Part shown: positions 1 through 64,000 of the stretch, in pieces | Numbering within the stretch: position 1 is the stretch's first letter | How the letters are laid out: the number at the start of each line of letters is the position of its first letter | From: Cryobacterium gelidum | Lineage (GTDB): Bacteria > Actinomycetota > Actinomycetes > Actinomycetales > Microbacteriaceae | Length of the DNA: 64,000 bases | Direction of reading: 5' to 3' | Assembly (NCBI RefSeq): GCF_004403985.1 | Contig: NZ_SOHL01000008.1 | Span: 62,001 to 126,000 of the forward strand | The notes under the pieces: model-generated | What the model saw: the letters and a program-made list of their open reading frames with translations, nothing else | Told to the model about the DNA's origin: nothing | Database searches by the model: none | Translations under genes and position numbers: made by a program

Positions 1-426
1 ACCGAGATCGGTCTCGGTGAAGGTGCGGCCGCGCGGGCCGAACCGTGGCTGGCCCAGGCACTGGCCGATAAGCGCAAGATCATGGGTTTCGGGCACCGCG
101 TCTACAAGAGCGGCGACTCGCGCGTCCCGACGATGCGTACCGCGCTTGTCACCCTGGTCGACCACTACCAGAAGCCGGAACTGCTCGAACTGTACGAAGC
201 CCTCGAAACGGCGATGACGACGCGCAAGGCGATTCTGCCCAACCTCGACTACCCGTCGGGCCCCGCCTATCACCTGATGGGCTTCGATACCCTCACCTTC
301 ACGCCGATCTTCGTCGCGGCGCGGATCACCGGTTGGACCGCACACATCATGGAGCAGAAGAAGAGCAACGCCCTCATTCGCCCGTTGTCGGCCTACAACG
401 GCGTCGACCAGCGTCAGGTTCCGTAG
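1..426 (+). CDS. prpC: 2-methylcitrate synthase / citrate synthase (3' end, partial)
   Basis: The gene is cut by the left edge; 141 C-terminal codons remain in frame 1. Citrate-synthase-fold enzymes condense an acyl-CoA with oxaloacetate; PrpC prefers propionyl-CoA in the methylcitrate cycle. Visible family landmarks are MGFGHRVYKSGDSRVPTM, which carries the oxaloacetate-binding His and Arg, then NLDYPSGPAYHLMGF and the C-terminal RITGWTAHIMEQ and RPLSAYNG. This wording matches actinobacterial PrpC/type II citrate synthases better than the large GltA form. A strong hairpin follows 10 bases after the stop, so this is probably the last gene of a prp operon lying to the left. Whether the substrate is propionyl- or acetyl-CoA cannot be settled from the fragment. 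Confidence 0.9.
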   Translation, partial: TEIGLGEGAAARAEPWLAQALADKRKIMGFGHRVYKSGDSRVPTMRTALVTLVDHYQKPELLELYEALETAMTTRKAILPNLDYPSGPAYHLMGFDTLTFTPIFVAARITGWTAHIMEQKKSNALIRPLSAYNGVDQRQVP

Positions 427-435
427 CATTTTCTT

Positions 436-479
436 GAAGCGGATGCCCCGCTGCCCGTTGGCAGCGCGGCATCCGCTTC
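436..479 (+). terminator. Rho-independent-type terminator hairpin after prpC
   Basis: A 20-bp inverted repeat with one mismatch (436-455 pairing with 460-479) closes a 4-base loop (CGTT). The stem starts with GAAGCGGATGCC and ends with GGCATCCGCTTC. No clear T-run follows, as is common in high-GC actinobacteria. It separates prpC from the next operon, whose start lies 31 bases downstream. Confidence 0.8.
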
Positions 480-510
480 GTGCGCGCTCAGACATAGCTA
501 GCATTGACGG

Positions 511-1074
511 ATGACACTAGATGCCCAGGATGCGCCCACTCCGCTCGTGATTGACCGCGAAATTCTGCAGTGGACCGACTTCGCCGCGGCGTCGCGCGAG
601 CTGGCGACTCACGTGCGGGGCAGTGGCTTTCACCCCGATGTGGTGATCGCCATCGCCCGTGGCGGCCTGCTGCTGGCCGGCGCCGTGTCGTATGCGCTCG
701 GCACCAAGAACTGCGGCAGCATCAACGTGGAGTTCTACACCGGCATCGACGAACGTCTGCCCGAGCCCGTGCTGTCGGCCCCGATGCTCGACGCTCCGGC
801 CCTCGCCGGTAAGCGGGTGCTGCTCGTCGATGACGTTTCCGACTCTGGCCACACGCTTGCGCTCGTGCTGCGTCTGCTCGGCGAGACCGCGCTGGAGGTA
901 CGCACCGCGACGCTCTACACCAAGCCGCGCACCGTACTCGTGCCCGATTTCACCTGGCGCGAAACCGACAAGTGGATCGTGTTTCCGTGGTCGGTGCTGC
1001 CGCCGGTTGCGGGCGCCCCCGCAAGCAGCGCGCCGCAAGCGCTCGCCGCAGCGACGGCCGAGGTCGCCGCGTGA
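511..1074 (+). CDS. Phosphoribosyltransferase (type I PRTase fold)
   Basis: The 187-aa protein has the PRPP-binding loop RVLLVDDVSDSGHTL (about residues 104-118) with the two adjacent acidic residues of type I phosphoribosyltransferases. The upstream VVIAIARGGLLLAG is the usual PPi-loop region of hypoxanthine/xanthine-type family members. A purine or nucleobase salvage substrate is likely by family, but the hood region that sets specificity does not identify it. The C-terminus ends in an Ala-rich tail. The stop overlaps the GTG start of the next gene by 4 bases (GTGA), so the two are translationally coupled. This gene opens a four-gene operon with the S51-like protein, ung and a GNAT enzyme. 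Confidence 0.85.
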   Translation: MTLDAQDAPTPLVIDREILQWTDFAAASRELATHVRGSGFHPDVVIAIARGGLLLAGAVSYALGTKNCGSINVEFYTGIDERLPEPVLSAPMLDAPALAGKRVLLVDDVSDSGHTLALVLRLLGETALEVRTATLYTKPRTVLVPDFTWRETDKWIVFPWSVLPPVAGAPASSAPQALAAATAEVAA

Positions 1075-1778
1075 GCGTGCACCTGGTCGGCGGTGGGGGA
1101 GACCCCGCGCACGACGCCGCGGTGTTCACAACGTTCCTGTCCGAGGTGACGTCGCGGGCCTCCCTGGCCGGCCGCGATGAACCAATTGTCGCGATCGTCA
1201 CCGTGGGCCCCGGCAGCGCACACGCCGAGGAACTGGCCCAGTCGCTCGGCGATAACGTGCAGACCCGCCGCAGCACGCTCGCTCCGGGTGATACCGCCGC
1301 CCTCACGGCGATTTCCACCGTCGACGGCATCATCATCGGCGGCGGGGTGACGCCCGACTACCTCGCCGCTCTGCTGCCGATTGCCGACGAGATCCGCCGC
1401 CAGGTGTCGAGTGGTGTGCCCTACCTCGGCTTCTCGGCCGGCGCCATGATCGCGGCCGAACGTGCCCTCATTGGCGGCTGGCGCATCGGCGGCGTCGAGG
1501 TCACGCCGGAACACGTCTCGGAGGGCCTCGATGAAATCACCCTGGCCCAGGGGATCGGCCTGCTCGACGTCACGGTCGATGTGCACGCTGCCCAGTCCGG
1601 CAGCCTGTCGCGACTGATCGCAGCGACCGAGGCGGGCCTGATCGACGGCGGCCTGGCCATCGACGAGAATACCGTGCTCGTGATCGGCGAGGGCGCGCTC
1701 GGTGTGCTCGGAGCCGGCAGCGTCTGGCGGGTCAGTCAGGCCGACGGTGGCGTTCTCGTGAGTACCATCGGCGCCTGA
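1071..1778 (+). CDS. Peptidase S51 / cyanophycinase-like protein (class-I glutamine amidotransferase fold)
   Basis: The start is GTG at 1071, which gives a 4-base overlap with the phosphoribosyltransferase stop; the frame stays open upstream but only over that gene. The 235-aa product has HLVGGGGDP near the N-terminus, [17 protein letters not shown], and the nucleophile elbow [16 protein letters not shown] with Ser in G-F-S-A-G, the pattern of S51 peptidases (PepE, cyanophycinase). [11 protein letters not shown] later in the chain is the usual position of the catalytic His. These enzymes hydrolyse Asp-dipeptides or related bonds in the cytoplasm. The true substrate is unknown. Coupling to a PRTase rather than to cyanophycin synthetase argues against cyanophycin. 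Confidence 0.78.
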
Positions 1779-1785
1779 CCCGCTC

Positions 1786-2508
1786 GTGAACCTCGATGCG
1801 CTCGCGGCGACCGGGCAGATCGACCCGGGCTGGGCGCGAGCGCTCGCCCCCGTGGCCGATGACCTGGCCCGAGTGGCCGATTTTCTGGCGGGCGAACGGG
1901 CGGCCGGCCACGTCGTGTTGCCCGCGCCGGAGCACCTGCTGCGCGCGTTTCGGCAACCGTTCGATGCCGTGCGGGTGCTCATCGTCGGACAGGACCCGTA
2001 CCCGACGCCGGGGCATCCGATCGGTTTGGCCTTTGCCGTAAACGCCGACGTGCGGCCGGTGCCGCGGAGCCTGGGCAACATCTACACCGAGCTCGGGGCC
2101 GACCTGGGCCTGCCGCGCCCCGAGCACGGCGACCTCTCGGCGTGGTCCGACCAGGGGGTATTGCTGCTCAACCGGGTGCTCAGCGTGCGGGCCGGCGCGG
2201 CCGGATCGCATCGCCGCCACGGCTGGGAAAGCGTGACCGATCAGGCGATCCGTGCTCTCGTGCGGCGGCGGCATCCGCTCGTCGCGATTTTGTGGGGCAA
2301 GGATGCCGGCGCGCTTCGGCCCCTGCTCGGCGACACGCCCGTCATCGAATCGGCGCACCCGAGCCCCCTCTCAGCCCGCCGCGGCTTTTTCGGCTCCCGG
2401 CCGTTCAGCAGCGCCAACCGGCTGCTCACCGTGCAGGGGGCGGCATCGGTGCAGTGGGCTCTTCCGGTAATCTGGAACCAACCAGAAAGGGGAGTGCCCG
2501 GTGCTTGA
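1786..2508 (+). CDS. ung: Uracil-DNA glycosylase (family 1)
   Basis: This 240-aa enzyme excises uracil from DNA as the first step of base-excision repair. Motif A is [17 protein letters not shown], containing the water-activating Asp and the Tyr that blocks thymine. Motif B is [17 protein letters not shown], with the catalytic His and the Leu/Arg intercalation loop. [17 protein letters not shown] in between is also typical of Ung. The start is GTG at 1786, 7 bases after the previous stop. The stop overlaps the start of the GNAT gene by 8 bases. Length is normal for the family. Confidence 0.95.
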
Positions 2509-3079
2509 GGAAGAATACGAGACTCGTCGTCGGCTGCCCCGCCATCTGCGGCCGGAAGTCGCGGTCGAGGCACCGTTCGAATACACGTTGCGCGAGGTTC
2601 GCGCCACGGACCTGCCGCACATTCGCGAGATCTACAACTACTACGTCGCCAACAGCACCGTCACCTTTGACGAAGATGCAATGACGCTCACCGAGTGGCG
2701 CGACAAGTTCTACTACCTGAACAAGCAGGGCATGCCGTTCATCGTCGCCGTCTCGCCGGCCGGTCAGATTCTCGGGTATGCCCTGGTCAGCCCGTGGAAG
2801 CAGAAGAAGGCCTACCGATTCACGGTCGAGAATTCGATCTACCTCGGCGCAGCGTCGACTGGTAAAGGTCTTGGCCGCGAGCTGCTCGGCGAGCTGATCA
2901 AACGGTCCAAGGCCGCTGGTCTGAAAGAGATCATCGCCGTCATCGCCGACCAGGGAGCGGATGCCTCGATCAAGCTGCACCGCGACTTCGGCTTCGACGA
3001 GATCGGCCGCATGGGCAAGGTCGGGTTCAAGTTCGAGCGCTGGCTCGGCACGATTCTGCTGCAAAAAAGCCTGAAGTAG
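2501..3079 (+). CDS. GNAT N-acetyltransferase (phosphinothricin-acetyltransferase-like)
   Basis: The GTG start at 2501 follows an AGAAAGGGGA ribosome-binding site about 7 bases upstream and lies inside the end of ung. The 192-aa protein begins with an approximately 25-residue Arg/Glu-rich extension, then a GNAT domain: [20 protein letters not shown] (the Pat/Bar N-terminal signature), [11 protein letters not shown] in strand 4, and the acetyl-CoA loop [15 protein letters not shown] (R/Q-x-x-G-x-G/A type). [18 protein letters not shown] is the usual strand 7 region. It should transfer acetyl groups from acetyl-CoA to a small amine; the natural substrate is unknown. A role in DNA repair with Ung is not implied by its sequence. 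Confidence 0.85.
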
Positions 3080-3185
3080 CGCCGCCGCGCCGGCGTGCGT
3101 GCCCAGCAATCTGTGCACCCCGACCCACGCTGCACAAGAACGCCCGTGGGCGCCACAGGAGCACGTGAGCACGTTCCGCCGTCGA

Positions 3186-3839
3186 TTACCGTTCGACGTC
3201 GACCCATTCGTGGCCGAGGGCCTCCAGTTCTGCGGTTCCGGCTGTTACCCGGGCGACGATCGCGGCGAGCCGCGTCGCGTCGTCATCAGCAATCTTCAGC
3301 ACCGCGTCGAGCCCATAATGCGTACCCAGGATGAGCACTCCGCGCTGGCGCAACTCGGCCTCGATGCGACCGGCATCCGCGTGGGGCAGGGCAAGCGTGA
3401 ACAGTTCACGGCGTGCGCGCTCCACCACCAGTCCCAGGGACTGGGCCGCGTCGATCGCGGTGAGAACAGCCTCGGAGTAGGCGCGCACCAGGCCGCCAGC
3501 ACCGAGAAGCGTGCCACCGAAGTAGCGGGTGACGACGGCCACGCAGTCGACGAAACCGCGCCCGGACAGCGCTTCGAGCATGGGTCGCCCCGCAGTTCCT
3601 GACGGTTCACCGTCGTCATTCGCCCGACGAACCTGATCGGGAGCGCCGGATGACCCGAGCACGAATGCCGAGCAGTGGTGGCGAGCGCCCCAGTGCGCCT
3701 TACGTGCGTCGTCGATCGCAGCGCGCGCGGCATCCTCTGTCTCGGTCCTGACCAGGCGGCACAGAAATCTGGATCGCTTCACTTCGATCTCGGCATCAAC
3801 ACGGCTGCCGACGCCGCCATGCAAAGTGAGATCGGGCAT
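3186..3839 (-). CDS. YigZ / IMPACT family protein (UPF0029)
   Basis: The 217-aa protein (from ATG at 3839; an in-frame start 18 bases earlier is possible) has the UPF0029 domain: IEVKRSRFLCRL, then AHWGARHHCSAFVLG, DDGEPSGTAGRPML and VVTRYFGGTLLGAGGLVRAY. These are diagnostic for the YigZ/IMPACT family. A C-terminal DUF1949-like ferredoxin-fold half follows. The family is linked to translation stress control in eukaryotes; the bacterial role is not established. It lies convergent to the GNAT gene, with 106 bp between the two stops. Confidence 0.9.
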   Translation of the reverse strand: MPDLTLHGGVGSRVDAEIEVKRSRFLCRLVRTETEDAARAAIDDARKAHWGARHHCSAFVLGSSGAPDQVRRANDDGEPSGTAGRPMLEALSGRGFVDCVAVVTRYFGGTLLGAGGLVRAYSEAVLTAIDAAQSLGLVVERARRELFTLALPHADAGRIEAELRQRGVLILGTHYGLDAVLKIADDDATRLAAIVARVTAGTAELEALGHEWVDVER

Positions 3840-3938
3840 GCGTCCAGTCTCGCGCATCCGCGTGATCGGTGCCCCGTGCAGCAGAAGACCGGCCGGGGCC
3901 GGGGTAGCGATCGGTACCTTCGCCAGGGATGGAGTCCG

Positions 3939-4763
3939 TTACCTGGTGGCGTGTGGCGTGTTCATTCGCCCGACCGCGTTGAGCACGGCGCTCCGGGGGG
4001 AGATGCTGGCCATCCGGGCGAGCAGCGCGTTGCGCGCGCCGACCAGCACGACCGACGGCGTCACCGACCGGTCGAGGGCGGCGAAGGAGGCACGCATGAC
4101 CTCGTCGACGGTCAGCGGCGTGCCCTTCTTGCCGCCGCTGGTCTGGGCGATCTCGAAGAACTCGGTGTCGGCGGGGCCCGGGCAGATCGCGGTGACCTTG
4201 AGGCCGCTCGCGCGGGTCTCGTAGCTGACCGCTTCGGTGTAGCTGAGCACGTAGGCCTTGGTCGCCCCGTAGACCGCCATGCGCGGCACCGGCTGGAACG
4301 CTGCCGTGCTCGCCAGATTCACGAGCGCCGCGGTGTGCGGATGCAGCGAGGCCGTCTCGACCAGATCGGGCAGGAAGGCATGGGTCAGCGCGGTCAGGGC
4401 GTGCACGTTGAGGGCGATCTGCTCCGTCTCCCGTGCCTGGTCGGAGTCGAGAACCGTGCCGAAGGTAGCAAAGCCGGCGTTGTTGACGAGGGTGCCGATG
4501 GTGATCGCCCGCTCGCGCAGGTCGGAGACCAGCTCAGGGACGGCATCCGCTCTGCTGAGATCAAGCGGAATCACGGTGGAGACCGTGCCGTATTGCTCGG
4601 CCAGGTCGACCGCGAGCGCCTCCAGCCGCGCCTGCCGGCGGGCGACGAGCACGAGGTCCGCGCCGCGCTGGGCAAGCTCGTGGGCATATCCGACGCCGAG
4701 TCCGCTCGACGCTCCGGTGATGAGCGCGGTGGTACCGATGGGATTGTACAGAGCGCTCTTCAT
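3939..4763 (-). CDS. Short-chain dehydrogenase/reductase (SDR)
   Basis: This 274-aa classical SDR has the nucleotide-binding loop ALITGASSGLG (TGxxxGxG), the NNAG structural motif (LVNNAGFATFG), Ser in ALVNLASTAAFQ and the catalytic YxxxK pair in MAVYGATKAYVLSY, followed by ICPGPADTEFF. It should be an NAD(P)-dependent oxidoreductase. The ARR after the second strand suggests NADP preference by family rules. The closest pattern is the DltE/YqjQ-like subgroup of roughly 260-280 aa. The substrate is unknown. It is divergent from the amidase gene, with 76 bp shared upstream. Confidence 0.88.
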   Translation of the reverse strand: MKSALYNPIGTTALITGASSGLGVGYAHELAQRGADLVLVARRQARLEALAVDLAEQYGTVSTVIPLDLSRADAVPELVSDLRERAITIGTLVNNAGFATFGTVLDSDQARETEQIALNVHALTALTHAFLPDLVETASLHPHTAALVNLASTAAFQPVPRMAVYGATKAYVLSYTEAVSYETRASGLKVTAICPGPADTEFFEIAQTSGGKKGTPLTVDEVMRASFAALDRSVTPSVVLVGARNALLARMASISPRSAVLNAVGRMNTPHATR

Positions 4764-4839
4764 GGCTCGAGGCTAGCGTTCATGAGTGCGCATGACCTAG
4801 TCGGCTCGCCGCCCGGTCTCGTCGAACTAGGCTCGGGAC

Positions 4840-6270
4840 ATGGCTGACCCACACGAACTGACCGCCCTGGAACAATGGCAGGCCCTGCAGCGCAGCGACA
4901 TCAGCCCGAGCGAGCTCGTAGAGCACTACCTCGCCCGCATCGAAAAGTTCAACCCAGCCCTCGGTGCCTTCGTCACCGTGACCGCGGATGCCGCCCGGGC
5001 GCGGGCTCGACACGTTGAGGAGCGGATGCCGCGTACCGCGCCGATCTGGGGACTTCCGTTCGCCGACAAAGACCTGCACCTGCGCGCCGGGGTGCGGGCC
5101 GGGTTCGGGTCGCGTCTGTTTGCCGGCTATGTGCCCGACGAATCCGATGACCTCGTACAGGCGCTCGATGACGCGGGAGGCGTCAGCCTCGGCAAGACCA
5201 ACACACCCGAATTCGGGCTCGCCTCGTACACCGAAAGCCGCGCCGCCCCGCCAGCCCGCACCCCGTGGAACCTCGCGCTCGGAGCCGGCGGATCCAGCGG
5301 CGGCGCCGCCGTCGCCGTCGCCGCCCGGCTCCTGCCGTTCGCGCCCGGCTCCGACGGCGGCGGGTCGATTCGTATTCCCGCTGCCGCCTGCGGGCTGGTG
5401 GGCCTCAAGCCGAGCCGCGGGCGCGTTCCGGCCGCCTCCGGAATCGACAAGCTGGGCGGCCTCCCGGTTGGCGGTCCGCTGGCCCGCACGGTAGCGGATG
5501 CGGCCCTGCTGCTCGACGCCATGATCGCGCCCAGGGACGGTCACCCCGACCACCACTACGCCCTGCGGGCCCCGGGCGAGCAGACGCCGCTGCTGGCGGC
5601 GGCGGTGCGTGGCGAAGGGCGTTTTCAGCTCGGGGTTATGACCACCTCGGCCTGGGACAACGACTACGAGATTGCGCTCGCACCCGAAGCTGAGGACGCC
5701 CTCTCCCGTGCCGTCGCCGAATTCGCCGCGCTGAACCACGGTCTCGAAGAGACGGCGCTCGTGCCCGACCCGAGTTACGTGCCGGCTTTCCGCACGATCT
5801 GGCAGGCCGGAGCGGCGAGCATCCCCGCCGAGACCGAGGCCGAGATCGACCTGCTCGAGCCGTTGACCCAGTGGCTGCTCGCCCGAGGCCGTGCCCTCAG
5901 CGCGCGCGACCTCGCCGAGGCGCTCGCCGCGCTGACCGCGTTCGAGCGCTCATTCATCCACCAGCTGTCGAGGTTCGATGCCGTACTCACCCCGGCCATG
6001 GCCCTGACGCCGCGCCCGGTCGGTTGGTACGACGCGCACGACGCCGAGGTGAACTTTGCGCAGCAGGTGCAGTACACGCCGTTCACCTCGATGATCAATG
6101 TGAGCGGCCTGCCGGCCATCGTGCTGCCGGTGCATCAGACCGACGACGGCCTGCCGATGGGCGTGCAGCTCATCGGCCGCCCGGGCGGCGAAGCCACCCT
6201 GCTCTCGCTCGGCGCGCAGCTGGAACGCCGCATCCGCTGGCAGGACCGGGTGCCGCCCGAGGCGGCGTAG
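4840..6270 (+). CDS. Amidase (amidase-signature family)
   Basis: The 476-aa enzyme has the complete Ser-cisSer-Lys machinery: Lys in LPFADKDLHLRAG, the cis-Ser in GAGGSSGGAAVAV and the nucleophile Ser in SDGGGSIRIPAAACG, followed by GLVGLKPSRGRV. Such enzymes hydrolyse carboxamides in the cytoplasm. GatA is unlikely because there is no gatB/gatC next to it and the specificity loops differ. Length is normal. The gene stands alone; three bases after its stop a remnant of a membrane transporter begins on the other strand. Confidence 0.9.
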   Translation: MADPHELTALEQWQALQRSDISPSELVEHYLARIEKFNPALGAFVTVTADAARARARHVEERMPRTAPIWGLPFADKDLHLRAGVRAGFGSRLFAGYVPDESDDLVQALDDAGGVSLGKTNTPEFGLASYTESRAAPPARTPWNLALGAGGSSGGAAVAVAARLLPFAPGSDGGGSIRIPAAACGLVGLKPSRGRVPAASGIDKLGGLPVGGPLARTVADAALLLDAMIAPRDGHPDHHYALRAPGEQTPLLAAAVRGEGRFQLGVMTTSAWDNDYEIALAPEAEDALSRAVAEFAALNHGLEETALVPDPSYVPAFRTIWQAGAASIPAETEAEIDLLEPLTQWLLARGRALSARDLAEALAALTAFERSFIHQLSRFDAVLTPAMALTPRPVGWYDAHDAEVNFAQQVQYTPFTSMINVSGLPAIVLPVHQTDDGLPMGVQLIGRPGGEATLLSLGAQLERRIRWQDRVPPEAA

Positions 6271-6272
6271 TT

Positions 6273-6500
6273 CCGGCGGGCGCGAGTGGTCAGAAAGATG
6301 TGGTGGTCCACACCGAGTGCCACGAGGAAGAGAAAGGCGAACAACACGACGTTGGTATCGAACGCGGCAAAGCCGAGCAGATTTTGAAAGATCAGGTTGG
6401 GGGCGCCGCGGCTGGCGAAGAAGGTGCCGAGCACGGTGACAATGAGCAGATCCTTGGTGTCCGCTACCCAAACCAGCCAGATAATCCGTGCCAGAGCGCA
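6273..6500 (-). pseudogene. Remnant of an MMPL/RND-type membrane transporter
   Basis: About 75 codons on the minus strand still read as the conserved C-terminal transmembrane segment of MMPL transporters, ending with LFAFLFLVALGVDHHIFLTTRARR. In intact relatives the matching stretch is typically of the form FLVALGxDYNIFLMTRxR. Upstream of it GAPNLIFQNLLGFAAFDTNVV and a hydrophobic stretch fit the same alignment. Nothing before or after belongs to the family: the fragment stops 3 bases from the amidase stop and at the other end runs into the fur operator. There is no start with a ribosome-binding site. I read it as a deletion relic. Confidence 0.7.
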
Positions 6501-6527
6501 ATTTGTTTTGAGTTAGTCAAAACAAAT
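6501..6527 (+). promoter_or_regulatory. Palindromic operator upstream of fur-catalase
   Basis: A perfect 11-bp inverted repeat, ATTTGTTTTGA / TCAAAACAAAT, is separated by 5 bases (GTTAG) and lies 15-41 bases before the fur start codon. The AT-rich arms stand out from the surrounding high GC. Position and symmetry fit an autoregulatory Fur-family (FurA/CatR/PerR-like) box controlling both fur and the catalase. The identity of the binding protein is inferred. Confidence 0.75.
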
Positions 6528-6541
6528 GTTAGGGTCGAAGC

Positions 6542-7054
6542 ATGACCTTGACCAATGCGAGCGACGACGACGGAGGAATCCGCCTGGCCGCGGCCGACGC
6601 TGGTCTGCTCGAAGTCAGCATCCGCTCGGCCGGTCTCAAAGTGACCGCGCCGCGTCTGGCCGTGCTGCGGGCCCTCACCGATCGGCCGCACTCCAACGCC
6701 GACGCCCTGTTCGGCGCGGTGCGCACCGACCTGCCGGGCACCTCGCTGCAGGCGGTCTACGGCGTACTCGCCTCGTTCACCGCCGCTGGGCTCGTACGCA
6801 AGATCGAACCGGCCGGCTCGCCCGCCCTGTTCGAGCGCCGGGTCGGCGACAACCACCACCACATCGTCTGCACCCGCTGCAGCGTGGTGCACGACGTGGA
6901 CTGCGCCGTCGGCCACGCCCCCTGCCTCACCCCAGCGGATGTGCTCGGCTTCGACGTGCGGGCCGCCGAGGTCATCTACTGGGGCCTCTGCGCACAGTGC
7001 CAGCTCGATACCACGAGCCGCCCCGCCGAGCACACCGATACCATCCATCCCTAA
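6542..7054 (+). CDS. Fur-family transcriptional regulator (FurA/PerR/CatR-like)
   Basis: The 170-aa repressor has a winged helix (residues about 25-95, SAGLKVTAPRLAVLRAL to LQAVYGVLASFTAAGLV) and a metal/dimerisation domain with DNHHHIVCTRC, the usual HHH metal site and first Cys pair, and a second pair CAQC near the C-terminus for structural zinc. Placement directly before a catalase and behind a perfect palindrome matches the actinobacterial furA-katG and catR-catA arrangements, in which the repressor responds to peroxide through metal oxidation. Which metal is sensed is not evident. The gap to katA is 48 bp, so cotranscription is likely. Confidence 0.92.
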   Translation: MTLTNASDDDGGIRLAAADAGLLEVSIRSAGLKVTAPRLAVLRALTDRPHSNADALFGAVRTDLPGTSLQAVYGVLASFTAAGLVRKIEPAGSPALFERRVGDNHHHIVCTRCSVVHDVDCAVGHAPCLTPADVLGFDVRAAEVIYWGLCAQCQLDTTSRPAEHTDTIHP

Positions 7055-7102
7055 TTTTCTCTCCGACCACTTCGCGTTGCTGATGCACTATCAAGGAGCA
7101 CC

Positions 7103-8593
7103 ATGACTAGCAAGCCCACTACCGACCAGACGGGAACTCCCGTCGCCAGCGACGCGCACTCCCTCACCGTTGGCGCCGACGGCGTCACCGCGCTGCACGA
7201 CCGCTACCTGGTCGAGAAACTCGCCCAGTTCAACCGCGAGCGCATTCCGGAGCGCATCGTGCACGCCAAGGGCGGCGGAGCGCACGGCGAGTTCGTCGTC
7301 ACCGGCGACGTCTCGAAGTACACCCGCGCCGCCGTGTTCCAGCCGGGCACGGTCACACCGACCCTGCAGCGTTTCTCCAGCGTTGCCGGCGAGCAGGGCA
7401 GTCCGGACACCTGGCGCGACGTGCGCGGTTTCTCGGTCAAGTTCTACACGACCGAGGGCAACTACGACATCGTCGGTAACAACACCCCGGTCTTCTTCAT
7501 CCGCGACGGCATGAAGTTCCCCGACTTCATCCACTCGCAGAAGCGTCTGCCGGGTACCGGTCTGCGCGACGCGACCATGCAGTGGGACTTCTGGACTCTG
7601 TCCCCGGAGTCAGCCCACCAGGTCACGTACCTCATGGGCGACCGCGGCCTGCCGCGCTCGTGGCGTGAGATGCCCGGCTTCGGTTCGCACACCTACCAGT
7701 GGATCAACGCCGCGGGCGAGCGCTTCTGGGTGAAGTACCACTTCGAATCCAACCAGGGCAACGTCGAGATGGAAGGTTCAGAGGCCGAACTCCTCGCCGG
7801 AGCGGATGCCGACTACTACCGTCGCGACCTGTCCGACGCCATCGCCGCCGGCAACTTCCCGTCGTGGAACGTGTCCGTGCAGGTCATGCCGTACGAGCAG
7901 GGCAACACCTACCGGTTCAACCCGTTCGACGTGACCAAGGTCTGGCCGCACGCCGACTTCCCGTTGATTCCGGTTGGCACCCACACTCTCAACCGCAACC
8001 CGGAGAACTTCTTCGCGGAGATCGAGCAGTCGGCGTTCTCGCCGGCCAACTTCGTTCCCGGCATCGCGGCGAGCCCCGACAAGATGCTCATGGCGCGTAT
8101 CTTCTCCTACCCCGACGCGCAGCGCTACCGCGTGGGTACCAACTTCGCCCAGTTGCCGGTGAACGCGCCGAAGAGCCCGGTGAACAACTATTCGCAGGAT
8201 GGCGCGCAGCGCCACCACTACAACGCACCGAGTGAACCGAACTACGCGCCGAACTCCCTCGGCGGCCCCGTCGCCGACCCGGCCGCTGCCGGCGAGGGCG
8301 CGTGGGAGGGCGACGGAACGCTGCTGCGTGCCGCCGCAACCCTGCGCAGCGAAGACAGCGATTTCGGCCAGGCCGGAACGTTGTACCGCGAGGTCTACGA
8401 CGATGCCGCCAAGGCGCGCCTGCTTGACACCATCACCGGTGCCATCAGCGGCGTGACCCGCGCCGAGGTAACCGAGCGGGCAATCTGGTACTGGACCAGC
8501 GTTGACGCCGACCTCGGTGCGAAGCTGCGCGCGAACCTGGCCGTGTTCGCCGAGGCCGCCGCGGTCGACGCCGAGTACGTCGCCGCGCAGTAG
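7103..8593 (+). CDS. katA: Monofunctional haem catalase
   Basis: The ATG at 7103 has an AAGGAG site 5 bases upstream. The 496-aa protein is a small-subunit catalase that dismutates hydrogen peroxide. Visible landmarks are [15 protein letters not shown] (distal His), the [20 protein letters not shown] substrate channel, [11 protein letters not shown], and the proximal haem signature [14 protein letters not shown] with the Tyr ligand. [19 protein letters not shown] is also diagnostic. No C-terminal flavodoxin-like domain is present, consistent with clade 3 or a related small catalase. It is controlled together with the preceding Fur-family gene and ends at a strong terminator. Confidence 0.97.
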
Positions 8594-8612
8594 CACCAGC
8601 GCACCACGGAAC

Positions 8613-8654
8613 ACAGACACCGCCCGGCCTGCACGCAGGCCGGGCGGTGTCTGT
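8613..8654 (+). terminator. Strong terminator hairpin after katA
   Basis: A perfect 19-bp stem (8613-8631 with 8636-8654) closes the 4-base loop CACG, 19 bases after the catalase stop. There is no T-run; the stem is very GC rich in its loop-proximal half. Confidence 0.9.
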
Positions 8655-8755
8655 TCCGGGTCATGTGCACCCCACGGAGATTGGCGCGGGTCGCCGAGAT
8701 GGGAGACGAATCGGCGTGATCTGGCGAAAATCACCGCAGTTTCGCGCGTACCGAG

Positions 8756-9115
8756 CTACCGGAGGTAGCCGCCCTTTTTCAGGCCAGCCTCGATCTCGAA
8801 GCGATTTTTGAGCGGATTACGCCCGGCGACCGCGTACAGCAGCGGAAAGACCACGCCGAACCGCTTCCACTGGCGTTTGTGCACGGCCTCGTGCTCGAGC
8901 ACATCCGTCGTGACGTTGGCATTGGTGAGATAGCAGCCGCCCACGCACGAGCCGCCGCGACCGAATGTCCAGGACGGCATGCCGCGAAATACGAACAGGC
9001 CGGCCCGTTTCTCGACGCGACCGGTGCTCCAGATTGAGCCCCAGACCAATCCGACCGCGGTCGCGTAGAGGTACCCGGTCCGGCTCACGAATGAATCAAA
9101 GAGCAAGCGACGCAT
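8756..9115 (-). CDS. Small HExxH-containing protein, possible metallopeptidase fold
   Basis: The 119-aa protein has one hydrophobic N-terminal segment (GYLYATAVGLVWGSIW), a Gly/Cys loop (GRGGSCVGGCYLTN), and then LEHEAVHKRQW. The HEAVH fits the HExxH zinc motif, and FEIEAG about 33 residues later supplies an E-x-E-A that could give the third ligand, as in DUF4157-type minimal metallopeptidase folds. Function is unknown. Its start is only 3 bases from the stop of the flavin reductase gene upstream on the same strand, so the two are probably cotranscribed. Similar small proteins are sometimes labelled Fe-S oxidoreductase, for which I see no support here. Confidence 0.7.
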   Translation of the reverse strand: MRRLLFDSFVSRTGYLYATAVGLVWGSIWSTGRVEKRAGLFVFRGMPSWTFGRGGSCVGGCYLTNANVTTDVLEHEAVHKRQWKRFGVVFPLLYAVAGRNPLKNRFEIEAGLKKGGYLR

Positions 9116-9118
9116 GCC

Positions 9119-10579
9119 CTATCGTGCCTCGTCGGTGAACCCGGGGCGACCGTAGGCTTCGAGCAGTCGCAGCCAGACTTCGCTCAGGGTCGGGTAGCTC
9201 GGCACCGCGTGCCACAGCCGGTTGATCGGCACTTCGCCGACGATGGCGACCGTGGCCGAGTGCAGCAGCTCGGCTACGTCCTGCCCGACGAAGGTGGCGC
9301 CCAGAATGACCTCGCGGTCCAGGTCGATCACCGCTCGCGCCTTGCCAACGTAGCCGACCGCCAGCACGGCGGCGCCGCCCAGGTTTCCCAGGTCGTAATC
9401 CAGAATGCGAATACGAAACCCCGCTTTCACAGCGGCCGCGGCGGTCAGCCCCACCGAGGCAACCTCCGGGTCGGTGAAGGTCACCTGCGGCACCGCGGCG
9501 TGGTCGGCGGTCGCCACGTGCGCGCCCCACGGTGCATCGTCGACGGGCGATCCGGCCGCGCGGGCCACGATCGCGTCGCCGGCCGCCCGAGCCTGATACT
9601 TGCCCTGGTGGGTGAGCAGAGCCCGGTGGTTGACGTCGCCGGTGGCATAGAGCCAGTCGCCGGCCAGCGCGGGGGAGTCGCCCTGCACGAGGAGCGTGTC
9701 ATCGACGGCGAGCCAGTCGTCTGCATCGAGGCCGACCGTGTCGAGGCCGAGGTCGTGCGTGCGCGGCAGGCGTCCAATGGCCACGAGCACCGTGTCGGAT
9801 GCGACCGTGGTGCCGTCATCGAGGGAGAGAATGACCGTGCCGTCGGTGTCACGGTGTGCCTTGGTCGTGGACGGGCCGACGAGCACGGTCACACCGTTCT
9901 CCCGCAGGGCGGCGGTGACGAGTTCACCGGCGAATGGTTCCTGCCCGCCGAGCAGGGCGCTGCGGGCGATCACGGTCACCGACGACCCGAGTGACGCGTA
10001 GGCCGCGGCCATTTCCGCGGCGACGACCCCGCCACCGATCACGGCCAGGCGTGGCGGAATCTGCTTGGCGCTCGTTGCGTCACGGCTGGTCCACGGTTCG
10101 ACATCTTTCAGGCCGTCAATGTCGGGCAGTACCGCCGCCGAGCCAGTGCTGACGACGACAGCGTGCGTGGCGGTCAGTACGGTCACGGTGCCATCGTCGC
10201 CGGTCACGGTGACTTCGCGCACAGCGGTGAGGCGGGCATGGCCACGTACTAGAGCAATGCCGGCTGACTCGAGCCATTTCGCCTGGCCATCATCTTTCCA
10301 GTGGCTGGTAATGGAGTCGCGTTGGTTGAGGGCGGCGCGCACGTCAATGGTTCCGGTGACGGCCTCGGCGGCGCCCGGTACCCGACGGGCCGCGGCGAGG
10401 GCGGCGCCGCTTCGCAGCAGAGCCTTCGACGGCATGCAGGCCCAGTAGGAGCACTCACCGCCGACGAGGTCGTTTTCAACGACGACCGTGCGCAGGCCAC
10501 CCTGGGCGGTGCGGTCCGCGACGTTCTCTCCGACAGCGCCGCCGCCGATCACGATGACGTCGTAGCTCTGACTCGACAT
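9119..10579 (-). CDS. Pyridine nucleotide-disulfide oxidoreductase (lipoamide dehydrogenase / MerA-like)
   Basis: The ATG at 10579 has a CAGGAG site 6 bases upstream; longer in-frame starts lack one. The 486-aa protein has an N-terminal FAD loop (DVIVIGGGAVGENVAD), the redox-active CX4C disulfide in GGECSYWACMPSKALL, an NAD(P) loop (RLAVIGGGVVAAEMAAAY), the second FAD motif in LYATGDVNHRAL, and a C-terminal dimerisation domain with QVTFTDPEVASVGLT. The end reads HAVPSYPTLSEVWLRLLE, close to mercuric reductase-like family members. It lacks the extra C-terminal Cys pair of MerA. It likely reduces a small disulfide or a quinone; the substrate cannot be named. Confidence 0.9.
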   Translation of the reverse strand: MSSQSYDVIVIGGGAVGENVADRTAQGGLRTVVVENDLVGGECSYWACMPSKALLRSGAALAAARRVPGAAEAVTGTIDVRAALNQRDSITSHWKDDGQAKWLESAGIALVRGHARLTAVREVTVTGDDGTVTVLTATHAVVVSTGSAAVLPDIDGLKDVEPWTSRDATSAKQIPPRLAVIGGGVVAAEMAAAYASLGSSVTVIARSALLGGQEPFAGELVTAALRENGVTVLVGPSTTKAHRDTDGTVILSLDDGTTVASDTVLVAIGRLPRTHDLGLDTVGLDADDWLAVDDTLLVQGDSPALAGDWLYATGDVNHRALLTHQGKYQARAAGDAIVARAAGSPVDDAPWGAHVATADHAAVPQVTFTDPEVASVGLTAAAAVKAGFRIRILDYDLGNLGGAAVLAVGYVGKARAVIDLDREVILGATFVGQDVAELLHSATVAIVGEVPINRLWHAVPSYPTLSEVWLRLLEAYGRPGFTDEAR

Positions 10580-10890
10580 TGAATCTCCTGACTGAGGGTG
10601 TATTTGCTGGTCCACGCTGTGCCGGCCATTGCTGCCCGGCCGCGTGGTCACTGCGGTCGGGATGCCGAGATGTTGAATCTGAGCAGCCTACCCCGTCGTT
10701 CTCACGCAGTATATGAACGTTTGCTTGGCAGCTCGAACCTACGGCATATTCTCCCCCTGCGGTTTAAAGCCGGTTAGGGTGCCTGCATGCTAGCTCAGGT
10801 GATAGTTCCCGCCCTGTATCCGATGCCCGAGGCGCTCCATTTCAGCATTCGACCGGATGGCTTCTCGGTCGAACAGTCTTTGAGCTCATC
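10580..10890. other. Intergenic region between divergent genes
   Basis: This 311-bp stretch separates the flavin reductase (leftward) from the lipid-kinase-like gene (rightward). I see no convincing coding sequence. It contains an imperfect GC-rich inverted repeat around 10608-10661, and a local AT-richer segment about 10705-10780 that could hold the rightward promoter, but no clear -35/-10 pair. Confidence 0.5.
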
Positions 10891-11874
10891 ATGAGAGACG
10901 CAACGTCCACAGCAAAACGACAGCGCGCTGCGGTTATTTACAATCCGATCAAGGTTGATCTGGATGCGATTGCCTCCGTCGTCGCGCAGGAGGAGGAAGC
11001 GAATAAGTGGGATGAAACCGTGTGGCTTCCCACGAGCGAGGATGACCCGGGGCAGGGTCGCGCGAAGGAGGTCCTCGAGTCGGGCGCTTCGGTCGTCATC
11101 GTTGCCGGTGGAGACGGCACCGTTCGCGCCGTCGCCGAGGGCCTTCAAGGCGGATCCATTCCCATGGCGCTGCTGCCGTCTGGAACGGGCAACCTGTTGG
11201 CGCGCAATCTCGACCTCAGCCTGGACGATATCGAACTCGCCGTGCACACCGCCTTTACCGGTGTCGACCGAAAAATCGATCTGGGGCTGATCGAGATCAC
11301 TCGTGCAGACAGGGCCACGTCGCATCACGTGTTCCTGGTCATGGCCGGACTGGGTCTGGACGCGAAAATGCTGGCGAACACCGACGACGACCTGAAGAAA
11401 AAGGCCGGCTGGCTGGCCTATGTGACAGCACTCGCCCTGACCTTGCGCGACAAGAACGAGTTGCGGTTTCACTACGCCCTTGACCGCGGTCCTTCCCGCG
11501 CAACTCGGGCGCACACCATCATTGTCGCCAATTGTGGTTTCCTGCCATCGAACATCGTTCTGCTGCCCGACGCTGCCGTCGACGATGGGGAGTTCGATAT
11601 CGCGCTGCTGCGCCCGGAGGGAATCGTGGGCTGGGTGCAAATTTTTGTCAAGGTGATCTGGGAGAACGGAGTCCTTCGACGAACGAAGGCCGGTCGCGCC
11701 CTGATGACCAGGGAGGTCAGCGCGCTGCGCTACGTGAGGGCCACCGAACTCGGTGTCCGGCTGCAACACGCGGAGCAGATCGAACTCGATGGCGACGGTT
11801 TCGGGGCAGCTCTGGAATTTCACGTCCGGGTGGACCCGGGCGGCCTGACCATCAAGCTTCCGCCGAGCTCGTGA
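10891..11874 (+). CDS. Diacylglycerol/sphingosine kinase-like lipid kinase (DAGK catalytic domain)
   Basis: The 327-aa protein opens with RAAVIYNPIKVD, the first strand of the DAGK catalytic domain, followed by the ATP-binding VIVAGGDGTVRAVAEGL and LPSGTGNLLARNLDL, which are the GGDGT and GTxN motifs of the family. LVMAGLGLDAKML and the C-terminal EIDGDGF-like stretch (EQIELDGDGFGAAL) complete the YegS/BmrU-type fold. The enzyme should phosphorylate a lipid such as diacylglycerol at the membrane surface using ATP. Length is typical. It stands alone, facing the crotonase gene. Confidence 0.9.
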   Translation: MRDATSTAKRQRAAVIYNPIKVDLDAIASVVAQEEEANKWDETVWLPTSEDDPGQGRAKEVLESGASVVIVAGGDGTVRAVAEGLQGGSIPMALLPSGTGNLLARNLDLSLDDIELAVHTAFTGVDRKIDLGLIEITRADRATSHHVFLVMAGLGLDAKMLANTDDDLKKKAGWLAYVTALALTLRDKNELRFHYALDRGPSRATRAHTIIVANCGFLPSNIVLLPDAAVDDGEFDIALLRPEGIVGWVQIFVKVIWENGVLRRTKAGRALMTREVSALRYVRATELGVRLQHAEQIELDGDGFGAALEFHVRVDPGGLTIKLPPSS

Positions 11875-12158
11875 CGACTCCCACGCCCACGCCCGTGTGC
11901 GTGATCGTGCATGTGCAGTGGTGGGTTCGGGACTACGTATATGCCGCCAGACGACGGATGGGCGCGCTCACCTCGCGCTCCCGCTCCGGTGGGTTTGAGG
12001 CCGGCGACCGGTGGTCATTTTCGGCTCCTGGCTGAGCGTCACGTTGTCGATACTGTCATGACGGTGTTGGCCGATCTCGGGCAATCCCCTCGATATCGTC
12101 AGCGCTCAGTGACGGCCAATCCCGGGAGCGCGATCAGGTACTTGTCGGCCGGGGCGGG
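11875..12158. other. Intergenic region, nothing recognised
   Basis: The 284 bp between the convergent lipid kinase and crotonase genes contain only short open frames without ribosome-binding sites or recognisable protein motifs. I saw no clear terminator hairpin. Confidence 0.5.
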
Positions 12159-12947
12159 CTAGCGGCCGACGAAGACGGCGGGGGTGCGGGTCACGAAGGC
12201 CTGCATACCGATGCGGGAGTCCTCGGTCGCGGCGAGGCGGGCCAGCGCGGGCTGCAGCGCTGCCTCAGCGGATGCCGCTCCGTCGCGCTCGGCCAGGCGC
12301 GCGTTGGCGAGGGTGGCCGCGACAGCGAGCGGAGCTTGCGCGGCGATCTTCTCGGCGAGTTCGAGGGCTCGGTGGAACTGGGCGCCGTCTGGCACGATTT
12401 CTTGCACGAGGCCCAGGCGGCGCGCCTCGGCGGCATCGAACAGCTCGCCGGTGAGCAGCCACCGCATGGCGTTACCCCAGCCAGCCGCGCGCGGAAAACG
12501 AATGGTCGCGCCGCCGAACGGCAAAATGCCCCGGGTGACTTCGATCTGGCCGAACCGGGTCGATTCGGCGGCGACGACGATGTCGCTCGCAAGCATCAGC
12601 TCGATGCCGAGGGTGAGGCACGTGCCCTGCACGGCGACGACGACGGGCTTGGTGAGGGATTCGCCATCCACTTGCCACGGGTTGATGCCGCCCTCCGGCA
12701 CCATCTCGAGCCCGTTCGGGCCAAGCCGGGGGCCGATATCGGCGAGGTCGAGTCCAGCCGTGAAGTGCTCGCCGACCGCGTAGACCAAACCGACGCGCAG
12801 CCCGGGGTCACGGTCGAGCTCACCGTAGGCGAGCGCCAGTTGCTGCAGCAGGGAGAAATCGGCGGCATTGCGTTTATCGGGCCGGTTGAACCCGATCAGC
12901 AGAACATGGCCGCGGCGTTCGGTGAGAATGCGGGGCTGGTCGGTCAT
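12159..12947 (-). CDS. Enoyl-CoA hydratase/isomerase family protein (crotonase fold)
   Basis: The 262-aa protein has the crotonase fold: GFNRPDKRNAAD at the N-terminus, the oxyanion-hole stretches HFTAGLDLADI and GTCLTLGIELMLASDIVVAAE, and QIEVTRGILPFGGATIRFPR, where the Glu corresponds to a catalytic glutamate of hydratases. It should act on an acyl-CoA. The second catalytic glutamate of classical hydratases is not obvious, so isomerase or another activity is possible. Its ATG lies 39 bp after the arginase-fold gene on the same strand, so the pair may be an operon. Confidence 0.88.
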   Translation of the reverse strand: MTDQPRILTERRGHVLLIGFNRPDKRNAADFSLLQQLALAYGELDRDPGLRVGLVYAVGEHFTAGLDLADIGPRLGPNGLEMVPEGGINPWQVDGESLTKPVVVAVQGTCLTLGIELMLASDIVVAAESTRFGQIEVTRGILPFGGATIRFPRAAGWGNAMRWLLTGELFDAAEARRLGLVQEIVPDGAQFHRALELAEKIAAQAPLAVAATLANARLAERDGAASAEAALQPALARLAATEDSRIGMQAFVTRTPAVFVGR

Positions 12948-12986
12948 GGGGTCTCCATTGGCTCGAGATGCGCAGACAGGGAGCGG

Positions 12987-13820
12987 TTAGCGCGTGAGGG
13001 CGCCGATGATGCGCAGGATGCTCGGCAGGTCGTCGGTCGCCGCTTCGGGCGAGGCGGGTGCGAACCCGGTGATGGTCGCGCCGGCGAGGGTGAACTCGGC
13101 GCGTAGCGCAGTAATCGCGCCGCCGAGATCGGCCACGCTCAGGCCGAAGGGAATGAGATTGTTGAGACCGGTGAGCGCCGACGGGTCGAGCACATCAAGG
13201 TCGATGTGTACGAAAACGTGCTTGGCCCCGGTTTGCGCGACCGCCGCGACGAGCGCGGCCGGGTCGGTCAGCTCGGAGCACGACACACTCACCAGACTGA
13301 GCTCTTGGAGCAGCAGGTCTTCGGCGTCGTCGACGTCGCGAATGCCGGCCAGCACGACGTTGTGCAGGGGCACGCTGCTCGCTGGTGCCAGCTCGAGTTC
13401 GGTTGGCCCCTCACCGCTGATCGCGCGCAGGGCCATGCCGCAGAACCCGCCCGACGGCGACGATTCGGGCGTGTGCAGGTCGGGGTGGGCGTCGAACCAG
13501 ACGACGGCCAGGTCGCCCGGATGTGTGCGTGCCGCGTGTTCGACCGCGGCCAGCGCGATCCCGCAGTCACCGCCGATGGACAGGGCCCAGTCGGTGGTGT
13601 CGTTCAGGACCCTGGTGTGGCGCTCGCGCACCTGTTGAATCGCCGAGAACCGGTGTACGCCGGTATCGAGTGCATCACCGGCCTCGACCGGCACATCGAC
13701 CAGGCGCGTGGCCGAGAAGGGCAGGTCGCCCTGAATAGCCGCGGCTCCGTCGACCAGGCGCATCGCACGCGGAGAAATCGAACCCTGCCATTGCGGTACT
13801 ACAACGAAGATGGGAGCCAT
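12987..13820 (-). CDS. Arginase/agmatinase-fold protein with Cys replacing a metal-ligand His
   Basis: The 277-aa protein carries the three ureohydrolase signatures: SIGGDCGIALAAV, VVWFDAHPDLHTPESS and FVHIDLDVLDPSAL. The Mn-binding Asp and His of DAHPD and the two Asp of DLD are kept. In the first motif the usual GGDHS is GGDCG, so the His metal ligand is replaced by Cys; this occurs in a subgroup of actinobacterial arginase-family proteins. A guanidino or formimino substrate is likely by family, but arginase itself is doubtful. It lies upstream of the crotonase gene on the same strand. Confidence 0.85.
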   Translation of the reverse strand: MAPIFVVVPQWQGSISPRAMRLVDGAAAIQGDLPFSATRLVDVPVEAGDALDTGVHRFSAIQQVRERHTRVLNDTTDWALSIGGDCGIALAAVEHAARTHPGDLAVVWFDAHPDLHTPESSPSGGFCGMALRAISGEGPTELELAPASSVPLHNVVLAGIRDVDDAEDLLLQELSLVSVSCSELTDPAALVAAVAQTGAKHVFVHIDLDVLDPSALTGLNNLIPFGLSVADLGGAITALRAEFTLAGATITGFAPASPEAATDDLPSILRIIGALTR

Positions 13821-13912
13821 ACCCCAGTATGGCGCAGCGACCGAGGCCGGCAGTATCCGCTTCGCCAGAAGCGAATTCTGCCGCCGCGGACACTGCCGGT
13901 CACCTGCCCCGG

Positions 13913-14644
13913 TTAGCGCTCCAGCGCGGCGGTCGAGCCTGCCTTGAGGGCTGCGAGGCGGGCATCCACTTCGGTGAGCTCGCCGAGGTCATCGAGGCTT
14001 TCAAACTGCGCGTCGAGGCTCGACGCGGCAAGTTCCTGGGCACCGCGTACGCGGGCTTCTTCGCGACGGATCTTGTCTTCGAAGCGGTTGACCTCGCTGG
14101 TCGGGTCCATCATGTCGATGCTCTTGACGGCGTCCAGCACCTGCGCCTGCGCCTTGGCGGTCTTGGAGCGCGCGATCAGTTCGGCGCGCTTGTTCGTGAG
14201 CTGTACCAGCTTCTCTTTCATGGCGTTCAGGCCGGTCTTGAGCTGGTTGACGACGGCGGTCTGCGCCTGAATCTGTGGTTCCGCGGTCTTGACCTCCTTC
14301 TCGGAGGTGAGCTGACGGCCGAGCGCGACCTTCGCGAGGTTGTCGAACTTGTCGGCGTCGGCGGCATTGCCGACCGTCCGCAACTCATCGGCCTTGCGAC
14401 TTGCGGCGAGGGCCTTGTCGCCCCACTCCACGGCGGCTTCCTGGTCCTCGCGGTAGTCGTCTTCGAGCAGACGCAGGTTGCCGATGGTCTCGGCGATCGC
14501 GCTTTCGGCGTCGGCGATGCTGCTCGAGAAGTCGCGCACCATCTGGTCGAGCATTTTCGCGGGATCTTCCGCCGAGTCGAGGATTGCGTTGATGTTCGCT
14601 TTCGCGAGCTGGGAAATACGGCCGAAGATGGACTGCTTGGTCAT
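13913..14644 (-). CDS. pspA: PspA/IM30 family protein
   Basis: ATG at 14644 follows GGAAGGGAC about 7 bases upstream; the frame stays open further 5' but without coding character. The 243-aa protein starts TKQSIFGRISQLAKANINAILD, followed by EDPAKMLDQMVRDF, the hallmark of PspA/Vipp1 (ESCRT-III-like membrane remodelling). Most of the remainder is heptad-like coiled coil (KVALGRQLTSEKEVKTAEPQ to LVQLTNKRAELIARSKTA). It should bind stressed inner-membrane surfaces and help keep the proton gradient. No pspBC genes or PspF-type regulator are nearby, as usual in actinobacteria. Confidence 0.93.
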   Translation of the reverse strand: MTKQSIFGRISQLAKANINAILDSAEDPAKMLDQMVRDFSSSIADAESAIAETIGNLRLLEDDYREDQEAAVEWGDKALAASRKADELRTVGNAADADKFDNLAKVALGRQLTSEKEVKTAEPQIQAQTAVVNQLKTGLNAMKEKLVQLTNKRAELIARSKTAKAQAQVLDAVKSIDMMDPTSEVNRFEDKIRREEARVRGAQELAASSLDAQFESLDDLGELTEVDARLAALKAGSTAALER

Positions 14645-14864
14645 TCGGATGTCCCTTCCAGGAGAGTCGACCTGGCCCAGGAAATTCGCCAGGAAAGTGT
14701 GTGCATGCCCAAAGCTTAGGGTGACCGGCAGTCCCGAGTCTGGGAACCTCATAAAATCCGCGACGAGGTGACATTGCCCAGTGTTACAGGGCGGTTCGCG
14801 TGCCGCACCCGCGCCGCCCACAATGGAAACAGCGCAGCAGGATCGATACCGACGGGAGCCCGGC

Positions 14865-15644
14865 ATGAACGAAGAATTCACGAACCGCATGCTCGCCGTC
14901 GTCGAGGTCACCGGGGCGCGTCCCGACCGTCCCGCCTATCACGCCAAGGTACAGGTGCTCAATTCCCGCGTCGTCGCCGACGCCGAAACGGCCGGATGGG
15001 TCGTCACACGGGTCGCCGCTGCCGACGTCACGGCCGACGAATTACTGCGCATCACCGCGGATGCCGATGCCGTCGTCATCGTCGGCGGCGAAGACGTCAC
15101 ACCCCACTTCTACGGCGGCAGCTCAGGCTATGAGGGAGAGACGGCGCACTTCTCCACCGCGGACGAGGGCCAGATCGCCCTCGTGCAGCGAGCCTTCGCG
15201 CTCGGCACCCCGCTGCTGGGCATCTGCCGTGGCCTGCAGATTATCAATGTCGCCCTGGGCGGCACCCTCATCCAGCACATCGACGACGGCATCCACAAGA
15301 ACATCGGCGTGCCGATCGATGAAATCCTGTCCACCCACGACGTCTCCCTGAGCATCGACAGCACCCTCGCGGCCAGCCTTGGCCGGGTCGAGATCTCGGT
15401 GCAGAGCGCCCACCATCAGGTCGTCGACCGCCTCGGCGCCGGACTGGTTGCCGCCGCGCACGCTTCCGACGGCCTGATCGAAGCCCTCGAACACGCGACC
15501 GCACCGATCACCGGTGTGCAGTGGCACCCCGAAGCGCCCGATTCCCCGGCCGATCAGCTGGCTCGGCTCCTGGCCGGCCTGGCCGCGCAGCATGCGGCCC
15601 GCGCGCTGGCCGAGCGCCCGGGCGCCGCGGCCCTCGCCGCGTAG
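14865..15644 (+). CDS. Gamma-glutamyl-gamma-aminobutyrate hydrolase-like class-I glutamine amidotransferase (peptidase C26)
   Basis: The 259-aa protein starts at ATG 14865 after GACGGGAG. The nucleophile Cys is in LLGICRGLQIINVALGGTL, and the His-Glu pair in GVQWHPEAPDS. HDVSLSIDSTLA and SAHHQVVDRLG match PuuD-type gamma-glutamyl hydrolases. It should cleave gamma-glutamyl bonds, as in putrescine degradation or gamma-Glu-peptide turnover. No other puu genes are near; the gamma-glutamyltransferase 1.1 kb away acts on related bonds but lies on the opposite strand. An Ala-rich tail ends the protein. Confidence 0.88.
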   Translation: MNEEFTNRMLAVVEVTGARPDRPAYHAKVQVLNSRVVADAETAGWVVTRVAAADVTADELLRITADADAVVIVGGEDVTPHFYGGSSGYEGETAHFSTADEGQIALVQRAFALGTPLLGICRGLQIINVALGGTLIQHIDDGIHKNIGVPIDEILSTHDVSLSIDSTLAASLGRVEISVQSAHHQVVDRLGAGLVAAAHASDGLIEALEHATAPITGVQWHPEAPDSPADQLARLLAGLAAQHAARALAERPGAAALAA

Positions 15645-15733
15645 GGTCCGAAGCTCCGAGGCTCGCCCGGCGTCACGCGGGCGCGAGTAATCGTGGCGTC
15701 CGGCTGCCGCGCAGCCATGTCGAACGTCGTCCG

Positions 15734-15763
15734 TGATCGTGATCGTGATCGTGATCGTGATCG
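15734..15763 (+). repeat. Hexanucleotide tandem repeat (GTGATC)x5
   Basis: Five exact head-to-tail copies of GTGATC lie in the non-coding stretch after the amidotransferase gene. Each copy contains the palindrome GATC. It is short enough for slippage and could vary between strains. Confidence 0.9.
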
Positions 15764-15811
15764 CGGGTGCGAGCGTCACCAGCCGCACTTTGCCAGCACT
15801 GACCAAGAACG

Positions 15812-15862
15812 AAAAAGCCCCGACACTTCTCGCCTGGGGGGAGGTGAGAAATATGTCGGGGC
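15812..15862 (-). terminator. Terminator-like hairpin with A/T tail
   Basis: GCCCCGACA (15817-15825) pairs with TGTCGGGGC (15854-15862); inside it TTCTCGCCT and AGGTGAGAA extend the helix with one mismatch. On the minus strand the stem is followed by five T, so it looks like an intrinsic terminator for leftward transcription, possibly from ggt and the small zinc-ribbon gene. It could also stop rightward transcripts from the amidotransferase gene. Confidence 0.65.
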
Positions 15863-16044
15863 CAATCGTTGGAGTGGGGGAACTCCGTCTGCAACGGTAC
15901 GGGGTGCGGCCTGAGAAGAGGCTGAAAAAAGTAGAAAAATATAGCCTACTCCCGCTGCGCGCGGATCGTATCCCGGTCGGTCGGTTTGTTATAAATTTGT
16001 TGCAATGCAATGTCATCGATCGCTCCGGCGTCCCGGTCCTCGCT

Positions 16045-16349
16045 GCACCCGCCGATCCGGTCGCCGGGCTGCTGGTGGAGATCAGTCACATCGGCCGCGA
16101 CCCGCAGCGCGGCGGTTACGAGCGACCGGTTTTCTCCGCCGCTGAATTCGCCCTCCGCGACTGGTTTCTCGCCCATGCGACCAAACGCGGCCGACGAACG
16201 TGATCGCCTCGCGGGTGGACCTGTGGCTCGACGCACGGCATCCCGACGACGCCGAGGCCGGCGCACGCTCCCTGGCCCTGGTGCTGGCCGACTTTTTGAT
16301 CCATGCGCGGGAGGAGACCCGCGAGCTGTGTGACCGCACCCGGCGTTGA
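16045..16349 (+). pseudogene. Allantoate amidohydrolase / N-carbamoyl-amino-acid hydrolase (M20 family), internal deletion
   Basis: Two fragments of one M20 enzyme are joined. The first (to about 16194) reads LLVEISHIGRDPQRGGYERP, then VFSAAEFALRDWFLAHATKRGR, the usual N-terminus of actinobacterial allantoate amidohydrolases. The second begins in another frame with TNVIASRVDLWLDARHPDDA, which normally sits some 200 residues later, after the metal-binding region. All zinc ligands and the dimerisation core are therefore missing, and a stop follows at 16347-16349. The upstream boundary is approximate. The fragment is not expected to be functional. Confidence 0.72.
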
Positions 16350-16413
16350 ACACCAGGACGCGGTGCCGCCCCGAGCATCGGGCCGGCGCCGTTTCATGGG
16401 TCGATCGGAGCGG

Positions 16414-16668
16414 TCAGGCGGCCCGGTGTTTTGCAGTGCCCACCGCGTTCGCGGAGTGCGCCCACTCGAGCAGCTCGGCCTGCGCACGTCGGCGGCTCGC
16501 AGCAGTCTGTTTGGGGGGCACCGGAACGGTCATCCGGGAGCCGGGGCAATCCTTGGTGGAGTCGACCTGAAAGTGATATGTCACGAACCGGGTATCCGAC
16601 GTGATCCATACCATTTGCTGGCATTCTGGGCACTCTGTCTGCAACATTTTCACGATTGTCCGTTCCAT
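16414..16668 (-). CDS. Small zinc-ribbon-like hypothetical protein
   Basis: The 84-aa product begins MERTIVKMLQTECPECQQMV. The CPEC pair, a YH about 20 residues later and the DCPGS form a CxxC...H...C arrangement seen in small actinobacterial zinc-ribbon proteins of unknown function. The C-terminal half is basic and rich in Ala/Arg. The start was chosen at ATG 16668, with AGGG 6 bases upstream; a TTG 33 bases earlier is possible. It lies downstream of ggt on the same strand, separated by 115 bp. No function can be assigned. Confidence 0.6.
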   Translation of the reverse strand: MERTIVKMLQTECPECQQMVWITSDTRFVTYHFQVDSTKDCPGSRMTVPVPPKQTAASRRRAQAELLEWAHSANAVGTAKHRAA

Positions 16669-16783
16669 CGCCGACCCTGGTAACCGGTTCGATAGCTCCA
16701 ATGTACTGGGGATAGACAGGTCGATGTCCTCCCCCTTCGTGGGGACAGCAAAAAACGCGAAACGGTGCTATTTTCCCCCAGAG

Positions 16784-18640
16784 CTAGCGACCGGCTGCGT
16801 ACCCCTGGGCTCCACGCGGATTGGCCGCTGACTGCAGCAATCCGGTCTGCGGGTCGCGGGTGACGGCCGAGATGCGGCCGAGTGCCCAGCCTCCGGCTCG
16901 GGTGACGCGGTGGCCGCGCTGCTCCAGCTGTTCGATGACCGCCTCGCCCAGTCGGTCTTCGACCACCGCGCCGCCAGGTTCCCAGGTGCGGGGCCAGAAC
17001 GAGCCCGGGAATGCGGTGCTGTGAAAGGCGGGCGCATCGATGGCCTGCTGCGGAGTGTAACCGCCGACGATCGTGCGCAGCAGGTAGAGCAGCTGCCATT
17101 GGTCCTGCTGGTCGCCGCCGGGGGAGCCCAGCGCCGTTACCGCCTGGCCGTCCTTCAGCACGAGGGTCGGGGTCAGGGTGGTGCGTGGGCGCTTGCCGCC
17201 GGTCAGGGCCGAGGGCGCACCGGGCTCGAGCCAGGTCATCTGCAGGCGCGAGCCGAGGCAGAAGCCCAGCTCGGGAATGGTCGGCGACGACTGCAACCAG
17301 CCGCCAGACGGCGTCGCTGCGACCATGTTGCCCCAGCGGTCGACGACGTCGATGTGGCAGGTGTCGCCGCGCATCTCACCGGTTGAGAGCACCTCGGGTT
17401 CTGCTGCGGCCCGAGTCGGTGCGGCGACCGTCGGCTCACCGACACCGACGGATGCCCCGGCACCCTGCTCCGAAAGCGCCGCCGTGCTGTACTCGGTGCG
17501 CAGCACCGGATAGTAGGGCGCATGGTCGGGAACGATGCCTGGGCGAAACTCCTGTGAGGCCTGATCCGTGATGAGCGCCCGACGGGTAGCCGCGTAGTCG
17601 GCCGAGAGCAAGTAGTCCAGCGGCACGCTGGCGTCGCCGTAGTATGCCTCGCGGTCGGCGATCGCAAGCTTCTGGGCCTCGAGAATGGTGTGCGCGCCGA
17701 GAGCGGTCGACGGGTCGAGCCGCTCGTCATCGAAGCCATCGAGAATCATCAGGGTTTGCAACAGGGCAGGTCCCTGGCCCCAGGCACCGGTCTTGGCGAT
17801 CGTGTGGCCACGAAACTCAACGCTCGTGGCCTCCTCGATGCTCGCTTCGAAACCGGCCAGGTCGACCAGGGTCATCACGCCGGCGTGGTCGGTACCGGAG
17901 GAGTGCCGGTGCGCCGAGCGCCCGAAGCGGACGATGGCGCGGGCCACGAACCCCTCCCGCCATTCCCACCGGGCCGCGTCGATGCGGCCCTCGCGGGTGA
18001 CGACGGCCGAGTCCGCGCTCGCCGCGAGCAGGCGCTCAAGGCTGCTCGCCCAGGCCTTATTGGTGACGAGGTCGCCGGCGTGGGGGAGGTGACCGTTCGG
18101 CATCCACTGCGCCGCGGAGGTCGGCCAGTGCTCGGTGAACAGTGCTGCGACCGAGCCGATCGTGGCGACGACCCGGCCGAGTATCGGATGTCCCTCGCGC
18201 GCGTACCCGAGGGCGAAGGCGAGCACCTCGGGCAGTTCCCAGGTGCCGTAGTCGCGGAGCAGCAGGAGCCAGGCGTCGATGGCGCCGGGAACGGCCGCGG
18301 CGAGTGCACCGGATCCTGGAACGAGGTCGAGTCCCTCTGATCGGTAGTGGTCGATGGTGGCGGCCTGCGGGGCTGGACCCTGCCCCATCAACACGCGCGG
18401 GGTATCCGGTTCACTCGCCGTGACGAACACGCCGGTCATATCGCCGCCCGGCCCGTTCAGGTGCGGTTCAACGACGTGCAAGACGAAGGCACCGGCGACG
18501 GCCGCGTCGAAGGCGTTGCCGTCTCGCTCGAGCACGGCCTGGGCGCACGCGGTGGCCAGCCAGTGCGTTGAGGCGGTCATGCCGAACGTCCCCTGCAGGG
18601 TTGGACGGGTGGTGAAGACGTTCGGAGCGGTATAGGTCAC
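16784..18640 (-). CDS. ggt: Gamma-glutamyltransferase
   Basis: The 618-aa protein belongs to the N-terminal-nucleophile gamma-glutamyltransferases. The large-subunit part has GNAFDAAVAGAFVLHVVEPHLNG and GGDMTGVFV; the maturation site and catalytic Thr are in GEMRGDTCHIDVVDRWGNMV, where self-cleavage would occur before the Thr of DTCH. GSPGGDQQDQWQL corresponds to the small-subunit substrate loop (GSPGG). It moves or hydrolyses the gamma-glutamyl group of glutathione-like compounds. No signal peptide is visible, so cytoplasmic location is likely, as in some actinobacterial relatives. Start ATG at 18640. Confidence 0.9.
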   Translation of the reverse strand: MTYTAPNVFTTRPTLQGTFGMTASTHWLATACAQAVLERDGNAFDAAVAGAFVLHVVEPHLNGPGGDMTGVFVTASEPDTPRVLMGQGPAPQAATIDHYRSEGLDLVPGSGALAAAVPGAIDAWLLLLRDYGTWELPEVLAFALGYAREGHPILGRVVATIGSVAALFTEHWPTSAAQWMPNGHLPHAGDLVTNKAWASSLERLLAASADSAVVTREGRIDAARWEWREGFVARAIVRFGRSAHRHSSGTDHAGVMTLVDLAGFEASIEEATSVEFRGHTIAKTGAWGQGPALLQTLMILDGFDDERLDPSTALGAHTILEAQKLAIADREAYYGDASVPLDYLLSADYAATRRALITDQASQEFRPGIVPDHAPYYPVLRTEYSTAALSEQGAGASVGVGEPTVAAPTRAAAEPEVLSTGEMRGDTCHIDVVDRWGNMVAATPSGGWLQSSPTIPELGFCLGSRLQMTWLEPGAPSALTGGKRPRTTLTPTLVLKDGQAVTALGSPGGDQQDQWQLLYLLRTIVGGYTPQQAIDAPAFHSTAFPGSFWPRTWEPGGAVVEDRLGEAVIEQLEQRGHRVTRAGGWALGRISAVTRDPQTGLLQSAANPRGAQGYAAGR

Positions 18641-18675
18641 CCGTCTACCCTCGCACGAGTGCTGGAGGGGAAATG

Positions 18676-19256
18676 TTACGGCCTGACCCGGTACCGGGTC
18701 AGCATCCCCGCCGTGATGTGGTCGTTCACGTGGCAGTGGAACAGCCAGGTGCCCACGTCGTCAAAAACCATGTCGGCGACCATCATACTGGCCGGCAGCA
18801 GGCTGACCACGTCGGTGCGCATACCGAGGACAGCGGCTGGTTGCCGAAGACATACCCATTGACGGTGTGCATGAGGTTGCTCTCACCGAACTCTTCGTTG
18901 GCCGGATCGACGCTCGCCGGGTCGGTCGTGAACCGGTCGATGTTTCGAGCCAGATACGGGCTCGCGTTCTCGTCGCTGACCGTGAACTGAACGAAGAGCT
19001 CGCGGTCGACGTGGATCGGCGTTCCGTCGGGCCGGGCGCAACCGGCGCGGGTGATCACCATCGGTCCGACCAGTCCGGCGTAGTCATCGGCCACCTCGTC
19101 GGTATGGGCGTGGTAGCCGAGTAGGCCCGACATCGCCAGAAAGAAGGCGATGGTCAGGACCGCCGCAACCACGACGACGCCGAGTGGCCAGTTGCGCAGA
19201 CGGCGCACAGGCGCACGATGACGTGGCCGGACGGATACTTCGATCTCAACCATCAT
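18676..19256 (-). pseudogene. Multicopper oxidase remnant with two internal deletions
   Basis: Three pieces of one exported multicopper oxidase are joined. The N-terminus is a basic tail plus one membrane anchor (WPLGVVVVAAVLTIAFFLAM). Without any first cupredoxin domain it runs into LGYHAHTDEVADDYAGLVG, the first copper-site region in hephaestin-like enzymes. This continues to ESNLMHTVNGYVFGNQPL, then jumps out of frame to GMRTDVVSLLPASMMVADMV and the C-terminal type-1/3 copper signature WLFHCHVNDHITAGMLTRY, with its stop at 18676. The missing middle includes the HWHG copper ligands. The second junction is at about 18815-18830. Confidence 0.78.
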
Positions 19257-19497
19257 GACTTCTCGTGCGGGCAGGGCGAGCACCGGCGGGCTGCGCTCAA
19301 GTACAGGTTCGGCATTACCAATACCTTGGAAAAATGCTGACGCGATGAGCGCATTCCGACGGCCGGAAACTCCGGATCAATAGCGTCGAGCGGGATCGAA
19401 TCGTGCAATGATCAGGCGTACCAGTTCGCGCGCGACCCGTCACAGACCCCGCACGGTCTGACAGCGAGGCGCCGGTCCGACGACGTGGAGACGCACG

Positions 19498-20004
19498 ATG
19501 AACTTTGATTGGGAATTCAACGGGCTGCCGCTGCACGTACTGATCGTGCATGCCGTCGTGATCGTGGTGCCGCTAGCCGCTCTGTGCGCGGTGCTCACCG
19601 CGTTCTGGCCGGCTGGTCGGCGCCGACTGGGCATTGTGACGCCGCTCGTGGCCTTCGCCGCACTGGTGCTGGTTCCACTGGCGGTGCAAGCGGGAGAGTG
19701 GCTGCAATCACGTCTGGTTAATGTCACCCCGCTGCTCGGTGCGCACACGTCGCTCGGTCGTACACTGCTGCCGTGGGCGATCGCGCTCTTTATCGTGGCC
19801 GCACTGCAGTGGGCCTGGTATCGCTACATCGCGGCCCCGGGGGCCCGTTTCGCATTCGCTCTGCCGAGCCGCACGGGGCGCCTCACGATCAACATCGTTC
19901 TGGACCTGGTCGTTCTGGTGACTGCCATCGGCTCGGTCATAACCGTCGCCCTCATCGGAGAATCGGGCTCGCGGGCGGTCTGGACCGGCCTCTTCACCTC
20001 GTAA
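19498..20004 (+). CDS. DUF2231-like membrane protein
   Basis: The 168-aa protein has about four transmembrane segments. It starts with GLPLHVLIVHAVVIVVPL, the conserved LPLHxLxVH signature of DUF2231 membrane proteins, and has a second conserved His region at LGAHTSLGRTLLPWAIALF. Such proteins often accompany haem or redox proteins; function is not known. A GTGGAGACGCACG sequence precedes the ATG. It stands alone, downstream of the broken multicopper oxidase gene but on the other strand. Confidence 0.75.
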   Translation: MNFDWEFNGLPLHVLIVHAVVIVVPLAALCAVLTAFWPAGRRRLGIVTPLVAFAALVLVPLAVQAGEWLQSRLVNVTPLLGAHTSLGRTLLPWAIALFIVAALQWAWYRYIAAPGARFAFALPSRTGRLTINIVLDLVVLVTAIGSVITVALIGESGSRAVWTGLFTS

Positions 20005-20060
20005 AATTCGGTACCACGAGTACCGCCGGTGCCGCTCTGTGCATGCGGCACCGGCAGGAT

Positions 20061-20993
20061 TCAGGCGCGGGGCCGGGGCGGCTGCGGCTTCTGGTAAGCA
20101 AATTCGCCGCCTACCCGGCCACCGAACGGGCGGCCATGGTCGGCGAACTCCTCCCGAAAGTAGCCCATCCGCCACGGACCCATTTCGAGGCGAGAGCCGG
20201 TGCGCAGAATCTGGCCGTTTCCGACAGCGCGTCCGTCATCAGCCGGCACGGAGCTGGACCCCACGTCACCGATCGGAAACAAACAGTACTCGTCGTTGTC
20301 ATCGTGACGAATCTTGGCGTGCAGGGGCTTGAGCCCGGGTAGTTGCAGGTCGGCATCTGCGGAAGAGCCGATCGTCGTGGTGCCCGGTAACAGGTCGAAT
20401 TCGCGGGGCATCTGCCCATTCCAATACTTTGACCCCACCACGAAGATGAGGCGCGGGCGCCCGCTTCCCGGCGTGTAGTGCGTCGTCGTCACCCGCCGGC
20501 GGTTGCGCCGGATGAAGGTCGGTGCCAGCGGAAAAACCGTCGACGGGGGGAGTGGAATAGCCACCGGCATCCGGGCGTGCCCGCGCAGGCGAGCCTGCAC
20601 GAGCGGGCCCAGGGCCGAGGGTGAACCAAGCACGATGTGGGGAGACCTGGTCACCAGGCGTTGCGGTACGGATGCATGCACATCGCCGAAGCGGGCGATC
20701 AGACCAATCGGTCCCGTGACAGAGACGGTCAGTTTTCGAGCCGCGAGCTCCGCCGCGATCGCTCGCAGCGGCTCCGTGTTGAGCGCTCGTCCCTGAACGA
20801 AGATTTCCGGGTTGCTCGTGTAGATGGTGACGTTGGATCCATCAGCGGTGATCGTGCCCTGCATGGTGTCCGTTGCTCCCGCAGCATCCCCGGTTGAACC
20901 GGCTGAAGAGTCATCGGCTCCACCCAGCGGTTCCACCAGTGAGAACGCCAGATCGATGTGCAGGCGAACGGAAGACCCCGTGGTCGAGCTCAC
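20061..20993 (-). CDS. FHA-domain protein with unknown N-terminal region
   Basis: The start is GTG at 20993, 2 bases after the stop of the 90-aa gene, so the two are coupled. The 310-aa protein has an unidentified N-terminal half (about 1-125) with an acidic Ser/Gly/Ala linker, a proline-rich stretch at about 150-165, then RNRRRVTTTHYTPGSGRPR. A C-terminal FHA domain follows (about 195-285): FDLLPGTTTIGSSADADLQL, LKPLHAKIRHDDNDEYCLFP and the final GSRLEMGPWRMGYFREEF. FHA domains bind phosphothreonine peptides, which suggests signalling by a Ser/Thr kinase, but no kinase gene is in the window. Residues in the usual GR and SxxH positions are only partly kept (GSS, LH). Confidence 0.75.
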   Translation of the reverse strand: MSSTTGSSVRLHIDLAFSLVEPLGGADDSSAGSTGDAAGATDTMQGTITADGSNVTIYTSNPEIFVQGRALNTEPLRAIAAELAARKLTVSVTGPIGLIARFGDVHASVPQRLVTRSPHIVLGSPSALGPLVQARLRGHARMPVAIPLPPSTVFPLAPTFIRRNRRRVTTTHYTPGSGRPRLIFVVGSKYWNGQMPREFDLLPGTTTIGSSADADLQLPGLKPLHAKIRHDDNDEYCLFPIGDVGSSSVPADDGRAVGNGQILRTGSRLEMGPWRMGYFREEFADHGRPFGGRVGGEFAYQKPQPPRPRA

Positions 20994-20995
20994 GA

Positions 20996-21268
20996 CTAGC
21001 CGCGGGCGGGATCGGAGTCGAGTGCTTTTTCTTCGCTCGTGGTCACCCGCAGGGTGCCGTTGAGCTTCCACACGGCCCGCGGTGCATCGGGGCCGATATC
21101 GCGCGGGACCTCGACGACCATGTCAATGAAGCTGTAGTTGATGGCTGCACCCTTGCCGGTGAGATACGACCACATTTCCTGACCGAGATCGGCCCAGTCC
21201 TTGATGGTGTGCTCTTCGTCTCCGGCGGTCTTTTCGACGTTTCCCAGGTAAGTCTGTCGTTCGGTCAC
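20996..21268 (-). CDS. Small hypothetical protein, partner of the FHA gene
   Basis: The 90-aa product starts at GTG 21268 (TERQTYLGNVEKTAGDEEHT). It is soluble, acidic and has no recognised domain. Features are WADLGQEMWSYLTGKGAAIN and a strand-rich middle (SFIDMVVEVPRD to VWKLNGTLRVTTSEE). The gene is 2 bp from the FHA gene, so it is very likely an obligate partner in the same transcript. It is 151 bp downstream of ptsH and may or may not share that transcript. Confidence 0.65.
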   Translation of the reverse strand: MTERQTYLGNVEKTAGDEEHTIKDWADLGQEMWSYLTGKGAAINYSFIDMVVEVPRDIGPDAPRAVWKLNGTLRVTTSEEKALDSDPARG

Positions 21269-21419
21269 AGTAGAGTCCTTCTCCGTCGCACGCAGGGTGA
21301 AAGCGGGGGTTTCAGGAAGATTCCCCCGATCGCATCGGCACCGAACTGGATGCCGATCGATTTGCCCAGCATAGTTAGGTGGTTGTGCGGGGTAAAGGCT
21401 TTTACCGAACTGCACGTTC

Positions 21420-21698
21420 CTATTCGGCGTCGAGGTCGGTCTCGAGAATTTTGACCAGGGACTCCAGAGCCTCGTCGGCACCCTCCCCTTCAGCTCGCAA
21501 CACGACGGTGTCACCGTTGGAGGCGCCGAGGCTCATGATCGAGAGAATACTCGAGGCGTCCATGGCGTCGTCGGCCGGCTCGCCGGCCATGGCGATGGTG
21601 ACCTCGAGGGGCAGCTCGCCGACGGCGGCGACAAAAATACCCGCCGGCCTGGCGTGCAGGCCGACGCGGCTGGCGATAACGGCGGTTCGTTCAGACAT
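21420..21698 (-). CDS. ptsH: Phosphocarrier protein HPr
   Basis: The 92-aa protein starts at ATG 21698 after TGGAGGATCCC. His15 in VGLHARPAGIFV is the phosphorylation site receiving phosphate from enzyme I. SSILSIMSLGA follows the regulatory Ser region. HPr passes phosphate to the EIIA domain of FruA encoded upstream in the same gene group. The gap to ptsI is 70 bp. Confidence 0.96.
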   Translation of the reverse strand: MSERTAVIASRVGLHARPAGIFVAAVGELPLEVTIAMAGEPADDAMDASSILSIMSLGASNGDTVVLRAEGEGADEALESLVKILETDLDAE

Positions 21699-21768
21699 GG
21701 GATCCTCCAGGATCGGCGAGTGCAAAGTAGGGCGACAGGTGTGGGCGGTGAAGCGGGGAGTGACTGAG

Positions 21769-23511
21769 TTAGAGACCCAACTCAGTAAGTATGGGCAGTT
21801 TCTCGCGAACGATGCGACGGGCGTCCGTGGCCGAGTGCGCCGTCAGAGCCAGTGCGGCCAATCCCTGCGTCTCAATGAGCGTCACGCTCGCGAGCACGGC
21901 GGCCACGGCGGAGAGGGCCCGCGCGGTCATCGACAGGGTCGAGACACCGAGTCCGACCAGCACGACCGCCAGGGCGGGGTCGGCCGCAGCCTCGCCACAG
22001 ACCCCGACAGGCTTGTCGTGTCCCTCGTCACGGGACCCGGCCACGGTCAACCGAATCAACTGCAGCACGGCGGGCTGCCATGGCGTGTTGAGGGAGGCGA
22101 GCGGGCCGAGCTGGCGGTCAGCCGCCATAGCGTACTGGGTGAGATCGTTGGTGCCGAGACTCACGAAGTCGACGTGCCCAAGAATACTCGCCGCGGTCAA
22201 CGCGGCCGAAGGAACTTCGACCATGACACCGGGCGTCTGCAGCCCGGCGGCCTGGCAGAGGCCAGCGAAGTGCTCGGCCTCCTCGGCGGTGGAGATCATC
22301 GGGGCCATCACCCAGACCTCGGCTTCAGTTCCCTCAGCCGCCAGCGCGATGGCTGCAAGCTGACGCTCGAGCACCCCGGGAGACGATAAATCGGTGCGGT
22401 AACCGCGCACACCGAGCGCCGGGTTCGGCTCGGAGGCATCGGTCAGAAACGGCAATGGCTTGTCGGCGCCGGCGTCGAGGGTGCGCACGACAACTTTCTT
22501 GCCGGGAAAAGCATCGAACACGCCACGGTAGGCCTCGACCTGTTCCGCCAGCGACGGTTCGGTGTCGCGTTCCAAAAAACAGAATTCGGTACGCAGCAGG
22601 CCAACGCCCTGTGCGCCGGCCGCCGCGGCCTTGACCGCGTCCTTCGCACCGCCCACGTTCGAGAGCAGCGGAACTAGATGGCCGTCCTTGAGCCGCCCGG
22701 TCCCGTCGAACACGGCGAGGGCGGCGGTCGTCGTCGCCCACCCATTCGCGAGGGCCACCTCGTCAGCGCCCGGGTCGACCATAATGGTGCCGGCGGCCCC
22801 GTCGACGAAGACCAGGATGCCAGCGGCGAGGGCGTCGACCCCCACGGCGGCGACCACGGCCGGCAGCCCGAGGGCCCGCGCGATGATGGCCGTGTGCGAT
22901 TGCGGTCCACCGCTCGAGGTGACCAGCGCGAGCACCTTCGCCGGGTCGAGGGTGGCGGTGTCGGCCGGCGCAAGGTCCTCGCCGACCAGAATGAATGGGG
23001 TGTCCGAATACGGAATTCCAGGGGCCGGAACGCCGCGCAGCTCGGCGACGATGCGCCCGCGCACATCAAGAACGTCGGTTGCTCGCTCGGCCATATAGCC
23101 GCCGAGGTTGTGCAGCATCTCGGCGACCGAGGCGGCGGCGTCCCAGATTGCGCGTTCCGCCGAGGTGCCGGTGGTGATGAGCTTGACGGCCGCTTTGATC
23201 AGCATGGGGTCGTTCGCCATCAGAGCCGTGGCCTCGAGTACCTCCCGGCCGGCGCCGGAGGCGCCGACCGAGCGAGTGGTGAGGTTGGTCTGCACGGCTT
23301 TCGCAGCGGCACGCAAGGCAGTGGATGCTTCCTCCGGCGACGTTCCCTCGGCCAGACGATCGCCCACGGCGGGCTCGCGCACGGCCTGGGGCATCAACAA
23401 AATGGAGCCGATGATGCGTCCGGGGCTGACTCCGACTCCAGCGAAGGTGCGGCCGGTTTCGGACTTGTCTGTACTGGCACTGCCTGGGAGCGTCTGCACG
23501 ATCGTCCTCAT
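21769..23511 (-). CDS. ptsI: PTS enzyme I (phosphoenolpyruvate-protein phosphotransferase)
   Basis: The 580-aa enzyme autophosphorylates from PEP and passes phosphate to HPr. It opens with GVGVSPGRIIGSIL. The active-site His is in SSGGPQSHTAIIARALGLP. The C-terminal TIM-barrel has GVGLLRTEFCFLERD, NPALGVRGYR, MVEVPSAALTA, SLGTNDLTQYAMAADR and VGVCGEAAADP, which hold the PEP/Mg ligands and the catalytic Cys. The protein is full length. It lies 75 bp after fruA and 70 bp before ptsH, so the fructose uptake genes carry their own general PTS components. Confidence 0.96.
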   Translation of the reverse strand: MRTIVQTLPGSASTDKSETGRTFAGVGVSPGRIIGSILLMPQAVREPAVGDRLAEGTSPEEASTALRAAAKAVQTNLTTRSVGASGAGREVLEATALMANDPMLIKAAVKLITTGTSAERAIWDAAASVAEMLHNLGGYMAERATDVLDVRGRIVAELRGVPAPGIPYSDTPFILVGEDLAPADTATLDPAKVLALVTSSGGPQSHTAIIARALGLPAVVAAVGVDALAAGILVFVDGAAGTIMVDPGADEVALANGWATTTAALAVFDGTGRLKDGHLVPLLSNVGGAKDAVKAAAAGAQGVGLLRTEFCFLERDTEPSLAEQVEAYRGVFDAFPGKKVVVRTLDAGADKPLPFLTDASEPNPALGVRGYRTDLSSPGVLERQLAAIALAAEGTEAEVWVMAPMISTAEEAEHFAGLCQAAGLQTPGVMVEVPSAALTAASILGHVDFVSLGTNDLTQYAMAADRQLGPLASLNTPWQPAVLQLIRLTVAGSRDEGHDKPVGVCGEAAADPALAVVLVGLGVSTLSMTARALSAVAAVLASVTLIETQGLAALALTAHSATDARRIVREKLPILTELGL

Positions 23512-23586
23512 TCCTTTGATCCCCAGCGGGCGGCTGGCGTCACTGTACTGCGTGTCGTTCCGCGCGGGTATCTAGTGCTTGTCGGG

Positions 23587-25611
23587 TCACGCGTTCACGA
23601 GAACGGCTTCCGGGGCATCAACCGGGCGCTTCCGCACCGCGTAACGCTTGAGCCCGACGACCGCGAACGCCGATACAACAGTACCGATCACGATCGCGAG
23701 CAGGAACAGCAGGAAGTTGTCGATGGCGAAGAACACGAATACTCCACCGTGCGGCGCCTTGCTCGTGATATTCCATGCCATCGACAGCCCGCCCGTGACG
23801 GCGGCGCCGAGCATGGCAGCCGGGATCACCCGGAAGACGTCGGCGGCGGCGAACGGAATGGCGCCTTCGGAGATGAACGAGGCACCAAGCAGCCAGGCCG
23901 CCTTGCCGTTTTCACGCTCGACCAGGCTGAACAGCTTCTTGTCGAGCACGGTGGCGAGGGCCATTGCGAGCGGCGGCACCATGCCGGCGGCCATGACCGC
24001 GGCCATGATCTGCCACGGCGCCTGGTTGGCCAGGCTTGCCGCGCCGAGGCCGGCGACGGCGAACGCGTAGGCGACCTTGTTCACCGGGCCACCGAGGTCG
24101 AAGGCCATCATGAGGCCCAGGATGACACCGAGAATCACAGCGGATGCCCCGGTCATGCCGTTCAGCCAGTCACCGAGACCGGCGGTCAGCAGCGCGATGG
24201 GCCCGCCGAGAACGATGAACATCAAACCGGAGGCGACGATCGACGCGATGAGGGGAATGATTACGACGGGCATCAGGCTGCGCAGCCAACGCGGAACGTT
24301 GAGCTTGGCGAATCTCGCGGCCACGACACCGGCGAGCAGACCGCCGACGATACCGCCGAGGAATCCAGCACCCATGAAACCGGCGACGGAGCCGGCGACG
24401 AAGCCCGGTGCTATACCGGGACGGTCGGCGATGGCGAAGGAGATGTAGCCGGCCAGCGCAGGAACCAGGAAGCCCATCGACAGGGCGCCGATCTTGAAGA
24501 AGACCGCCCCGAGATAGACACCCAACCCGCCGAGAACGTTCGCCCCGCCGTCCGGCAGATCGAAGAGGCTGTTGTTCAGCACGACCTTGTCGGCTACATC
24601 CGTGATCGCGTAGCCGCCGAGCAAAAAGCCGAGGGCGATGAGCAGGCCTCCGCCGGCGACGAAGGGGATCATGTAGCTGACACCGGTGAGCAGCGCGCGC
24701 TTGAGCTTCTGGCCCAGGTGCTCGCTCTTCTCCGTCGCGTCATTCTGGTCAACGGTTCCGCTGACCCGACGGGCATTCGGGTTGAGGGCAGCCGCGAGGG
24801 CCTCCTCGATCAACCGGCCGGGTTCGTCGATGCCGCGCTTGACCGGGGCGTTGATGACGGGCTTGCCAGCGAAGCGTTCCCGGCCGCGCACGTCAACATC
24901 GACGGCGAAGATCACAGCGTCGGCCGCAGCGATGACCGCGGGGTCGAGCGGGGTGAGGCCGGCCGACCCCTGCGTCTCCACCTGGAGGTCGACTCCAACC
25001 GCTTTAGCCGCGGCAACCAGGGAGTCGGCGGCCATGTAGGTGTGCGCGATGCCGGTCGGGCAGGCGGTGACGGCGACGATTCGCTTCATGCCGGTCCGTG
25101 CTGGACCGGTACCGGTATTGGCACTGTTACCGGCAGCGTGGGCGCCAGCGGCAACCGGTACGGGGGCAACCACGTTGTTGACGAGTTCGACGATCTGCTG
25201 CGTGTTCGATGCATCGCGCAGCGCAGCGGTGAAGTCCTTCTTCATGAGCGACCGGGCCAGCTTGGACAAAATCTTCAGGTGCTCCTGATCGGCACCGTCC
25301 GGTGCTGCAATGAGAAAGACGAGGTCGGCCGGGCCGTCTTTCGAGCCGAAATCGACCGGGGTCGACAGGCGCGCGAGCGCGAGCGTGGGCTCCAGCACGG
25401 CGGTGGAGCGGCAATGCGGGATAGCGAGGCCCCCCGGGATGCCGGTGGCGGTCTTCGCCTCGCGGGCGAGGGCATCCGCGTAGAGAGCCTCGATTTCCGT
25501 GGCTCGACCCGACGCGACGACGAGCTCGGCCAGGTGCCGAATGACGTCTTTCGGTTCGGAACCGAGATAGGTGTCCAGAGCGACAAGCTCCGGGATAATC
25601 AGTGCACTCAC
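23587..25611 (-). CDS. fruA: Fructose-specific PTS EIIABC component
   Basis: The 674-aa permease has three fused domains. EIIA (about 1-150) has the phospho-His in GGLAIPHCRSTAVLEP. EIIB (about 170-270) has the phospho-Cys in RIVAVTACPTGIAHTYMAAD. EIIC (about 295-655) has some 8-10 membrane segments, with GAIPFAAADVFRVIP and APHGGVFVFFAI. It imports fructose and phosphorylates it to fructose 1-phosphate. The order A-B-C is the common actinobacterial form. ATG at 25611 overlaps the fruK stop by 4 bases. Confidence 0.96.
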   Translation of the reverse strand: MSALIIPELVALDTYLGSEPKDVIRHLAELVVASGRATEIEALYADALAREAKTATGIPGGLAIPHCRSTAVLEPTLALARLSTPVDFGSKDGPADLVFLIAAPDGADQEHLKILSKLARSLMKKDFTAALRDASNTQQIVELVNNVVAPVPVAAGAHAAGNSANTGTGPARTGMKRIVAVTACPTGIAHTYMAADSLVAAAKAVGVDLQVETQGSAGLTPLDPAVIAAADAVIFAVDVDVRGRERFAGKPVINAPVKRGIDEPGRLIEEALAAALNPNARRVSGTVDQNDATEKSEHLGQKLKRALLTGVSYMIPFVAGGGLLIALGFLLGGYAITDVADKVVLNNSLFDLPDGGANVLGGLGVYLGAVFFKIGALSMGFLVPALAGYISFAIADRPGIAPGFVAGSVAGFMGAGFLGGIVGGLLAGVVAARFAKLNVPRWLRSLMPVVIIPLIASIVASGLMFIVLGGPIALLTAGLGDWLNGMTGASAVILGVILGLMMAFDLGGPVNKVAYAFAVAGLGAASLANQAPWQIMAAVMAAGMVPPLAMALATVLDKKLFSLVERENGKAAWLLGASFISEGAIPFAAADVFRVIPAAMLGAAVTGGLSMAWNITSKAPHGGVFVFFAIDNFLLFLLAIVIGTVVSAFAVVGLKRYAVRKRPVDAPEAVLVNA

Positions 25612-26609
25612 TGGTCATCCTCCTTTGGATGTGTGGCCAGTACCGGCCTGGGGGCCGGTACTGGGGCAAGGTCCGTCACGGTGACGGCGCCGGGGTTGGT
25701 TTGGTGCAGGGCGGGAACAGTGGAACCGGGTAGGGATGCTGCGGCGGCGCCGTGGGCGGTGGCTTGGCGCAGGCAGGCGGGGGCACTCGCGCCGAGATTG
25801 CTTTGCAGCAGGTAGCCGGCCAGGGCGGAGTCGCCGGCGCCGACGGTGCTGACGGCACGCATCGGGGGAGTGGTAGCGAGCCAGCTGCCCTCGGCGGTGA
25901 CGAGTACGGCACCCTTCGCTCCGAGGGTCGCGAGCACGGCACCGACACCGCCGGCGATGAGAACGCGAGCCGCGTCGACCACGAGGTCGGGGTTCGCTTC
26001 AAGCGTGTCGCCGTCGAAGAGTCCACTGAGCTCGGCGAGTTCTTCGCCGTTGGGCTTGAGCAGATCGGGATGGGCCAGCGCCGCGGCGGCGAGGGGACCG
26101 CCCGAGGAATCCACGGCGACCTTCGGTGCGTCGCTGCCGAGTCGGGAGCGCAGCTCACGAATGATTCGGGCATAGAAATCGTCGGGCACGCCGGGTGGAA
26201 CCGACCCGGCCAGCACGAGCCAGCTCGCGCCGACCGACTGCTGAAGCACGAGGTCGACGAGGGCGTCCTGCTGGGTGAGGCTCAGCACCGGGCCGGGTTC
26301 GTTGAGCTTTGTCGTGGTGCCGTCGGGTTCGGTGATCGCGACATTGCTGCGCAGCGGCTGGCCGATCGGCAGGCCGAGGTGCGGGATCTGGTGGCTGGTC
26401 AGGGCGAGCAGCACCGGATCGTCGGCGTCGCCCGGCAGAATGGCGAGGCTTCCGATGCCGCTCGCTTCGAGGGCGCGGCAGATGTTGACGCCTTTGCCGC
26501 CGGGTTCGCCGTGGGCAGCGACCGCCCGCTGCACCTCGCCGCGCGCGAGCGGGCCGGCCAGCTCGATGGTGCGGTCGAGGCTCGGGTTGGGGGTCAGGGT
26601 GACGATCAT
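25608..26609 (-). CDS. fruK: 1-phosphofructokinase (PfkB family)
   Basis: The 333-aa kinase converts fructose 1-phosphate to fructose 1,6-bisphosphate. It starts TLTPNPSLDRTIEL, a hallmark of 1-phosphofructokinase, and has HGEPGGKGVNICRAL and the catalytic-base loop STVGAGDSALAGYLLQ (GAGD). It overlaps both neighbours by 4 bases (fruR stop/fruK start and fruK stop/fruA start), so translation is coupled. Length is slightly above the usual 310-320 because of a C-terminal tail rich in Pro/Ala. Confidence 0.95.
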   Translation of the reverse strand: MIVTLTPNPSLDRTIELAGPLARGEVQRAVAAHGEPGGKGVNICRALEASGIGSLAILPGDADDPVLLALTSHQIPHLGLPIGQPLRSNVAITEPDGTTTKLNEPGPVLSLTQQDALVDLVLQQSVGASWLVLAGSVPPGVPDDFYARIIRELRSRLGSDAPKVAVDSSGGPLAAAALAHPDLLKPNGEELAELSGLFDGDTLEANPDLVVDAARVLIAGGVGAVLATLGAKGAVLVTAEGSWLATTPPMRAVSTVGAGDSALAGYLLQSNLGASAPACLRQATAHGAAAASLPGSTVPALHQTNPGAVTVTDLAPVPAPRPVLATHPKEDDQ

Positions 26610-27427
26610 GCGATCACCACGTCGACCTCGGCCGCGGCGAGGGCGGCAGCAAGATCAGCGGATGGCGCAGCATCCGTTATCAGGGTATCGATCGCCGAGA
26701 GGGTGGCAAAGCACACCAGTGTTTCCTGGTCGAGCTTGCTGGCGTCGGCGAGCACGACGACCCGCCGGGCCGAGGTGACGATCGCCGACTTGACGGCCGC
26801 TTCGACCGAGTCCGGCGTACTGAGCCCGAACGCGGCGCTGATGCCGTTGGCGCCGATGAAGGCGATGTCGGGTCGGAGCGCACCGAGCTGCGCGACGGTG
26901 CCGGCGCCGACGATGGCGCTGGTCAGTCCACGCACGCGACCGCCGAGAATGTGCAGCTGGATCGTCTCGTTGCGGGAGAGCATGCCGGCGATCGGCACCG
27001 CGTTGGTGATCACGAGCAGCTGGTCACCGGTGACGGTGGGGATCCAGCCGGCCAGGCGGTCGGCGAGGCGCTCGGTGGTGCTTCCGGCGTCGAGCAGGAT
27101 CGAACCGGTGCGGCTCGAGGGAATCATGCGCATGGCCGCGTCGGCAATGCGTGATTTTTCGTCGAGACGCTGCGTCTGGCGTTCGTCGAGGCTCGGTTCC
27201 GACAGGCTCAGGCGGTCGATGGCGACGGCTCCGCCGTGCACTCGGCGCAACTGGCGGGCGGCTTCGAGGGTGTCGAGGTCGCGGCGTACGGTCTCGGCGG
27301 TGACGGCGAATCGCGTGGCCAGGTCGGCCACGGTGACTCGGCCCTGGGTTACCACGAGTGCGGCGATCAAGAGTTGACGTTCTTCGGCGAACACGAATGC
27401 CTCCTCGACGGTGAGTGACATTGTCAC
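26606..27427 (-). CDS. fruR: DeoR-family transcriptional repressor of the fructose operon
   Basis: The 273-aa regulator has an N-terminal DeoR helix-turn-helix (VADLATRFAVTAETVRRDLDTLEA) and LRRVHGGAVAI, then a DeoRC sugar-phosphate sensing domain (SILLDAGSTTERLADRL, VITNAVPIAGML, FIGANGISAAFGLSTPD). Such repressors bind an operator near their own promoter and release it with a fructose phosphate. An AT-rich operator-like repeat lies just upstream. ATG at 27427 or 27421 is possible; either follows a TTTTTGTGACA leader without an obvious strong ribosome-binding site, which may indicate leaderless or weak translation. Confidence 0.92.
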   Translation of the reverse strand: MTMSLTVEEAFVFAEERQLLIAALVVTQGRVTVADLATRFAVTAETVRRDLDTLEAARQLRRVHGGAVAIDRLSLSEPSLDERQTQRLDEKSRIADAAMRMIPSSRTGSILLDAGSTTERLADRLAGWIPTVTGDQLLVITNAVPIAGMLSRNETIQLHILGGRVRGLTSAIVGAGTVAQLGALRPDIAFIGANGISAAFGLSTPDSVEAAVKSAIVTSARRVVVLADASKLDQETLVCFATLSAIDTLITDAAPSADLAAALAAAEVDVVIA

Positions 27428-27445
27428 AAAAAGTTGGATTCATTG

Positions 27446-27502
27446 ACTTTAGCTGTGTTTATTTTTGTTTGTCAAGAAAAAAGAAGATAAACAAAGAATA
27501 AA
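27446..27502 (-). promoter_or_regulatory. Promoter and FruR operator candidate of the fruRKA-ptsIH operon
   Basis: Reading leftward, TTGACA (27475-27470) and TAAAGT (27451-27446) form a -35/-10 pair with an 18-base spacer, 19 bases before the fruR start. Overlapping it is an AT-rich imperfect inverted repeat: TTTATTTTTGTTTGTC (27458-27473) and GATAAACAAAGAATAAA (27486-27502). DeoR-type FruR sites in actinobacteria are built from TTTGTTT-like repeats, so this is the likely autoregulatory operator. Binding is inferred. Confidence 0.72.
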
Positions 27503-27592
27503 GCTGAGCGGCCGGGCGCGAGCAGCGTTGCGCGGATGCGCGGTCGGCCCGGTCGGTGGGTCCTGTCAGTGGGCCCCGGTAGCGTGAATGGC

Positions 27593-28759
27593 ATGAAGAT
27601 TCTGCACACCTCGGACTGGCACATCGGGCGCACCTTCCACACCCATTCCACGCTCGAGCACCTCGGTGTCGTGCTGGATGCGCTCGTGCTGGTGGTGCAA
27701 GAGCGTGGTGTCGACGTCGTGGCTGTGGCGGGCGACGTATTCGATTCCGCCATGCCCTCAAAAGAGAGTTACGCGCTGCTGACCCGCGTGTTGCGGCGGA
27801 TCAAAGCGGCCGGGGCATCCGTCGTGATGACGAGCGGCAACCACGATTCGGCCACCCGGCTCGGCTTTCAGTCGGAGTGGGCTGCCCTGGCCGGAATTCA
27901 CATCGTGACCCGGCCCGAGCAGTATCTCGACCCGATCACCATCACCGACGAACACGGTCCGGTGCATTTCTACGGCATTCCGTACCTGGAGCCCGTGCTC
28001 ATTCGCCACCGGCACCCCGGCGTGCTGTTGAAAACCCACGAGCAGGTTCTCAACTTCGCCATGACCCGCATTCGCGACGATTTGGCCGCCCGCGGGGGCC
28101 GCAGCCTCGTGCTCTCCCACTGTTTTGCGGCCGGCGTCGCCCCGGCCACCGAGTCGAGCGATGTGGAGCGCGATATCACCGCCGGCGGGCTCGACGTCGT
28201 GCCGCTGAGCGTGTTCGACGGCTGCGACTACGTCGCGCTCGGCCATATCCACGGGCGGGCCACTCTCACCGAGCGAGTGCGTTACTCCGGAGCGCCTCTG
28301 CACTACTCCTTCTCCGAGGTCGGCAAGCCGCGCGGAGCCTGGCTCGTCGAACTGGACGCCGCGGGCCTGGGCGCGGTCGAGTGGGTCGACCTGCCCGTGC
28401 CACGCCGGCTCGCGGTGCTCACCGGCGAACTCGTCGACCTGCTCGCTGGCGCGGCGTGCGCCGAGAACGAGAGTGACTGGGTGAAAGCCGTTCTCACCGA
28501 CCAGGTGCGACCGCTCGAAGCCATGCGCTCGCTGCAAACCCGTTTTGCGCACGCGGTCGCGCTCGAACACCGCCCGGCGATTCGGGTTGATCCGGGCGAC
28601 ACCAGCTACTCCGAGCGCATCGGCGCGGCCACGAGTGACCCCGAGATCATCGCCGGATTTCTCGCGTTCGTGCGAAACGGGGTCGGGCCGACCGATTTTG
28701 AGAGTGCACTTGTGGCCGAACTGTTGACCGAACAGTCCGCGCAGGCGGTCAACTCATGA
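27593..28759 (+). CDS. sbcD: Exonuclease SbcD subunit (Mre11-like)
   Basis: The 388-aa nuclease starts MKILHTSDWHIGRTFH. It has the calcineurin-type metal motifs HTSDWHIG, AGDVFDSAMPS, TSGNHDSATRLG, VLSHCFAAG and LGHIHGRATL, complete for two-metal Mre11/SbcD nucleases. With SbcC it forms the complex that opens DNA hairpins and processes double-strand ends. The upstream in-frame GTG codons are also possible starts. The stop overlaps the sbcC start by 4 bases (ATGA). Confidence 0.95.
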   Translation: MKILHTSDWHIGRTFHTHSTLEHLGVVLDALVLVVQERGVDVVAVAGDVFDSAMPSKESYALLTRVLRRIKAAGASVVMTSGNHDSATRLGFQSEWAALAGIHIVTRPEQYLDPITITDEHGPVHFYGIPYLEPVLIRHRHPGVLLKTHEQVLNFAMTRIRDDLAARGGRSLVLSHCFAAGVAPATESSDVERDITAGGLDVVPLSVFDGCDYVALGHIHGRATLTERVRYSGAPLHYSFSEVGKPRGAWLVELDAAGLGAVEWVDLPVPRRLAVLTGELVDLLAGAACAENESDWVKAVLTDQVRPLEAMRSLQTRFAHAVALEHRPAIRVDPGDTSYSERIGAATSDPEIIAGFLAFVRNGVGPTDFESALVAELLTEQSAQAVNS

Positions 28760-31700
28760 AAATTCTGCGCCTACGACTCGCCGGGTTCGGCCCCTTCAAG
28801 AACGAGCAGATCGTCGACTTCGAACGATTCGACGCCGACGGCATCTTCCTCATCTCGGGCAAGACCGGTGCCGGCAAGTCGAGTCTTCTCGACGCAATCT
28901 GCTTCGCCCTGTACAACTCGGTGCCGCGCTTTGACAGCGGTGAGCTCAAGTTGCGCAGCGACCATTGCGAGCCTGGCGACCCCACCTTCGTCGAACTGGA
29001 CTTCAGCGTCGACGAGGCCCGGTATCGGCTGCGACGCAGCCCCGCCTATGAGCGACCGAAAAAGAGCGGAACCGGCGTCACCACGGCCGCTCCCACCGCG
29101 GTCTTGCAGGTGTGGGATGACGGCGACTGGCGTGGAATCGCGGCCAAGCTCGTAACCGTCGGGCACGAGCTCGATGCCATTCTGCCGCTCAAGGTCGATC
29201 AGTTTCTGCAGGTGATCCTGCTCGCGCAGAACCGGTTCCAACGGTTTCTGCTGGCAAAGACCGAGGAGCGCCGTGCGGTTCTGCGCAGCCTGTTCAACAC
29301 GAGTCGGTTTGACCAGCTCGAGGCCGCGCTGATCCTGCGCCGCAAGGGTCTCGGGGAACGGCTCGCGATGGGCCAGCGCGACCTCGACGAGAACCAGGCG
29401 GCGGCTGCGCTGCTGTTGCAGAGCGAGGGTTCACTCGGCGCCCCCACCGCGCAGTGGTTCACCACCGCCCAACACGACCTCGTGACCCAGCGCGACGCGG
29501 CGACCGTGCTGGTCACACGCAGCAACGACCACCTGGCTGCGGCCACGGGCCGGCACGAGTCTCTCGTGCACACCCATGAGCGTCAGCTGCGGCGATCCAG
29601 CGCGATGACCGAGCTGACCGCGCTGCAAGCCAGACACGTCGACACCACCCGAGATCGCGCCGACCTGCAGTCCGCAGAGCGCGCGGCCCGGGTGTGGCCG
29701 CAGATTCGTGCGCGCCGCGATGCTGCGCTCGCCTGTGAGGTGGCAGAGGCGGCACTGGCGACGGCGCGGGCCGAGCGCCGGAAGAATCGAACGGCAGCGC
29801 CTCTGGCCGAAGATGCCGGTACTGCCGGTACTGCCGGTACTGCCGGCCTGCATCCGTCCGGTAGCGGTAATGACCACCCGCAAGCTCTGCCGCCCGAATC
29901 GCTCGAGCAGATCCAATCGGTGATTGACGTGCTGCTCGGCCGCCTCGGCGCTCTCGACAACGCCGTGGCCGATGAGCGCGCCATCCCCGGGCTCGACGTC
30001 GAGATCGCTGACCTGCTCGCGACACAGCAGGAGCATTCTCGTGCGCTCGATGCGGCGCGGGCGGAGTTGGAGGCCCTGCCCGAGCAGATTGCCACGCTCA
30101 CGGCCGAGCACTCGGCGACTCTGCTGCTGGCCGCGCGCCGTCATGACACGACGATCGCGCTGGAGAGCGCACTGCTGACCCTTGAGGCCGCGCAGGCCGT
30201 CGACCAGCTCAGCGCCACCCTGCTCACCGCGCAGCAGGAGGAATTGACCGCGAGCGGCGACAACGCTGCTGCGGCCGCGCACTACGAGGGCGTGCTCGCA
30301 CGTCGTTTCTCGGGTTTTGCCGCCGAGCTGGCCACCCGGCTGGTCACCGGCGACGCCTGCGCGGTCTGTGGGTCGACCGCGCACCCGCAACCAGCACGTC
30401 TCGAGCAAGAGTCGGTCGGGCCGCACGATTTGGAGGCTGCCCGCACCGCCGTTGCTGACCGGCAAGGTCAACTCGTGATCGCCCAGAGCGTCGTGCAATC
30501 GGTCGACCTTCGCCTCGCCGAAGCCCGCGCCCTGACCCGTGGCGGCGAGGTCCGTGCCCTCAAGGCCGAGCACGACGCGGCAACCACAGCGCACGAGCTG
30601 GCTGGCCGGGCCGCCACGCGGCTGCCCGCGATGCACGCCCAACTCTCTGATTTGCATGCCGCCATGACCCGGGCGGCCTCGAGCCTTGAGTCGATTCGGG
30701 AAGGCCGCGACCGCGCCGTCACGGCGCATGCCGCCCGGGTCAGTCAGCGAACGACCGTCGTCGACCGACTCACCGAGCAGCGCGGCGAGTTCGAGAGTGT
30801 TCAGGGGCAGGTCGGGTACCTGCGCGCTCACCTGGTCATCGCACGAACCTTGGCGGCAGCGTTGATGCTGGTCGACCAGCGCCGTGCGCACCGGGATGCC
30901 GCCGAGACACACCTGTTTGCGCAACTCGTTGACGAAGGCTTCCTCACTGCCGAAGCAGCGCAGGCCGCCAAGCTCGACCAGACCGAGATTGAGCGGCGTA
31001 CGAATGCCCTGCGCGTGCACGATGACGCTCTGGCGGCGGCCCGCGCGACCCTCGCCCATCCCGACCTAGCCGACCTGCCCGACGAAACGGTCCTCCTCGA
31101 ACCGTCCAGGCTCGCTGTCGTCGCCTCGAGCACGGCCCGCGACGCCGCGTTGACGACGCACGGTTCCCTGCTCGATCGCACGCGCGCCCTCGCGGCCATC
31201 GTGGGCCGAGCCGCCGCTGCGCTTGCGGTGTCTGGTGCGCTGCAATCCGATTACCAGCAGGTGCGCGAGTTGGCCGATGCTGTGCACGGTGACGAACCCA
31301 ATACCAAGCGGATGCGACTGGAGAACTATGTACTGGCGGCCCAGCTCGAAGAAATAGTGGCGGCCGCCAACACGCGCCTACGCACCATGACCAGTGACCG
31401 CTACTCCCTCGAGCACGACGATTCGCTCGCCTTCGGCGGGGCACGGTCAGGGCTGGGACTCGCCATTCGCGATGAATACACCGGTCGCGCCCGCGCGACC
31501 CACTCCCTCTCGGGCGGCGAAACGTTCCTCGCATCCCTCGCCCTCGCTCTCGGACTGGCCGAGGTCGTGACCGGGCAAGCCGGCGGCATCACGCTCGATA
31601 CGCTGTTCGTCGACGAGGGCTTCGGCTCGCTCGACAGTGAAACCCTCGAGACGGCCATGAGTACACTCGATACCCTACGCGCCGGCGGACGTACGATCGG

Positions 31701-31833
31701 CCTGATCAGCCACGTCGATTCCATGAAGGAACAGATTCCGGCGGCGCTGCGTATCACGGTCACCGACGCGGGCTACAGCCGAATCGAGGCTGACCAGCCG
31801 CCGAGTGACCCCGGTGGCGGCGGCCAGTCGTGA
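28756..31833 (+). CDS. sbcC: Exonuclease SbcC subunit (Rad50-like SMC ATPase)
   Basis: This 1025-aa protein has the split ABC ATPase of Rad50/SbcC. Walker A is ISGKTGAGKSSLLDAI near residue 40. The zinc hook CAVC is at residues 535-538 between two long coiled coils. The ABC signature THSLSGGETFLASLALALG and Walker B DTLFVDEGFGSLD are near the end. It couples ATP hydrolysis to SbcD nuclease action. In the first coiled-coil arm, residues about 354-362 are a (GTA)3-type insertion encoded by a 9-bp tandem repeat, in a low-complexity loop rich in Gly/Ala/Pro. Confidence 0.94.
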   Translation: MKILRLRLAGFGPFKNEQIVDFERFDADGIFLISGKTGAGKSSLLDAICFALYNSVPRFDSGELKLRSDHCEPGDPTFVELDFSVDEARYRLRRSPAYERPKKSGTGVTTAAPTAVLQVWDDGDWRGIAAKLVTVGHELDAILPLKVDQFLQVILLAQNRFQRFLLAKTEERRAVLRSLFNTSRFDQLEAALILRRKGLGERLAMGQRDLDENQAAAALLLQSEGSLGAPTAQWFTTAQHDLVTQRDAATVLVTRSNDHLAAATGRHESLVHTHERQLRRSSAMTELTALQARHVDTTRDRADLQSAERAARVWPQIRARRDAALACEVAEAALATARAERRKNRTAAPLAEDAGTAGTAGTAGLHPSGSGNDHPQALPPESLEQIQSVIDVLLGRLGALDNAVADERAIPGLDVEIADLLATQQEHSRALDAARAELEALPEQIATLTAEHSATLLLAARRHDTTIALESALLTLEAAQAVDQLSATLLTAQQEELTASGDNAAAAAHYEGVLARRFSGFAAELATRLVTGDACAVCGSTAHPQPARLEQESVGPHDLEAARTAVADRQGQLVIAQSVVQSVDLRLAEARALTRGGEVRALKAEHDAATTAHELAGRAATRLPAMHAQLSDLHAAMTRAASSLESIREGRDRAVTAHAARVSQRTTVVDRLTEQRGEFESVQGQVGYLRAHLVIARTLAAALMLVDQRRAHRDAAETHLFAQLVDEGFLTAEAAQAAKLDQTEIERRTNALRVHDDALAAARATLAHPDLADLPDETVLLEPSRLAVVASSTARDAALTTHGSLLDRTRALAAIVGRAAAALAVSGALQSDYQQVRELADAVHGDEPNTKRMRLENYVLAAQLEEIVAAANTRLRTMTSDRYSLEHDDSLAFGGARSGLGLAIRDEYTGRARATHSLSGGETFLASLALALGLAEVVTGQAGGITLDTLFVDEGFGSLDSETLETAMSTLDTLRAGGRTIGLISHVDSMKEQIPAALRITVTDAGYSRIEADQPPSDPGGGGQS
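29815..29841 (+). repeat. 9-bp tandem repeat inside sbcC
   Basis: Three exact copies of GCCGGTACT lie in frame within sbcC and encode repeated Ala-Gly-Thr. A fourth copy is partial. Because the unit is a multiple of 3, copy change would not shift the frame. Confidence 0.85.
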
Positions 31834-31923
31834 CGGGGTTGGCCGCAGGTCTTGCCGTTCCGCTGCGACCCTGTCACGATCGATGCGTTGCTGCAACGAA
31901 GCGCGCCGCGCCAGGGAGCCCGA

Positions 31924-32463
31924 ATGAAGAAGATCCTCTACATCGACCTCGACAACACCCTCGTCAACGTGCAGTCGGGAATCGACCGACTCACCAACGC
32001 CGAGTACATCCGTTATGAGAAGCGGCTCGACGAAGTGCCTGGCATTTTCGCCCGGATGGAACCGATCAGCGGTGCCATCGACGCCTTTCACACGCTCGCC
32101 CAGTCCTTCGACACCTATATTCTCTCCATGGCTCCCTGGGGTAATGCGAGCGCCTGGCAGCACAAGCTCGAGTGGGTGCAGGAACATCTCGGAGCTGATA
32201 CCGGCGGACCGGCCTACAAACGGCTGATCATCTCGCACCACAAGCATCTCAACCGGGGTGATTTTCTCGTCGACGATGGGTCAGCCATTGGTGCTGACCG
32301 GTTCGAGGGCGAGTTGATCAAGTTCATGACCCCGATGTTTCCCGACTGGAATACGGTGACCCGCTACCTGCTGGAACGAGCCGACAGCGCACCGTGCCCA
32401 GCGCGTGCACCTCGGTCGCTGCACCGATCTGCTCGGCAGGACTCGGCGGCGCTGCCTTGCTGA
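31924..32463 (+). CDS. 5'(3')-deoxyribonucleotidase-like HAD phosphatase
   Basis: ATG at 31924 begins KKILYIDLDNTLVNVQSG. DLDNTLV is the HAD nucleophile motif (D-x-D-x-T). YILSMAPWGNASAWQHKLEW, then KRLIISHHKHLNRGDFLVDDG, match 5'(3')-deoxyribonucleotidases of the NT5C/YorS type, including the later Lys and Asp pair. It should dephosphorylate deoxynucleoside monophosphates and so affect dNTP pools. The last 28 residues (after LLERADS) are low complexity and do not look like the family, so the C-terminus may have been altered by a frameshift. Total 179 aa. Confidence 0.82.
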   Translation: MKKILYIDLDNTLVNVQSGIDRLTNAEYIRYEKRLDEVPGIFARMEPISGAIDAFHTLAQSFDTYILSMAPWGNASAWQHKLEWVQEHLGADTGGPAYKRLIISHHKHLNRGDFLVDDGSAIGADRFEGELIKFMTPMFPDWNTVTRYLLERADSAPCPARAPRSLHRSARQDSAALPC

Positions 32464-32507
32464 CTCGGACGGCCGATAAGACATCGTTTAAATGTCCTGA
32501 GTAGGGG

Positions 32508-32536
32508 TTTACCCACCTGTAAATCTGGGGTAATCT
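32508..32536 (+). promoter_or_regulatory. Candidate promoter of the toxin-antitoxin operon
   Basis: TTTACC (32508-32513) and TAATCT (32531-32536) are spaced 17 bases apart, in an AT-richer patch upstream of the antitoxin gene. The surrounding GGGGTTTACCC is a short symmetrical element that could serve as an operator. The assignment is by position and spacing only. Confidence 0.4.
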
Positions 32537-32613
32537 CACTTTCAGGCAGGCGCTCGTCGGACGCGGTGATTTACCTCGACCGCTCCGCGCCACCAGACGA
32601 TTGGGTGAAGACG

Positions 32614-32955
32614 ATGGTGGAACTGAAGAAGATGACAGAACTGAAATCGGACTTCGTTCCGATGGGTGAAGTCAGTGCGGATGAGCGCTCCAGAATGGCT
32701 TTTGGTAAAGCTGGCGTGCACCGCGACGATCGTTACGCCGTCGCCGTGAACGCTGAGGGTGAAATTCTTCTGACTCCACTGGTATCCATTCCCCGTCGCG
32801 AGCTCTTGGTGTGGGACGACGAAGTTATCCGCGCCGCCCTGGTGCGTGGCCTCGAGCAGAGTAGCAACGACGAGACGAGCGAGGGCGGCGACTTCACCCG
32901 GTACGCCGACGAGGAGCCGGAGGAGACAGCAGCGTTCGACGCGCCGAAGCCATGA
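32614..32955 (+). CDS. Putative type II antitoxin (partner of RelE-like toxin)
   Basis: About 113 aa from ATG 32614; starts at GTG 32566 or ATG 32632 are also possible, and the conserved part begins at about TELKSDFVPMGEVSADE. The middle (RYAVAVNAEGEILLTPLVSI, then PRRELLVWDD) resembles AbrB/SpoVT-like antitoxins that precede small RelE-fold toxins in actinobacteria and cyanobacteria. The C-terminus is strongly acidic (DETSEGGDFTRYADEEPEE), as expected of a toxin-neutralising tail. The stop overlaps the toxin start by 4 bases. Function is inferred from the pair. Confidence 0.7.
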   Translation: MVELKKMTELKSDFVPMGEVSADERSRMAFGKAGVHRDDRYAVAVNAEGEILLTPLVSIPRRELLVWDDEVIRAALVRGLEQSSNDETSEGGDFTRYADEEPEETAAFDAPKP

Positions 32956-33248
32956 GCTTCACCCTGCTCCTCACGCGGGAAGCGACGTCGGGGCTGTCAC
33001 TTCTCGAAAAGAAACCACAGTTGATCGGTCGCCTCCAACGGGTTCGCACTGCGCTCGGTCGCCTGCAGCTGAATCCTGACGACCCCGCATTACGCTCGCA
33101 CAAGTACGTGTCCCTGGCTGGCAAGAAGGGCGAGACCGTCTGGGACTCCTATATCGAGAACCAGACGCCCACGGCCGGGCGCATCTACTGGCACTACGGC
33201 CCTGGTCTCGACCGCATCACTGTTGTCAGTATCACGCCGCACGGGTAA
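32952..33248 (+). CDS. RelE/ParE-fold toxin-like protein
   Basis: This 98-aa protein starts with ATGA overlap to the antitoxin. It shows the small RelE/ParE layout: an N-terminal strand and two helices (LEKKPQLIGRLQRVRTALGRL), HKYVSLAGKKGETVWDSYIE, and ending RIYWHYGPGLDRITVVSITPHG, where the basic and aromatic residues of the last strands fit ribosome-dependent RNases or gyrase-binding relatives. Which target it has is unknown. Size, order and coupling are typical for a type II toxin-antitoxin unit. Confidence 0.72.
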   Translation: MSFTLLLTREATSGLSLLEKKPQLIGRLQRVRTALGRLQLNPDDPALRSHKYVSLAGKKGETVWDSYIENQTPTAGRIYWHYGPGLDRITVVSITPHG

Positions 33249-33273
33249 CGATTTTGGTGCCAGCTGCCAAATC

Positions 33274-34146
33274 CTAGAACGGATTGAGCAGCCGGTGCAG
33301 AAACTGACGGGTACGTTCCTGCTGCGGATGCCGCAGAAGCTGTTTCGCGTTGCCGTGCTCGACGATGGTACCGCCATCGACAAAGGCGATTTCATGCGCG
33401 ACCTCGCGAGCGAATTCGAGTTCGTGGGTGACGATCACCATGCTCCAGCCCTCATCGGCGAGTTCCTTGATCAGGCGCAGTACGTCGCCGACCAGCTCGG
33501 GATCGAGAGCGGATGTCGGCTCGTCGAACAGGAGCAGTTGCGGCCGCAGGGCGAGCGCCCGCACGATGCCGACCCGCTGCTGTTGGCCGCCGGACAGTTC
33601 AAACGGATAGCTGTCGCGCTTGTCGGTGAGGCCGACCCGCTCGAGCAGGGCAAGCGCCTCGGTCATGACCTCGGCCACCGGGCGGCGCTGCACGACCACA
33701 GGCCCCTCGATCACGTTCTGCAGCACGGTTTTGTGTGGAAACAGGTTGTAGTGCTGAAACACCATTGCCGATCGGTCGCGCAGGGCACCGAGCTCTTTCG
33801 GTGAGGGGCTCGCGGCAAAATCTATGGCCATCGATACGGCGGAGGTGGCCCCCCGGCGGCCGCCAGTGCCGGTACCAACACTGTCGGCATTGGTGGGGGC
33901 CGCCGCGACCTCAATCGTGCCGCCCTCGGGCAGTTCCAAGCCATTCAGGCAGCGCAAGATGGTCGTCTTGCCCGAGCCGGACGGTCCGATCAGCGCGAGC
34001 ACCCGACCTCGGCCGACCGTCAAATCCACCGAGTCCAGCACCCGGTCGCTGCCAAAACTCTTCTGCAGTCCGCGCACGCGGAGCAGGGAGGGTGCCCCAG
34101 CGTCCGCCCTGGAAACCGGCTCGGCCGGCAGATCAGCGGGCGACAT
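33274..34146 (-). CDS. Polar amino-acid ABC transporter ATP-binding protein
   Basis: The ATG at 34146 lies inside the end of the permease gene. The 290-aa ATPase has Walker A LIGPSGSGKTTILRCLNG, Q-loop MVFQHYNLFPHKTVLQNV, signature ELSGGQQQRVGIVRAL, Walker B LLLFDEPTSALDPE and the His loop VIVTHELEFA. Between Walker A and the Q-loop there is an insertion of about 30 residues (TNADSVGTGTGGRRGATSAV region) that is longer than in GlnQ/HisP relatives. It powers the permease and binding protein encoded next to it. Confidence 0.92.
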   Translation of the reverse strand: MSPADLPAEPVSRADAGAPSLLRVRGLQKSFGSDRVLDSVDLTVGRGRVLALIGPSGSGKTTILRCLNGLELPEGGTIEVAAAPTNADSVGTGTGGRRGATSAVSMAIDFAASPSPKELGALRDRSAMVFQHYNLFPHKTVLQNVIEGPVVVQRRPVAEVMTEALALLERVGLTDKRDSYPFELSGGQQQRVGIVRALALRPQLLLFDEPTSALDPELVGDVLRLIKELADEGWSMVIVTHELEFAREVAHEIAFVDGGTIVEHGNAKQLLRHPQQERTRQFLHRLLNPF

Positions 34147-34801
34147 AGCGGTCCAATCTCTTTTCGAGAAACCCCTGGCCGGTGGAGAGCACCAGGCAGA
34201 TGACCCAGTAGATGAGGGCTGCTTCAAGGTAGAGCAGCATGAATTTCTGGCTGAAGGCCGTGATCTGTTGCGCCTCACGGAATAGTTCGGTGACCAGAAT
34301 CAGGGAGGCGAGTGAGGTGTCCTTGACTAGGCTGATGAACGTATTCGACAGGGGCGGCACCGAAACCCGGGCAGCCTGCGGCAGGATGATGCGGGCGAGG
34401 GCGCGGCTGTGGGACATGCCGATCATGTAGGCGGCTTCCCACTGGCCCTTCGGCACGGAAAGAATCGCTGCGCGGATGACTTCGGCGGCATAACCGCCGA
34501 CGTTGATGGAGAAGGCGATTACAGCGCTTGGCCACGGTTCGATCGTGACGCCGATCGACGGCAGCCCGTAGAAGATCACGAACAGTTGCACGAGCAGCGG
34601 CGTGCCGCGCACGATTGAGATGTAGCCGCGGGCGATGACGGAGAGGACACGTTTCGCCGACAACCTCATGAGCGCAAGCACAAGCGCGAGCACGAGACCG
34701 ATCGCGAACGACGTGAGGGCAAGCGGGATCGTGCCGCGCACCGCGCCGTCCAGCAGTGGCCAGAGCGAGCTGACGAACAACTCCCAATCAGGCTGAATCA
34801 T
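34133..34801 (-). CDS. Polar amino-acid ABC transporter permease
   Basis: The 222-aa membrane protein has five predicted helices and the HisMQ-type permease features: GTIPLALTSFAIGLVLALVL, YISIVRGTPLLVQLFVIFYG and the EAA-loop region KGQWEAAYMIGMSHSRALARIILPQA. It overlaps the ATPase gene by 14 bases and starts 12 bases after the binding-protein stop, giving the order binding protein, permease, ATPase. Confidence 0.92.
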   Translation of the reverse strand: MIQPDWELFVSSLWPLLDGAVRGTIPLALTSFAIGLVLALVLALMRLSAKRVLSVIARGYISIVRGTPLLVQLFVIFYGLPSIGVTIEPWPSAVIAFSINVGGYAAEVIRAAILSVPKGQWEAAYMIGMSHSRALARIILPQAARVSVPPLSNTFISLVKDTSLASLILVTELFREAQQITAFSQKFMLLYLEAALIYWVICLVLSTGQGFLEKRLDRYVAR

Positions 34802-34813
34802 CGAATAGTCGAG

Positions 34814-35617
34814 CTATTGGCTGACGTCGGCGCCGAAGTACTTGTCGGAGAGCTCGGCGAGCGTTCCGTCGGCGGTGAGGGTCGCGAGCGCCTCGTTCAC
34901 GGCCTCGGCCAGCGCGGTGCCGTCTTTCGCGAAGGCGAATGCACTCTCCGAACGTTCCGTCGTCTCGGCGGCGATTTTCAGGTTGTCGGCGCCGGTGGAC
35001 TTCTGGTAGTCGAGGAAGGTCAGTTTGTCGTTGACCGTGGCATCCACTCGACCCTGCTCGACCAGGGTGACCGACTGGGCCCAGCCCTCGACGGCTTCGA
35101 CGGTTGCACCGCTCTCGGTGGCCAGCGCGTTCCAGTTGCTGGTCAGCGACTGCGCCGTGGTGAGGCCCTTGAGGCTGGCGAACGACGTGATCGACGTATT
35201 GTCGGCGGGAACGACGATGACGCCGGTGGAGTAGGTATAGGGCGTGGAGAACTCGTACGAGCCCACGCGTTCCGGGGTGATCGACACTTGGTTGGCGATC
35301 ATGTCCCAGCGGCCGGCGGTGAGGCCGGCGAAGATGGCGTCCCACTGGGTTTCTTCGAACGCGGCGTCGACGCCGAGCTCGGCGGCGACAGCTCGCGCCA
35401 CCTCGACATCGTAGCCAGTGAGCTCGCCCGAACCGCCTTCGTGGAACGAGAACGGCCGATAGGTGCCCTCGGTGCCGATCACGAGCGTGCCGGAGTCGAG
35501 TACGCTGCTGAGGGAATCGTCGGTGCCGGTTGCGCTGTCGCCGTTCGACGCGGAGCAGCCGGTGAGGGTGAGGGCGACGACGGACAGCACAGCGGCCGGA
35601 ATAAATCTGAGCTTCAT
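34814..35617 (-). CDS. Extracellular amino-acid-binding lipoprotein (SBP family 3)
   Basis: ATG at 35617 is preferred over the TTG just before it. The 267-aa protein has a lipoprotein signal peptide (LSVVALTLTGCSAS, lipobox Cys at about 22) and then the SBP_bac_3 domain: SGTLVIGTEGTYRPFSFHEG, LTGYDVEVARAVAAELGV and WDMIANQVSITPERVGSYEF. It captures a polar amino acid outside the membrane. The Arg and Asp residues that normally bind the alpha-amino/carboxyl groups are present, but side-chain specificity (cystine-like or general) is not clear. It is the first gene of the transporter operon. Confidence 0.92.
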   Translation of the reverse strand: MKLRFIPAAVLSVVALTLTGCSASNGDSATGTDDSLSSVLDSGTLVIGTEGTYRPFSFHEGGSGELTGYDVEVARAVAAELGVDAAFEETQWDAIFAGLTAGRWDMIANQVSITPERVGSYEFSTPYTYSTGVIVVPADNTSITSFASLKGLTTAQSLTSNWNALATESGATVEAVEGWAQSVTLVEQGRVDATVNDKLTFLDYQKSTGADNLKIAAETTERSESAFAFAKDGTALAEAVNEALATLTADGTLAELSDKYFGADVSQ

Positions 35618-35779
35618 CAAAGAAACGCCTAACGAACTAGTTGGGGCGAGCGCGGGTTGTGCGGGTGCCGCTCCAGAATGTGCGGAGGCCGCGGTTATCG
35701 ACGTCCTTAGCGTAACAAGTCGCTACCGGCCGCGAATATTCCGGTTACGTCCGATGGCGCAGCGACATGATTTCTGCCG

Positions 35780-37927
35780 CTATGAACGCAGGGCCAGAGT
35801 GAACGGCAGCACCGCAGAGGCACCGTGCTGGCGCAGCACCCGGGCCGCCACCGTCACGGTCCATCGGCTGTCAGCCAGGTCGTCAATGAGTAAGACGGGG
35901 CGACCGGCGAACGGGGCGAGCGCAGCGGCGAGTGCGGGGCCGACCGCAAAGCGGTCCCACACGCCCTGCAGGCGGTAGGCGCTGTTGCCGCCGGGTTCCC
36001 CGGTGGGACCGCCGTTGGCCCAGTCCAGGGCGCCGAGCCAGGGCAGCCGGCCCACGTCGGCCAGCGATCGGGCCGCCGAATCAATGAGCAGCGGATGCCG
36101 CCGCGATGGCATCGAGACGATGGCCGCCGGTCTCTCGGCCCACCCCCACTCGGCGAGCACGCGCACACAGGCGGCCAGCATGGCCGGCGAGGCCGGGGCA
36201 TCCGCGGCCTGGGTGCCGAACAGATCACGCAGGGGGCCGCCCCAGCCGAGGTCGGTCAGCCGGGCCAGGGCGCGTCCGGGCTCGGCGCGTTCGGCGAGCG
36301 GGATCTTTCCGCTGGCCGCGACGCCGAGGCTGCTCATGCCGGTGGGCCACTGGGCACGCACATCGATGGTGACGCCGACCCGGTCGAGCGATTGCGCAGC
36401 CTTGGCGTCGGATCCCGCGGCCAGATCGACCGGATACCAGACGCCGCGGCAGTTGTCGCAGCGGCCGCAGGCCACGGCGGTATCGTCATCGAGGGCGCGC
36501 TGCAGAAACTCCATACGGCAGCCAGCGGTGCTTTCAAATTCGAGCATCGCCTGTTGCTCGCCCAGCCGCGCCGCGGCGATGCGTTCGTAGCGCTCAGCGT
36601 CGTAGACCCAGGGCTGCCCGGTGGACTGCCAGCCCCCCTTCACCCGGTGCACCGCGCCGTCGACGTCGAGCACCTTGAGCAGCAGCTCGAGCGGGGTACG
36701 CCTGAGGTCGACCCTGGCCTCGAGGGCCGGCGTCGACAGGGGCGTGCCGGCGGCGTCGAGCGCGCCGATCACGGCCAGGGCCTTCGCTTGATTGGGCATC
36801 GAGGCGGTTGCGAAATAGTGCCAGATCGCTTCGTCTTCGGCCCCGGGTAGCAGCAGCACGTCGGCCGAGGCAGTGGCCCGGCCGGCACGGCCGACCTGCT
36901 GGTAGTACGCAACGGGGGAGGACGGTGCTCCCAGGTGCAGGACAAAGCCGAGGTCGGGTTTGTCGAATCCCATGCCAAGGGCACTCGTGGCGATCAACGC
37001 CTTGACCTGGTTGGTCTTGAGCAGCCCCTCTGACTCTTCGCGTTCGGCCGTGTCGGTCTGCCCGGTGTAGGCGCGCACCGCGTGTCCGGCCTCTCGCAGC
37101 AGCCGGGCGGTGTCCTCGGCGGCCGCCACGGTCAGGGTGTAGATGATGCCGCTGCCCGGCAGGTCGCCAAGGTGACTGAGCAGCCAGGCCAGACGGGCGC
37201 GCGAATCGGGCAGGCGCAGAACGCCGAGCCGCAGCGAGGATCGGGCGAGCGGGCCGCGGATTGTGACGACCTCGGCGGCACTGTCGGTGGTGCCAGCGCT
37301 TGCGAAACCGGCGGCGACCATGCCCACCTGTTCCGCGACATCCTGTACGACGCGGCTGTTGGCGGTCGCCGTCGTGGCGAGCACGGGCACGCCCGCCGGC
37401 ATCTGAGCGATCAGGTCGCGCAGGCGGCGGTAGTCCGGGCGAAAATCGTGGCCCCAGTCGGAGATGCAGTGCGCTTCGTCGACCACGAGCAGGCCGACCC
37501 TGGCGATCAGGGCGGGCAGCTGCTCATCGCGAAAAGACGGATTGTTCAGTCGTTCGGGCGAGACCAGCAGCACATCGACCTCGTCGGCGTCGAGCTGGCG
37601 CAACACCGTGGTCCACTCGTGTGCGTTCGACGAGTTGATCGACACCGCCCGGACGCCGGCGCGGGCCGCGGCGGCGACCTGGTCCCGCATCAGGGCCAGG
37701 AGCGGCGACACCAGAATAGTCGGGCCGGCGCCCTGGCGCCGCAGCAACAGGGTCGCGACGAAGTACACGGCCGATTTGCCCCACCCGGTGCGCTGCACGA
37801 CGAGGGCGCGCTTGCGCTGGTCGACGAGGGTGTCGATCGCCTCGTATTGTCCGTCGTGAAAGGCGGCGTCCTCATGCCCTACGAGGGTGCGCAGAATGGC
37901 CAGAGCGGATGCGCGGGTGTCGGTCAT
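35780..37927 (-). CDS. recQ: RecQ-family DNA helicase with C-terminal phosphoribosyltransferase-like segment
   Basis: The 715-aa protein has helicase motifs I (VVQRTGWGKSAVYF), II (LLVVDEAHCISDWGHDFRPD, DEAH box) and VI (YYQQVGRAGRATASAD), then a zinc-binding region (CRMEFLQRAL to ACGRCDNCRG) as in RecQ. It lacks a clear HRDC domain. The last 40 residues (GRPVLLIDDLADSRWTVTVA) resemble the PRPP loop of type I phosphoribosyltransferases, an arrangement found in several actinobacterial RecQ proteins. It unwinds DNA 3' to 5' during recombination and repair. Walker A has WGKS rather than the usual SGKS. Confidence 0.92.
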   Translation of the reverse strand: MTDTRASALAILRTLVGHEDAAFHDGQYEAIDTLVDQRKRALVVQRTGWGKSAVYFVATLLLRRQGAGPTILVSPLLALMRDQVAAAARAGVRAVSINSSNAHEWTTVLRQLDADEVDVLLVSPERLNNPSFRDEQLPALIARVGLLVVDEAHCISDWGHDFRPDYRRLRDLIAQMPAGVPVLATTATANSRVVQDVAEQVGMVAAGFASAGTTDSAAEVVTIRGPLARSSLRLGVLRLPDSRARLAWLLSHLGDLPGSGIIYTLTVAAAEDTARLLREAGHAVRAYTGQTDTAEREESEGLLKTNQVKALIATSALGMGFDKPDLGFVLHLGAPSSPVAYYQQVGRAGRATASADVLLLPGAEDEAIWHYFATASMPNQAKALAVIGALDAAGTPLSTPALEARVDLRRTPLELLLKVLDVDGAVHRVKGGWQSTGQPWVYDAERYERIAAARLGEQQAMLEFESTAGCRMEFLQRALDDDTAVACGRCDNCRGVWYPVDLAAGSDAKAAQSLDRVGVTIDVRAQWPTGMSSLGVAASGKIPLAERAEPGRALARLTDLGWGGPLRDLFGTQAADAPASPAMLAACVRVLAEWGWAERPAAIVSMPSRRHPLLIDSAARSLADVGRLPWLGALDWANGGPTGEPGGNSAYRLQGVWDRFAVGPALAAALAPFAGRPVLLIDDLADSRWTVTVAARVLRQHGASAVLPFTLALRS

Positions 37928-38079
37928 CCTTCAAGGGTGCCAGATAGCGCCGACACTGCCCGCCTCGCCGCATCGCATGCCGGTCTGGGGATCACGAGGG
38001 TGGTGCTGGGGCGTGGTGCACCACGCGTGTCGCGGGACATTCATTGTCTCCGAACGGGATCGCTCAGTAGGCTCGGTGG

Positions 38080-38826
38080 GTGAACGTGATTCAGGAGATC
38101 GAAACGCGACTGCCGGAACAGGCCGTCGGCGGTTTCCGTCGACTTATCGGGCAGGCCAGGGTGGGCGACCCAATCCTGCTGCAGCAGCGGGCCATGGCGC
38201 GCATGATCGCTCCGGCGCAATGGATTTTGAACCGGGTCGGGGCCGACGGCATCCGGTTGACCAAGGCGGGACACCTGCCGCCGGCGGTCATCGTCGAAGC
38301 GTCCGCCGAGCTCGACTGGGGCTGGCCGATCAGCGTCAACCGCGAGGTGCACCTGCGTCCGTTGCAGGAGCTGCGTGGGCACCTGCGCGCTGTCGGACTG
38401 CTGCGGGTCAGCAAGGGGACGCTCGTGCTCACCGTCAAGGGGCGCGCCCTCGCGCAAGATCCCCGTGAACTCTGGTGGCATCTCGCCCGCACCATTCACC
38501 ACAGTCGTACGCCTGCTGTGAGCGACGCCACCCGCCTGCTGCTGTTGTTCGTCGCGACCCGCGACCTGGCTCGCCGCGAGGACTACCTCACGACCCTGTC
38601 GCGCTCGCTTGGCTCGCTCGGCTGGGTGCAGTCCGACGGCCAGGAACCGACGACGCAGTCGGTCTGGCACCTCGTCGACACGAAATGGAACCTGCTCGAC
38701 CGCCTCGGGGTATTCGAACAGACCGAGGCTTGGCACGGCGACCGCGGCACGGTCACCGTCGGTGGTGCTGCCTTCGCGCGCGCAGCGCTGCAGTCCGACG
38801 CACCGAACGACGTGTCGTCCGATTAG
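38080..38826 (+). CDS. Unidentified conserved-looking protein
   Basis: The 248-aa soluble protein starts at GTG 38080 (NVIQEIETRLPEQA). I recognise no named domain. The pattern suggests two winged-helix-like units: RMIAPAQWILNRVGADGIRL, then TKAGHLPPAVI; and VWHLVDTKWNLLDRLGVFEQ, with TVTVGGAAFARAAL as a possible wing. The first unit is followed by ELRGHLRAVGLLRVSKGTL. It could bind nucleic acid. There is no cotranscribed partner: recQ is divergent upstream and the aminopeptidase starts 81 bp downstream on the same strand. Confidence 0.6.
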   Translation: MNVIQEIETRLPEQAVGGFRRLIGQARVGDPILLQQRAMARMIAPAQWILNRVGADGIRLTKAGHLPPAVIVEASAELDWGWPISVNREVHLRPLQELRGHLRAVGLLRVSKGTLVLTVKGRALAQDPRELWWHLARTIHHSRTPAVSDATRLLLLFVATRDLARREDYLTTLSRSLGSLGWVQSDGQEPTTQSVWHLVDTKWNLLDRLGVFEQTEAWHGDRGTVTVGGAAFARAALQSDAPNDVSSD

Positions 38827-38907
38827 GCAGCGTCTCGGAGCCAACGGGAAGTTGACCGGCGGCTGACCGCGGCATCCGCTGCCCTGCACGGGTGGTTGGA
38901 TGGACGA

Positions 38908-40191
38908 ATGGACGCAACGCCCGACTACATCGCCGATTTCTCCGCCTTTCTCGCAGCGTCACCATCGTCGTACCACGCTGCGGCCGAAGTCGCCCGGCGC
39001 CTCGACGTTGCCGGCTTCACCCGGCTGATCGAGTCTGAGAACTGGATCGACGCTGCCGCCGGCCACTACGTCGTGCGCGACGGCGCCGTCATCGCCTGGT
39101 CACAGCCGGTCGGCGCCGGGCCAACCACACCGTTTCGCATTCTCGGTGCCCACACCGACTCCCCGGGTTTCAAACTCAAACCCAAGCCCACGATCGGCGC
39201 GCACGGCTGGCTGCAGGCCGGCGTCGAGGTGTACGGCGGGCCGCTACAGAACTCGTGGCTGGACCGCGAACTCGAACTCGCCGGCCGTCTGGTCACCCGG
39301 GACGGCACCGAGCGCCTCGTGCGCACCGGGCCGTTCCTGCGCATCCCGCAGCTCGCCGTGCACCTCGATCGCGAGGTGAACAACGGTCTAACCCTAGACC
39401 GGCAACGCCACCTCACGCCCGTCTTCGGTGTCGGTGATCCGTTCGAGGCTGACCTGGTTGCGCACCTGGCCGGTCTGGCGGGAATTTTGGCAGCGGATGT
39501 CGCCGGGTACGACATCCTCACCGCCGACACCCAGGCGCCCGCCACCTTCGGTCTCGGCCACGAGCTGTTCGCCGCCGGCCGCCTCGACAACCTCTCCTCG
39601 GTATACGCCGGGCTGCGCGCCCTGATCGAACGCAGCAGGCACGACGCGCACACCGGCCCGATCAGCGTCCTCGCGGCCTTCGACCACGAGGAGCTCGGCT
39701 CGCAGTCCCGCTCCGGCGCGAGCGGCCCCTTCCTGGACGACATTCTCACCCGCATCGGCCACGGCCTCGGCGCGACCGGGTCGGACCGGCTGCAGTCCTA
39801 CGCCGAGTCGTGGTGCCTCTCCGCTGACGCCGGGCATGCCGTGCACCCGAACTATCGCGAGCGCCACGATCTTGCCAACACCCCCATTCTCGGCGGTGGT
39901 CCGTTACTGAAAATCAATGCCAACCAGCGCTATGCGACGGATGCCCACGGAGCCGCCCTCTGGGCCCGCACCTGCGCGCAGGCGAACGTCCAATATCAGG
40001 AATTCGTCTCGAACAACACGGTTCCCTGCGGATCAACCATCGGGCCACTGACCGCGACGCGGCTCGGCATCCGCGTCGTAGACGTGGGTGTGCCGCTGCT
40101 GTCCATGCATTCCGCGCGGGAACTGTGCCACGTCAATGATCCGCCGGCGCTCGCGGCGGCGACCGCGGCCTTCTTCGCACCCGAGGTCTAA
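38908..40191 (+). CDS. M18-family aspartyl aminopeptidase
   Basis: The 427-aa enzyme starts at ATG 38908. It has the M18 zinc-peptidase motifs: ILGAHTDSPGFKLKPKP (His and catalytic Asp), LGHELFAAGRLDNLSSVYAG (bridging Asp), AAFDHEELGSQSRSGASGPF (catalytic Glu-Glu) and the terminal HSARELCHVND (last His). AVHPNYRERHDL is also family-specific. It removes N-terminal acidic or other residues from peptides in the cytoplasm, usually as a dodecamer. Full length. Confidence 0.93.
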   Translation: MDATPDYIADFSAFLAASPSSYHAAAEVARRLDVAGFTRLIESENWIDAAAGHYVVRDGAVIAWSQPVGAGPTTPFRILGAHTDSPGFKLKPKPTIGAHGWLQAGVEVYGGPLQNSWLDRELELAGRLVTRDGTERLVRTGPFLRIPQLAVHLDREVNNGLTLDRQRHLTPVFGVGDPFEADLVAHLAGLAGILAADVAGYDILTADTQAPATFGLGHELFAAGRLDNLSSVYAGLRALIERSRHDAHTGPISVLAAFDHEELGSQSRSGASGPFLDDILTRIGHGLGATGSDRLQSYAESWCLSADAGHAVHPNYRERHDLANTPILGGGPLLKINANQRYATDAHGAALWARTCAQANVQYQEFVSNNTVPCGSTIGPLTATRLGIRVVDVGVPLLSMHSARELCHVNDPPALAAATAAFFAPEV

Positions 40192-40212
40192 TCCGTGCAC
40201 TTATAGACACCG

Positions 40213-40229
40213 TAACTATCAGATAGTTA
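40213..40229 (+). promoter_or_regulatory. Palindromic operator before the MerR gene
   Basis: TAACTATC and GATAGTTA form a perfect 8-bp inverted repeat around a single central A, ending 10 bases before the MerR start codon. A further ACTATCTA half-site follows directly. This fits autoregulation by the MerR-family protein, as in the AT-rich gap between -35 and -10; binding is inferred. Confidence 0.65.
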
Positions 40230-40239
40230 TACTATCTAT

Positions 40240-40878
40240 ATGAAGATGGCCGAGTTGAGCGCGGTGAGCGGGGTGAGCGTCGCCACCGTCAAGTTCTATC
40301 TACGCGAAAACCTGCTCGCGGCGGGGGAGCGCACCGCGCCCAACCAGGCGGATTACGGCCCTGCGCACGTGGCCAGACTGCGTCTGATCCGCAGCCTGAT
40401 CGAGGTTGGCGGCCTGGCGGTCGCCGACACCCGCGAGGTGCTCGCCGCCATCGACTCCGACCTGCCACTGCAAGACACTTTCGCGATCGCACAGCGCACG
40501 GTGTCGGAACGTATCGACCCTGCCGGCATCGACCGCCACGCGCTCGATCGAGTTGACGCGGTTCTCAACGGATGGCTCGTTTCCGCCCACAATCCGGGTC
40601 GCCTCGCCGCCGCGCGGGTCATCGAGTCGCTCGATGAGGTCGGTCAGCAGGATGCCCGCGGCTGGCTCACCCGCTACGCACACGCCGCTCTCTTGGTCGC
40701 CGAAGCCGATATCGACGAGATCGCAGCCCTCCCCGACCGAGCCGCCCAGGCCCAGACCGTTGTCGTGGGAACCGTGCTCGGCGACGCTCTGTTCTCAGCA
40801 TTGCGCCGTGCCGCCCAGGAGCACGTCTCCGCACTGCGCTATTCCGCCGTTCCCGCGCGCGACCACCAGACCCCGTAA
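40240..40878 (+). CDS. MerR-family transcriptional regulator
   Basis: The 212-aa protein starts MKMAELSAVSGVSVATVKFYLRENLL, a MerR helix-turn-helix, then YGPAHVARLRLIRSLIEVGGLAVADTREVL, the second helical wing of the DNA-binding domain. The C-terminal half (about 80-200) is an all-helical effector region without Cys pairs, so metal sensing is unlikely. It is upstream of a membrane protein gene by 78 bp in the same direction. The ATG has no strong ribosome-binding site and the operator overlaps the 5' region, suggesting a leaderless mRNA. Confidence 0.85.
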   Translation: MKMAELSAVSGVSVATVKFYLRENLLAAGERTAPNQADYGPAHVARLRLIRSLIEVGGLAVADTREVLAAIDSDLPLQDTFAIAQRTVSERIDPAGIDRHALDRVDAVLNGWLVSAHNPGRLAAARVIESLDEVGQQDARGWLTRYAHAALLVAEADIDEIAALPDRAAQAQTVVVGTVLGDALFSALRRAAQEHVSALRYSAVPARDHQTP

Positions 40879-40956
40879 CACCGCCCCGTCCCGAGACCGA
40901 GGCGCTCCACAACCCGGACCGACCGCACCATAACCCCTCTGACCGAAGGAGCTACC

Positions 40957-42003
40957 ATGTTCCGCGCCAGCACTTCTACCGCCGCCGCAACCTCGCAGTC
41001 CGGCGAACTCCCCGCCCGCATCGCCTGGCATCGCCCGCTGCTCGCGGTCGCCGCCGCCATGACGGTTCTCGCGATCGTGAGCAGCATCGGCCTGATCGTC
41101 GATCACCGTGAGGTGACCGGGCTTCCGCTCTGGGCCAAGCCGCTCAAATTCGCGCTGTCCATCGTGATCTACAGCGTCACCCTCGCGTGGCTGATCGGCC
41201 TGCTCCGGCGCGGCCGCCGCTTCGCCTGGTGGGCCGGCACGATCAGCGCCGTGCTACTCCTGGTTGAAATGGTCGCGATCGTCGGCGCCGCCGTGGGCGC
41301 GACGACGAGCCATTTCAATGTCTCCACTGCATTTCATGCCGCGATCTGGGGCATCATGGCGGTCTCGATCGTCATCGTCTGGTTCGCGGCGATGGTCGTC
41401 ACCGCTCTGCTCGTGTTCGGCGGGCGACGCGGCGGCGCTGCCCTCGGCGACGGCGCGCGCACCGTCGCCATCCGCTCCGGGATTGTGATTGCCGTCATCG
41501 GAATGGGCCTCGCCTTTCTCATGACCAGCCCAACCGCGGCCCAGCTCGACAATTTCCAGGGCATCGCCGGCGCCCATACCGTCGGCCTGGCCGACGGCGG
41601 CCAGGGTATCCCCATTCTTGGCTGGAGCACGGTGGCCGGCGACCTGCGCATTCCCCACTTCGTCGGCATGCACGCCCTGCAGCTGATTCCGCTCGCCGCC
41701 CTGATAGTCGAACTGCTCATGAAACGGATGCCTGCCCTCCGGCCCGAACGCTTCCGCGTCGCGATCGTGGTCACTGTCACCGCCCTCTACAGCGGCATTC
41801 TTCTCCTGCTCACCCTGCAAGCGCTGGCCGGTGAATCCATCGTGCGCCCGAGCACGCTCACGACCATCGTCGCCGCCCTGCTGTACCTGAGCGCCGCGTG
41901 TGCCATCACGGTGATTCTGGTGCTGGGCGCGCGGCGTCGGGCCCAGCGCGGGCAGACCGCGCTGTCAACGCGTGACCGGTGGAGTCACGGCTCGCTGGGG
42001 TGA
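40957..42003 (+). CDS. Membrane protein, eight-to-nine TM helices
   Basis: The 348-aa protein starts at ATG 40957 after GAAGGAGCTACC. Hydrophobic segments are spread over the chain from about residue 33 (LLAVAAAMTVLAIVSSIGLI) to 330. Conserved-looking motifs are LPLWAKPLKFALSIVIYS, and PHFVGMHALQLIPL with a His. Family unknown. Its location directly after the MerR gene suggests it is the regulated target. The end overlaps the convergent MpaB-like gene by 19 bp. Confidence 0.65.
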   Translation: MFRASTSTAAATSQSGELPARIAWHRPLLAVAAAMTVLAIVSSIGLIVDHREVTGLPLWAKPLKFALSIVIYSVTLAWLIGLLRRGRRFAWWAGTISAVLLLVEMVAIVGAAVGATTSHFNVSTAFHAAIWGIMAVSIVIVWFAAMVVTALLVFGGRRGGAALGDGARTVAIRSGIVIAVIGMGLAFLMTSPTAAQLDNFQGIAGAHTVGLADGGQGIPILGWSTVAGDLRIPHFVGMHALQLIPLAALIVELLMKRMPALRPERFRVAIVVTVTALYSGILLLLTLQALAGESIVRPSTLTTIVAALLYLSAACAITVILVLGARRRAQRGQTALSTRDRWSHGSLG

Positions 42004-42905
42004 CCCAGCTGTTGCGCCCGTTCGATGCGCGCAATCCGATCGAGGGCGGCATCCTCTGAAGTCGACGTGGGGCCGAGCAGGGCGCGCACGACGCCGAGAA
42101 CGAGCCGGGTACCCCAGATGACGGGCAGGCGGGATCGTTTCAGACCGAGCATGTCGCGATACTCGCGCGGGATCGACGCCACGGCACCGGCGAACATGAT
42201 GTTATAAAAGGGCAGCATGCCACGGCTGAGCGGCGGGTAGCGGATGAAGCGCACCGCGTCGGCCACGCGGGCGTCGCTTTTGAGGGTTCCGGCGCTGCGA
42301 AACGCCTCAAGTTGGGCGGCGAGCTCATCGGCCGAATGCGGGGCATCCTGCACGCCGATGAGTTCTCCGGCGATCGCCCATTCCCGCACGTAGCCGTCGG
42401 CGCCGCCGGGAATGGCGTCGTCCCAGAGCAGGTGCGATTGCAGAAAAGCATCGGTGAACACCACGTGCACCCAGGACAACAGCTCGGGATCACCCGCAGC
42501 ATAGGAGCGTTCCTCCCCACGGGCATCGATATAGCTGCCGGCCACCCGATCGTGAAAATGGGCTACCCGACCAGACTCGCGTTCCGCGACGACGGTGTCG
42601 GCGAAGGTCACCGTGACGAGCCACTGAATCGTTCCGGAGAGGCGGCCGAGCGGATCTTCGTGGTACCGCGACCAGTCGTGCACGCCGGCCATGGCGCCGG
42701 GGTGCAGGGTCTGCATCAGCAGGGCGCGAATGCCCGCGACCATGGTCGCCATTCCGCCGTGCACGGCCCACGCGGCGCTTCCCGGGCCGAAAAATCCCGG
42801 GTCGTCTCCCGTGGCGATCTGTTCAACCCATTTCGGCCGCCCGTCGCTGTTGCCCGAAAGTGTCACCAGAAGGTGCGAGCGCCAGCTGTCAATGAATCTG
42901 CCCAT
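41985..42905 (-). CDS. MpaB-like oxygenase family protein (DUF2236)
   Basis: The 306-aa protein shows the DUF2236/MpaB pattern: FGPGSAAWAVHGGMATMVAG, LLMQTLHPGAMAGVHDWSRY (conserved LxxxHPxxxAGV), then GTIQWLVTVTFADTVVAE, LSWVHVVFTDAFLQSHLLW, YVREWAIAGELIGV. The conserved His and Arg in these are the haem-linked residues in the latex-clearing and MpaB protein group. It may be a haem-dependent oxygenase; the substrate is unknown. It stands alone, divergent from the sugar porter gene. Confidence 0.85.
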   Translation of the reverse strand: MGRFIDSWRSHLLVTLSGNSDGRPKWVEQIATGDDPGFFGPGSAAWAVHGGMATMVAGIRALLMQTLHPGAMAGVHDWSRYHEDPLGRLSGTIQWLVTVTFADTVVAERESGRVAHFHDRVAGSYIDARGEERSYAAGDPELLSWVHVVFTDAFLQSHLLWDDAIPGGADGYVREWAIAGELIGVQDAPHSADELAAQLEAFRSAGTLKSDARVADAVRFIRYPPLSRGMLPFYNIMFAGAVASIPREYRDMLGLKRSRLPVIWGTRLVLGVVRALLGPTSTSEDAALDRIARIERAQQLGHPSEP

Positions 42906-43029
42906 CCTCGGATCGTAGCGCCGCCTCGCTGGGCGCCGGCCGCGAACGGCGACGGCGCGCCGACACCGGACGTAGGCTGGTCACGTTGAACAATCGACAC
43001 AGGAGGCGGCAATTGACCGACACAGCACG

Positions 43030-44493
43030 ATGACCGCGTCCGCGAAGCCGAAGAATGTCGGCACGCCGAGCACCAACAGAAAAGTTATCGCTCTGGCCGT
43101 CGCCGGGGCCCTCGGTGGTTTCCTGTTCGGCTTTGATTCCTCGGTCATCAACGGAGCCGTCAACGCGGTGCAGCAGGAATTCGGCCTGAACGCCGCCCTC
43201 ACCGGGTTCGCCGTTGCCTGTGCACTGCTCGGCGCTGCGGCCGGCGCTTTCTTCGGTGGGCGCTTCGCCGATCGCTACGGACGCATCCCCATGATGATTC
43301 TCGGCGGAGTGGTGTTTCTGGTCAGCTCGATCGGCTCGGGGTTGGCGTTCGGTGTCGTCGACCTGATCATCTGGCGGATCGTCGGCGGACTCGGCATCGG
43401 CCTCGCATCCGTTGTGGCGCCGGCCTATATCGCCGAAATTTCACCGCGGCAGATGCGCGGACGTCTCGGCTCGCTGCAGCAGCTCGCGATCACCCTCGGC
43501 ATCTTCACCGCATTGCTCTCCGACGCCGTGTTCGCCGGGAGCGCGGGAGGGGCCGGCGGTGAGTTCTGGTTCGGCTTGGCGGCCTGGCGCTGGATGTTCC
43601 TCGCCGGCGCCGTGCCGGCCATCGTCTACGGCGGCATCGCGTTCCTTCTTCCGGAATCCCCTCGTTTTCTCATTTTGAAAGACAAAGAAGCGGACGCCCG
43701 CGCCGTGTTCACCCGGCTCTGGCCGAGCGGCGACGTCGACCGCGAGATTCGCGACATGCGTCGCTCGATCGAGGTCGACGCCCGGTCGAAGAAATCGGGG
43801 TCGCTGCGCGGTAGCTCGTTCGGGCTCAAGCCGATCGTCTGGGTCGGCATCATCCTGTCGGTGTTCCAACAATTCGTCGGCATCAACGTGATCTTCTACT
43901 ACTCGACCACCCTCTGGAGCGCGGTCGGCTTCGAAGAATCCAACTCGCTGACCATCTCCGTGATCACGTCGGTTACCAACATTCTGGTCACCCTCGTCGC
44001 GATCGCCCTGGTCGACCGGATCGGCCGACGGCCGATACTGTTGGCCGGCTCCATCGGTATGACGGTCTCACTCGCCACGATGGCGCTCGCCTTCAGCCAG
44101 TCGGTCACAGTGGGCGGCGCCCTGAACCTGCCCGGCGCGTGGGCGCCGATCGCACTCGTCGCCGCAAATCTGTTCGTGATCTCGTTCGGTGCCTCCTGGG
44201 GACCGGTGGTGTGGGTGCTCCTCGGGGAGATGTTCCCCAACTCGATTCGCGCCAAGGCTCTCGGACTGGCGGCAGCCGCCCAGTGGATCGCGAATTTTCT
44301 CATCACGGTCAGTTTTCCGCCGATGGCCGGCGCGTCCCTGCCGATCACCTACGGCCTCTACGCGCTGTTCGCCGGGCTCTCGTTCTGGTTCGTGCTGCGC
44401 AAAGTCCCCGAAACGAACGGCATGTCGCTTGAAGAAGCCGACACCCTGCTGCCGCCGAAGAACTCGGCCAAGAAGGCAGCCGCAGACAAGTAG
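43030..44493 (+). CDS. Sugar porter (MFS, 12 TM)
   Basis: The 487-aa transporter has the sugar-porter signatures: GALGGFLFGFDSSVINGA, GGRFADRYGRIPMMILG, DRIGRRPILLAGS, ESPRFLILKDKEADA (the PESPR motif) and the final VPETNGMSLEEAD (PETKG-like). It should import a hexose or pentose by proton symport. The AGGAGG ribosome-binding site at 43001-43006 is too far from this ATG; it is 6 bases before a TTG that opens a 6-codon leader frame ending at TGA 43031-43033, which overlaps this start. Translation may be coupled to that leader. Confidence 0.9.
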   Translation: MTASAKPKNVGTPSTNRKVIALAVAGALGGFLFGFDSSVINGAVNAVQQEFGLNAALTGFAVACALLGAAAGAFFGGRFADRYGRIPMMILGGVVFLVSSIGSGLAFGVVDLIIWRIVGGLGIGLASVVAPAYIAEISPRQMRGRLGSLQQLAITLGIFTALLSDAVFAGSAGGAGGEFWFGLAAWRWMFLAGAVPAIVYGGIAFLLPESPRFLILKDKEADARAVFTRLWPSGDVDREIRDMRRSIEVDARSKKSGSLRGSSFGLKPIVWVGIILSVFQQFVGINVIFYYSTTLWSAVGFEESNSLTISVITSVTNILVTLVAIALVDRIGRRPILLAGSIGMTVSLATMALAFSQSVTVGGALNLPGAWAPIALVAANLFVISFGASWGPVVWVLLGEMFPNSIRAKALGLAAAAQWIANFLITVSFPPMAGASLPITYGLYALFAGLSFWFVLRKVPETNGMSLEEADTLLPPKNSAKKAAADK

Positions 44494-44598
44494 GAATGTC
44501 AGACAGTATGCGGCGTTACCTACAAGCCCCCGAACGGGCCGTCGCATCGCGTCGGGTTTGCAGATAACTTCACACCACAATGATTGTGGAGTGTGACC

Positions 44599-45837
44599 AT
44601 GCCCGAACGTGGATACGCCGTTATTTGCCTGAAAACCACAGGACTGTTCCCGTATCAGCGGGATCGGATCGTCGAGGTCGCCGTGGTGCACCTCGACGAG
44701 GGTGGCCATATTTCAGCGCACTGGCAGACCGTCGTCAACCCCGGAAGTAATGCGGCTGACGTGACGAATCACGGCGTCAGTACAGCCGAACTGCTGCGTG
44801 CGCCGACGTTTGAGCAGATCGCCCCGAGACTGGTCGACCTGCTGCGCGGCCGGGTGTTGGTGGCCCACAACGCCCAGTTCGTCACCGGATTTCTGATGCG
44901 CGAGTTCGAGCTGATCGGCTATGCCCCGGGGCGGGGACTCGAGGCGGTCTGTACCATGCAGCTGGCTCGCAGCTACCTGCCGGGCGCCGGTCGGCTGCTC
45001 ATCGATTGCTGCGCGGCGTACGACATTGAGATCGAGCCCGGCCCCGGCGCCCTGATGCAGGGCGTTGCGTGCGCCAGTTTGCTGGCGGCATACGTGCAGG
45101 GGGCTCCCAGCGAGCTACCGTGGATCGACGCCCTGGATCGCGCCGAACGGTCCACCTGGCCAACCATCGCCAGCGACGCCGAAGCACAATGGGTGCAGCG
45201 CGACCCGTCGACGACGACAGACGCGGTGCCGACACCGAGCTTTCTGGCCCGGGCGGTCGTGAAACTTCCCGACTACACCGGCCCCGAGGAGCACCTGGAC
45301 TATCTCGCCCTGCTCGATCTGTGCCTGCTCGATCGCGGGCTGTCGCCTCGGGAAACACACGAACTTCGGATTTTGGCCGAATTGAACGGCATCAGCGCGA
45401 CGGACTGTACGGCCCTGCATCGGCGGTACTTCGAGGATCTCGTGCGCGCATCCGGAACCAACGACGCCCTGAGCATCGCGGACTCCGCGGACCTGATCAG
45501 GGTCGCCCGCACACTCGACGTCGCTCCCGAGGTCGTCGCCGCCGCGCTGACAGCACCGTCAGCGGTGACGCTCCCACCGATCACCTCGACCGACACGGTA
45601 CTTCTGGAACAGGGCGACATCGTCGTGCTGACCGGTGACATGGCCCGCGCCCGCTCCGACTGGGGCCGGGAATTGGTCGCGCGAGGGCTCTCCCTGGGAA
45701 CGGCGGTCACCCTGCGCACGCGCCTGCTGGTGGCCGCAAACCCGGCATCGGTCACCGGTAAAACCGTTAAAGCTCGCGACTACGGCATTCCAATCGTCTC
45801 CGAATTCGGCCTGCGGTCCCTCATCGGAGTGCGCTGA
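44599..45837 (+). CDS. Exonuclease-fold (DnaQ/RNase T-like) protein without catalytic residues, fused to BRCT
   Basis: The 412-aa protein starts MPERGYAVICLKTTGLFPYQRD. The fold is that of DEDDh exonucleases, typical actinobacterial members reading ...DLETTG, AHNASFD, and HRAxxDA. Here Asp and Glu of the first motif are Cys10 and Lys12 (CLKTTG), the Asp of AHNASFD is Val95 (AHNAQFVTGFL), and the His and last Asp region reads GPGALMQGVACASLL with neither residue. All five catalytic positions appear lost while the frame and fold are intact. The middle (about 190-300) is helical, and the C-terminus (about 330-412) is a BRCT-like domain (GDIVVLTGDMA... GRELVARGL... GKTVKARDYGIPIVSEFGL). It may bind DNA ends or another protein. 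Confidence 0.8.
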   Translation: MPERGYAVICLKTTGLFPYQRDRIVEVAVVHLDEGGHISAHWQTVVNPGSNAADVTNHGVSTAELLRAPTFEQIAPRLVDLLRGRVLVAHNAQFVTGFLMREFELIGYAPGRGLEAVCTMQLARSYLPGAGRLLIDCCAAYDIEIEPGPGALMQGVACASLLAAYVQGAPSELPWIDALDRAERSTWPTIASDAEAQWVQRDPSTTTDAVPTPSFLARAVVKLPDYTGPEEHLDYLALLDLCLLDRGLSPRETHELRILAELNGISATDCTALHRRYFEDLVRASGTNDALSIADSADLIRVARTLDVAPEVVAAALTAPSAVTLPPITSTDTVLLEQGDIVVLTGDMARARSDWGRELVARGLSLGTAVTLRTRLLVAANPASVTGKTVKARDYGIPIVSEFGLRSLIGVR

Positions 45838-45886
45838 CCCGGTCGGACCCGGCAGCCGCTCATTCGAGCGAGTCTCGCAGCACCGG

Positions 45887-46723
45887 CTAGATCAGGCTGC
45901 GCAGGTGCTCCTCGACGGTCACGCCGCGGGCCGTGGCCTGCTGTACCAAACGCTGGTGTTCTTCGTCACTGAGCGACAGCGTCACCCGGTGCAGCTCGCC
46001 GGTACTGCGCATGACAACGGGACCGTTCGGATCGGTGAGGTCGCGATAGTCTTCGCCGATGTCGCCGATGTCGCCGATGTCGCCGATGTCGCCGATGTCG
46101 CCGATGTCATCGAACGAGAACAGTTCGTCGTGCGTGTAGGCGGCGGCCCGCTCGGCCACGCGGTCCGTGGTCCGGGTCGGTGCGGTCGGCAAGCGCGCAA
46201 TTCCCGGCCCACCGGATGCCACAGTGCGCGCCCGCACCACCGGTTCAGCTGCTGGCTGACTCCCGAAAAAACCAGGCCCGCCCGCCGCTGGCCGCCCACG
46301 CTGGAAGGCTTCGGCGGCGCCGCGCGCGCGCGCGTCGGCGGCCTCGTTGAGCGGATGCCCGGCGTGCCCCTTCACCCATTCAAATCGGTACCGACGCCCG
46401 GCAATAGCCTCGTCGATCTCCTTGAGCAGGTCGAGGTTCATGACCGGCTTGCCGTCGCCCTTGCGCCAGCCCTTGGCCTTCCAGCCCTTCATCCACTTGG
46501 TGACCGAGTTGATCACGTACTGGCTGTCGCACAGCACGAGCAGATCGTCGTCGATGTGTGCGGTCGCGCGAAACAGCTCGAGCACGGCCTTCAACTCGCC
46601 CTGGTTGTTGGTCGCGTGCTTCCAGCCGCCGGCCGCCCAGCAGGAGTCGTCCACGTACCAGGCCCAGCCGGCTGGTCCGGGATTTCCGAGGGCAGAACCG
46701 TCGGCGGCGGCGGTGATAGTCAT
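45887..46723 (-). CDS. rnhA: Ribonuclease HI with (DIG)6 linker and ribbon-helix-helix-like tail
   Basis: The start was set at ATG 46723; the frame stays open upstream without RNase H character. Residues 1-140 are RNase HI with the active-site set Asp8 (ADGSALGNPGPAGW), Glu43 (NNQGELKAVLEL), Asp66 (LCDSQYVINS), His120 and Asp130 (KGHAGHPLNEAADARA), so it should cut RNA in RNA-DNA hybrids. Residues 141-205 are a disordered-looking linker. Residues 206-223 are six DIG repeats coded by six exact 9-bp units. The last about 40 residues (HRVTLSLSDEEHQRLVQQAT, ARGVTVEEHLRSLI) look like an Arc/CopG-type ribbon-helix-helix. RNase HI normally ends near residue 150. Confidence 0.88.
   Translation of the reverse strand: MTITAAADGSALGNPGPAGWAWYVDDSCWAAGGWKHATNNQGELKAVLELFRATAHIDDDLLVLCDSQYVINSVTKWMKGWKAKGWRKGDGKPVMNLDLLKEIDEAIAGRRYRFEWVKGHAGHPLNEAADARARGAAEAFQRGRPAAGGPGFFGSQPAAEPVVRARTVASGGPGIARLPTAPTRTTDRVAERAAAYTHDELFSFDDIGDIGDIGDIGDIGDIGEDYRDLTDPNGPVVMRSTGELHRVTLSLSDEEHQRLVQQATARGVTVEEHLRSLI
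46055..46108 (+). repeat. 9-bp tandem repeat (GCCGATGTC)x6 within rnhA
   Basis: Six exact copies of GCCGATGTC occupy 54 bases inside rnhA. On the minus strand they encode (Asp-Ile-Gly)6 in the linker. The exact identity of the units suggests recent slippage, and unit length keeps the frame. Confidence 0.95.
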
Positions 46724-47004
46724 GTGCGGGCCTTTCAAACAGCGGATACGCGGGCGCAGGTCGTACCAGTCTGTCACCCCGGCATCCGCTGCCCGTAGCG
46801 CTGGCGACCCAGCGCGGATTGTGTCCGTCAGGTAACAGCGCCCCAACAACCCACCGAAGGGCCTGTGATTATCTGGTGATCGAAAGGTAACGGGTGCCAT
46901 CGTTGCCGGAAACACGCGCTGGCTAACGTCGGAGCAGGGAGGCCGCCGTGGCTGCCTGCAGATCGCTGCCCGCCGCTTCACTCCACAACTCAAGGGAGTT
47001 TTCA

Positions 47005-48357
47005 ATGACATTCAGCGCCGTTGAATCAGCACCCGGCAGCACCACGTCCTTGATCGAAGACGCGGTGCTGGTGCACCGTCCCGGTCGATGGATCGACAAT
47101 TGGAACCCCGAGAACAGACAGCAGTGGGAACAGGGCGGCAAACTCATCGCCGCCCGCAACCTGAAATGGTCGATCGTCGCCGAGTTTCTCAGCTTCGTGG
47201 TTTGGCAGCTGTGGAGCATCGTCGTCGTGTCGCTACCGGGCGCCGCAACCCTGCATTTTCCGTATACCTTCCTGGTGCCCAAGTTCGGCGGTCGCAACTG
47301 GACCATCATCTCGGCCGGCCTGCTGCTGATCCCCTCGATCGCCCTCGGCGTCTGCGTCGGCAACCCGGACACCCCGTTCGGCATCATGCTGTTCGTCTCG
47401 GCCCTCGCTGGCTTCGGCGGTGGCAACTTCGCCAGTTCGATGTCAAACATCACCTATTTCTACCCGCAGAGCCAGAAGGGCTACGCGCTCGGCCTCAATG
47501 CCGCCGGCGGCAACCTCGGCGCCGCGATGGCCCAGCTCGTCGTACCGATCGTGATCACGCTCGGCGCCGTGGGGACCCTCAACATCAGATTCGCCGGCTG
47601 GTTCTGGGTGCCGCTGATCCTGATCGCCATGTGGGGTGCCTGGAAGTACATGGACAACCTCGCCAACGCCAAGGCCGACTTCGCCGGCTCGCTCGCCGCC
47701 GTCAAAGAACCACACTTCTGGATCCTCGCTATGCTCTACATCGGCACGTTCGGTTCCTTCATCGGTTTCGCCAGCGTGTTCCCCAAGCTCATCGCCGACC
47801 AGTTTCCGGCCTACTCCACCATCCAGGTCGCTTCCGCATCGCTGTCGCTCGCCATCATCGGAGCTTTCGTCGGTTCGCTGGCCCGACCGGCCGGCGGACG
47901 CCTGGCCGACCGTTTCGGCGGGGCATCCGTCACCGTTGCCGCCTGCGGCAGCATGGCCGTGGGGGCGCTCGTGGTGGTCGCCGTGCTGCCACTGGGCAGC
48001 TTCTGGGCGTTCCTCGGCAGCTTTCTGCTGATCTTCGTCGCGACCGGAATTGGCAACGGTTCGACCTACCGCATGATTCCGAGTGTGTTTTCGGCGCGCA
48101 GCGGGGTGGAAGACGCCTATCACAACTCGGGTGACGTCAACACGCAGCGCAAAACGGCCGCTGCCCTCGGCCTCATCTTTGCCGTCGGCGCCTACGGCGG
48201 ATTCATCATTCCGCAGGTACTCGGCTACTCCAAGACCACCACCGGCGACTACTCCAGTGCGATCTACGCCTTCGCCATCGCCTACGTCTTCATGATGTGC
48301 GTGACCGCCTTCGTCTACCTGCGCCGCGGTTCGTCCGTCGCCGGCCAGAAGATCTAG
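47005..48357 (+). CDS. narK: Nitrate/nitrite transporter (NarK/NNP family)
   Basis: ATG 47005 follows an AAGGGAG site 8 bases upstream. The 450-aa protein has 12 predicted helices and the NNP-family nitrate signatures GFGGGNFASSMSNITYFYP and QKGYALGLNAAGGNLGAAMA, with the second-half counterpart FVATGIGNGSTYRMIPSVF. An N-terminal cytosolic extension of about 55 residues precedes TM1. It should exchange or import nitrate for assimilation. The gene is intact, though the nitrate reductase 8 bp downstream is broken. Confidence 0.94.
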   Translation: MTFSAVESAPGSTTSLIEDAVLVHRPGRWIDNWNPENRQQWEQGGKLIAARNLKWSIVAEFLSFVVWQLWSIVVVSLPGAATLHFPYTFLVPKFGGRNWTIISAGLLLIPSIALGVCVGNPDTPFGIMLFVSALAGFGGGNFASSMSNITYFYPQSQKGYALGLNAAGGNLGAAMAQLVVPIVITLGAVGTLNIRFAGWFWVPLILIAMWGAWKYMDNLANAKADFAGSLAAVKEPHFWILAMLYIGTFGSFIGFASVFPKLIADQFPAYSTIQVASASLSLAIIGAFVGSLARPAGGRLADRFGGASVTVAACGSMAVGALVVVAVLPLGSFWAFLGSFLLIFVATGIGNGSTYRMIPSVFSARSGVEDAYHNSGDVNTQRKTAAALGLIFAVGAYGGFIIPQVLGYSKTTTGDYSSAIYAFAIAYVFMMCVTAFVYLRRGSSVAGQKI

Positions 48358-48424
48358 GCGACCAGTGCCTGCCGCTGCCACGCACTGCCCGTACTGTGCC
48401 CTGCAGTGCGCCATGACCTTGACC

Positions 48425-48460
48425 CCGGCGAAGCGGATGCCGCCGCATCCGCTTCGCCGG
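48425..48460 (+). repeat. Perfect 16-bp palindrome at the nasC frameshift
   Basis: CCGGCGAAGCGGATGC and GCATCCGCTTCGCCGG form a perfect inverted repeat around CGCC. It lies exactly where the nasC reading frame changes. Its core GAAGCGGATGC/GCATCCGCTTC is also the outer stem of the terminator at 436-479. Confidence 0.9.
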
Positions 48461-49620
48461 CAGCCCCGGCCGCTTCACTGCTGGTGGCCGGCCAAGCATT
48501 CCCGACCAATCGTGGCGGCCTGTGCAAGAAAGGCTGGACCGCGGCCGAGCTGCTCGTGTCGCCCGACCGCATCCTCCAACCGCTGCTGCGGCAGGCGGAT
48601 GGCACCTTTGAACCGGCCTCCTGGAGTGACACACTCGACCTGGTCGCGGCCAAGCTGCGCGAGACCCGTGCCGAGTTCGGAGCCGACGCGGTCGGCGTCT
48701 TCGGCGGAGGCGGCCTCACCAACGAGAAGGCCTACCAGCTCGGAAAATTCACCCGGGTGGCGCTTCGCTCCAGCCGCATCGACTACAACGGCAGATTCTG
48801 CATGTCGAGCGCCGCGGCGGCCGGCAATCGGGCCTTCGGCCTCGACCTGGGGCTGCCGTTCCCGGTCGAGGAGCTCGACGAGGCCGACACTATTTTGATT
48901 CTCGGATCCAACGTGGCGCAGACCATGCCGCCGTTCATCGGGCACCTGGAGGGAACCCGAGCCGCCGGCGGCCTCGTGGTCGTCGACCCCCGGCGCACCG
49001 CCACCGCGCGGCTCACCGATGATGGCGCGGGACTGCACGTGCAGCCCACTCCTGGCAGCGACCTCGTGCTTCTGCTCGGCCTCACCCACATCGTCGTCGC
49101 CGAGAATCTCGTCGATCTCGACTACCTCGCCAAACGCACCACCGGGTTCGACGATGTGCGTCGTAGCGTCAGTCAATGGTGGCCGACTCGGGTGCAGGAA
49201 CAGACCGGCGTTCCGGTCTGGCAGCTGCGGGAGCTGGCTCGCCGCCTCGCCGCCGGCGCTGCACGGGGAGCGGCGACCGGCAGCGGCACCTACATTCTCA
49301 CCGGGCGCGGCGTGGAACAGCACGCCGACGGCACCGACACGGCCACCGCCGCGATCAACCTCAGCCTCGTGCTCGGCCTCGTCGGCACCACTCACTCCGG
49401 CTACGGCACCCTCACCGGCCAGGGCAACGGACAGGGCGGTCGCGAGCACGGGCAATAATTCGACCAGCTGCCCGGCTACCGCAGGATCAATGATCCCGTT
49501 GCTCGCGCACACGTCGCCGGGGTCTGGGGCGTCGACCCCGACAGCCTCCCCGGCGTCGGACTGCCCGCGGTCGAGGTGCTGAGCGCGCTGGGCGAACCGG
49601 GCGGGATCCGCTGCCTGCTC

Positions 49621-49710
49621 GTGCACGGCTCCAACATCGTCGTCTCCGCGCCGAACGCCGACCGGGTGCACGGCTCCAACATCGTCGTCTCCGCGCCGAA
49701 CGCCGACCGG
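49621..49710 (+). repeat. Exact 45-bp tandem duplication in nasC
   Basis: Two identical 45-bp units (49621-49665 and 49666-49710) encode VHGSNIVVSAPNADR twice in frame. Relatives normally have one such segment (LxxxGSN region near the end of the molybdopterin domain). Confidence 0.95.
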
Positions 49711-50554
49711 GTGCGCGCCGCCCTGACCACCCTCGACTTTCTGGTCGTGGCCGACTTCTTCTTCTCCGAAACCGCGGTGCTTGCCGACGTCGTGCTGCCG
49801 GTGACCCAGTGGGCCGAGGAGGAAGGCACCATGACCTCGCTCGAGGGGCGCGTCATCCGGCGCCGCCACGCCGTCGACGCACCGGAAGGCGTACGCAGCG
49901 AACTGTGGATCTGGCAGGAGATCGCGCGGCGACTGGAATCACCCGGCACCTTCGGTGCCGAACCGTCGGACGTGTTCGACGAACTATGCCGGGCGTCGGA
50001 GGGCGGACTGGCCGACTATTCCGGCCTGAGCTATGCCCTGCTCGACTCGGAGGAACCGGCCTTCTGGCCGTACCCGGTCGGGTCGACCGGAACGCCGCGC
50101 CTGTTTCTGGAGCGGTTCGCGCACCCCGACGGCCTGGCGCGCCTGATCGCCGTCAAGGCGCGGCGCCTCAGCGCACCGGCCCAGGTTAGCGGTGCGCTGA
50201 CCCTGATCACCGGGCATCTGCGCGAGCACTACCAGAGCGGAACCCAGACGCGGCGGGTGCGGGAACTTTCCGAAGCCGAGCCCGACGCCCGCCTGCAGCT
50301 GCACCCGGCCACTGCGGAGCGGCTCGGCATCATCGACGAGGCCTGGGTCGAGGTCAGCAACGACCGGGGCATCGTGCGGTGCCGGGCCCAGGTGAGCACC
50401 GACATCCGCTTCGACACGGTCTTCCTGCCGTTTCACTTCGCTGGCGACCAACGCGCCAACCTGCTGACCGACGACGAGACCGACCCGATCAGCGGCATGC
50501 CCGAATTCAAGAAGACAACCGTTCGAGTGCGTGCACTCGTGGAAGCAGGCGCCC

Positions 50555-52591
50555 ATGTCTGAACAGCGCAGCCCGGAGCGAATCGTGCTGGTCGGCTACG
50601 GCCCGGTCGGAGCCCGTTTCGTCGAGGAGTTGCTGCCCCTCGTGCGGCAGGGCGCAGCCACGCTGACCGTGGTCGGGGCCGAGAACGCCGACGCCTACAA
50701 CCGGGTGCTGATCGCCGACTACGCCGTCGGCAACACCGACCGGGAGAGCCTCGAAATCACCGACACGTTCGCCGCCCGCGAGGCCGGCGTGCACCTGCAC
50801 CGCGGCGTGAGCGTCACGGCCATTCTGCGCAGCCGCCGCGCGGTGTCACTCAGCGACGGCACGCTGCTTTCCTACGACCGGCTCGTGCTCGCCACCGGTG
50901 CCCGCGCCAACGTTCCCACGCTCGACGGTGTCACCCGGATGCGCCGCGATCGACAGCTGCCAGCCAGGGACGCCGCCACTCTCGACAGCAACGGCGCCCC
51001 GCTTCCGCGCGGGGTCACCGTGCTGCGCGACCTCGACGACGCGAAACGGGTCCTTGCGGCTGTGACTGCCGGAGCCCGCATCGTCGTGCTCGGCGCCGGC
51101 GTGCTCGGCATGGAGATCGCCCTTGCCGCGGTCGCCGCCGGAAGCCACGCCTGCGTCGTCTACCACGGAGAAATCCCGATGGCCCGCAACCTTGACCGGG
51201 GCGGCTGCAGCGTGCTCGCGCAGAGCGCCAGACGCGCCGGGGTCACCATGGTCAACCACTCTCGGGCTGAAAGTCTGCTCTTTCACCGGGATGACGACGG
51301 GGTCGACCGGTTCGACGCCCTCATCTGCGCCGATAACAAGCAGATTCACGGCGACCTGCTGTTGCTCTCCTGCGGGGTCGGCGCGCGCACCGAGCTGGCC
51401 CAGCTGGCCAGCCTGCCGGTGTCGACCGGAATCCTGGTCGACACGAACCTGCAGAGCTGGGGCGACCCGCGCATCTACGCGATCGGCGACTGCGCCCATG
51501 TGGCACCCGCGCCCCGGGCCAGCGACCTCAGGACGCTGCCGGCCGATGGGCCGAGCGGCCTGATCGGGCCGGGCTGGCGCCAGGCCGACTGGCTCGCCGA
51601 GCGCTTCACCGCCGAGGTGCTGGGCCGGGGCGAGACAGCGGAACTCGCGGCATCCGCTTCGGCCGTGGTCATGCTCAAGTCCGAGGGCATCGACGTGGTG
51701 TCGGTCGGTAACACCGCAGCCGAACCGTGGGATCTTCCGGCCGAGGATCCTGCCGTGTCTCATCGCTCGGCCGGATGCCCATCCGCTCCACTGCGCGTGT
51801 CGCAGTGGAGCGATCCGGAACACGGCCGCCACGTCAAAATGGTCACCCGTGACGGCATTCTCGAAGGCTTCGTGTGCGTCGGTATGCCGCGCACCGCCGC
51901 CGAGCTGACCTTGCTATTCGAGCGCGGCAGCGAACTCCCGGCTGACCGCTCGATACTGCTGCGCTACGACGGACCGGATTATGAGCCCTCCACCAGCGGC
52001 GCCTTCAACCCAACCGCGACGGTCTGCTGGTGCAACGGCGTCACCGTGGGCGCCATCGCCGACTCAGCCGGGTCCGGTCATACAAGCGTCGCCTGCATCG
52101 GCGCGGCCACCCGAGCGGGCACCGGCTGTGGCGGCTGCACACAGCGCATCGGGGAGGTTCTCGAACGTTTTTCGACAATGGTCCGACGCCCTGACAGCGT
52201 GAATTCTGCGCTCCGGCTGGGCGAAAATGTTACAGCCGGAGTAAATGATGAGATTTACCCGGTTTTAGTGGTGGTGAGACCGTTACACTGCTGCACGACC
52301 GATTCAATCAGAGGGAGAATTCGCATGCTGAATAATCTGACCGGATGGCATTTTCTTATCATTCTCGTCATAGTCCTGCTCTTGTTCGGCGCGCCGAAGC
52401 TGCCGGGGCTCGCCCGCAGCCTTGGTCAGTCGATGAAAATTTTCAAGAGTGAGATCACGCCGGAACGCACCGACGATGTCACGCCGAACACTGCAGCCGA
52501 CAGTGTGCGCGCCGATGGTGCTCGCGCCGACAGTGCTCGCACCGACAGCGCTCGCACCGACCCGAGCGGCACCCCGAACCCGAAGGCCTAG
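50555..52591 (+). CDS. FAD/NAD(P)-linked nitrate reductase electron-transfer oxidoreductase (NasB/NirB-like), frame open through tatA
   Basis: ATG at 50555 overlaps the end of nasC. Residues 1-about 545 are a NirB-type flavin oxidoreductase: FAD loop RIVLVGYGPVGARFVEEL, YNRVLIADYAVG (NirB/NasB-specific), NAD(P) loop RIVVLGAGVLGMEIALAA, second FAD motif IYAIGDCAHVAP, and a C-terminal BFD [2Fe-2S] domain with four Cys (CWCNG...CGGC). It would pass electrons from NAD(P)H to NasC. No stop follows the BFD domain: the frame runs through about 40 non-family residues and then in frame through the whole TatA sequence to 52591. Likely the native stop was lost by mutation; a TGA in another frame lies near 52191. 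Confidence 0.82.
   Translation: MSEQRSPERIVLVGYGPVGARFVEELLPLVRQGAATLTVVGAENADAYNRVLIADYAVGNTDRESLEITDTFAAREAGVHLHRGVSVTAILRSRRAVSLSDGTLLSYDRLVLATGARANVPTLDGVTRMRRDRQLPARDAATLDSNGAPLPRGVTVLRDLDDAKRVLAAVTAGARIVVLGAGVLGMEIALAAVAAGSHACVVYHGEIPMARNLDRGGCSVLAQSARRAGVTMVNHSRAESLLFHRDDDGVDRFDALICADNKQIHGDLLLLSCGVGARTELAQLASLPVSTGILVDTNLQSWGDPRIYAIGDCAHVAPAPRASDLRTLPADGPSGLIGPGWRQADWLAERFTAEVLGRGETAELAASASAVVMLKSEGIDVVSVGNTAAEPWDLPAEDPAVSHRSAGCPSAPLRVSQWSDPEHGRHVKMVTRDGILEGFVCVGMPRTAAELTLLFERGSELPADRSILLRYDGPDYEPSTSGAFNPTATVCWCNGVTVGAIADSAGSGHTSVACIGAATRAGTGCGGCTQRIGEVLERFSTMVRRPDSVNSALRLGENVTAGVNDEIYPVLVVVRPLHCCTTDSIRGRIRMLNNLTGWHFLIILVIVLLLFGAPKLPGLARSLGQSMKIFKSEITPERTDDVTPNTAADSVRADGARADSARTDSARTDPSGTPNPKA
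52211..52241 (+). other. Hairpin upstream of tatA
   Basis: CTCCGGCTG (52211-52219) and CAGCCGGAG (52233-52241) form a perfect 9-bp stem with a 13-base loop, between the BFD domain and the tatA start. It could be an old terminator or a leader structure; no T-run follows. Confidence 0.6.
52325..52591 (+). CDS. tatA: Twin-arginine translocase subunit TatA
   Basis: ATG 52325 has GGGAG 10 bases upstream. The 88-aa protein has the TatA layout: a short N-terminus, one membrane helix (GWHFLIILVIVLLLFGAPKL), FG hinge (LFGAPKLPGLARSLGQSMKI) and an amphipathic helix. The C-terminal tail has repeats of the form A-D-S-A-R-T-D. The same frame is open upstream into the flavin oxidoreductase gene, but the start, ribosome-binding site and compactness support independent translation. 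The tatC gene follows after 6 bp. Confidence 0.92.
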   Translation: MLNNLTGWHFLIILVIVLLLFGAPKLPGLARSLGQSMKIFKSEITPERTDDVTPNTAADSVRADGARADSARTDSARTDPSGTPNPKA

Positions 52592-52597
52592 GCCACC

Positions 52598-53395
52598 GTG
52601 GTGGTGGAGGGCGTGCGTACCGCGCCCGCCAAGGGCAGGATGTCACTCGGGGAGCACCTGCGCGAGCTGCGTAAGCGGCTTTTTCTCGCCGCAGCGGGTA
52701 TCTTGGTTGGCGCCATCGCCGGCTGGCTGCTCTCCAGTTTCGTCTGGGATGGTTTGCGCGAACCGATCTACGCAATCGTGCGTGCCCAGAATCGCAACGC
52801 CCAGATCAACTACCCCGATATCACGAGCGCTTTTGACCTCAAATTGCGCATCTCGTTCTACGTCGGATTGATCGTTTCGAGTCCGGTGTGGCTGTATCAG
52901 ATCTTTGCTTTTCTGATGCCAGGGCTGACCCGCCGGGAGAAGCAGTACTCCTTGGGTTTCTTCTTCACCGCCGTACCCCTGTTTCTCATCGGGTGCGCGG
53001 CCGGCTGGTATGTGCTGCCCCATGTGGTTGCACTCATGACGAGTTTTGCGCCGAAGCAGGATGCCGCTCTCATCAATGCGCAGAACTATTTCGACTTCGT
53101 GCTCAAGCTCATGATCGCCATTGGGATCGCGTTCGTGCTGCCGGTATTCATCGTGTTGCTGAACTTTGCCGGGGTGATCAGCGCCCGTTCGATCATCAAA
53201 TCCTGGCGCCTGGCTATCTTGGTGATCATCCTGTTCACGGCCATTGCGACGCCGGCGGCCGATGTCGTGTCGATGTTCCTGCTCGCCGTGCCCATGGTGA
53301 TGCTCTATTTCGCCGCCTACGGGATCGCCGTGCTTCACGATCGCCGGGTTGCCCGCCGGGTAGCTCCCGTGGGCGTCGACGGTCTGCTGATCTAA
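52598..53395 (+). CDS. tatC: Twin-arginine translocase subunit TatC
   Basis: The 265-aa protein starts at GTG 52598. It has six predicted membrane helices. SLGEHLRELRKRLFLAAAG is the conserved TatC N-terminal signal-binding motif, and FAFLMPGLTRREKQ (the FxxPGLxxxE loop) and the APASDVSMFLLAVPM-like LFTAIATPAADVVSMFLLAV in the last helices are also diagnostic. With TatA it exports folded proteins. The ferritin-like protein 217 bp downstream carries a twin-Arg signal. Confidence 0.95.
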   Translation: MVVEGVRTAPAKGRMSLGEHLRELRKRLFLAAAGILVGAIAGWLLSSFVWDGLREPIYAIVRAQNRNAQINYPDITSAFDLKLRISFYVGLIVSSPVWLYQIFAFLMPGLTRREKQYSLGFFFTAVPLFLIGCAAGWYVLPHVVALMTSFAPKQDAALINAQNYFDFVLKLMIAIGIAFVLPVFIVLLNFAGVISARSIIKSWRLAILVIILFTAIATPAADVVSMFLLAVPMVMLYFAAYGIAVLHDRRVARRVAPVGVDGLLI

Positions 53396-53612
53396 GGCTG
53401 TCGCTCGCGTTCATCCGGTGCGGCTGGTGATGTGCCGAGAAAGTTCGTGCAGTTCGTGCAGGCCGCAACACGCAAAGCCCCAAAGGTGAGACATTTTCTT
53501 ATCGTTTGCTTACGTCTCGTGTCTAGTCATTCATGAGATTACTTTCAGCGGGTACATTTCCGTTGTTAGTTGAACCGGACCCGGTACTTTCATATACGTC
53601 AGGAGAACAAGG

Positions 53613-54569
53613 ATGTTTGATCAGGGTTTCATTACCAACGCCATCAACCGCAGCGCAGAAAATCCATCGGACCGCCGAAACTTTCTACGCGCGGCCGGCG
53701 TGGCCGGCTTCGGTGTTGGAGCAGCGATGCTCGCCACCGGCGGGCCAGCACTGGCCGCAGAGGCGGAAACGGCGCCGGCTGGCGCACCGAGCGACGCGGC
53801 TATTTTGAACTTCGCCCTCAACCTCGAGTACCTCGAGGCCGAGTTCTACTTGCGTGCCACGACCGGCAGCGGACTACCCGAGAGCATGACGACGGGAACC
53901 GGCACCCGCGGCGGCGTGACCGGCGGTCGCATGGTGCACTTCAAGACCTCCATCATCAAGAAGTACGCCGACGAAATTGCCGCTGACGAGAAGGCGCACG
54001 TTGCGTTCCTGCGTTCCGCCCTGGGCAGTGTTGCTGTGTCCCGCCCCAAGATCAACCTGGACGCGAGCTTCACCGCTGCTGCGCAGGCGGCCGGTCTGGT
54101 CAAGCCCGGCCAGAAATTCGACGTGTACGCCAACGAGGCGAACTTCCTGTTCGGGGCGTTCATCTTCGAGGACGTCGGAGTCACCGCGTACAAGGGTGCC
54201 GCTCCGTTGATCACGAACAAGACCTTCCTCGAAGCGGCTGCGGGGCTGCTCGCGGTCGAGGCGTACCACGCTGGTGTCATCCGCAGCACGCTGTACGCGC
54301 TGGGAATTGCACTGCCTTCGGTGTACGTGACCGCGCAGAAGATCTCCGACCTACGAGACGCCGTCGATGGCCCGACCGACCTCGATCAGGGCATTGGCAA
54401 CGCGTCGAAGGCGAACCTCGTGCCGACCGACGCCAACGGCCTGGTCTACAGCCGCAGCGCCGCCCAGGTGCTGAACATCACCTATCTCAACGCGGCGCCG
54501 GTGAAGTCGGGCGGGTTCTTCCCGGCCGGTGTGAACGGTGTCATCAACACCAGCGGAGCCAACGGCTAG
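53613..54569 (+). CDS. Tat-exported ferritin-like domain protein
   Basis: The 318-aa protein has a twin-arginine signal (SDRRNFLRAAGVAGFGVGAA, residues about 19-38) with cleavage near ALAAEA. The body is a ferritin-like four-helix bundle (PF13668-type): NLEYLEAEFYLRATT, EIAADEKAHVAFLRSAL, FIFEDVGVTAYKGAAPL and AVEAYHAGVIRSTLYALG, giving Glu and ExxH positions for a di-metal site. Function of this group is unknown, possibly desiccation or oxidative-stress related. ATG follows AGGAGAACAAGG. Its position after tatAC suggests it is a natural client. Confidence 0.85.
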   Translation: MFDQGFITNAINRSAENPSDRRNFLRAAGVAGFGVGAAMLATGGPALAAEAETAPAGAPSDAAILNFALNLEYLEAEFYLRATTGSGLPESMTTGTGTRGGVTGGRMVHFKTSIIKKYADEIAADEKAHVAFLRSALGSVAVSRPKINLDASFTAAAQAAGLVKPGQKFDVYANEANFLFGAFIFEDVGVTAYKGAAPLITNKTFLEAAAGLLAVEAYHAGVIRSTLYALGIALPSVYVTAQKISDLRDAVDGPTDLDQGIGNASKANLVPTDANGLVYSRSAAQVLNITYLNAAPVKSGGFFPAGVNGVINTSGANG

Positions 54570-54590
54570 CTCGCACGAGATGACCGCAGG

Positions 54591-54634
54591 TTGGCCCGCC
54601 GGCCGCACGTTCTATCGTGCGCCCGGCGGGCCAA
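54591..54634 (+). terminator. Terminator hairpin after the ferritin-like gene
   Basis: An 18-bp stem with one mismatch (54591-54608 with 54617-54634) closes an 8-base loop. It lies 21 bases after the stop codon and before the convergent Mo-enzyme gene. Confidence 0.85.
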
Positions 54635-54770
54635 GTTGCGCCCAGCCGCCTTCACGCGGCGATCCAGCAGCGCGCATCCACTCGAATACTGGGCGCAGGC
54701 TTGGTGGCGAGGCTCAGGTTTGAACGTGCGCCCAGCTGGGGAACCTGCACCCGGGTAGCCGCCTGGCTGG

Positions 54771-56357
54771 TTAGGAGACGGACAAGGAGATTTCGTGTAG
54801 TCCGGTTGATCCGTTGGGAGCAACGTCGGCGGTGGCCGATGTTTGCACGAGGCCAGCAGCATCCGTGGCCCGCACCTTGATTCGGTGGTCGCCAGCGGTT
54901 GCGTCGGTCCAGGTGTAGGCCCACTGGCGCCAGGTGTCGACCGAGATCGCGTCGGCGAGCATCGCCTCATGCCATGGACCGTCATCGATCTGCACGGCGA
55001 CGGCGCTGACGCCCACGTGCTGGGACCAAGCGACGCCGGCGATGACGATGGAGCCAGCGGATACCGGTGTTCCGGCGCGCGGTACGTCGACGCGGGAGGA
55101 GAGCTTGACGGGTCCGAGTTCGGACCAGCCGCGGGGGGTCCAGTAGCCCTGCTCCTGGTCGAAGCGGGTGAGCTTGAGTTCGACGACCCATTTGGTGGCC
55201 GAGACGTAGCCATACAGCCCGGGCACGACCATGCGCACCGGGTAACCGTGCTCGAGTGGCAGGGGTTCACCATTCATGCCGACCGCGAGAATAGCGTTAC
55301 GCTCGTCGGTCAGCGCCTCTATCGGCGTGCCAGCAGTGAAGCCGTCGTGGCTCCGGGACAGCACCATGTCGGCACCGTTCGTTGGCTTGGCGCGGGCCAG
55401 CAGCTCACGAATCGGGTAGCCGAGCCAGGTGGCGTTACCGATCAGGTCCCCGCCGACGTAGTTCGACACGCAGGCCAGGGTGGTCGTGCTCTCTTCGAGC
55501 GGCAGTGCGAGCAGCTCGGCAAAGTCGATCTCCACCTCGGTTTCGACCATGCCGGTGATCTTGAGACGCCAGGTGGTCGGGTCGATGCGCGGAACGCTCA
55601 GGGCGGTGTCGATGCGGTAGAAATCGGCGTTCGGGGTGATCAGCGGCGTGATTCCGGCCACGTCCAGGCTCGCCCCGGCCGGAATCGCGGCGGCCCGAAC
55701 GGATGCAGCGGGCAGCGTGAACAGGGCGCGAGCGGCGTCCGCTGCGCGGGTGGCCGCTGCGCTGAGCTGGCCGCCGGCGAGGGCGAGCAGCCCGATGCCC
55801 GCGGTTATGCCGGTGTAGACGAGGAAGCGGCGCCGGTCAGGACCGGGCAGGGTGTCAGCGGTCGCCGGTGTCGATCGACTCGCCGGCAGTCGGGTGGTGA
55901 GAAAGGTCAGAACGATGGCGGCGACGCCCATGGCGACGACCGCGGGTACGGCGTCGAGAGTGGAGGCACTGGAACGAGAAAGCGCCGCGAACAGCGCGAT
56001 CGCGCCGATGAGCACGACGAGCAGGCGGCCGAACGGCGGGCGCCTGCTCTCGAGGATACCGGCGAGGGAAGCGAGCACGATCAGCACGAGCACGATGGTC
56101 AGGATGAGCGCGAACTTGTCATTGCTGCCGAACAGGCCGATCACGAGATCCTTGACGCTGGCCGGAACAATGTCGATGACCAGCGCGCCGACAGTGAGCA
56201 CCGGGCTGGCGCCGGGGAATAGCCAGGCGGCGGTCAACTCGGCCAGGCCCAGGCCGGCCAGGGCAGCAGCGAGGCCGGCGCCCGCCGGTCGCCAGAACCG
56301 CTCCGCCATGGACGCGCGCGGCCGGGTCAGAGTGTTCGATATGTCGGGGGTGGCCAT
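54771..56357 (-). CDS. Membrane-anchored molybdopterin oxidoreductase (sulfite-oxidase family)
   Basis: The 528-aa protein has about 5 N-terminal membrane helices (to about residue 210), then an RRRFLVYTG segment and a sulfite-oxidase/YedY-type Mo-cofactor domain (about 245-420). STTTLACVSNYVGGDLIGNATWLGYPIREL contains the Cys that would ligate Mo; MVVPGLYGYVSATKWVVEL follows. A C-terminal Ig-like dimer domain (to 528) is present. The Mo site faces outward. The electron acceptor is unknown. It is transcribed leftward, away from the helicase gene. Confidence 0.88.
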   Translation of the reverse strand: MATPDISNTLTRPRASMAERFWRPAGAGLAAALAGLGLAELTAAWLFPGASPVLTVGALVIDIVPASVKDLVIGLFGSNDKFALILTIVLVLIVLASLAGILESRRPPFGRLLVVLIGAIALFAALSRSSASTLDAVPAVVAMGVAAIVLTFLTTRLPASRSTPATADTLPGPDRRRFLVYTGITAGIGLLALAGGQLSAAATRAADAARALFTLPAASVRAAAIPAGASLDVAGITPLITPNADFYRIDTALSVPRIDPTTWRLKITGMVETEVEIDFAELLALPLEESTTTLACVSNYVGGDLIGNATWLGYPIRELLARAKPTNGADMVLSRSHDGFTAGTPIEALTDERNAILAVGMNGEPLPLEHGYPVRMVVPGLYGYVSATKWVVELKLTRFDQEQGYWTPRGWSELGPVKLSSRVDVPRAGTPVSAGSIVIAGVAWSQHVGVSAVAVQIDDGPWHEAMLADAISVDTWRQWAYTWTDATAGDHRIKVRATDAAGLVQTSATADVAPNGSTGLHEISLSVS

Positions 56358-56468
56358 GCCGTCAGCCTAGAACGAGCGGCTGTGATTAGCACCCTGCGGG
56401 GGCGTGTGGGCGTTTTCGTCAGACATCCGTCACATCTTGACCTCGCGGTAGTGCAGTCTTGATGGACT

Positions 56469-58967
56469 ATGTCTCTGCTTGCGCGCCTCGAAAATGAAAC
56501 CGACCCCGACGCTCTCTTCGAGGCCTTCGAAAGCTGGGCGACCGAGCAGGGCCTCACGCTCTACCCCGCGCAGGAGGAAGCGGTCATCGAGATCGTCTCG
56601 GGTGCCAACCTCATCCTGAGCACACCGACCGGAACCGGCAAATCCCTCGTGGCCGTCGGCGCGCACTTCGCGGCGCTCTCGGCCGGCAAACGAAGCTTCT
56701 ACACCGCGCCGATCAAGGCCCTCGTGAGTGAGAAGTTCTTCGCGCTGGTCGAAACTTTCGGCGCCGAGAACGTCGGCATGATGACCGGCGACTCGAGCGT
56801 CAACGCCGACGCCCCGATCATCTGTTGCACCGCCGAGATTCTCGCCAACCTCGCGCTGCGGAACGGCGAAGATACCGAGGTCGACCTCGTCGTGATGGAT
56901 GAGTTTCACTTCTACGGCGATCCGGAACGCGGCTGGGCCTGGCAGGTGCCACTGCTGCTGCTGCCGCGCGTGCAGTTCATTCTCATGTCGGCCACTCTCG
57001 GCGACGTGAAGTTCATCAGCGATGACCTGAGCCGGCGAACCGGGCGGGCCACGGCCGTCGTCACCGGTGTGGAACGACCGGTCCCGCTCAGCTACTACTA
57101 CGAGCAGACCCCCGTGCACGAAACGGTCGAAGAGCTGCTGCACACCGACAAAGCGCCGGTGTATATCGTGCACTTTTCCCAGGCGGCCGCCCTCGAACGC
57201 GCCCAGGCGCTCGCGAGCGCCAAGGTGGCCACCCGCGAACAGCGTGATGTGATTGCCGAGCTGATTGGCGAGTTCCGATTCACCACGAGCTTTGGCAAGA
57301 CCCTGTCGCGACTCATTCGCATGGGAATCGGCGTGCACCATGCCGGCATGCTGCCGAAATATCGCCGGCTGGTGGAACAACTCGCCCAGCGCGGCTACCT
57401 GCGCGTGATCTGCGGCACCGACACCCTCGGCGTCGGCATCAACGTGCCCATCCGCACCGTGCTCTTCACCGCCCTCACCAAATATGACGGCGTGAAAATG
57501 CGCCAGGTGAACGTGCGCGAGTTTCACCAGATCGCCGGGCGGGCCGGGCGGGCCGGTTATGACACGGCGGGCACCGTTGTGATCCAGGCGCCGGAGCACG
57601 AGACCGACAACCTCAAAGCCATCGAGAAGGCCGGAGACGACCCGAAGAAGAAACGTAAAATCGTGCGTAAGAAGGCGCCGGACGGCTTCGTGTCCTGGGG
57701 CGAACCGAGCTTTCGCCGGTTGGTCGACGCCGAGCCCGAAACCCTGTCGCCCTCCATGCAGATGACCGCGGCGATGCTCATCAACGTGATCGGACGCGGC
57801 GGCGACGCTTTTAGCCACGTGCACTCGCTCGTCTTTGACAACCATGAACCGTGGCGGCGCCAGCTGGTGTTGGCCCGACGGGCCCTCGGGATCTACAAGA
57901 CCCTGCGCGAAGCCGGCATTGTGGAGCAGAGCGTGAGCGGCAACATCCGCTTGACCGTTGACTTGCAGGCGAACTTTGCGCTCAACCAGCCGCTGTCACC
58001 GTTTGCCCTGGCCGCCTTTGAACTGCTCGACCCCGAATCGCCCACCTACTCGCTCGACATGATCTCAATTCTGGAATCGACCCTCGACGACCCGCGGCCG
58101 GTGCTCATGGGGCAGCAATTCGCAGCACGCGGTGAGGCCGTGAACGCGATGAAACGGGAGGGCATCGAATACGACGAGCGGATGGCGCTGCTCGAGGAGA
58201 TCACGCACCCCAAGCCGCTCGAAGAACTGCTGAATTACACTTTCGACACCTACAAGGCCTCCCAGCCGTGGATCGCCGACTTCGAGCTCAGGCCCAAGGC
58301 CGTCGTGCGTGACATGTACGAGCGGGCAATGTCATTTGGCGAGTTCATTGCGTTCTACAAACTCGCCCGCAGCGAGGGCGTGGTGTTGCGCTACCTGTCC
58401 GACGCCTACCGCGCTGCGCGTCAGACCATTCCCGACGAAGCCAAGAACGACGATCTGCTCGATCTCATCGAGTGGCTCGGTGAGCTCGTGCGCCAGGTGG
58501 ACTCGAGCCTGCTCGATGAGTGGGAAGAACTGCTGCATCCCGATCTCGCCGCGCACGAGGCCGGCTCAAACGCCATTTTGCCGCCGCCGCCGCGCCGGCT
58601 CACCACCAATGTGCGCGCATTTCGCATTCTCGTACGCAACGAGTTATTCCGCCGGGTGCAGCTGGCCGCGTTGGAGCACTACGACGAGCTCGGTGAGCTC
58701 GACCGAGAGCACGGGTACTCCGCCGATGTTTGGGCCGAAGCGATGGACGGCTACTTTGCCGAGCACGATGAGGTACTCACCGGCGGCGACGCGCGCAGTT
58801 CGGACCTGCTGCTGATCGACGAGGGCGCCGAGGAGTGGACCGTGCGCCAGATTCTCGATGATCCGGCCGGCGACCACGACTGGGGCATCAGCGCGAGCGT
58901 GAACCTTGCTGATTCCGACGAGCTCGGGGCCGCGGTCGTGCGTGTGACCGGCGTCAACCGGTTGTAA
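56469..58967 (+). CDS. DEAD/DEAH-box superfamily II helicase (Ski2-like, DUF3516)
   Basis: The 832-aa protein has motif I STPTGTGKSLVAVGA, motif II LVVMDEFHFYGDPERGW (DEFH), motif III LMSATLGD, motifs IV-VI including GVHHAGMLPKYRRL, FHQIAGRAGRAGYDTAG, then a basic hinge (KKRKIVRKKAPDG) and the DUF3516-type C-terminal domain. It is the actinobacterial Ski2-like family probably acting on RNA or on DNA repair intermediates; substrate not known. Full length. Confidence 0.92.
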   Translation: MSLLARLENETDPDALFEAFESWATEQGLTLYPAQEEAVIEIVSGANLILSTPTGTGKSLVAVGAHFAALSAGKRSFYTAPIKALVSEKFFALVETFGAENVGMMTGDSSVNADAPIICCTAEILANLALRNGEDTEVDLVVMDEFHFYGDPERGWAWQVPLLLLPRVQFILMSATLGDVKFISDDLSRRTGRATAVVTGVERPVPLSYYYEQTPVHETVEELLHTDKAPVYIVHFSQAAALERAQALASAKVATREQRDVIAELIGEFRFTTSFGKTLSRLIRMGIGVHHAGMLPKYRRLVEQLAQRGYLRVICGTDTLGVGINVPIRTVLFTALTKYDGVKMRQVNVREFHQIAGRAGRAGYDTAGTVVIQAPEHETDNLKAIEKAGDDPKKKRKIVRKKAPDGFVSWGEPSFRRLVDAEPETLSPSMQMTAAMLINVIGRGGDAFSHVHSLVFDNHEPWRRQLVLARRALGIYKTLREAGIVEQSVSGNIRLTVDLQANFALNQPLSPFALAAFELLDPESPTYSLDMISILESTLDDPRPVLMGQQFAARGEAVNAMKREGIEYDERMALLEEITHPKPLEELLNYTFDTYKASQPWIADFELRPKAVVRDMYERAMSFGEFIAFYKLARSEGVVLRYLSDAYRAARQTIPDEAKNDDLLDLIEWLGELVRQVDSSLLDEWEELLHPDLAAHEAGSNAILPPPPRRLTTNVRAFRILVRNELFRRVQLAALEHYDELGELDREHGYSADVWAEAMDGYFAEHDEVLTGGDARSSDLLLIDEGAEEWTVRQILDDPAGDHDWGISASVNLADSDELGAAVVRVTGVNRL

Positions 58968-59133
58968 CCGGTCGCGGCCGAGTGTCCGCGCCCGGTTTCG
59001 GTAGCCGCAACGGTAACCGGCGTAGCGGCTGCCCACATCGGGCGCGATCATCCGCTGTTGGTGTATTGCGTGGTGCCGGGAGATAGAGGGGCGCACGCGC
59101 CGGACTCACTCACCGGTCCCCGCGTCTTGGTCG

Positions 59134-60033
59134 TTACGCGCCAGGAGCGCTCAGCGGCGCGGCCGCGTCGGCCGTCCATTCGTTGAGCGAACCGTCGTAG
59201 ATCGAGACGTGCTCGTAGCCGGCGCGGATGAGCGCGAGAGCGCTGGCCGCAGCGGCGATACCGCCGCCGCAGTAGGTCACGAGTTGAGCGCTCAAGGTCA
59301 CGGTCGGCGCGAGGGTCGCCTTGAGCGCGTCACCGCGGAGGAAGGCGTTCGTGCTGGGGTCGACGAGCGTCGCAGCGGGCAGGCTGATGCTGCCGGGAAT
59401 GTGCCCGGCGCACGGGCGTGTTCCGGCCGTGCCGGCAAACTCCGCCGGCGGCAGGGAGCAGACGAGGGCGGCATCCGTTTTGCCGTCGACTACCGATTCG
59501 ACGAAGCTTTTGTCGACCCAGAGCTCGGGACGCGGCGTTGCGGTGAAGCCGCCGGCGACCCGCGGGCGCACTTCACCGGTGGCGTACGGGCGCGTTTCGG
59601 CGTGCCACTTGGTCAGTCCGCCGTCGAGCACGGCAACATCGTCGTAACCGAAGGCTCGAAACAGCCACCAGATGCGCGCTGCCCACTGGCCGACCACGGC
59701 GTCGTAGACGATGACGGTCGTGTCGTTGTCAATGCCGACGGACGCTGCGGCCACTTCAAAGAGTTCGGCGCTCGGCCGGGAGAAAACGAATTCGTTGGTC
59801 GGGTCGGAGAAAATGTCAAACAGGTCGGCGAACACGGCGCCTGGGATGTGCCCCTTGGTCAGGTAGTCCTCGCGTCCGCTGAGGTAGCGCGGCCCGTCCG
59901 GGGTGACGGGGGCCAGGGCGAACACGGTGGCATCGAGAATAACCAGGTTGTCGGAACCGAGGTGGTCGGCCAGCCATTGCGTGGATACGACGGGGCCGGA
60001 CACGACGGGCGAGGATGGTGCTGGTGAACTCAT
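59134..60033 (-). CDS. sseA: Sulfurtransferase, tandem rhodanese (thiosulfate / 3-mercaptopyruvate type)
   Basis: The 299-aa protein has two rhodanese domains. The first has the inactive consensus (HIPGAVFADLFDIFSDPTN, then VIVYDAVVGQWAARIWWLFRAFG). The second holds the active-site Cys in LVTYCGGGIAAAASALAL. CGGGIAA differs from the classic CGSGVTA of mercaptopyruvate sulfurtransferase and CRxGx[R/T] of thiosulfate enzymes, so the donor is uncertain. Location is cytoplasmic. Confidence 0.9.
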   Translation of the reverse strand: MSSPAPSSPVVSGPVVSTQWLADHLGSDNLVILDATVFALAPVTPDGPRYLSGREDYLTKGHIPGAVFADLFDIFSDPTNEFVFSRPSAELFEVAAASVGIDNDTTVIVYDAVVGQWAARIWWLFRAFGYDDVAVLDGGLTKWHAETRPYATGEVRPRVAGGFTATPRPELWVDKSFVESVVDGKTDAALVCSLPPAEFAGTAGTRPCAGHIPGSISLPAATLVDPSTNAFLRGDALKATLAPTVTLSAQLVTYCGGGIAAAASALALIRAGYEHVSIYDGSLNEWTADAAAPLSAPGA

Positions 60034-60136
60034 GACTCAAGGCTAGCTGGGGCCACCGACACCGGCCAGAATCGGTGCGGGTGCGAGTCATCCGGCGACA
60101 TACTGGTCACCGCCACCGCCACCGCCAGTACTGCAG

Positions 60137-60628
60137 CTACAGCGTCGCGGTCCAGTCCAGGTTGATGGTCTGCTTGATGTAGATGTTCTCGCCGAGCCCG
60201 GGCACGGACGGATTCATCGTGAGCAGCAACTGCACCGGAATGTTGAATCGTTGGGCGATATCGAAGAACGCGTCGCCCGCGATGACCGTGTAGGTGAGTA
60301 AGGCCCCGCTACCGTCTGACATGGTGGTGCCGCGCGCACCGGGGGTGCTACCGAGGTCGACGGCCGGCCCCTGGGGCAGAGGCACGGGTTCAGCGTTGGG
60401 TACGAGATCGGGTACTTCCGGGTTTGGAATCAGGGCCGCTTCCTCCGTGGGCGTCGGAGTGGGCGTCGGCGTCGGTGTCGGTGTCGGTGCGACGCTGGGC
60501 GTGATGGTCACCGTCACCGCGGGAGCCGGTTCACCGGCGCAGCCGACCAGAGCAACGAGCAGGATGGCAGCGACGGTGATGCCCGGTGGGCGACGTGCGA
60601 AAACGGTGCGAATGGTGGAACCCTTCAA
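60137..60628 (-). CDS. LysM-domain lipoprotein with Thr-Pro repeat
   Basis: The 163-aa protein has a signal peptide ending in a lipobox (VALVGCAGEPAP, Cys at about 30). A (TP)n spacer follows (PTPTPTPTPTPTPT, residues about 48-62), then a C-terminal LysM domain (YTVIAGDAFFDIAQRFNIPV, ending NPSVPGLGENIYIKQTINL). It should be anchored in the membrane and bind peptidoglycan. The TP tract is coded by hexanucleotide repeats (about 60447-60490). Confidence 0.85.
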   Translation of the reverse strand: MKGSTIRTVFARRPPGITVAAILLVALVGCAGEPAPAVTVTITPSVAPTPTPTPTPTPTPTEEAALIPNPEVPDLVPNAEPVPLPQGPAVDLGSTPGARGTTMSDGSGALLTYTVIAGDAFFDIAQRFNIPVQLLLTMNPSVPGLGENIYIKQTINLDWTATL

Positions 60629-60670
60629 AGAGAGACGGTGCGGCCCGGCAGACCCACGCGTTCAGCCAGC

Positions 60671-60941
60671 TTAAGGGGAGACCGAGCCGGTGAACCAGAC
60701 CGAACTACCCCCATTCGGGGATTGTCTACGGCGCTCGGTCACGTTCACCGGGAGGCCACCCTCGCTGGTTTCCCGGTAATTCGCCAGCAGGCCGGGCCGC
60801 CGATGCGGCCGTCGACCAGGCGATGGCGTGCCGTTCGCTGCAGGGTACCTGAACCAGGCCGCCGACCGGCTCTAGGGTCAGCCAGAGGTGATGCTCCATG
60901 ACGATTTCGGCCGCATCTTCGAACCCGGTGTGGTCTCTCAC
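60671..60941 (-). pseudogene. L-serine dehydratase remnant (C-terminal fragments joined)
   Basis: The minus strand reads [19 protein letters not shown], then [16 protein letters not shown], a clear copy of the catalytic-region motif of L-serine dehydratase (normally [24 protein letters not shown]). It then jumps in another frame to [15 protein letters not shown], the extreme C-terminus of the same enzyme (YKETSEGGLAVNVTEC). About 40 residues between the motifs are gone, as is everything before about 60941. The Fe-S Cys of the C-terminus is lost. Confidence 0.75.
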
Positions 60942-61490
60942 CGAGCACTAGCACAGGCGGCACCGACCGCGGCCTGGCAGCCGCGCCGAGCACGGGAGAT
61001 CGACACGTTGGCCTTCACCAGCGAACCGATGGCGATCCCAGATGGCACGCAGCTGCGCGCTGAAATCGTAGGGGAGTGGCTGAGTGAGGCGCGACTGGGC
61101 GCTCGAGCGTTCGGTATCCCGGTGGATGAACCAGCCACCGATCGAATAGAAGGTCTCTTGAAGGAGGGGACGGCATCGGCCCTATTGTCGGTCGCTTAGA
61201 CGGACAGCGTGAGCCATCGGGTGCCCAGGCAGGCGCGTGCGGGGCTCCAAGTGCGTCGCTGCTGCGGACAGGAAGGCTGAGCCCGCCCCGAGCAGGGTCA
61301 GGTCGGAACCGTCTTCGATACTGGACCAGGCAGCGCGGATTATCGGGCCTACCGTACGGAAACTACGATGGGCCCATTCGAATGGAAAACAGGTCCCGTA
61401 CTGAGACGTTCGCTGTCACGGTTTTCCTCGTCCGGCACACAGACGTGGTGGACGGGGGCGGTCCGGAATTCCAACACGGATGAACTCAAA
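60942..61490. other. Non-coding or decayed region
   Basis: About 550 bp without a convincing gene. An open frame at 60888-61199 (+) starts antisense to the serine-dehydratase remnant and has no ribosome-binding site; its second half (LRAEIVGEWLSEARLGARAF) faintly recalls ketopantoate-reductase-like proteins but I cannot support that. At 61416-61460 (+) a short VTVFLVRHTDVVDGGG resembles the N-terminus of histidine phosphatases and stops after 10 more codons, so it may be another relic. Confidence 0.4.
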
Positions 61491-61520
61491 AACGCCCCGA
61501 ACCGTAAAGTTCGAGGCGTT
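61491..61520 (-). terminator. Intrinsic terminator after the WxL-like gene
   Basis: On the minus strand AACGCCTCGAAC and GTTCGGGGCGTT pair (12 bp, one G-U) around TTTACG, followed by TTTTG. It is 37 bases downstream of the stop of the secreted WxL-like protein gene. Confidence 0.85.
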
Positions 61521-61557
61521 ACCCGAGAGGTCCAGCCGGATCCGGCGAGAACGGTAG

Positions 61558-62139
61558 CTAGGCGATCGTGAACGTGATGGTCGACACGTAGGGGTTGACG
61601 GCGGTGGTGCCGACCGCGCCCGAGAAGTTGGAGCGGAAGGTGTTTGCCGGAACGCTCAAGTCAAAGGTCGGGGCGAGGGTGAAGGTGCCCTTGCCGAGAG
61701 TCGTGGTGTAGACGAGCGACTGGGCGACATTGCTCATGGTGACGGCCTTGACGGTCGGCGCCGCGTCGGAACCGATGCCGGCGGTGATGGTGCCCGGCGT
61801 GATGACGAGGTTGGAGGCCGGCAGGGTGCGGGCGTCCTTGTCGACGGTGCCCGCCGCGCTGACGAAGTTGGTAGCGCTGGCCGACAACGACCAGGCGCTG
61901 TTCGTGCCGCGGGCGTTGGTGATGGTCCACAGGGGCGCGGTTCCGGTGGATGCCTGCGCGTTGACTCCGTCGAGAACGACGGCGCTCATCGCGTCGGGCG
62001 CGGTCGGGTCGGCGGTAAGGCTGCCGCCGCTGATGGTCGCGTTTACGGTGTCAGTGTCGGCCTGGGCCGGGGAGAGTGCCACACCGAACAGGATGCCGGT
62101 GGCGACGATGATTCCGGCGGTCTTGGTGAGAGTGCGCAT
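61558..62139 (-). CDS. Secreted WxL-like surface protein
   Basis: The 193-aa protein has a signal peptide (GIIVATGILFGVALSPAQAD, cleavage near residue 27) and is otherwise a beta-rich domain. WTITNARGTNSAWSLSASAT and the terminal FRSNFSGAVGTTAVNPYVST match WxL-type cell-surface domains, with W in the W-x-L position (AWSL). It is about half identical by eye to the C-terminal domain of the neighbouring ice-binding protein. It may bind the cell wall. Gene order suggests cotranscription is not required: an intrinsic terminator follows, and 248 bp precede it. Confidence 0.78.
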   Translation of the reverse strand: MRTLTKTAGIIVATGILFGVALSPAQADTDTVNATISGGSLTADPTAPDAMSAVVLDGVNAQASTGTAPLWTITNARGTNSAWSLSASATNFVSAAGTVDKDARTLPASNLVITPGTITAGIGSDAAPTVKAVTMSNVAQSLVYTTTLGKGTFTLAPTFDLSVPANTFRSNFSGAVGTTAVNPYVSTITFTIA

Positions 62140-62232
62140 GGTGTGTCCTCTGGGTTGCTACTGGTGGTGCGGGCACGCCAAGTAGCGTGTCCACGAAAGT
62201 GGGGGAGAAACGGATATCGCAGGGTGTGAACC

Positions 62233-62260
62233 GAACTCGTTATCCGTTGTAAACGAGTTC
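62233..62260. promoter_or_regulatory. Inverted repeat in the region upstream of the WxL-like gene
   Basis: GAACTCGTT (62233-62241) and AACGAGTTC (62252-62260) are perfect inverted repeats with a 10-base spacer, 94-121 bases before the WxL-like start codon and after the stop of the ice-binding gene. This could be an operator, a leader hairpin or a terminator for the upstream gene. Confidence 0.5.
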
Positions 62261-62387
62261 CTGCGGCGATAAAACAATCCTCACACGGGGGCCGCGCAAA
62301 TTGGTGGTTCGTCGCGCAGGGTTGAATCAGCGTTAGCTCAAGGTTGGCGCAATGCCCAGGAGGGGGTTTAGCCCAGGCCGCGAGGCT

Positions 62388-64000
62388 CTACGAAATGGTG
62401 AAAGTGAGAACCGTCACGTAGGGGTTCATTGGCGAGTCTTCGATGGCGCCCGAGTAGTTCGACCGGTACGCGTTGGAGGGAATAATCAGGCTGTACGTCG
62501 GCGTCAGCAGGTAGGTGCCCTCGTGTGGGCCGGTTGTAGCAATCAGGGTCTGCGGGCTGGTCGACAGCGCAAGCGTCGGTGCCGTGATATCGGTCGCGGC
62601 ATCGGTATTGGGGCCGGTAGTGATGGTGCCCGGGGCGATGCTCAGGTTGTTCACGGGAAGGACTCGGTCTTGGGTTTCGACCGTGCCGGCGGCGCTGGTC
62701 GGCGTGGTGGCGCTCACCGAGAGGGTCCACGCAGCTCCGGTGCCACGCGCATCGATGATGGTCCATAGGCTCGAGACACCCGTGGCGACCTGCGGTTGGG
62801 TGCCGAGAAGGGTCACCGCTGAAAGCGTCGCGCCCGCGGTGGTCGCGGTGAGGTCACCGACGGTTGGCGCGGGATTGGTGAAGCTCACCGTGCCCACACT
62901 GACGGCGCCGTTAGCGGTTAATGCCCGTCCGAGGTTGCTGACGCCGAGTCCGATCGAGATCGCCGCCATGCCGATGATCGTTCCGGTAAACGCGGATGCC
63001 GCCCCCAGCGACACAGCCCCGGCCACCTGCCAATAGACCCGCGACGCTTGTGCCCCGTTGGTCAGGATGACGCTGCTGCTGGCAGCCGTGTTGAAGGCGG
63101 CATTCACCTGAATGATGAAGATGGCGTTCGGGTTGCCCTGTCCATCGAGGGTGAGCGTGGTGCTGATGGCGAGGGCGGCAGTAGCCCTATAGACCCCGGA
63201 GGTGAGTGTGCGGCCAGCCAGATCGCCGACGAGGGTGGCGCTCGCTGGCCTCGCCGCGGCATCTTTGTACGCTGTAGCGAGGTCGACCTGCGCAGCGGCC
63301 GCAGCAGCATCGCCGCCGTGGATGGTGCCCGTGACTACGTCGGGCGGAAACCCGGTGACCGACGTTCCCGGGCTTACGCCGATGTCCCCGTCGAACGACG
63401 ATTCTCCGGTGTTGGTGATCGAGGTGGTCGCGAGGATCGCGTAGGTGCTAGCGCGTCCGAGATCGACCTCCGGATCCGTCGTGAATGTGTTGCTGCCAAG
63501 CGTGACGGACCCGTTGCGGGTGAGGGCTCGGCCGGTAAAACGCGAATTGGTGCCCACGTTGATGGCGTCCTGGCCGAGAATGATGCCCGAGATCGACGAT
63601 GACGAACCGAGCCGCACCACGCCATCGACCTGCCAGAACACCCGAGACGGCTGCGCGCCGTTGATCAGGCGTACGCTGCTGCCAGCGCTCGTGGTGAGGG
63701 TGCTGTCGAGCTGGAAGATGAAGACGGCGTTCGGGTTGCCCTGCCCGTTCAGGGTCACCGACGAACTGAGAGTCAGAGGGCCAGGTGCGGCGTAAACGCC
63801 GGCGTTGTAGGTTTGACCGCTCAGATTGCCGCTCAGCGCGGTGGTGGGCTGGCGGGCGCTGGCATCGTCAATGGCGGACTGCAGATCGAGCTGGGCTTGG
63901 GCGCTCTCGGCCGTTCCTCGTTGAGTGCTACCGGTGACCAGGCCGGGCGGGAAGCCGGTCACGCCCGTGCCCGGGCTCACTCCGAGGTTACCGCTGAGGG
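62388..64000 (-). CDS. Ice-binding protein with two DUF3494 domains and a C-terminal WxL-like domain (5' end outside the window)
   Basis: The frame is open to the right edge, so the N-terminus lies beyond 64000. At least 537 residues are visible. Two DUF3494 (ice-binding, PF11999) repeats occupy the first about 390 residues; each has a GVSPGTxVTGFPP start, TLNGQGNPNAVFIFQLD / TLDGQGNPNAIFIIQVN, SRVFWQVDGVV / SRVYWQVAGAV and GIILGQDAINVG / GTIIGMAAISIG. A WxL-like domain (about 405-530: WTIIDARGTGAAWTLSVSAT ... AYRSNYSGAIEDSPMNPYVT) ends the protein. It would bind ice or inhibit recrystallisation at the cell surface. Duplicate DUF3494 domains are uncommon in actinobacteria but known in other ice-binding proteins. 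Confidence 0.9.
   Translation of the reverse strand, partial: LSGNLGVSPGTGVTGFPPGLVTGSTQRGTAESAQAQLDLQSAIDDASARQPTTALSGNLSGQTYNAGVYAAPGPLTLSSSVTLNGQGNPNAVFIFQLDSTLTTSAGSSVRLINGAQPSRVFWQVDGVVRLGSSSSISGIILGQDAINVGTNSRFTGRALTRNGSVTLGSNTFTTDPEVDLGRASTYAILATTSITNTGESSFDGDIGVSPGTSVTGFPPDVVTGTIHGGDAAAAAAQVDLATAYKDAAARPASATLVGDLAGRTLTSGVYRATAALAISTTLTLDGQGNPNAIFIIQVNAAFNTAASSSVILTNGAQASRVYWQVAGAVSLGAASAFTGTIIGMAAISIGLGVSNLGRALTANGAVSVGTVSFTNPAPTVGDLTATTAGATLSAVTLLGTQPQVATGVSSLWTIIDARGTGAAWTLSVSATTPTSAAGTVETQDRVLPVNNLSIAPGTITTGPNTDAATDITAPTLALSTSPQTLIATTGPHEGTYLLTPTYSLIIPSNAYRSNYSGAIEDSPMNPYVTVLTFTIS

Follow-up and report, generated by a model that had tools for sequence, protein, structure and literature searches.

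The DNA analysed here, hereafter the window, is a 64,000-nucleotide stretch of the Cryobacterium gelidum genome (C17:62001-126000 of 3,468,075 bases in 30 contigs). At its end lies, on the minus strand, the 3' part (62388..64000) of a gene referred to below as IBDx3-WxL, or the fusion, with the stop at 62388 and a reading frame still open at the window end. The complete gene (C17:124388-126820, minus strand) encodes 810 amino acids, and its 5' end would equal window position 64820. From N- to C-terminus, the product (P0001) consists of a signal peptide, three DUF3494/Ice_binding domains and a WxL-like domain. Hydrophobic stretches were observed at residues 18-40, near the start, and, more weakly, at residues 603-628 within the third solenoid; the protein contains no cysteine. 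An LPXTG or C-terminal membrane anchor was considered and rejected, as scanning the protein for LPXTG and for a hydrophobic stretch past the WxL domain revealed neither. The window's sequence and 15 relatives (one with a shortened middle domain) were aligned with a mean column identity of 69%. The AF2 model of the whole protein had a mean pLDDT of 81.7 and a pTM of 0.71, with the solenoid blocks mostly at 75-96 and the final 23 residues below 50.

The initial annotation had reported two complete ice-binding repeats. When the domain search that it proposed was run on the full gene, Pfam PF11999 (Ice_binding) matched in three stretches over the cut-off (509.9 bits in all, cut-off 28.7), and PF13731 matched residues 683-769 at 21.1 bits, under its cut-off of 25. 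The count of two was therefore corrected to three, in a gene cut by the window: the third domain (62871..63482, minus strand) is complete, as stated, while the second (63483..64000, minus strand) has lost about 28 N-terminal residues to the window end and the whole first domain lies outside. Against the NCBIfam equivalog IBP_CFB (NF045625) the fusion scored 267.6 bits and, being under the cut-off of 400, was not filed under that family. In a sequence comparison to solved structures 5uyt and 6eio led, and 6EIO, which we take to be EfcIBP, was the best single-domain match for each domain. The AF2 model contained the DUF3494 beta-solenoid with its accompanying alpha helix (Z 30.8 to 34.8 among the solved members listed); its matches included 7bwx (Z 34.8, rmsd 1.2, 201 aligned), 6eio (Z 34.6, rmsd 2.2, 213 aligned), the two-domain 5uyt (Z 33.7) and FfIBP (about 33). 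The ice-site motif of such proteins is T-A/G-X-T/N, of which domains one, two and three carry 2, 2 and 0 exact copies. Family and fold together suggest that all three domains bind ice.

The history of the array was examined in a quick tree of 49 ice domains, in which 6 of the 8 syntenic loci were used (L008 and L010 were omitted for size). The 41 domains from triple arrays formed a single clade (SH-aLRT 100), and position in the array was a better guide to the grouping of copies than genome of origin (6 changes versus 26.9 after shuffling). Some parts of this tree are weak: the single D2 branch had a support of 23, D1 and D3 mixed in the g77 and g84 genomes, and 22 of the 46 inner branches were weak. 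Because the arrays form one clade and cluster by position above genome, the triplication looks, from these sequences, older than the sampled lineages. Recent duplication of the ice domains within species was not supported by this grouping.

The C-terminal WxL-like domain (residues 651-810; 62391..62870, minus strand) keeps the first motif as AWTLS and has YVTVLTFTIS at the distal position. The proximal Trp-x-Leu (W48, L50) was invariant in 24 of 24 Cryobacterium copies, as was the distal T-F-T-I, with the chain ending one residue further. The distal WxL motif is given in an excerpt of PMC5817068 as YXXX(L/I/V)TWXLXXXP, a strict form from which the Cryobacterium tails depart. A profile comparison by hhalign with six WxL domains of five Bacillaceae plasmids gave a match of 97.8% (E 1.3e-12, 151 columns) and placed NPYVTVLTFTI of the tail onto TPYEATLTWNL of the Bacillaceae WxL, bearing out the earlier proposal of a WxL-like domain joined to ice-binding domains. 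Against PF13731, one small WxL protein of the locus scored above the cut-off of 25 (P0004, 26.7 bits) and the other below it (P0003, 16.7). Tails of relatives were found above the cut-off in another genus (L068, 38.5) and in Cryobacterium (L007, 28.2; L074, 27.7) and below it, at 15.4-23.3, in L063, L064, L070, L072, L073 and L076; for the L066 tail no PF13731 match was listed. A chance match was rejected: the weak scores repeat on the same profile region in relatives, and the profiles align lengthwise. Judged from its sequence, the tail is best described as WxL-like and, because the distal Trp-x-Leu is replaced by FTI, as a divergent branch for which the strict motif is not claimed. Given FTI at the distal motif, the Firmicutes mode of wall binding may not carry over. 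Sequence searches of WxL or WxLIP against solved structures stayed at chance level (best E 0.74 for A1 and 0.42 for A2), and a Virgibacillus WxL gave no match in such a search.

The WxLIP/DUF916 protein (P0002, 381 aa) is encoded on the same strand, past the window end. It scored 33.7 bits against PF06030 (DUF916; cut-off 27.3), and the WxLIP proteins of relatives lay above this cut-off in L063 (39.0) and L065 (33.5) and below it in L064 (24.8). By hhalign, it matched three Bacillaceae DUF916 proteins at 95.9% (E 5.2e-9, 154 columns), and no DUF3324 Pfam match was listed at E up to 1. The best match of its AF2 model (mean pLDDT 79.0) was 9i25_C (Z 18.8, rmsd 4.7, 234 of 251 residues, model span 61-310), an entry described as 'WxLIP from Enterococcus faecium locus A bound to long WxL', followed by 9i1y_A (Z 17.8, rmsd 5.0, 235 aligned); this relation to the Enterococcus WxLIP was found by fold comparison only, not by sequence. 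The other matches listed had Z of at most 11.4, with the pilus chaperone YadV and an axoneme protein at their top. No WxL chain of 9i25 figured among the matches listed for the fusion model, and we give this absence no weight either way. A C-terminal transmembrane helix of WxLIP (residues 302-338 by hydropathy, 311-348 as a predicted helix) is closed by an Arg-rich tail of ~50 residues, with 9 K/R and 5 D/E from residue 331 onward. By the positive-inside rule for membrane helices, this tail points to the bacterium's own membrane. WxLIP has been proposed to insert into the host membrane (PMC10599100, in part), an idea that does not fit a glacier bacterium without a known host. The conserved WxLIP motif given in the same paper, NQIDKxxxYFDLK, was not found in P0002, where the corresponding stretch, by eye, is RPELESDFFHINL.

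On the same strand, five genes follow each other 5' to 3': a fatty acid desaturase (P0006), a small WxL protein (P0003, 205 aa), WxLIP, IBDx3-WxL and a second small WxL protein (P0004; 61558-62139, minus strand; 193 aa), the last with an N-terminal hydrophobic stretch and one WxL domain and not mentioned in the initial annotation. The ATG of the fusion and the stop of the WxLIP gene share 4 nt. A terminator-like hairpin of 13 pairs follows the last gene (61491..61520, minus strand) and a second, of 15 pairs, separates the desaturase from the first WxL gene. With hairpins at these two places the four genes look like a self-contained module, an argument from position and not from number, as 4 such sites were found and 3.1 expected. 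The five-gene order was conserved in all 8 of the Cryobacterium loci compared, namely that of the window and L007-L013, and the 4-nt overlap, by coordinates, in 6 of the 8. In the C. aureum locus (L013 4803-7962), the WxLIP frame was matched to residue 284 only and the middle ice domain is shortened, perhaps through decay and perhaps through an assembly fault. A gene for a protein O-mannosyltransferase (PMT; L005 10134-11723) lies immediately upstream of the desaturase; it could act on Thr/Ser-rich surface proteins of the cluster or be background synteny. By a published definition, a WxL cluster comprises a WxLIP gene and two WxL genes or more, lying no further than four genes apart (excerpt of PMC10599100); provided that the tails count as WxL-like, one WxLIP and three such genes are adjacent here. 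Holding at the cell surface, which the initial annotation had proposed, has more support than it could draw on: the gene is coupled to that for WxLIP, small WxL genes lie on either side of the pair, and the relation of the tail to WxL holds at the level of profiles.

Two intergenic gaps of the module (small WxL/WxLIP and fusion/small WxL) contain a two-box element, which was found in both gaps of 8 of 8 Cryobacterium loci, one L009 copy falling under the script threshold and being seen by eye. In the second gap, box 1 (62317..62350, minus strand) carries three repeats spaced by 11 nt, AACCTTG-N4-AACGCTG-N4-AACCCTG, and is followed by box 2 (CCGTGTGAGGAT; 62277..62288, minus strand), the two box starts lying 62 nt apart. 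The first-gap copy (L005 8016-8079, past the window end) lies upstream of the WxLIP gene with a spacing of 52 nt. Across the loci, box 1 is GCGCNAANNTTGANNNAANNCTGA, with one mismatch in one copy of L011, box 2 is CCGTGTGAGRAT or one or two letters off, and the first gap has a spacing of 52 nt (51 in one locus), the second one of 62 nt (61 in one locus). Box 1 with one mismatch allowed occurs at 2 places genome-wide, both at this cluster (backward control 0). The AACnCTG-like repeat pattern with two mismatches allowed gave one further match elsewhere and two in the control, so that only the exact pattern counts. Looser forms of the element were seen in other Cryobacterium clusters. In other genera (L063-L073), a search around the cluster genes that tolerated as many as 3 mismatches did not find it. 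A consensus scan for sigma-70-type promoters gave none at box 2, whose second-gap copy overlaps a predicted hairpin. Eleven-base direct repeats are typical of OmpR/PhoB-type regulators. TGTGAGAAT could be an extended -10, and the 10-nt difference in spacing, equal to one helical turn, would agree with an activator working from a single face of the DNA. The element is probably the site of a dedicated regulator, a putative assignment.

Among 57 Cryobacterium genomes, an Ice_binding match was found in 46 and a WxL-like match in 21. Fusion genes (same contig and open frame) numbered 17 in 16 genomes and were not seen in 41; this set overlaps the 8 syntenic loci and does not add independent cases to them. 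Three ice-domain matches were present in 14 of the fusions (the middle domain being shortened in G006) and one in the other 3. The genome G025 has both kinds, in a cluster (L077) where a three-domain and a one-domain IBD-WxL gene flank the WxLIP gene. Further Ice_binding frames occur in 10 of the 16 fusion-bearing genomes, and the other 6 (G000, G018, G026, G034, G046 and G050) have no other Ice_binding match save a remnant in G000. As this remnant (G000:C25:58108-58362; L006 6109-6363) is what is left of a separate, single-domain ice-binding protein, truncated at the 5' end and covering profile positions 119-208 only, no intact Ice_binding gene besides the fusion is present in the window's genome. 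Also noted were other long frames, of 837-1152 aa, in which Ice_binding matched once or twice and WxL not at all (G053:C10:493307-494992, G011:C27, G053:C8, G021:C95 and G033:C72).

In wider samples the WxL-like domain was found in 17 of 398 genomes of the family and in 11 of 396 of the phylum, the fusion occurring in the latter only in the window's own genome. Distant tails may have been missed in these two samples, as the WxL-like model derives from Cryobacterium and scoring was confined to the best 9 first-look candidates of each genome. Ice_binding shared a frame with the WxL-like domain in only four of the 21 positive non-Cryobacterium genomes of both samples: the fusions of G194, G251 and G334 (genera g77 and g84) have three ice domains and stand beside a WxLIP, and that of G418 (g78; L066 1-1368), truncated by the start of its contig, has one, preceded by an extra He_PIG Ig-like domain. 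Tails of the same kind were also seen in further genera of the family (L070, L072 and L073), where they belong to proteins resembling S15 X-Pro dipeptidyl-peptidases and M64 peptidases, with a WxLIP frame in the cluster; these are perhaps surface-displayed proteases on the same platform. The WxL/WxLIP platform is a general one, and bearing ice heads is one of its uses. In a search of genome contigs, the tail was covered in 7 of 26 loci, all Cryobacterium, and the other 19 stopped by residue 671. DUF3494 matches were found in 35 plasmid records, and none of the 25 plasmid places listed passes query residue 652, so that no WxL tail is present in these listed IBD proteins.

An assembly or fusion artefact was rejected because the fusion recurs in 16 of the 57 genus genomes and in three further genera. 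We conclude that the fusion of ice-binding heads with a WxL-type surface module is a real, conserved and rare architecture. The initial annotation had called the combination unusual, in keeping with these 16 Cryobacterium genomes, with 4 genomes in three other genera of the family and with the papers searched, none of which pairs DUF3494 or ice-binding with WxL. Cryobacterium and DUF3494 meet in one of these papers, on Subtercola (PMC6518244, in part), WxL is not among the table rows listed for DUF3494 partner domains in Arctic sea ice (PMC9957290), and the terms Actinobacteri, Actinomycet and Cryobacterium are absent from the main text of a paper on WxL proteins (PMC9772566). A spread of the same architecture through many mesophiles would have spoken against the initial reading; in the Cryobacterium, family and phylum samples (best 9 candidates per genome in the latter two) no such wide spread was seen, the fusion occurring outside Cryobacterium in 4 genomes only. 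The nearest named relatives of the window are Cryobacterium. This actinobacterial genus is one of cold habitats, and its psychrophiles mainly occur in phylogenomic cluster 1, to which C. suzukii, C. ruanii, C. flavum and C. aureum, named among the seven related loci, all belong (excerpts of PMC10067761).

Taking the observed architecture, gene cluster and conservation together with the folds of the predicted models, we propose, with a probability of about 0.7, that the fusion is a wall- and membrane-tethered, surface-displayed ice-binding protein that would serve ice adhesion and/or guard the cell's ice boundary. Its tethering is well supported by context and fold; wall binding, a WxL-WxLIP complex in this organism, ice adsorption, a benefit and, with them, the purpose of the module are what we infer. 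The signal peptide would export the fusion, whose C-terminal WxL-like domain would then hold it at the cell wall. WxLIP, predicted to cross the membrane once and to expose two Ig-like domains outside the cell, would grip the WxL domain, probably by a lent beta strand, and so provide a tie to the membrane. The two small WxL proteins may supply extra wall-bound copies, and the three tandem beta-solenoids would point outward and adsorb to ice. In glacier ice, the likely benefit would be the attachment of cells to ice or, alternatively, a liquid film kept and recrystallisation blocked at the cell's own surface. If true, this would be a route for a Gram-positive bacterium to hold ice-binding domains on its surface, by way of a platform that is known so far almost only from Firmicutes, of which many live in association with hosts. 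Whether actinobacteria of glaciers fasten themselves to ice or protect their own ice boundary would thereby become a testable question. There is a consequence for WxL biology, too, since without an animal host in sight the WxLIP helix and its Arg-rich tail would fit the cell's own membrane better than the published proposal of entry into a host membrane.

The tandem domains might instead form a surface adhesin for a target other than ice (a polysaccharide, a mineral or another cell), DUF3494 serving as a flat solenoid head. Exact copies of the ice-site motif are few, the S15 and M64 peptidases borne by the same kind of tail in relatives argue that the platform is not specific to ice, and lone IBDs are common in actinobacteria that do not dwell in ice: 15 of the 35 plasmid records with DUF3494 are Streptomyces, the others including Rhodococcus, Embleya and Curtobacterium. 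DUF3494 domains are likewise described in Streptomyces and other soil actinobacteria (excerpt of PMC6518244). We nevertheless consider such a target rather unlikely, as the closest solved relatives, by sequence and by fold, are titled ice-binding or antifreeze proteins and the triple fusion is conserved in a genus of icy habitats. That the protein is mainly shed or secreted, acting around the cell as an ordinary soluble ice-binding protein with its WxL domain loosely associated, would suit the altered distal motif and the non-covalent nature of WxL binding, reports having placed WxL proteins in the medium as well as at the surface (PMC5817068, in part). This appears very unlikely to us in view of the gene overlap with a membrane-anchored WxLIP and the conserved neighbours; moreover, the further Ice_binding frames in 10 of the 16 fusion genomes could provide a soluble form.

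WxL/WxLIP could also be a Gram-positive counterpart of the chaperone-pilus principle and build an ice-tipped fibre, or "ice pilus". The WxL sandwich would then be one strand short; WxLIP, as assembly factor, would supply the strand at the membrane, after which the small WxL proteins would supply each other and form a chain by strand exchange. Because the N-terminal side of the fusion runs into the ice domains, it could only accept a strand and so would cap the fibre as its ice-binding tip. Consistent with this, most matches listed for the WxLIP model after the two WxLIP entries are pilus chaperones (YadV, FimC and CfaA, Z 10 to 11.4), but unrelated proteins (axoneme, transglutaminase) score level with them. 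The WxL-like part of the fusion model matches cannula and pilus subunits (9h8b, 7uii, 3f83, 5iqm, 4y2o and 6fq0) at Z 5.0 to 7.1, all values below 8, a range in which the likeness may be no more than a shared arrangement, and obtained with the weaker region of the model. Both the fibre and the role of the Cryobacterium fusion as its tip are, in our estimate, improbable to a high degree.

The tethered, surface-displayed ice-binding protein that we favour can be set beside several known systems. As in Firmicutes WxL clusters, one WxLIP stands with at least two adjoining WxL proteins, and, as in large WxL proteins of Firmicutes, a C-terminal WxL domain follows functional heads (excerpts of PMC10599100); the WxLIP fold match (Z 18.8) and the WxL profile match (97.8%) add to the likeness. 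Unlike those clusters, the Cryobacterium module belongs to Actinomycetota, bears ice-binding instead of host-binding heads, has FTI at the distal motif, gives no DUF3324 sequence match (E up to 1) and carries the Arg-rich tail of ~50 residues at the WxLIP C-terminus. EfcIBP and AnpIBP (6EIO and 7BWX) resemble the fusion in fold (Z 34.6 and 34.8), as top single-domain sequence matches and in their domain of ~200 residues. Neither has a capping head (excerpt of PMC7783341). They are single domains, whereas the fusion has three in tandem before a WxL-like tail. The 5UYT protein, from an Antarctic Flavobacteriaceae bacterium, also has tandem DUF3494 domains, two instead of three; we know of no WxL tail or WxLIP neighbour for it. 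An IBP of Nostoc, like the fusion, joins a DUF3494 domain to a surface-anchoring C-terminal signal, but it is a one-domain cyanobacterial protein with PEP-Cterm instead of WxL/WxLIP (PMC7783341, in part). In 2016, MpIBP of Marinomonas primoryensis was described as the sole ice adhesin then known (excerpt of PMC5014055), and a Shewanella protein was proposed in 2018 as a potential new type (a title cited in PMC7783341). Unlike the fusion, MpIBP is a Gram-negative RTX adhesin of 1.5 MDa, distinguished from DUF3494 proteins, and is not a relative; the two are alike in principle, a surface-held ice-binding domain that, in MpIBP, keeps the cell on ice (PMC5014055, in part).
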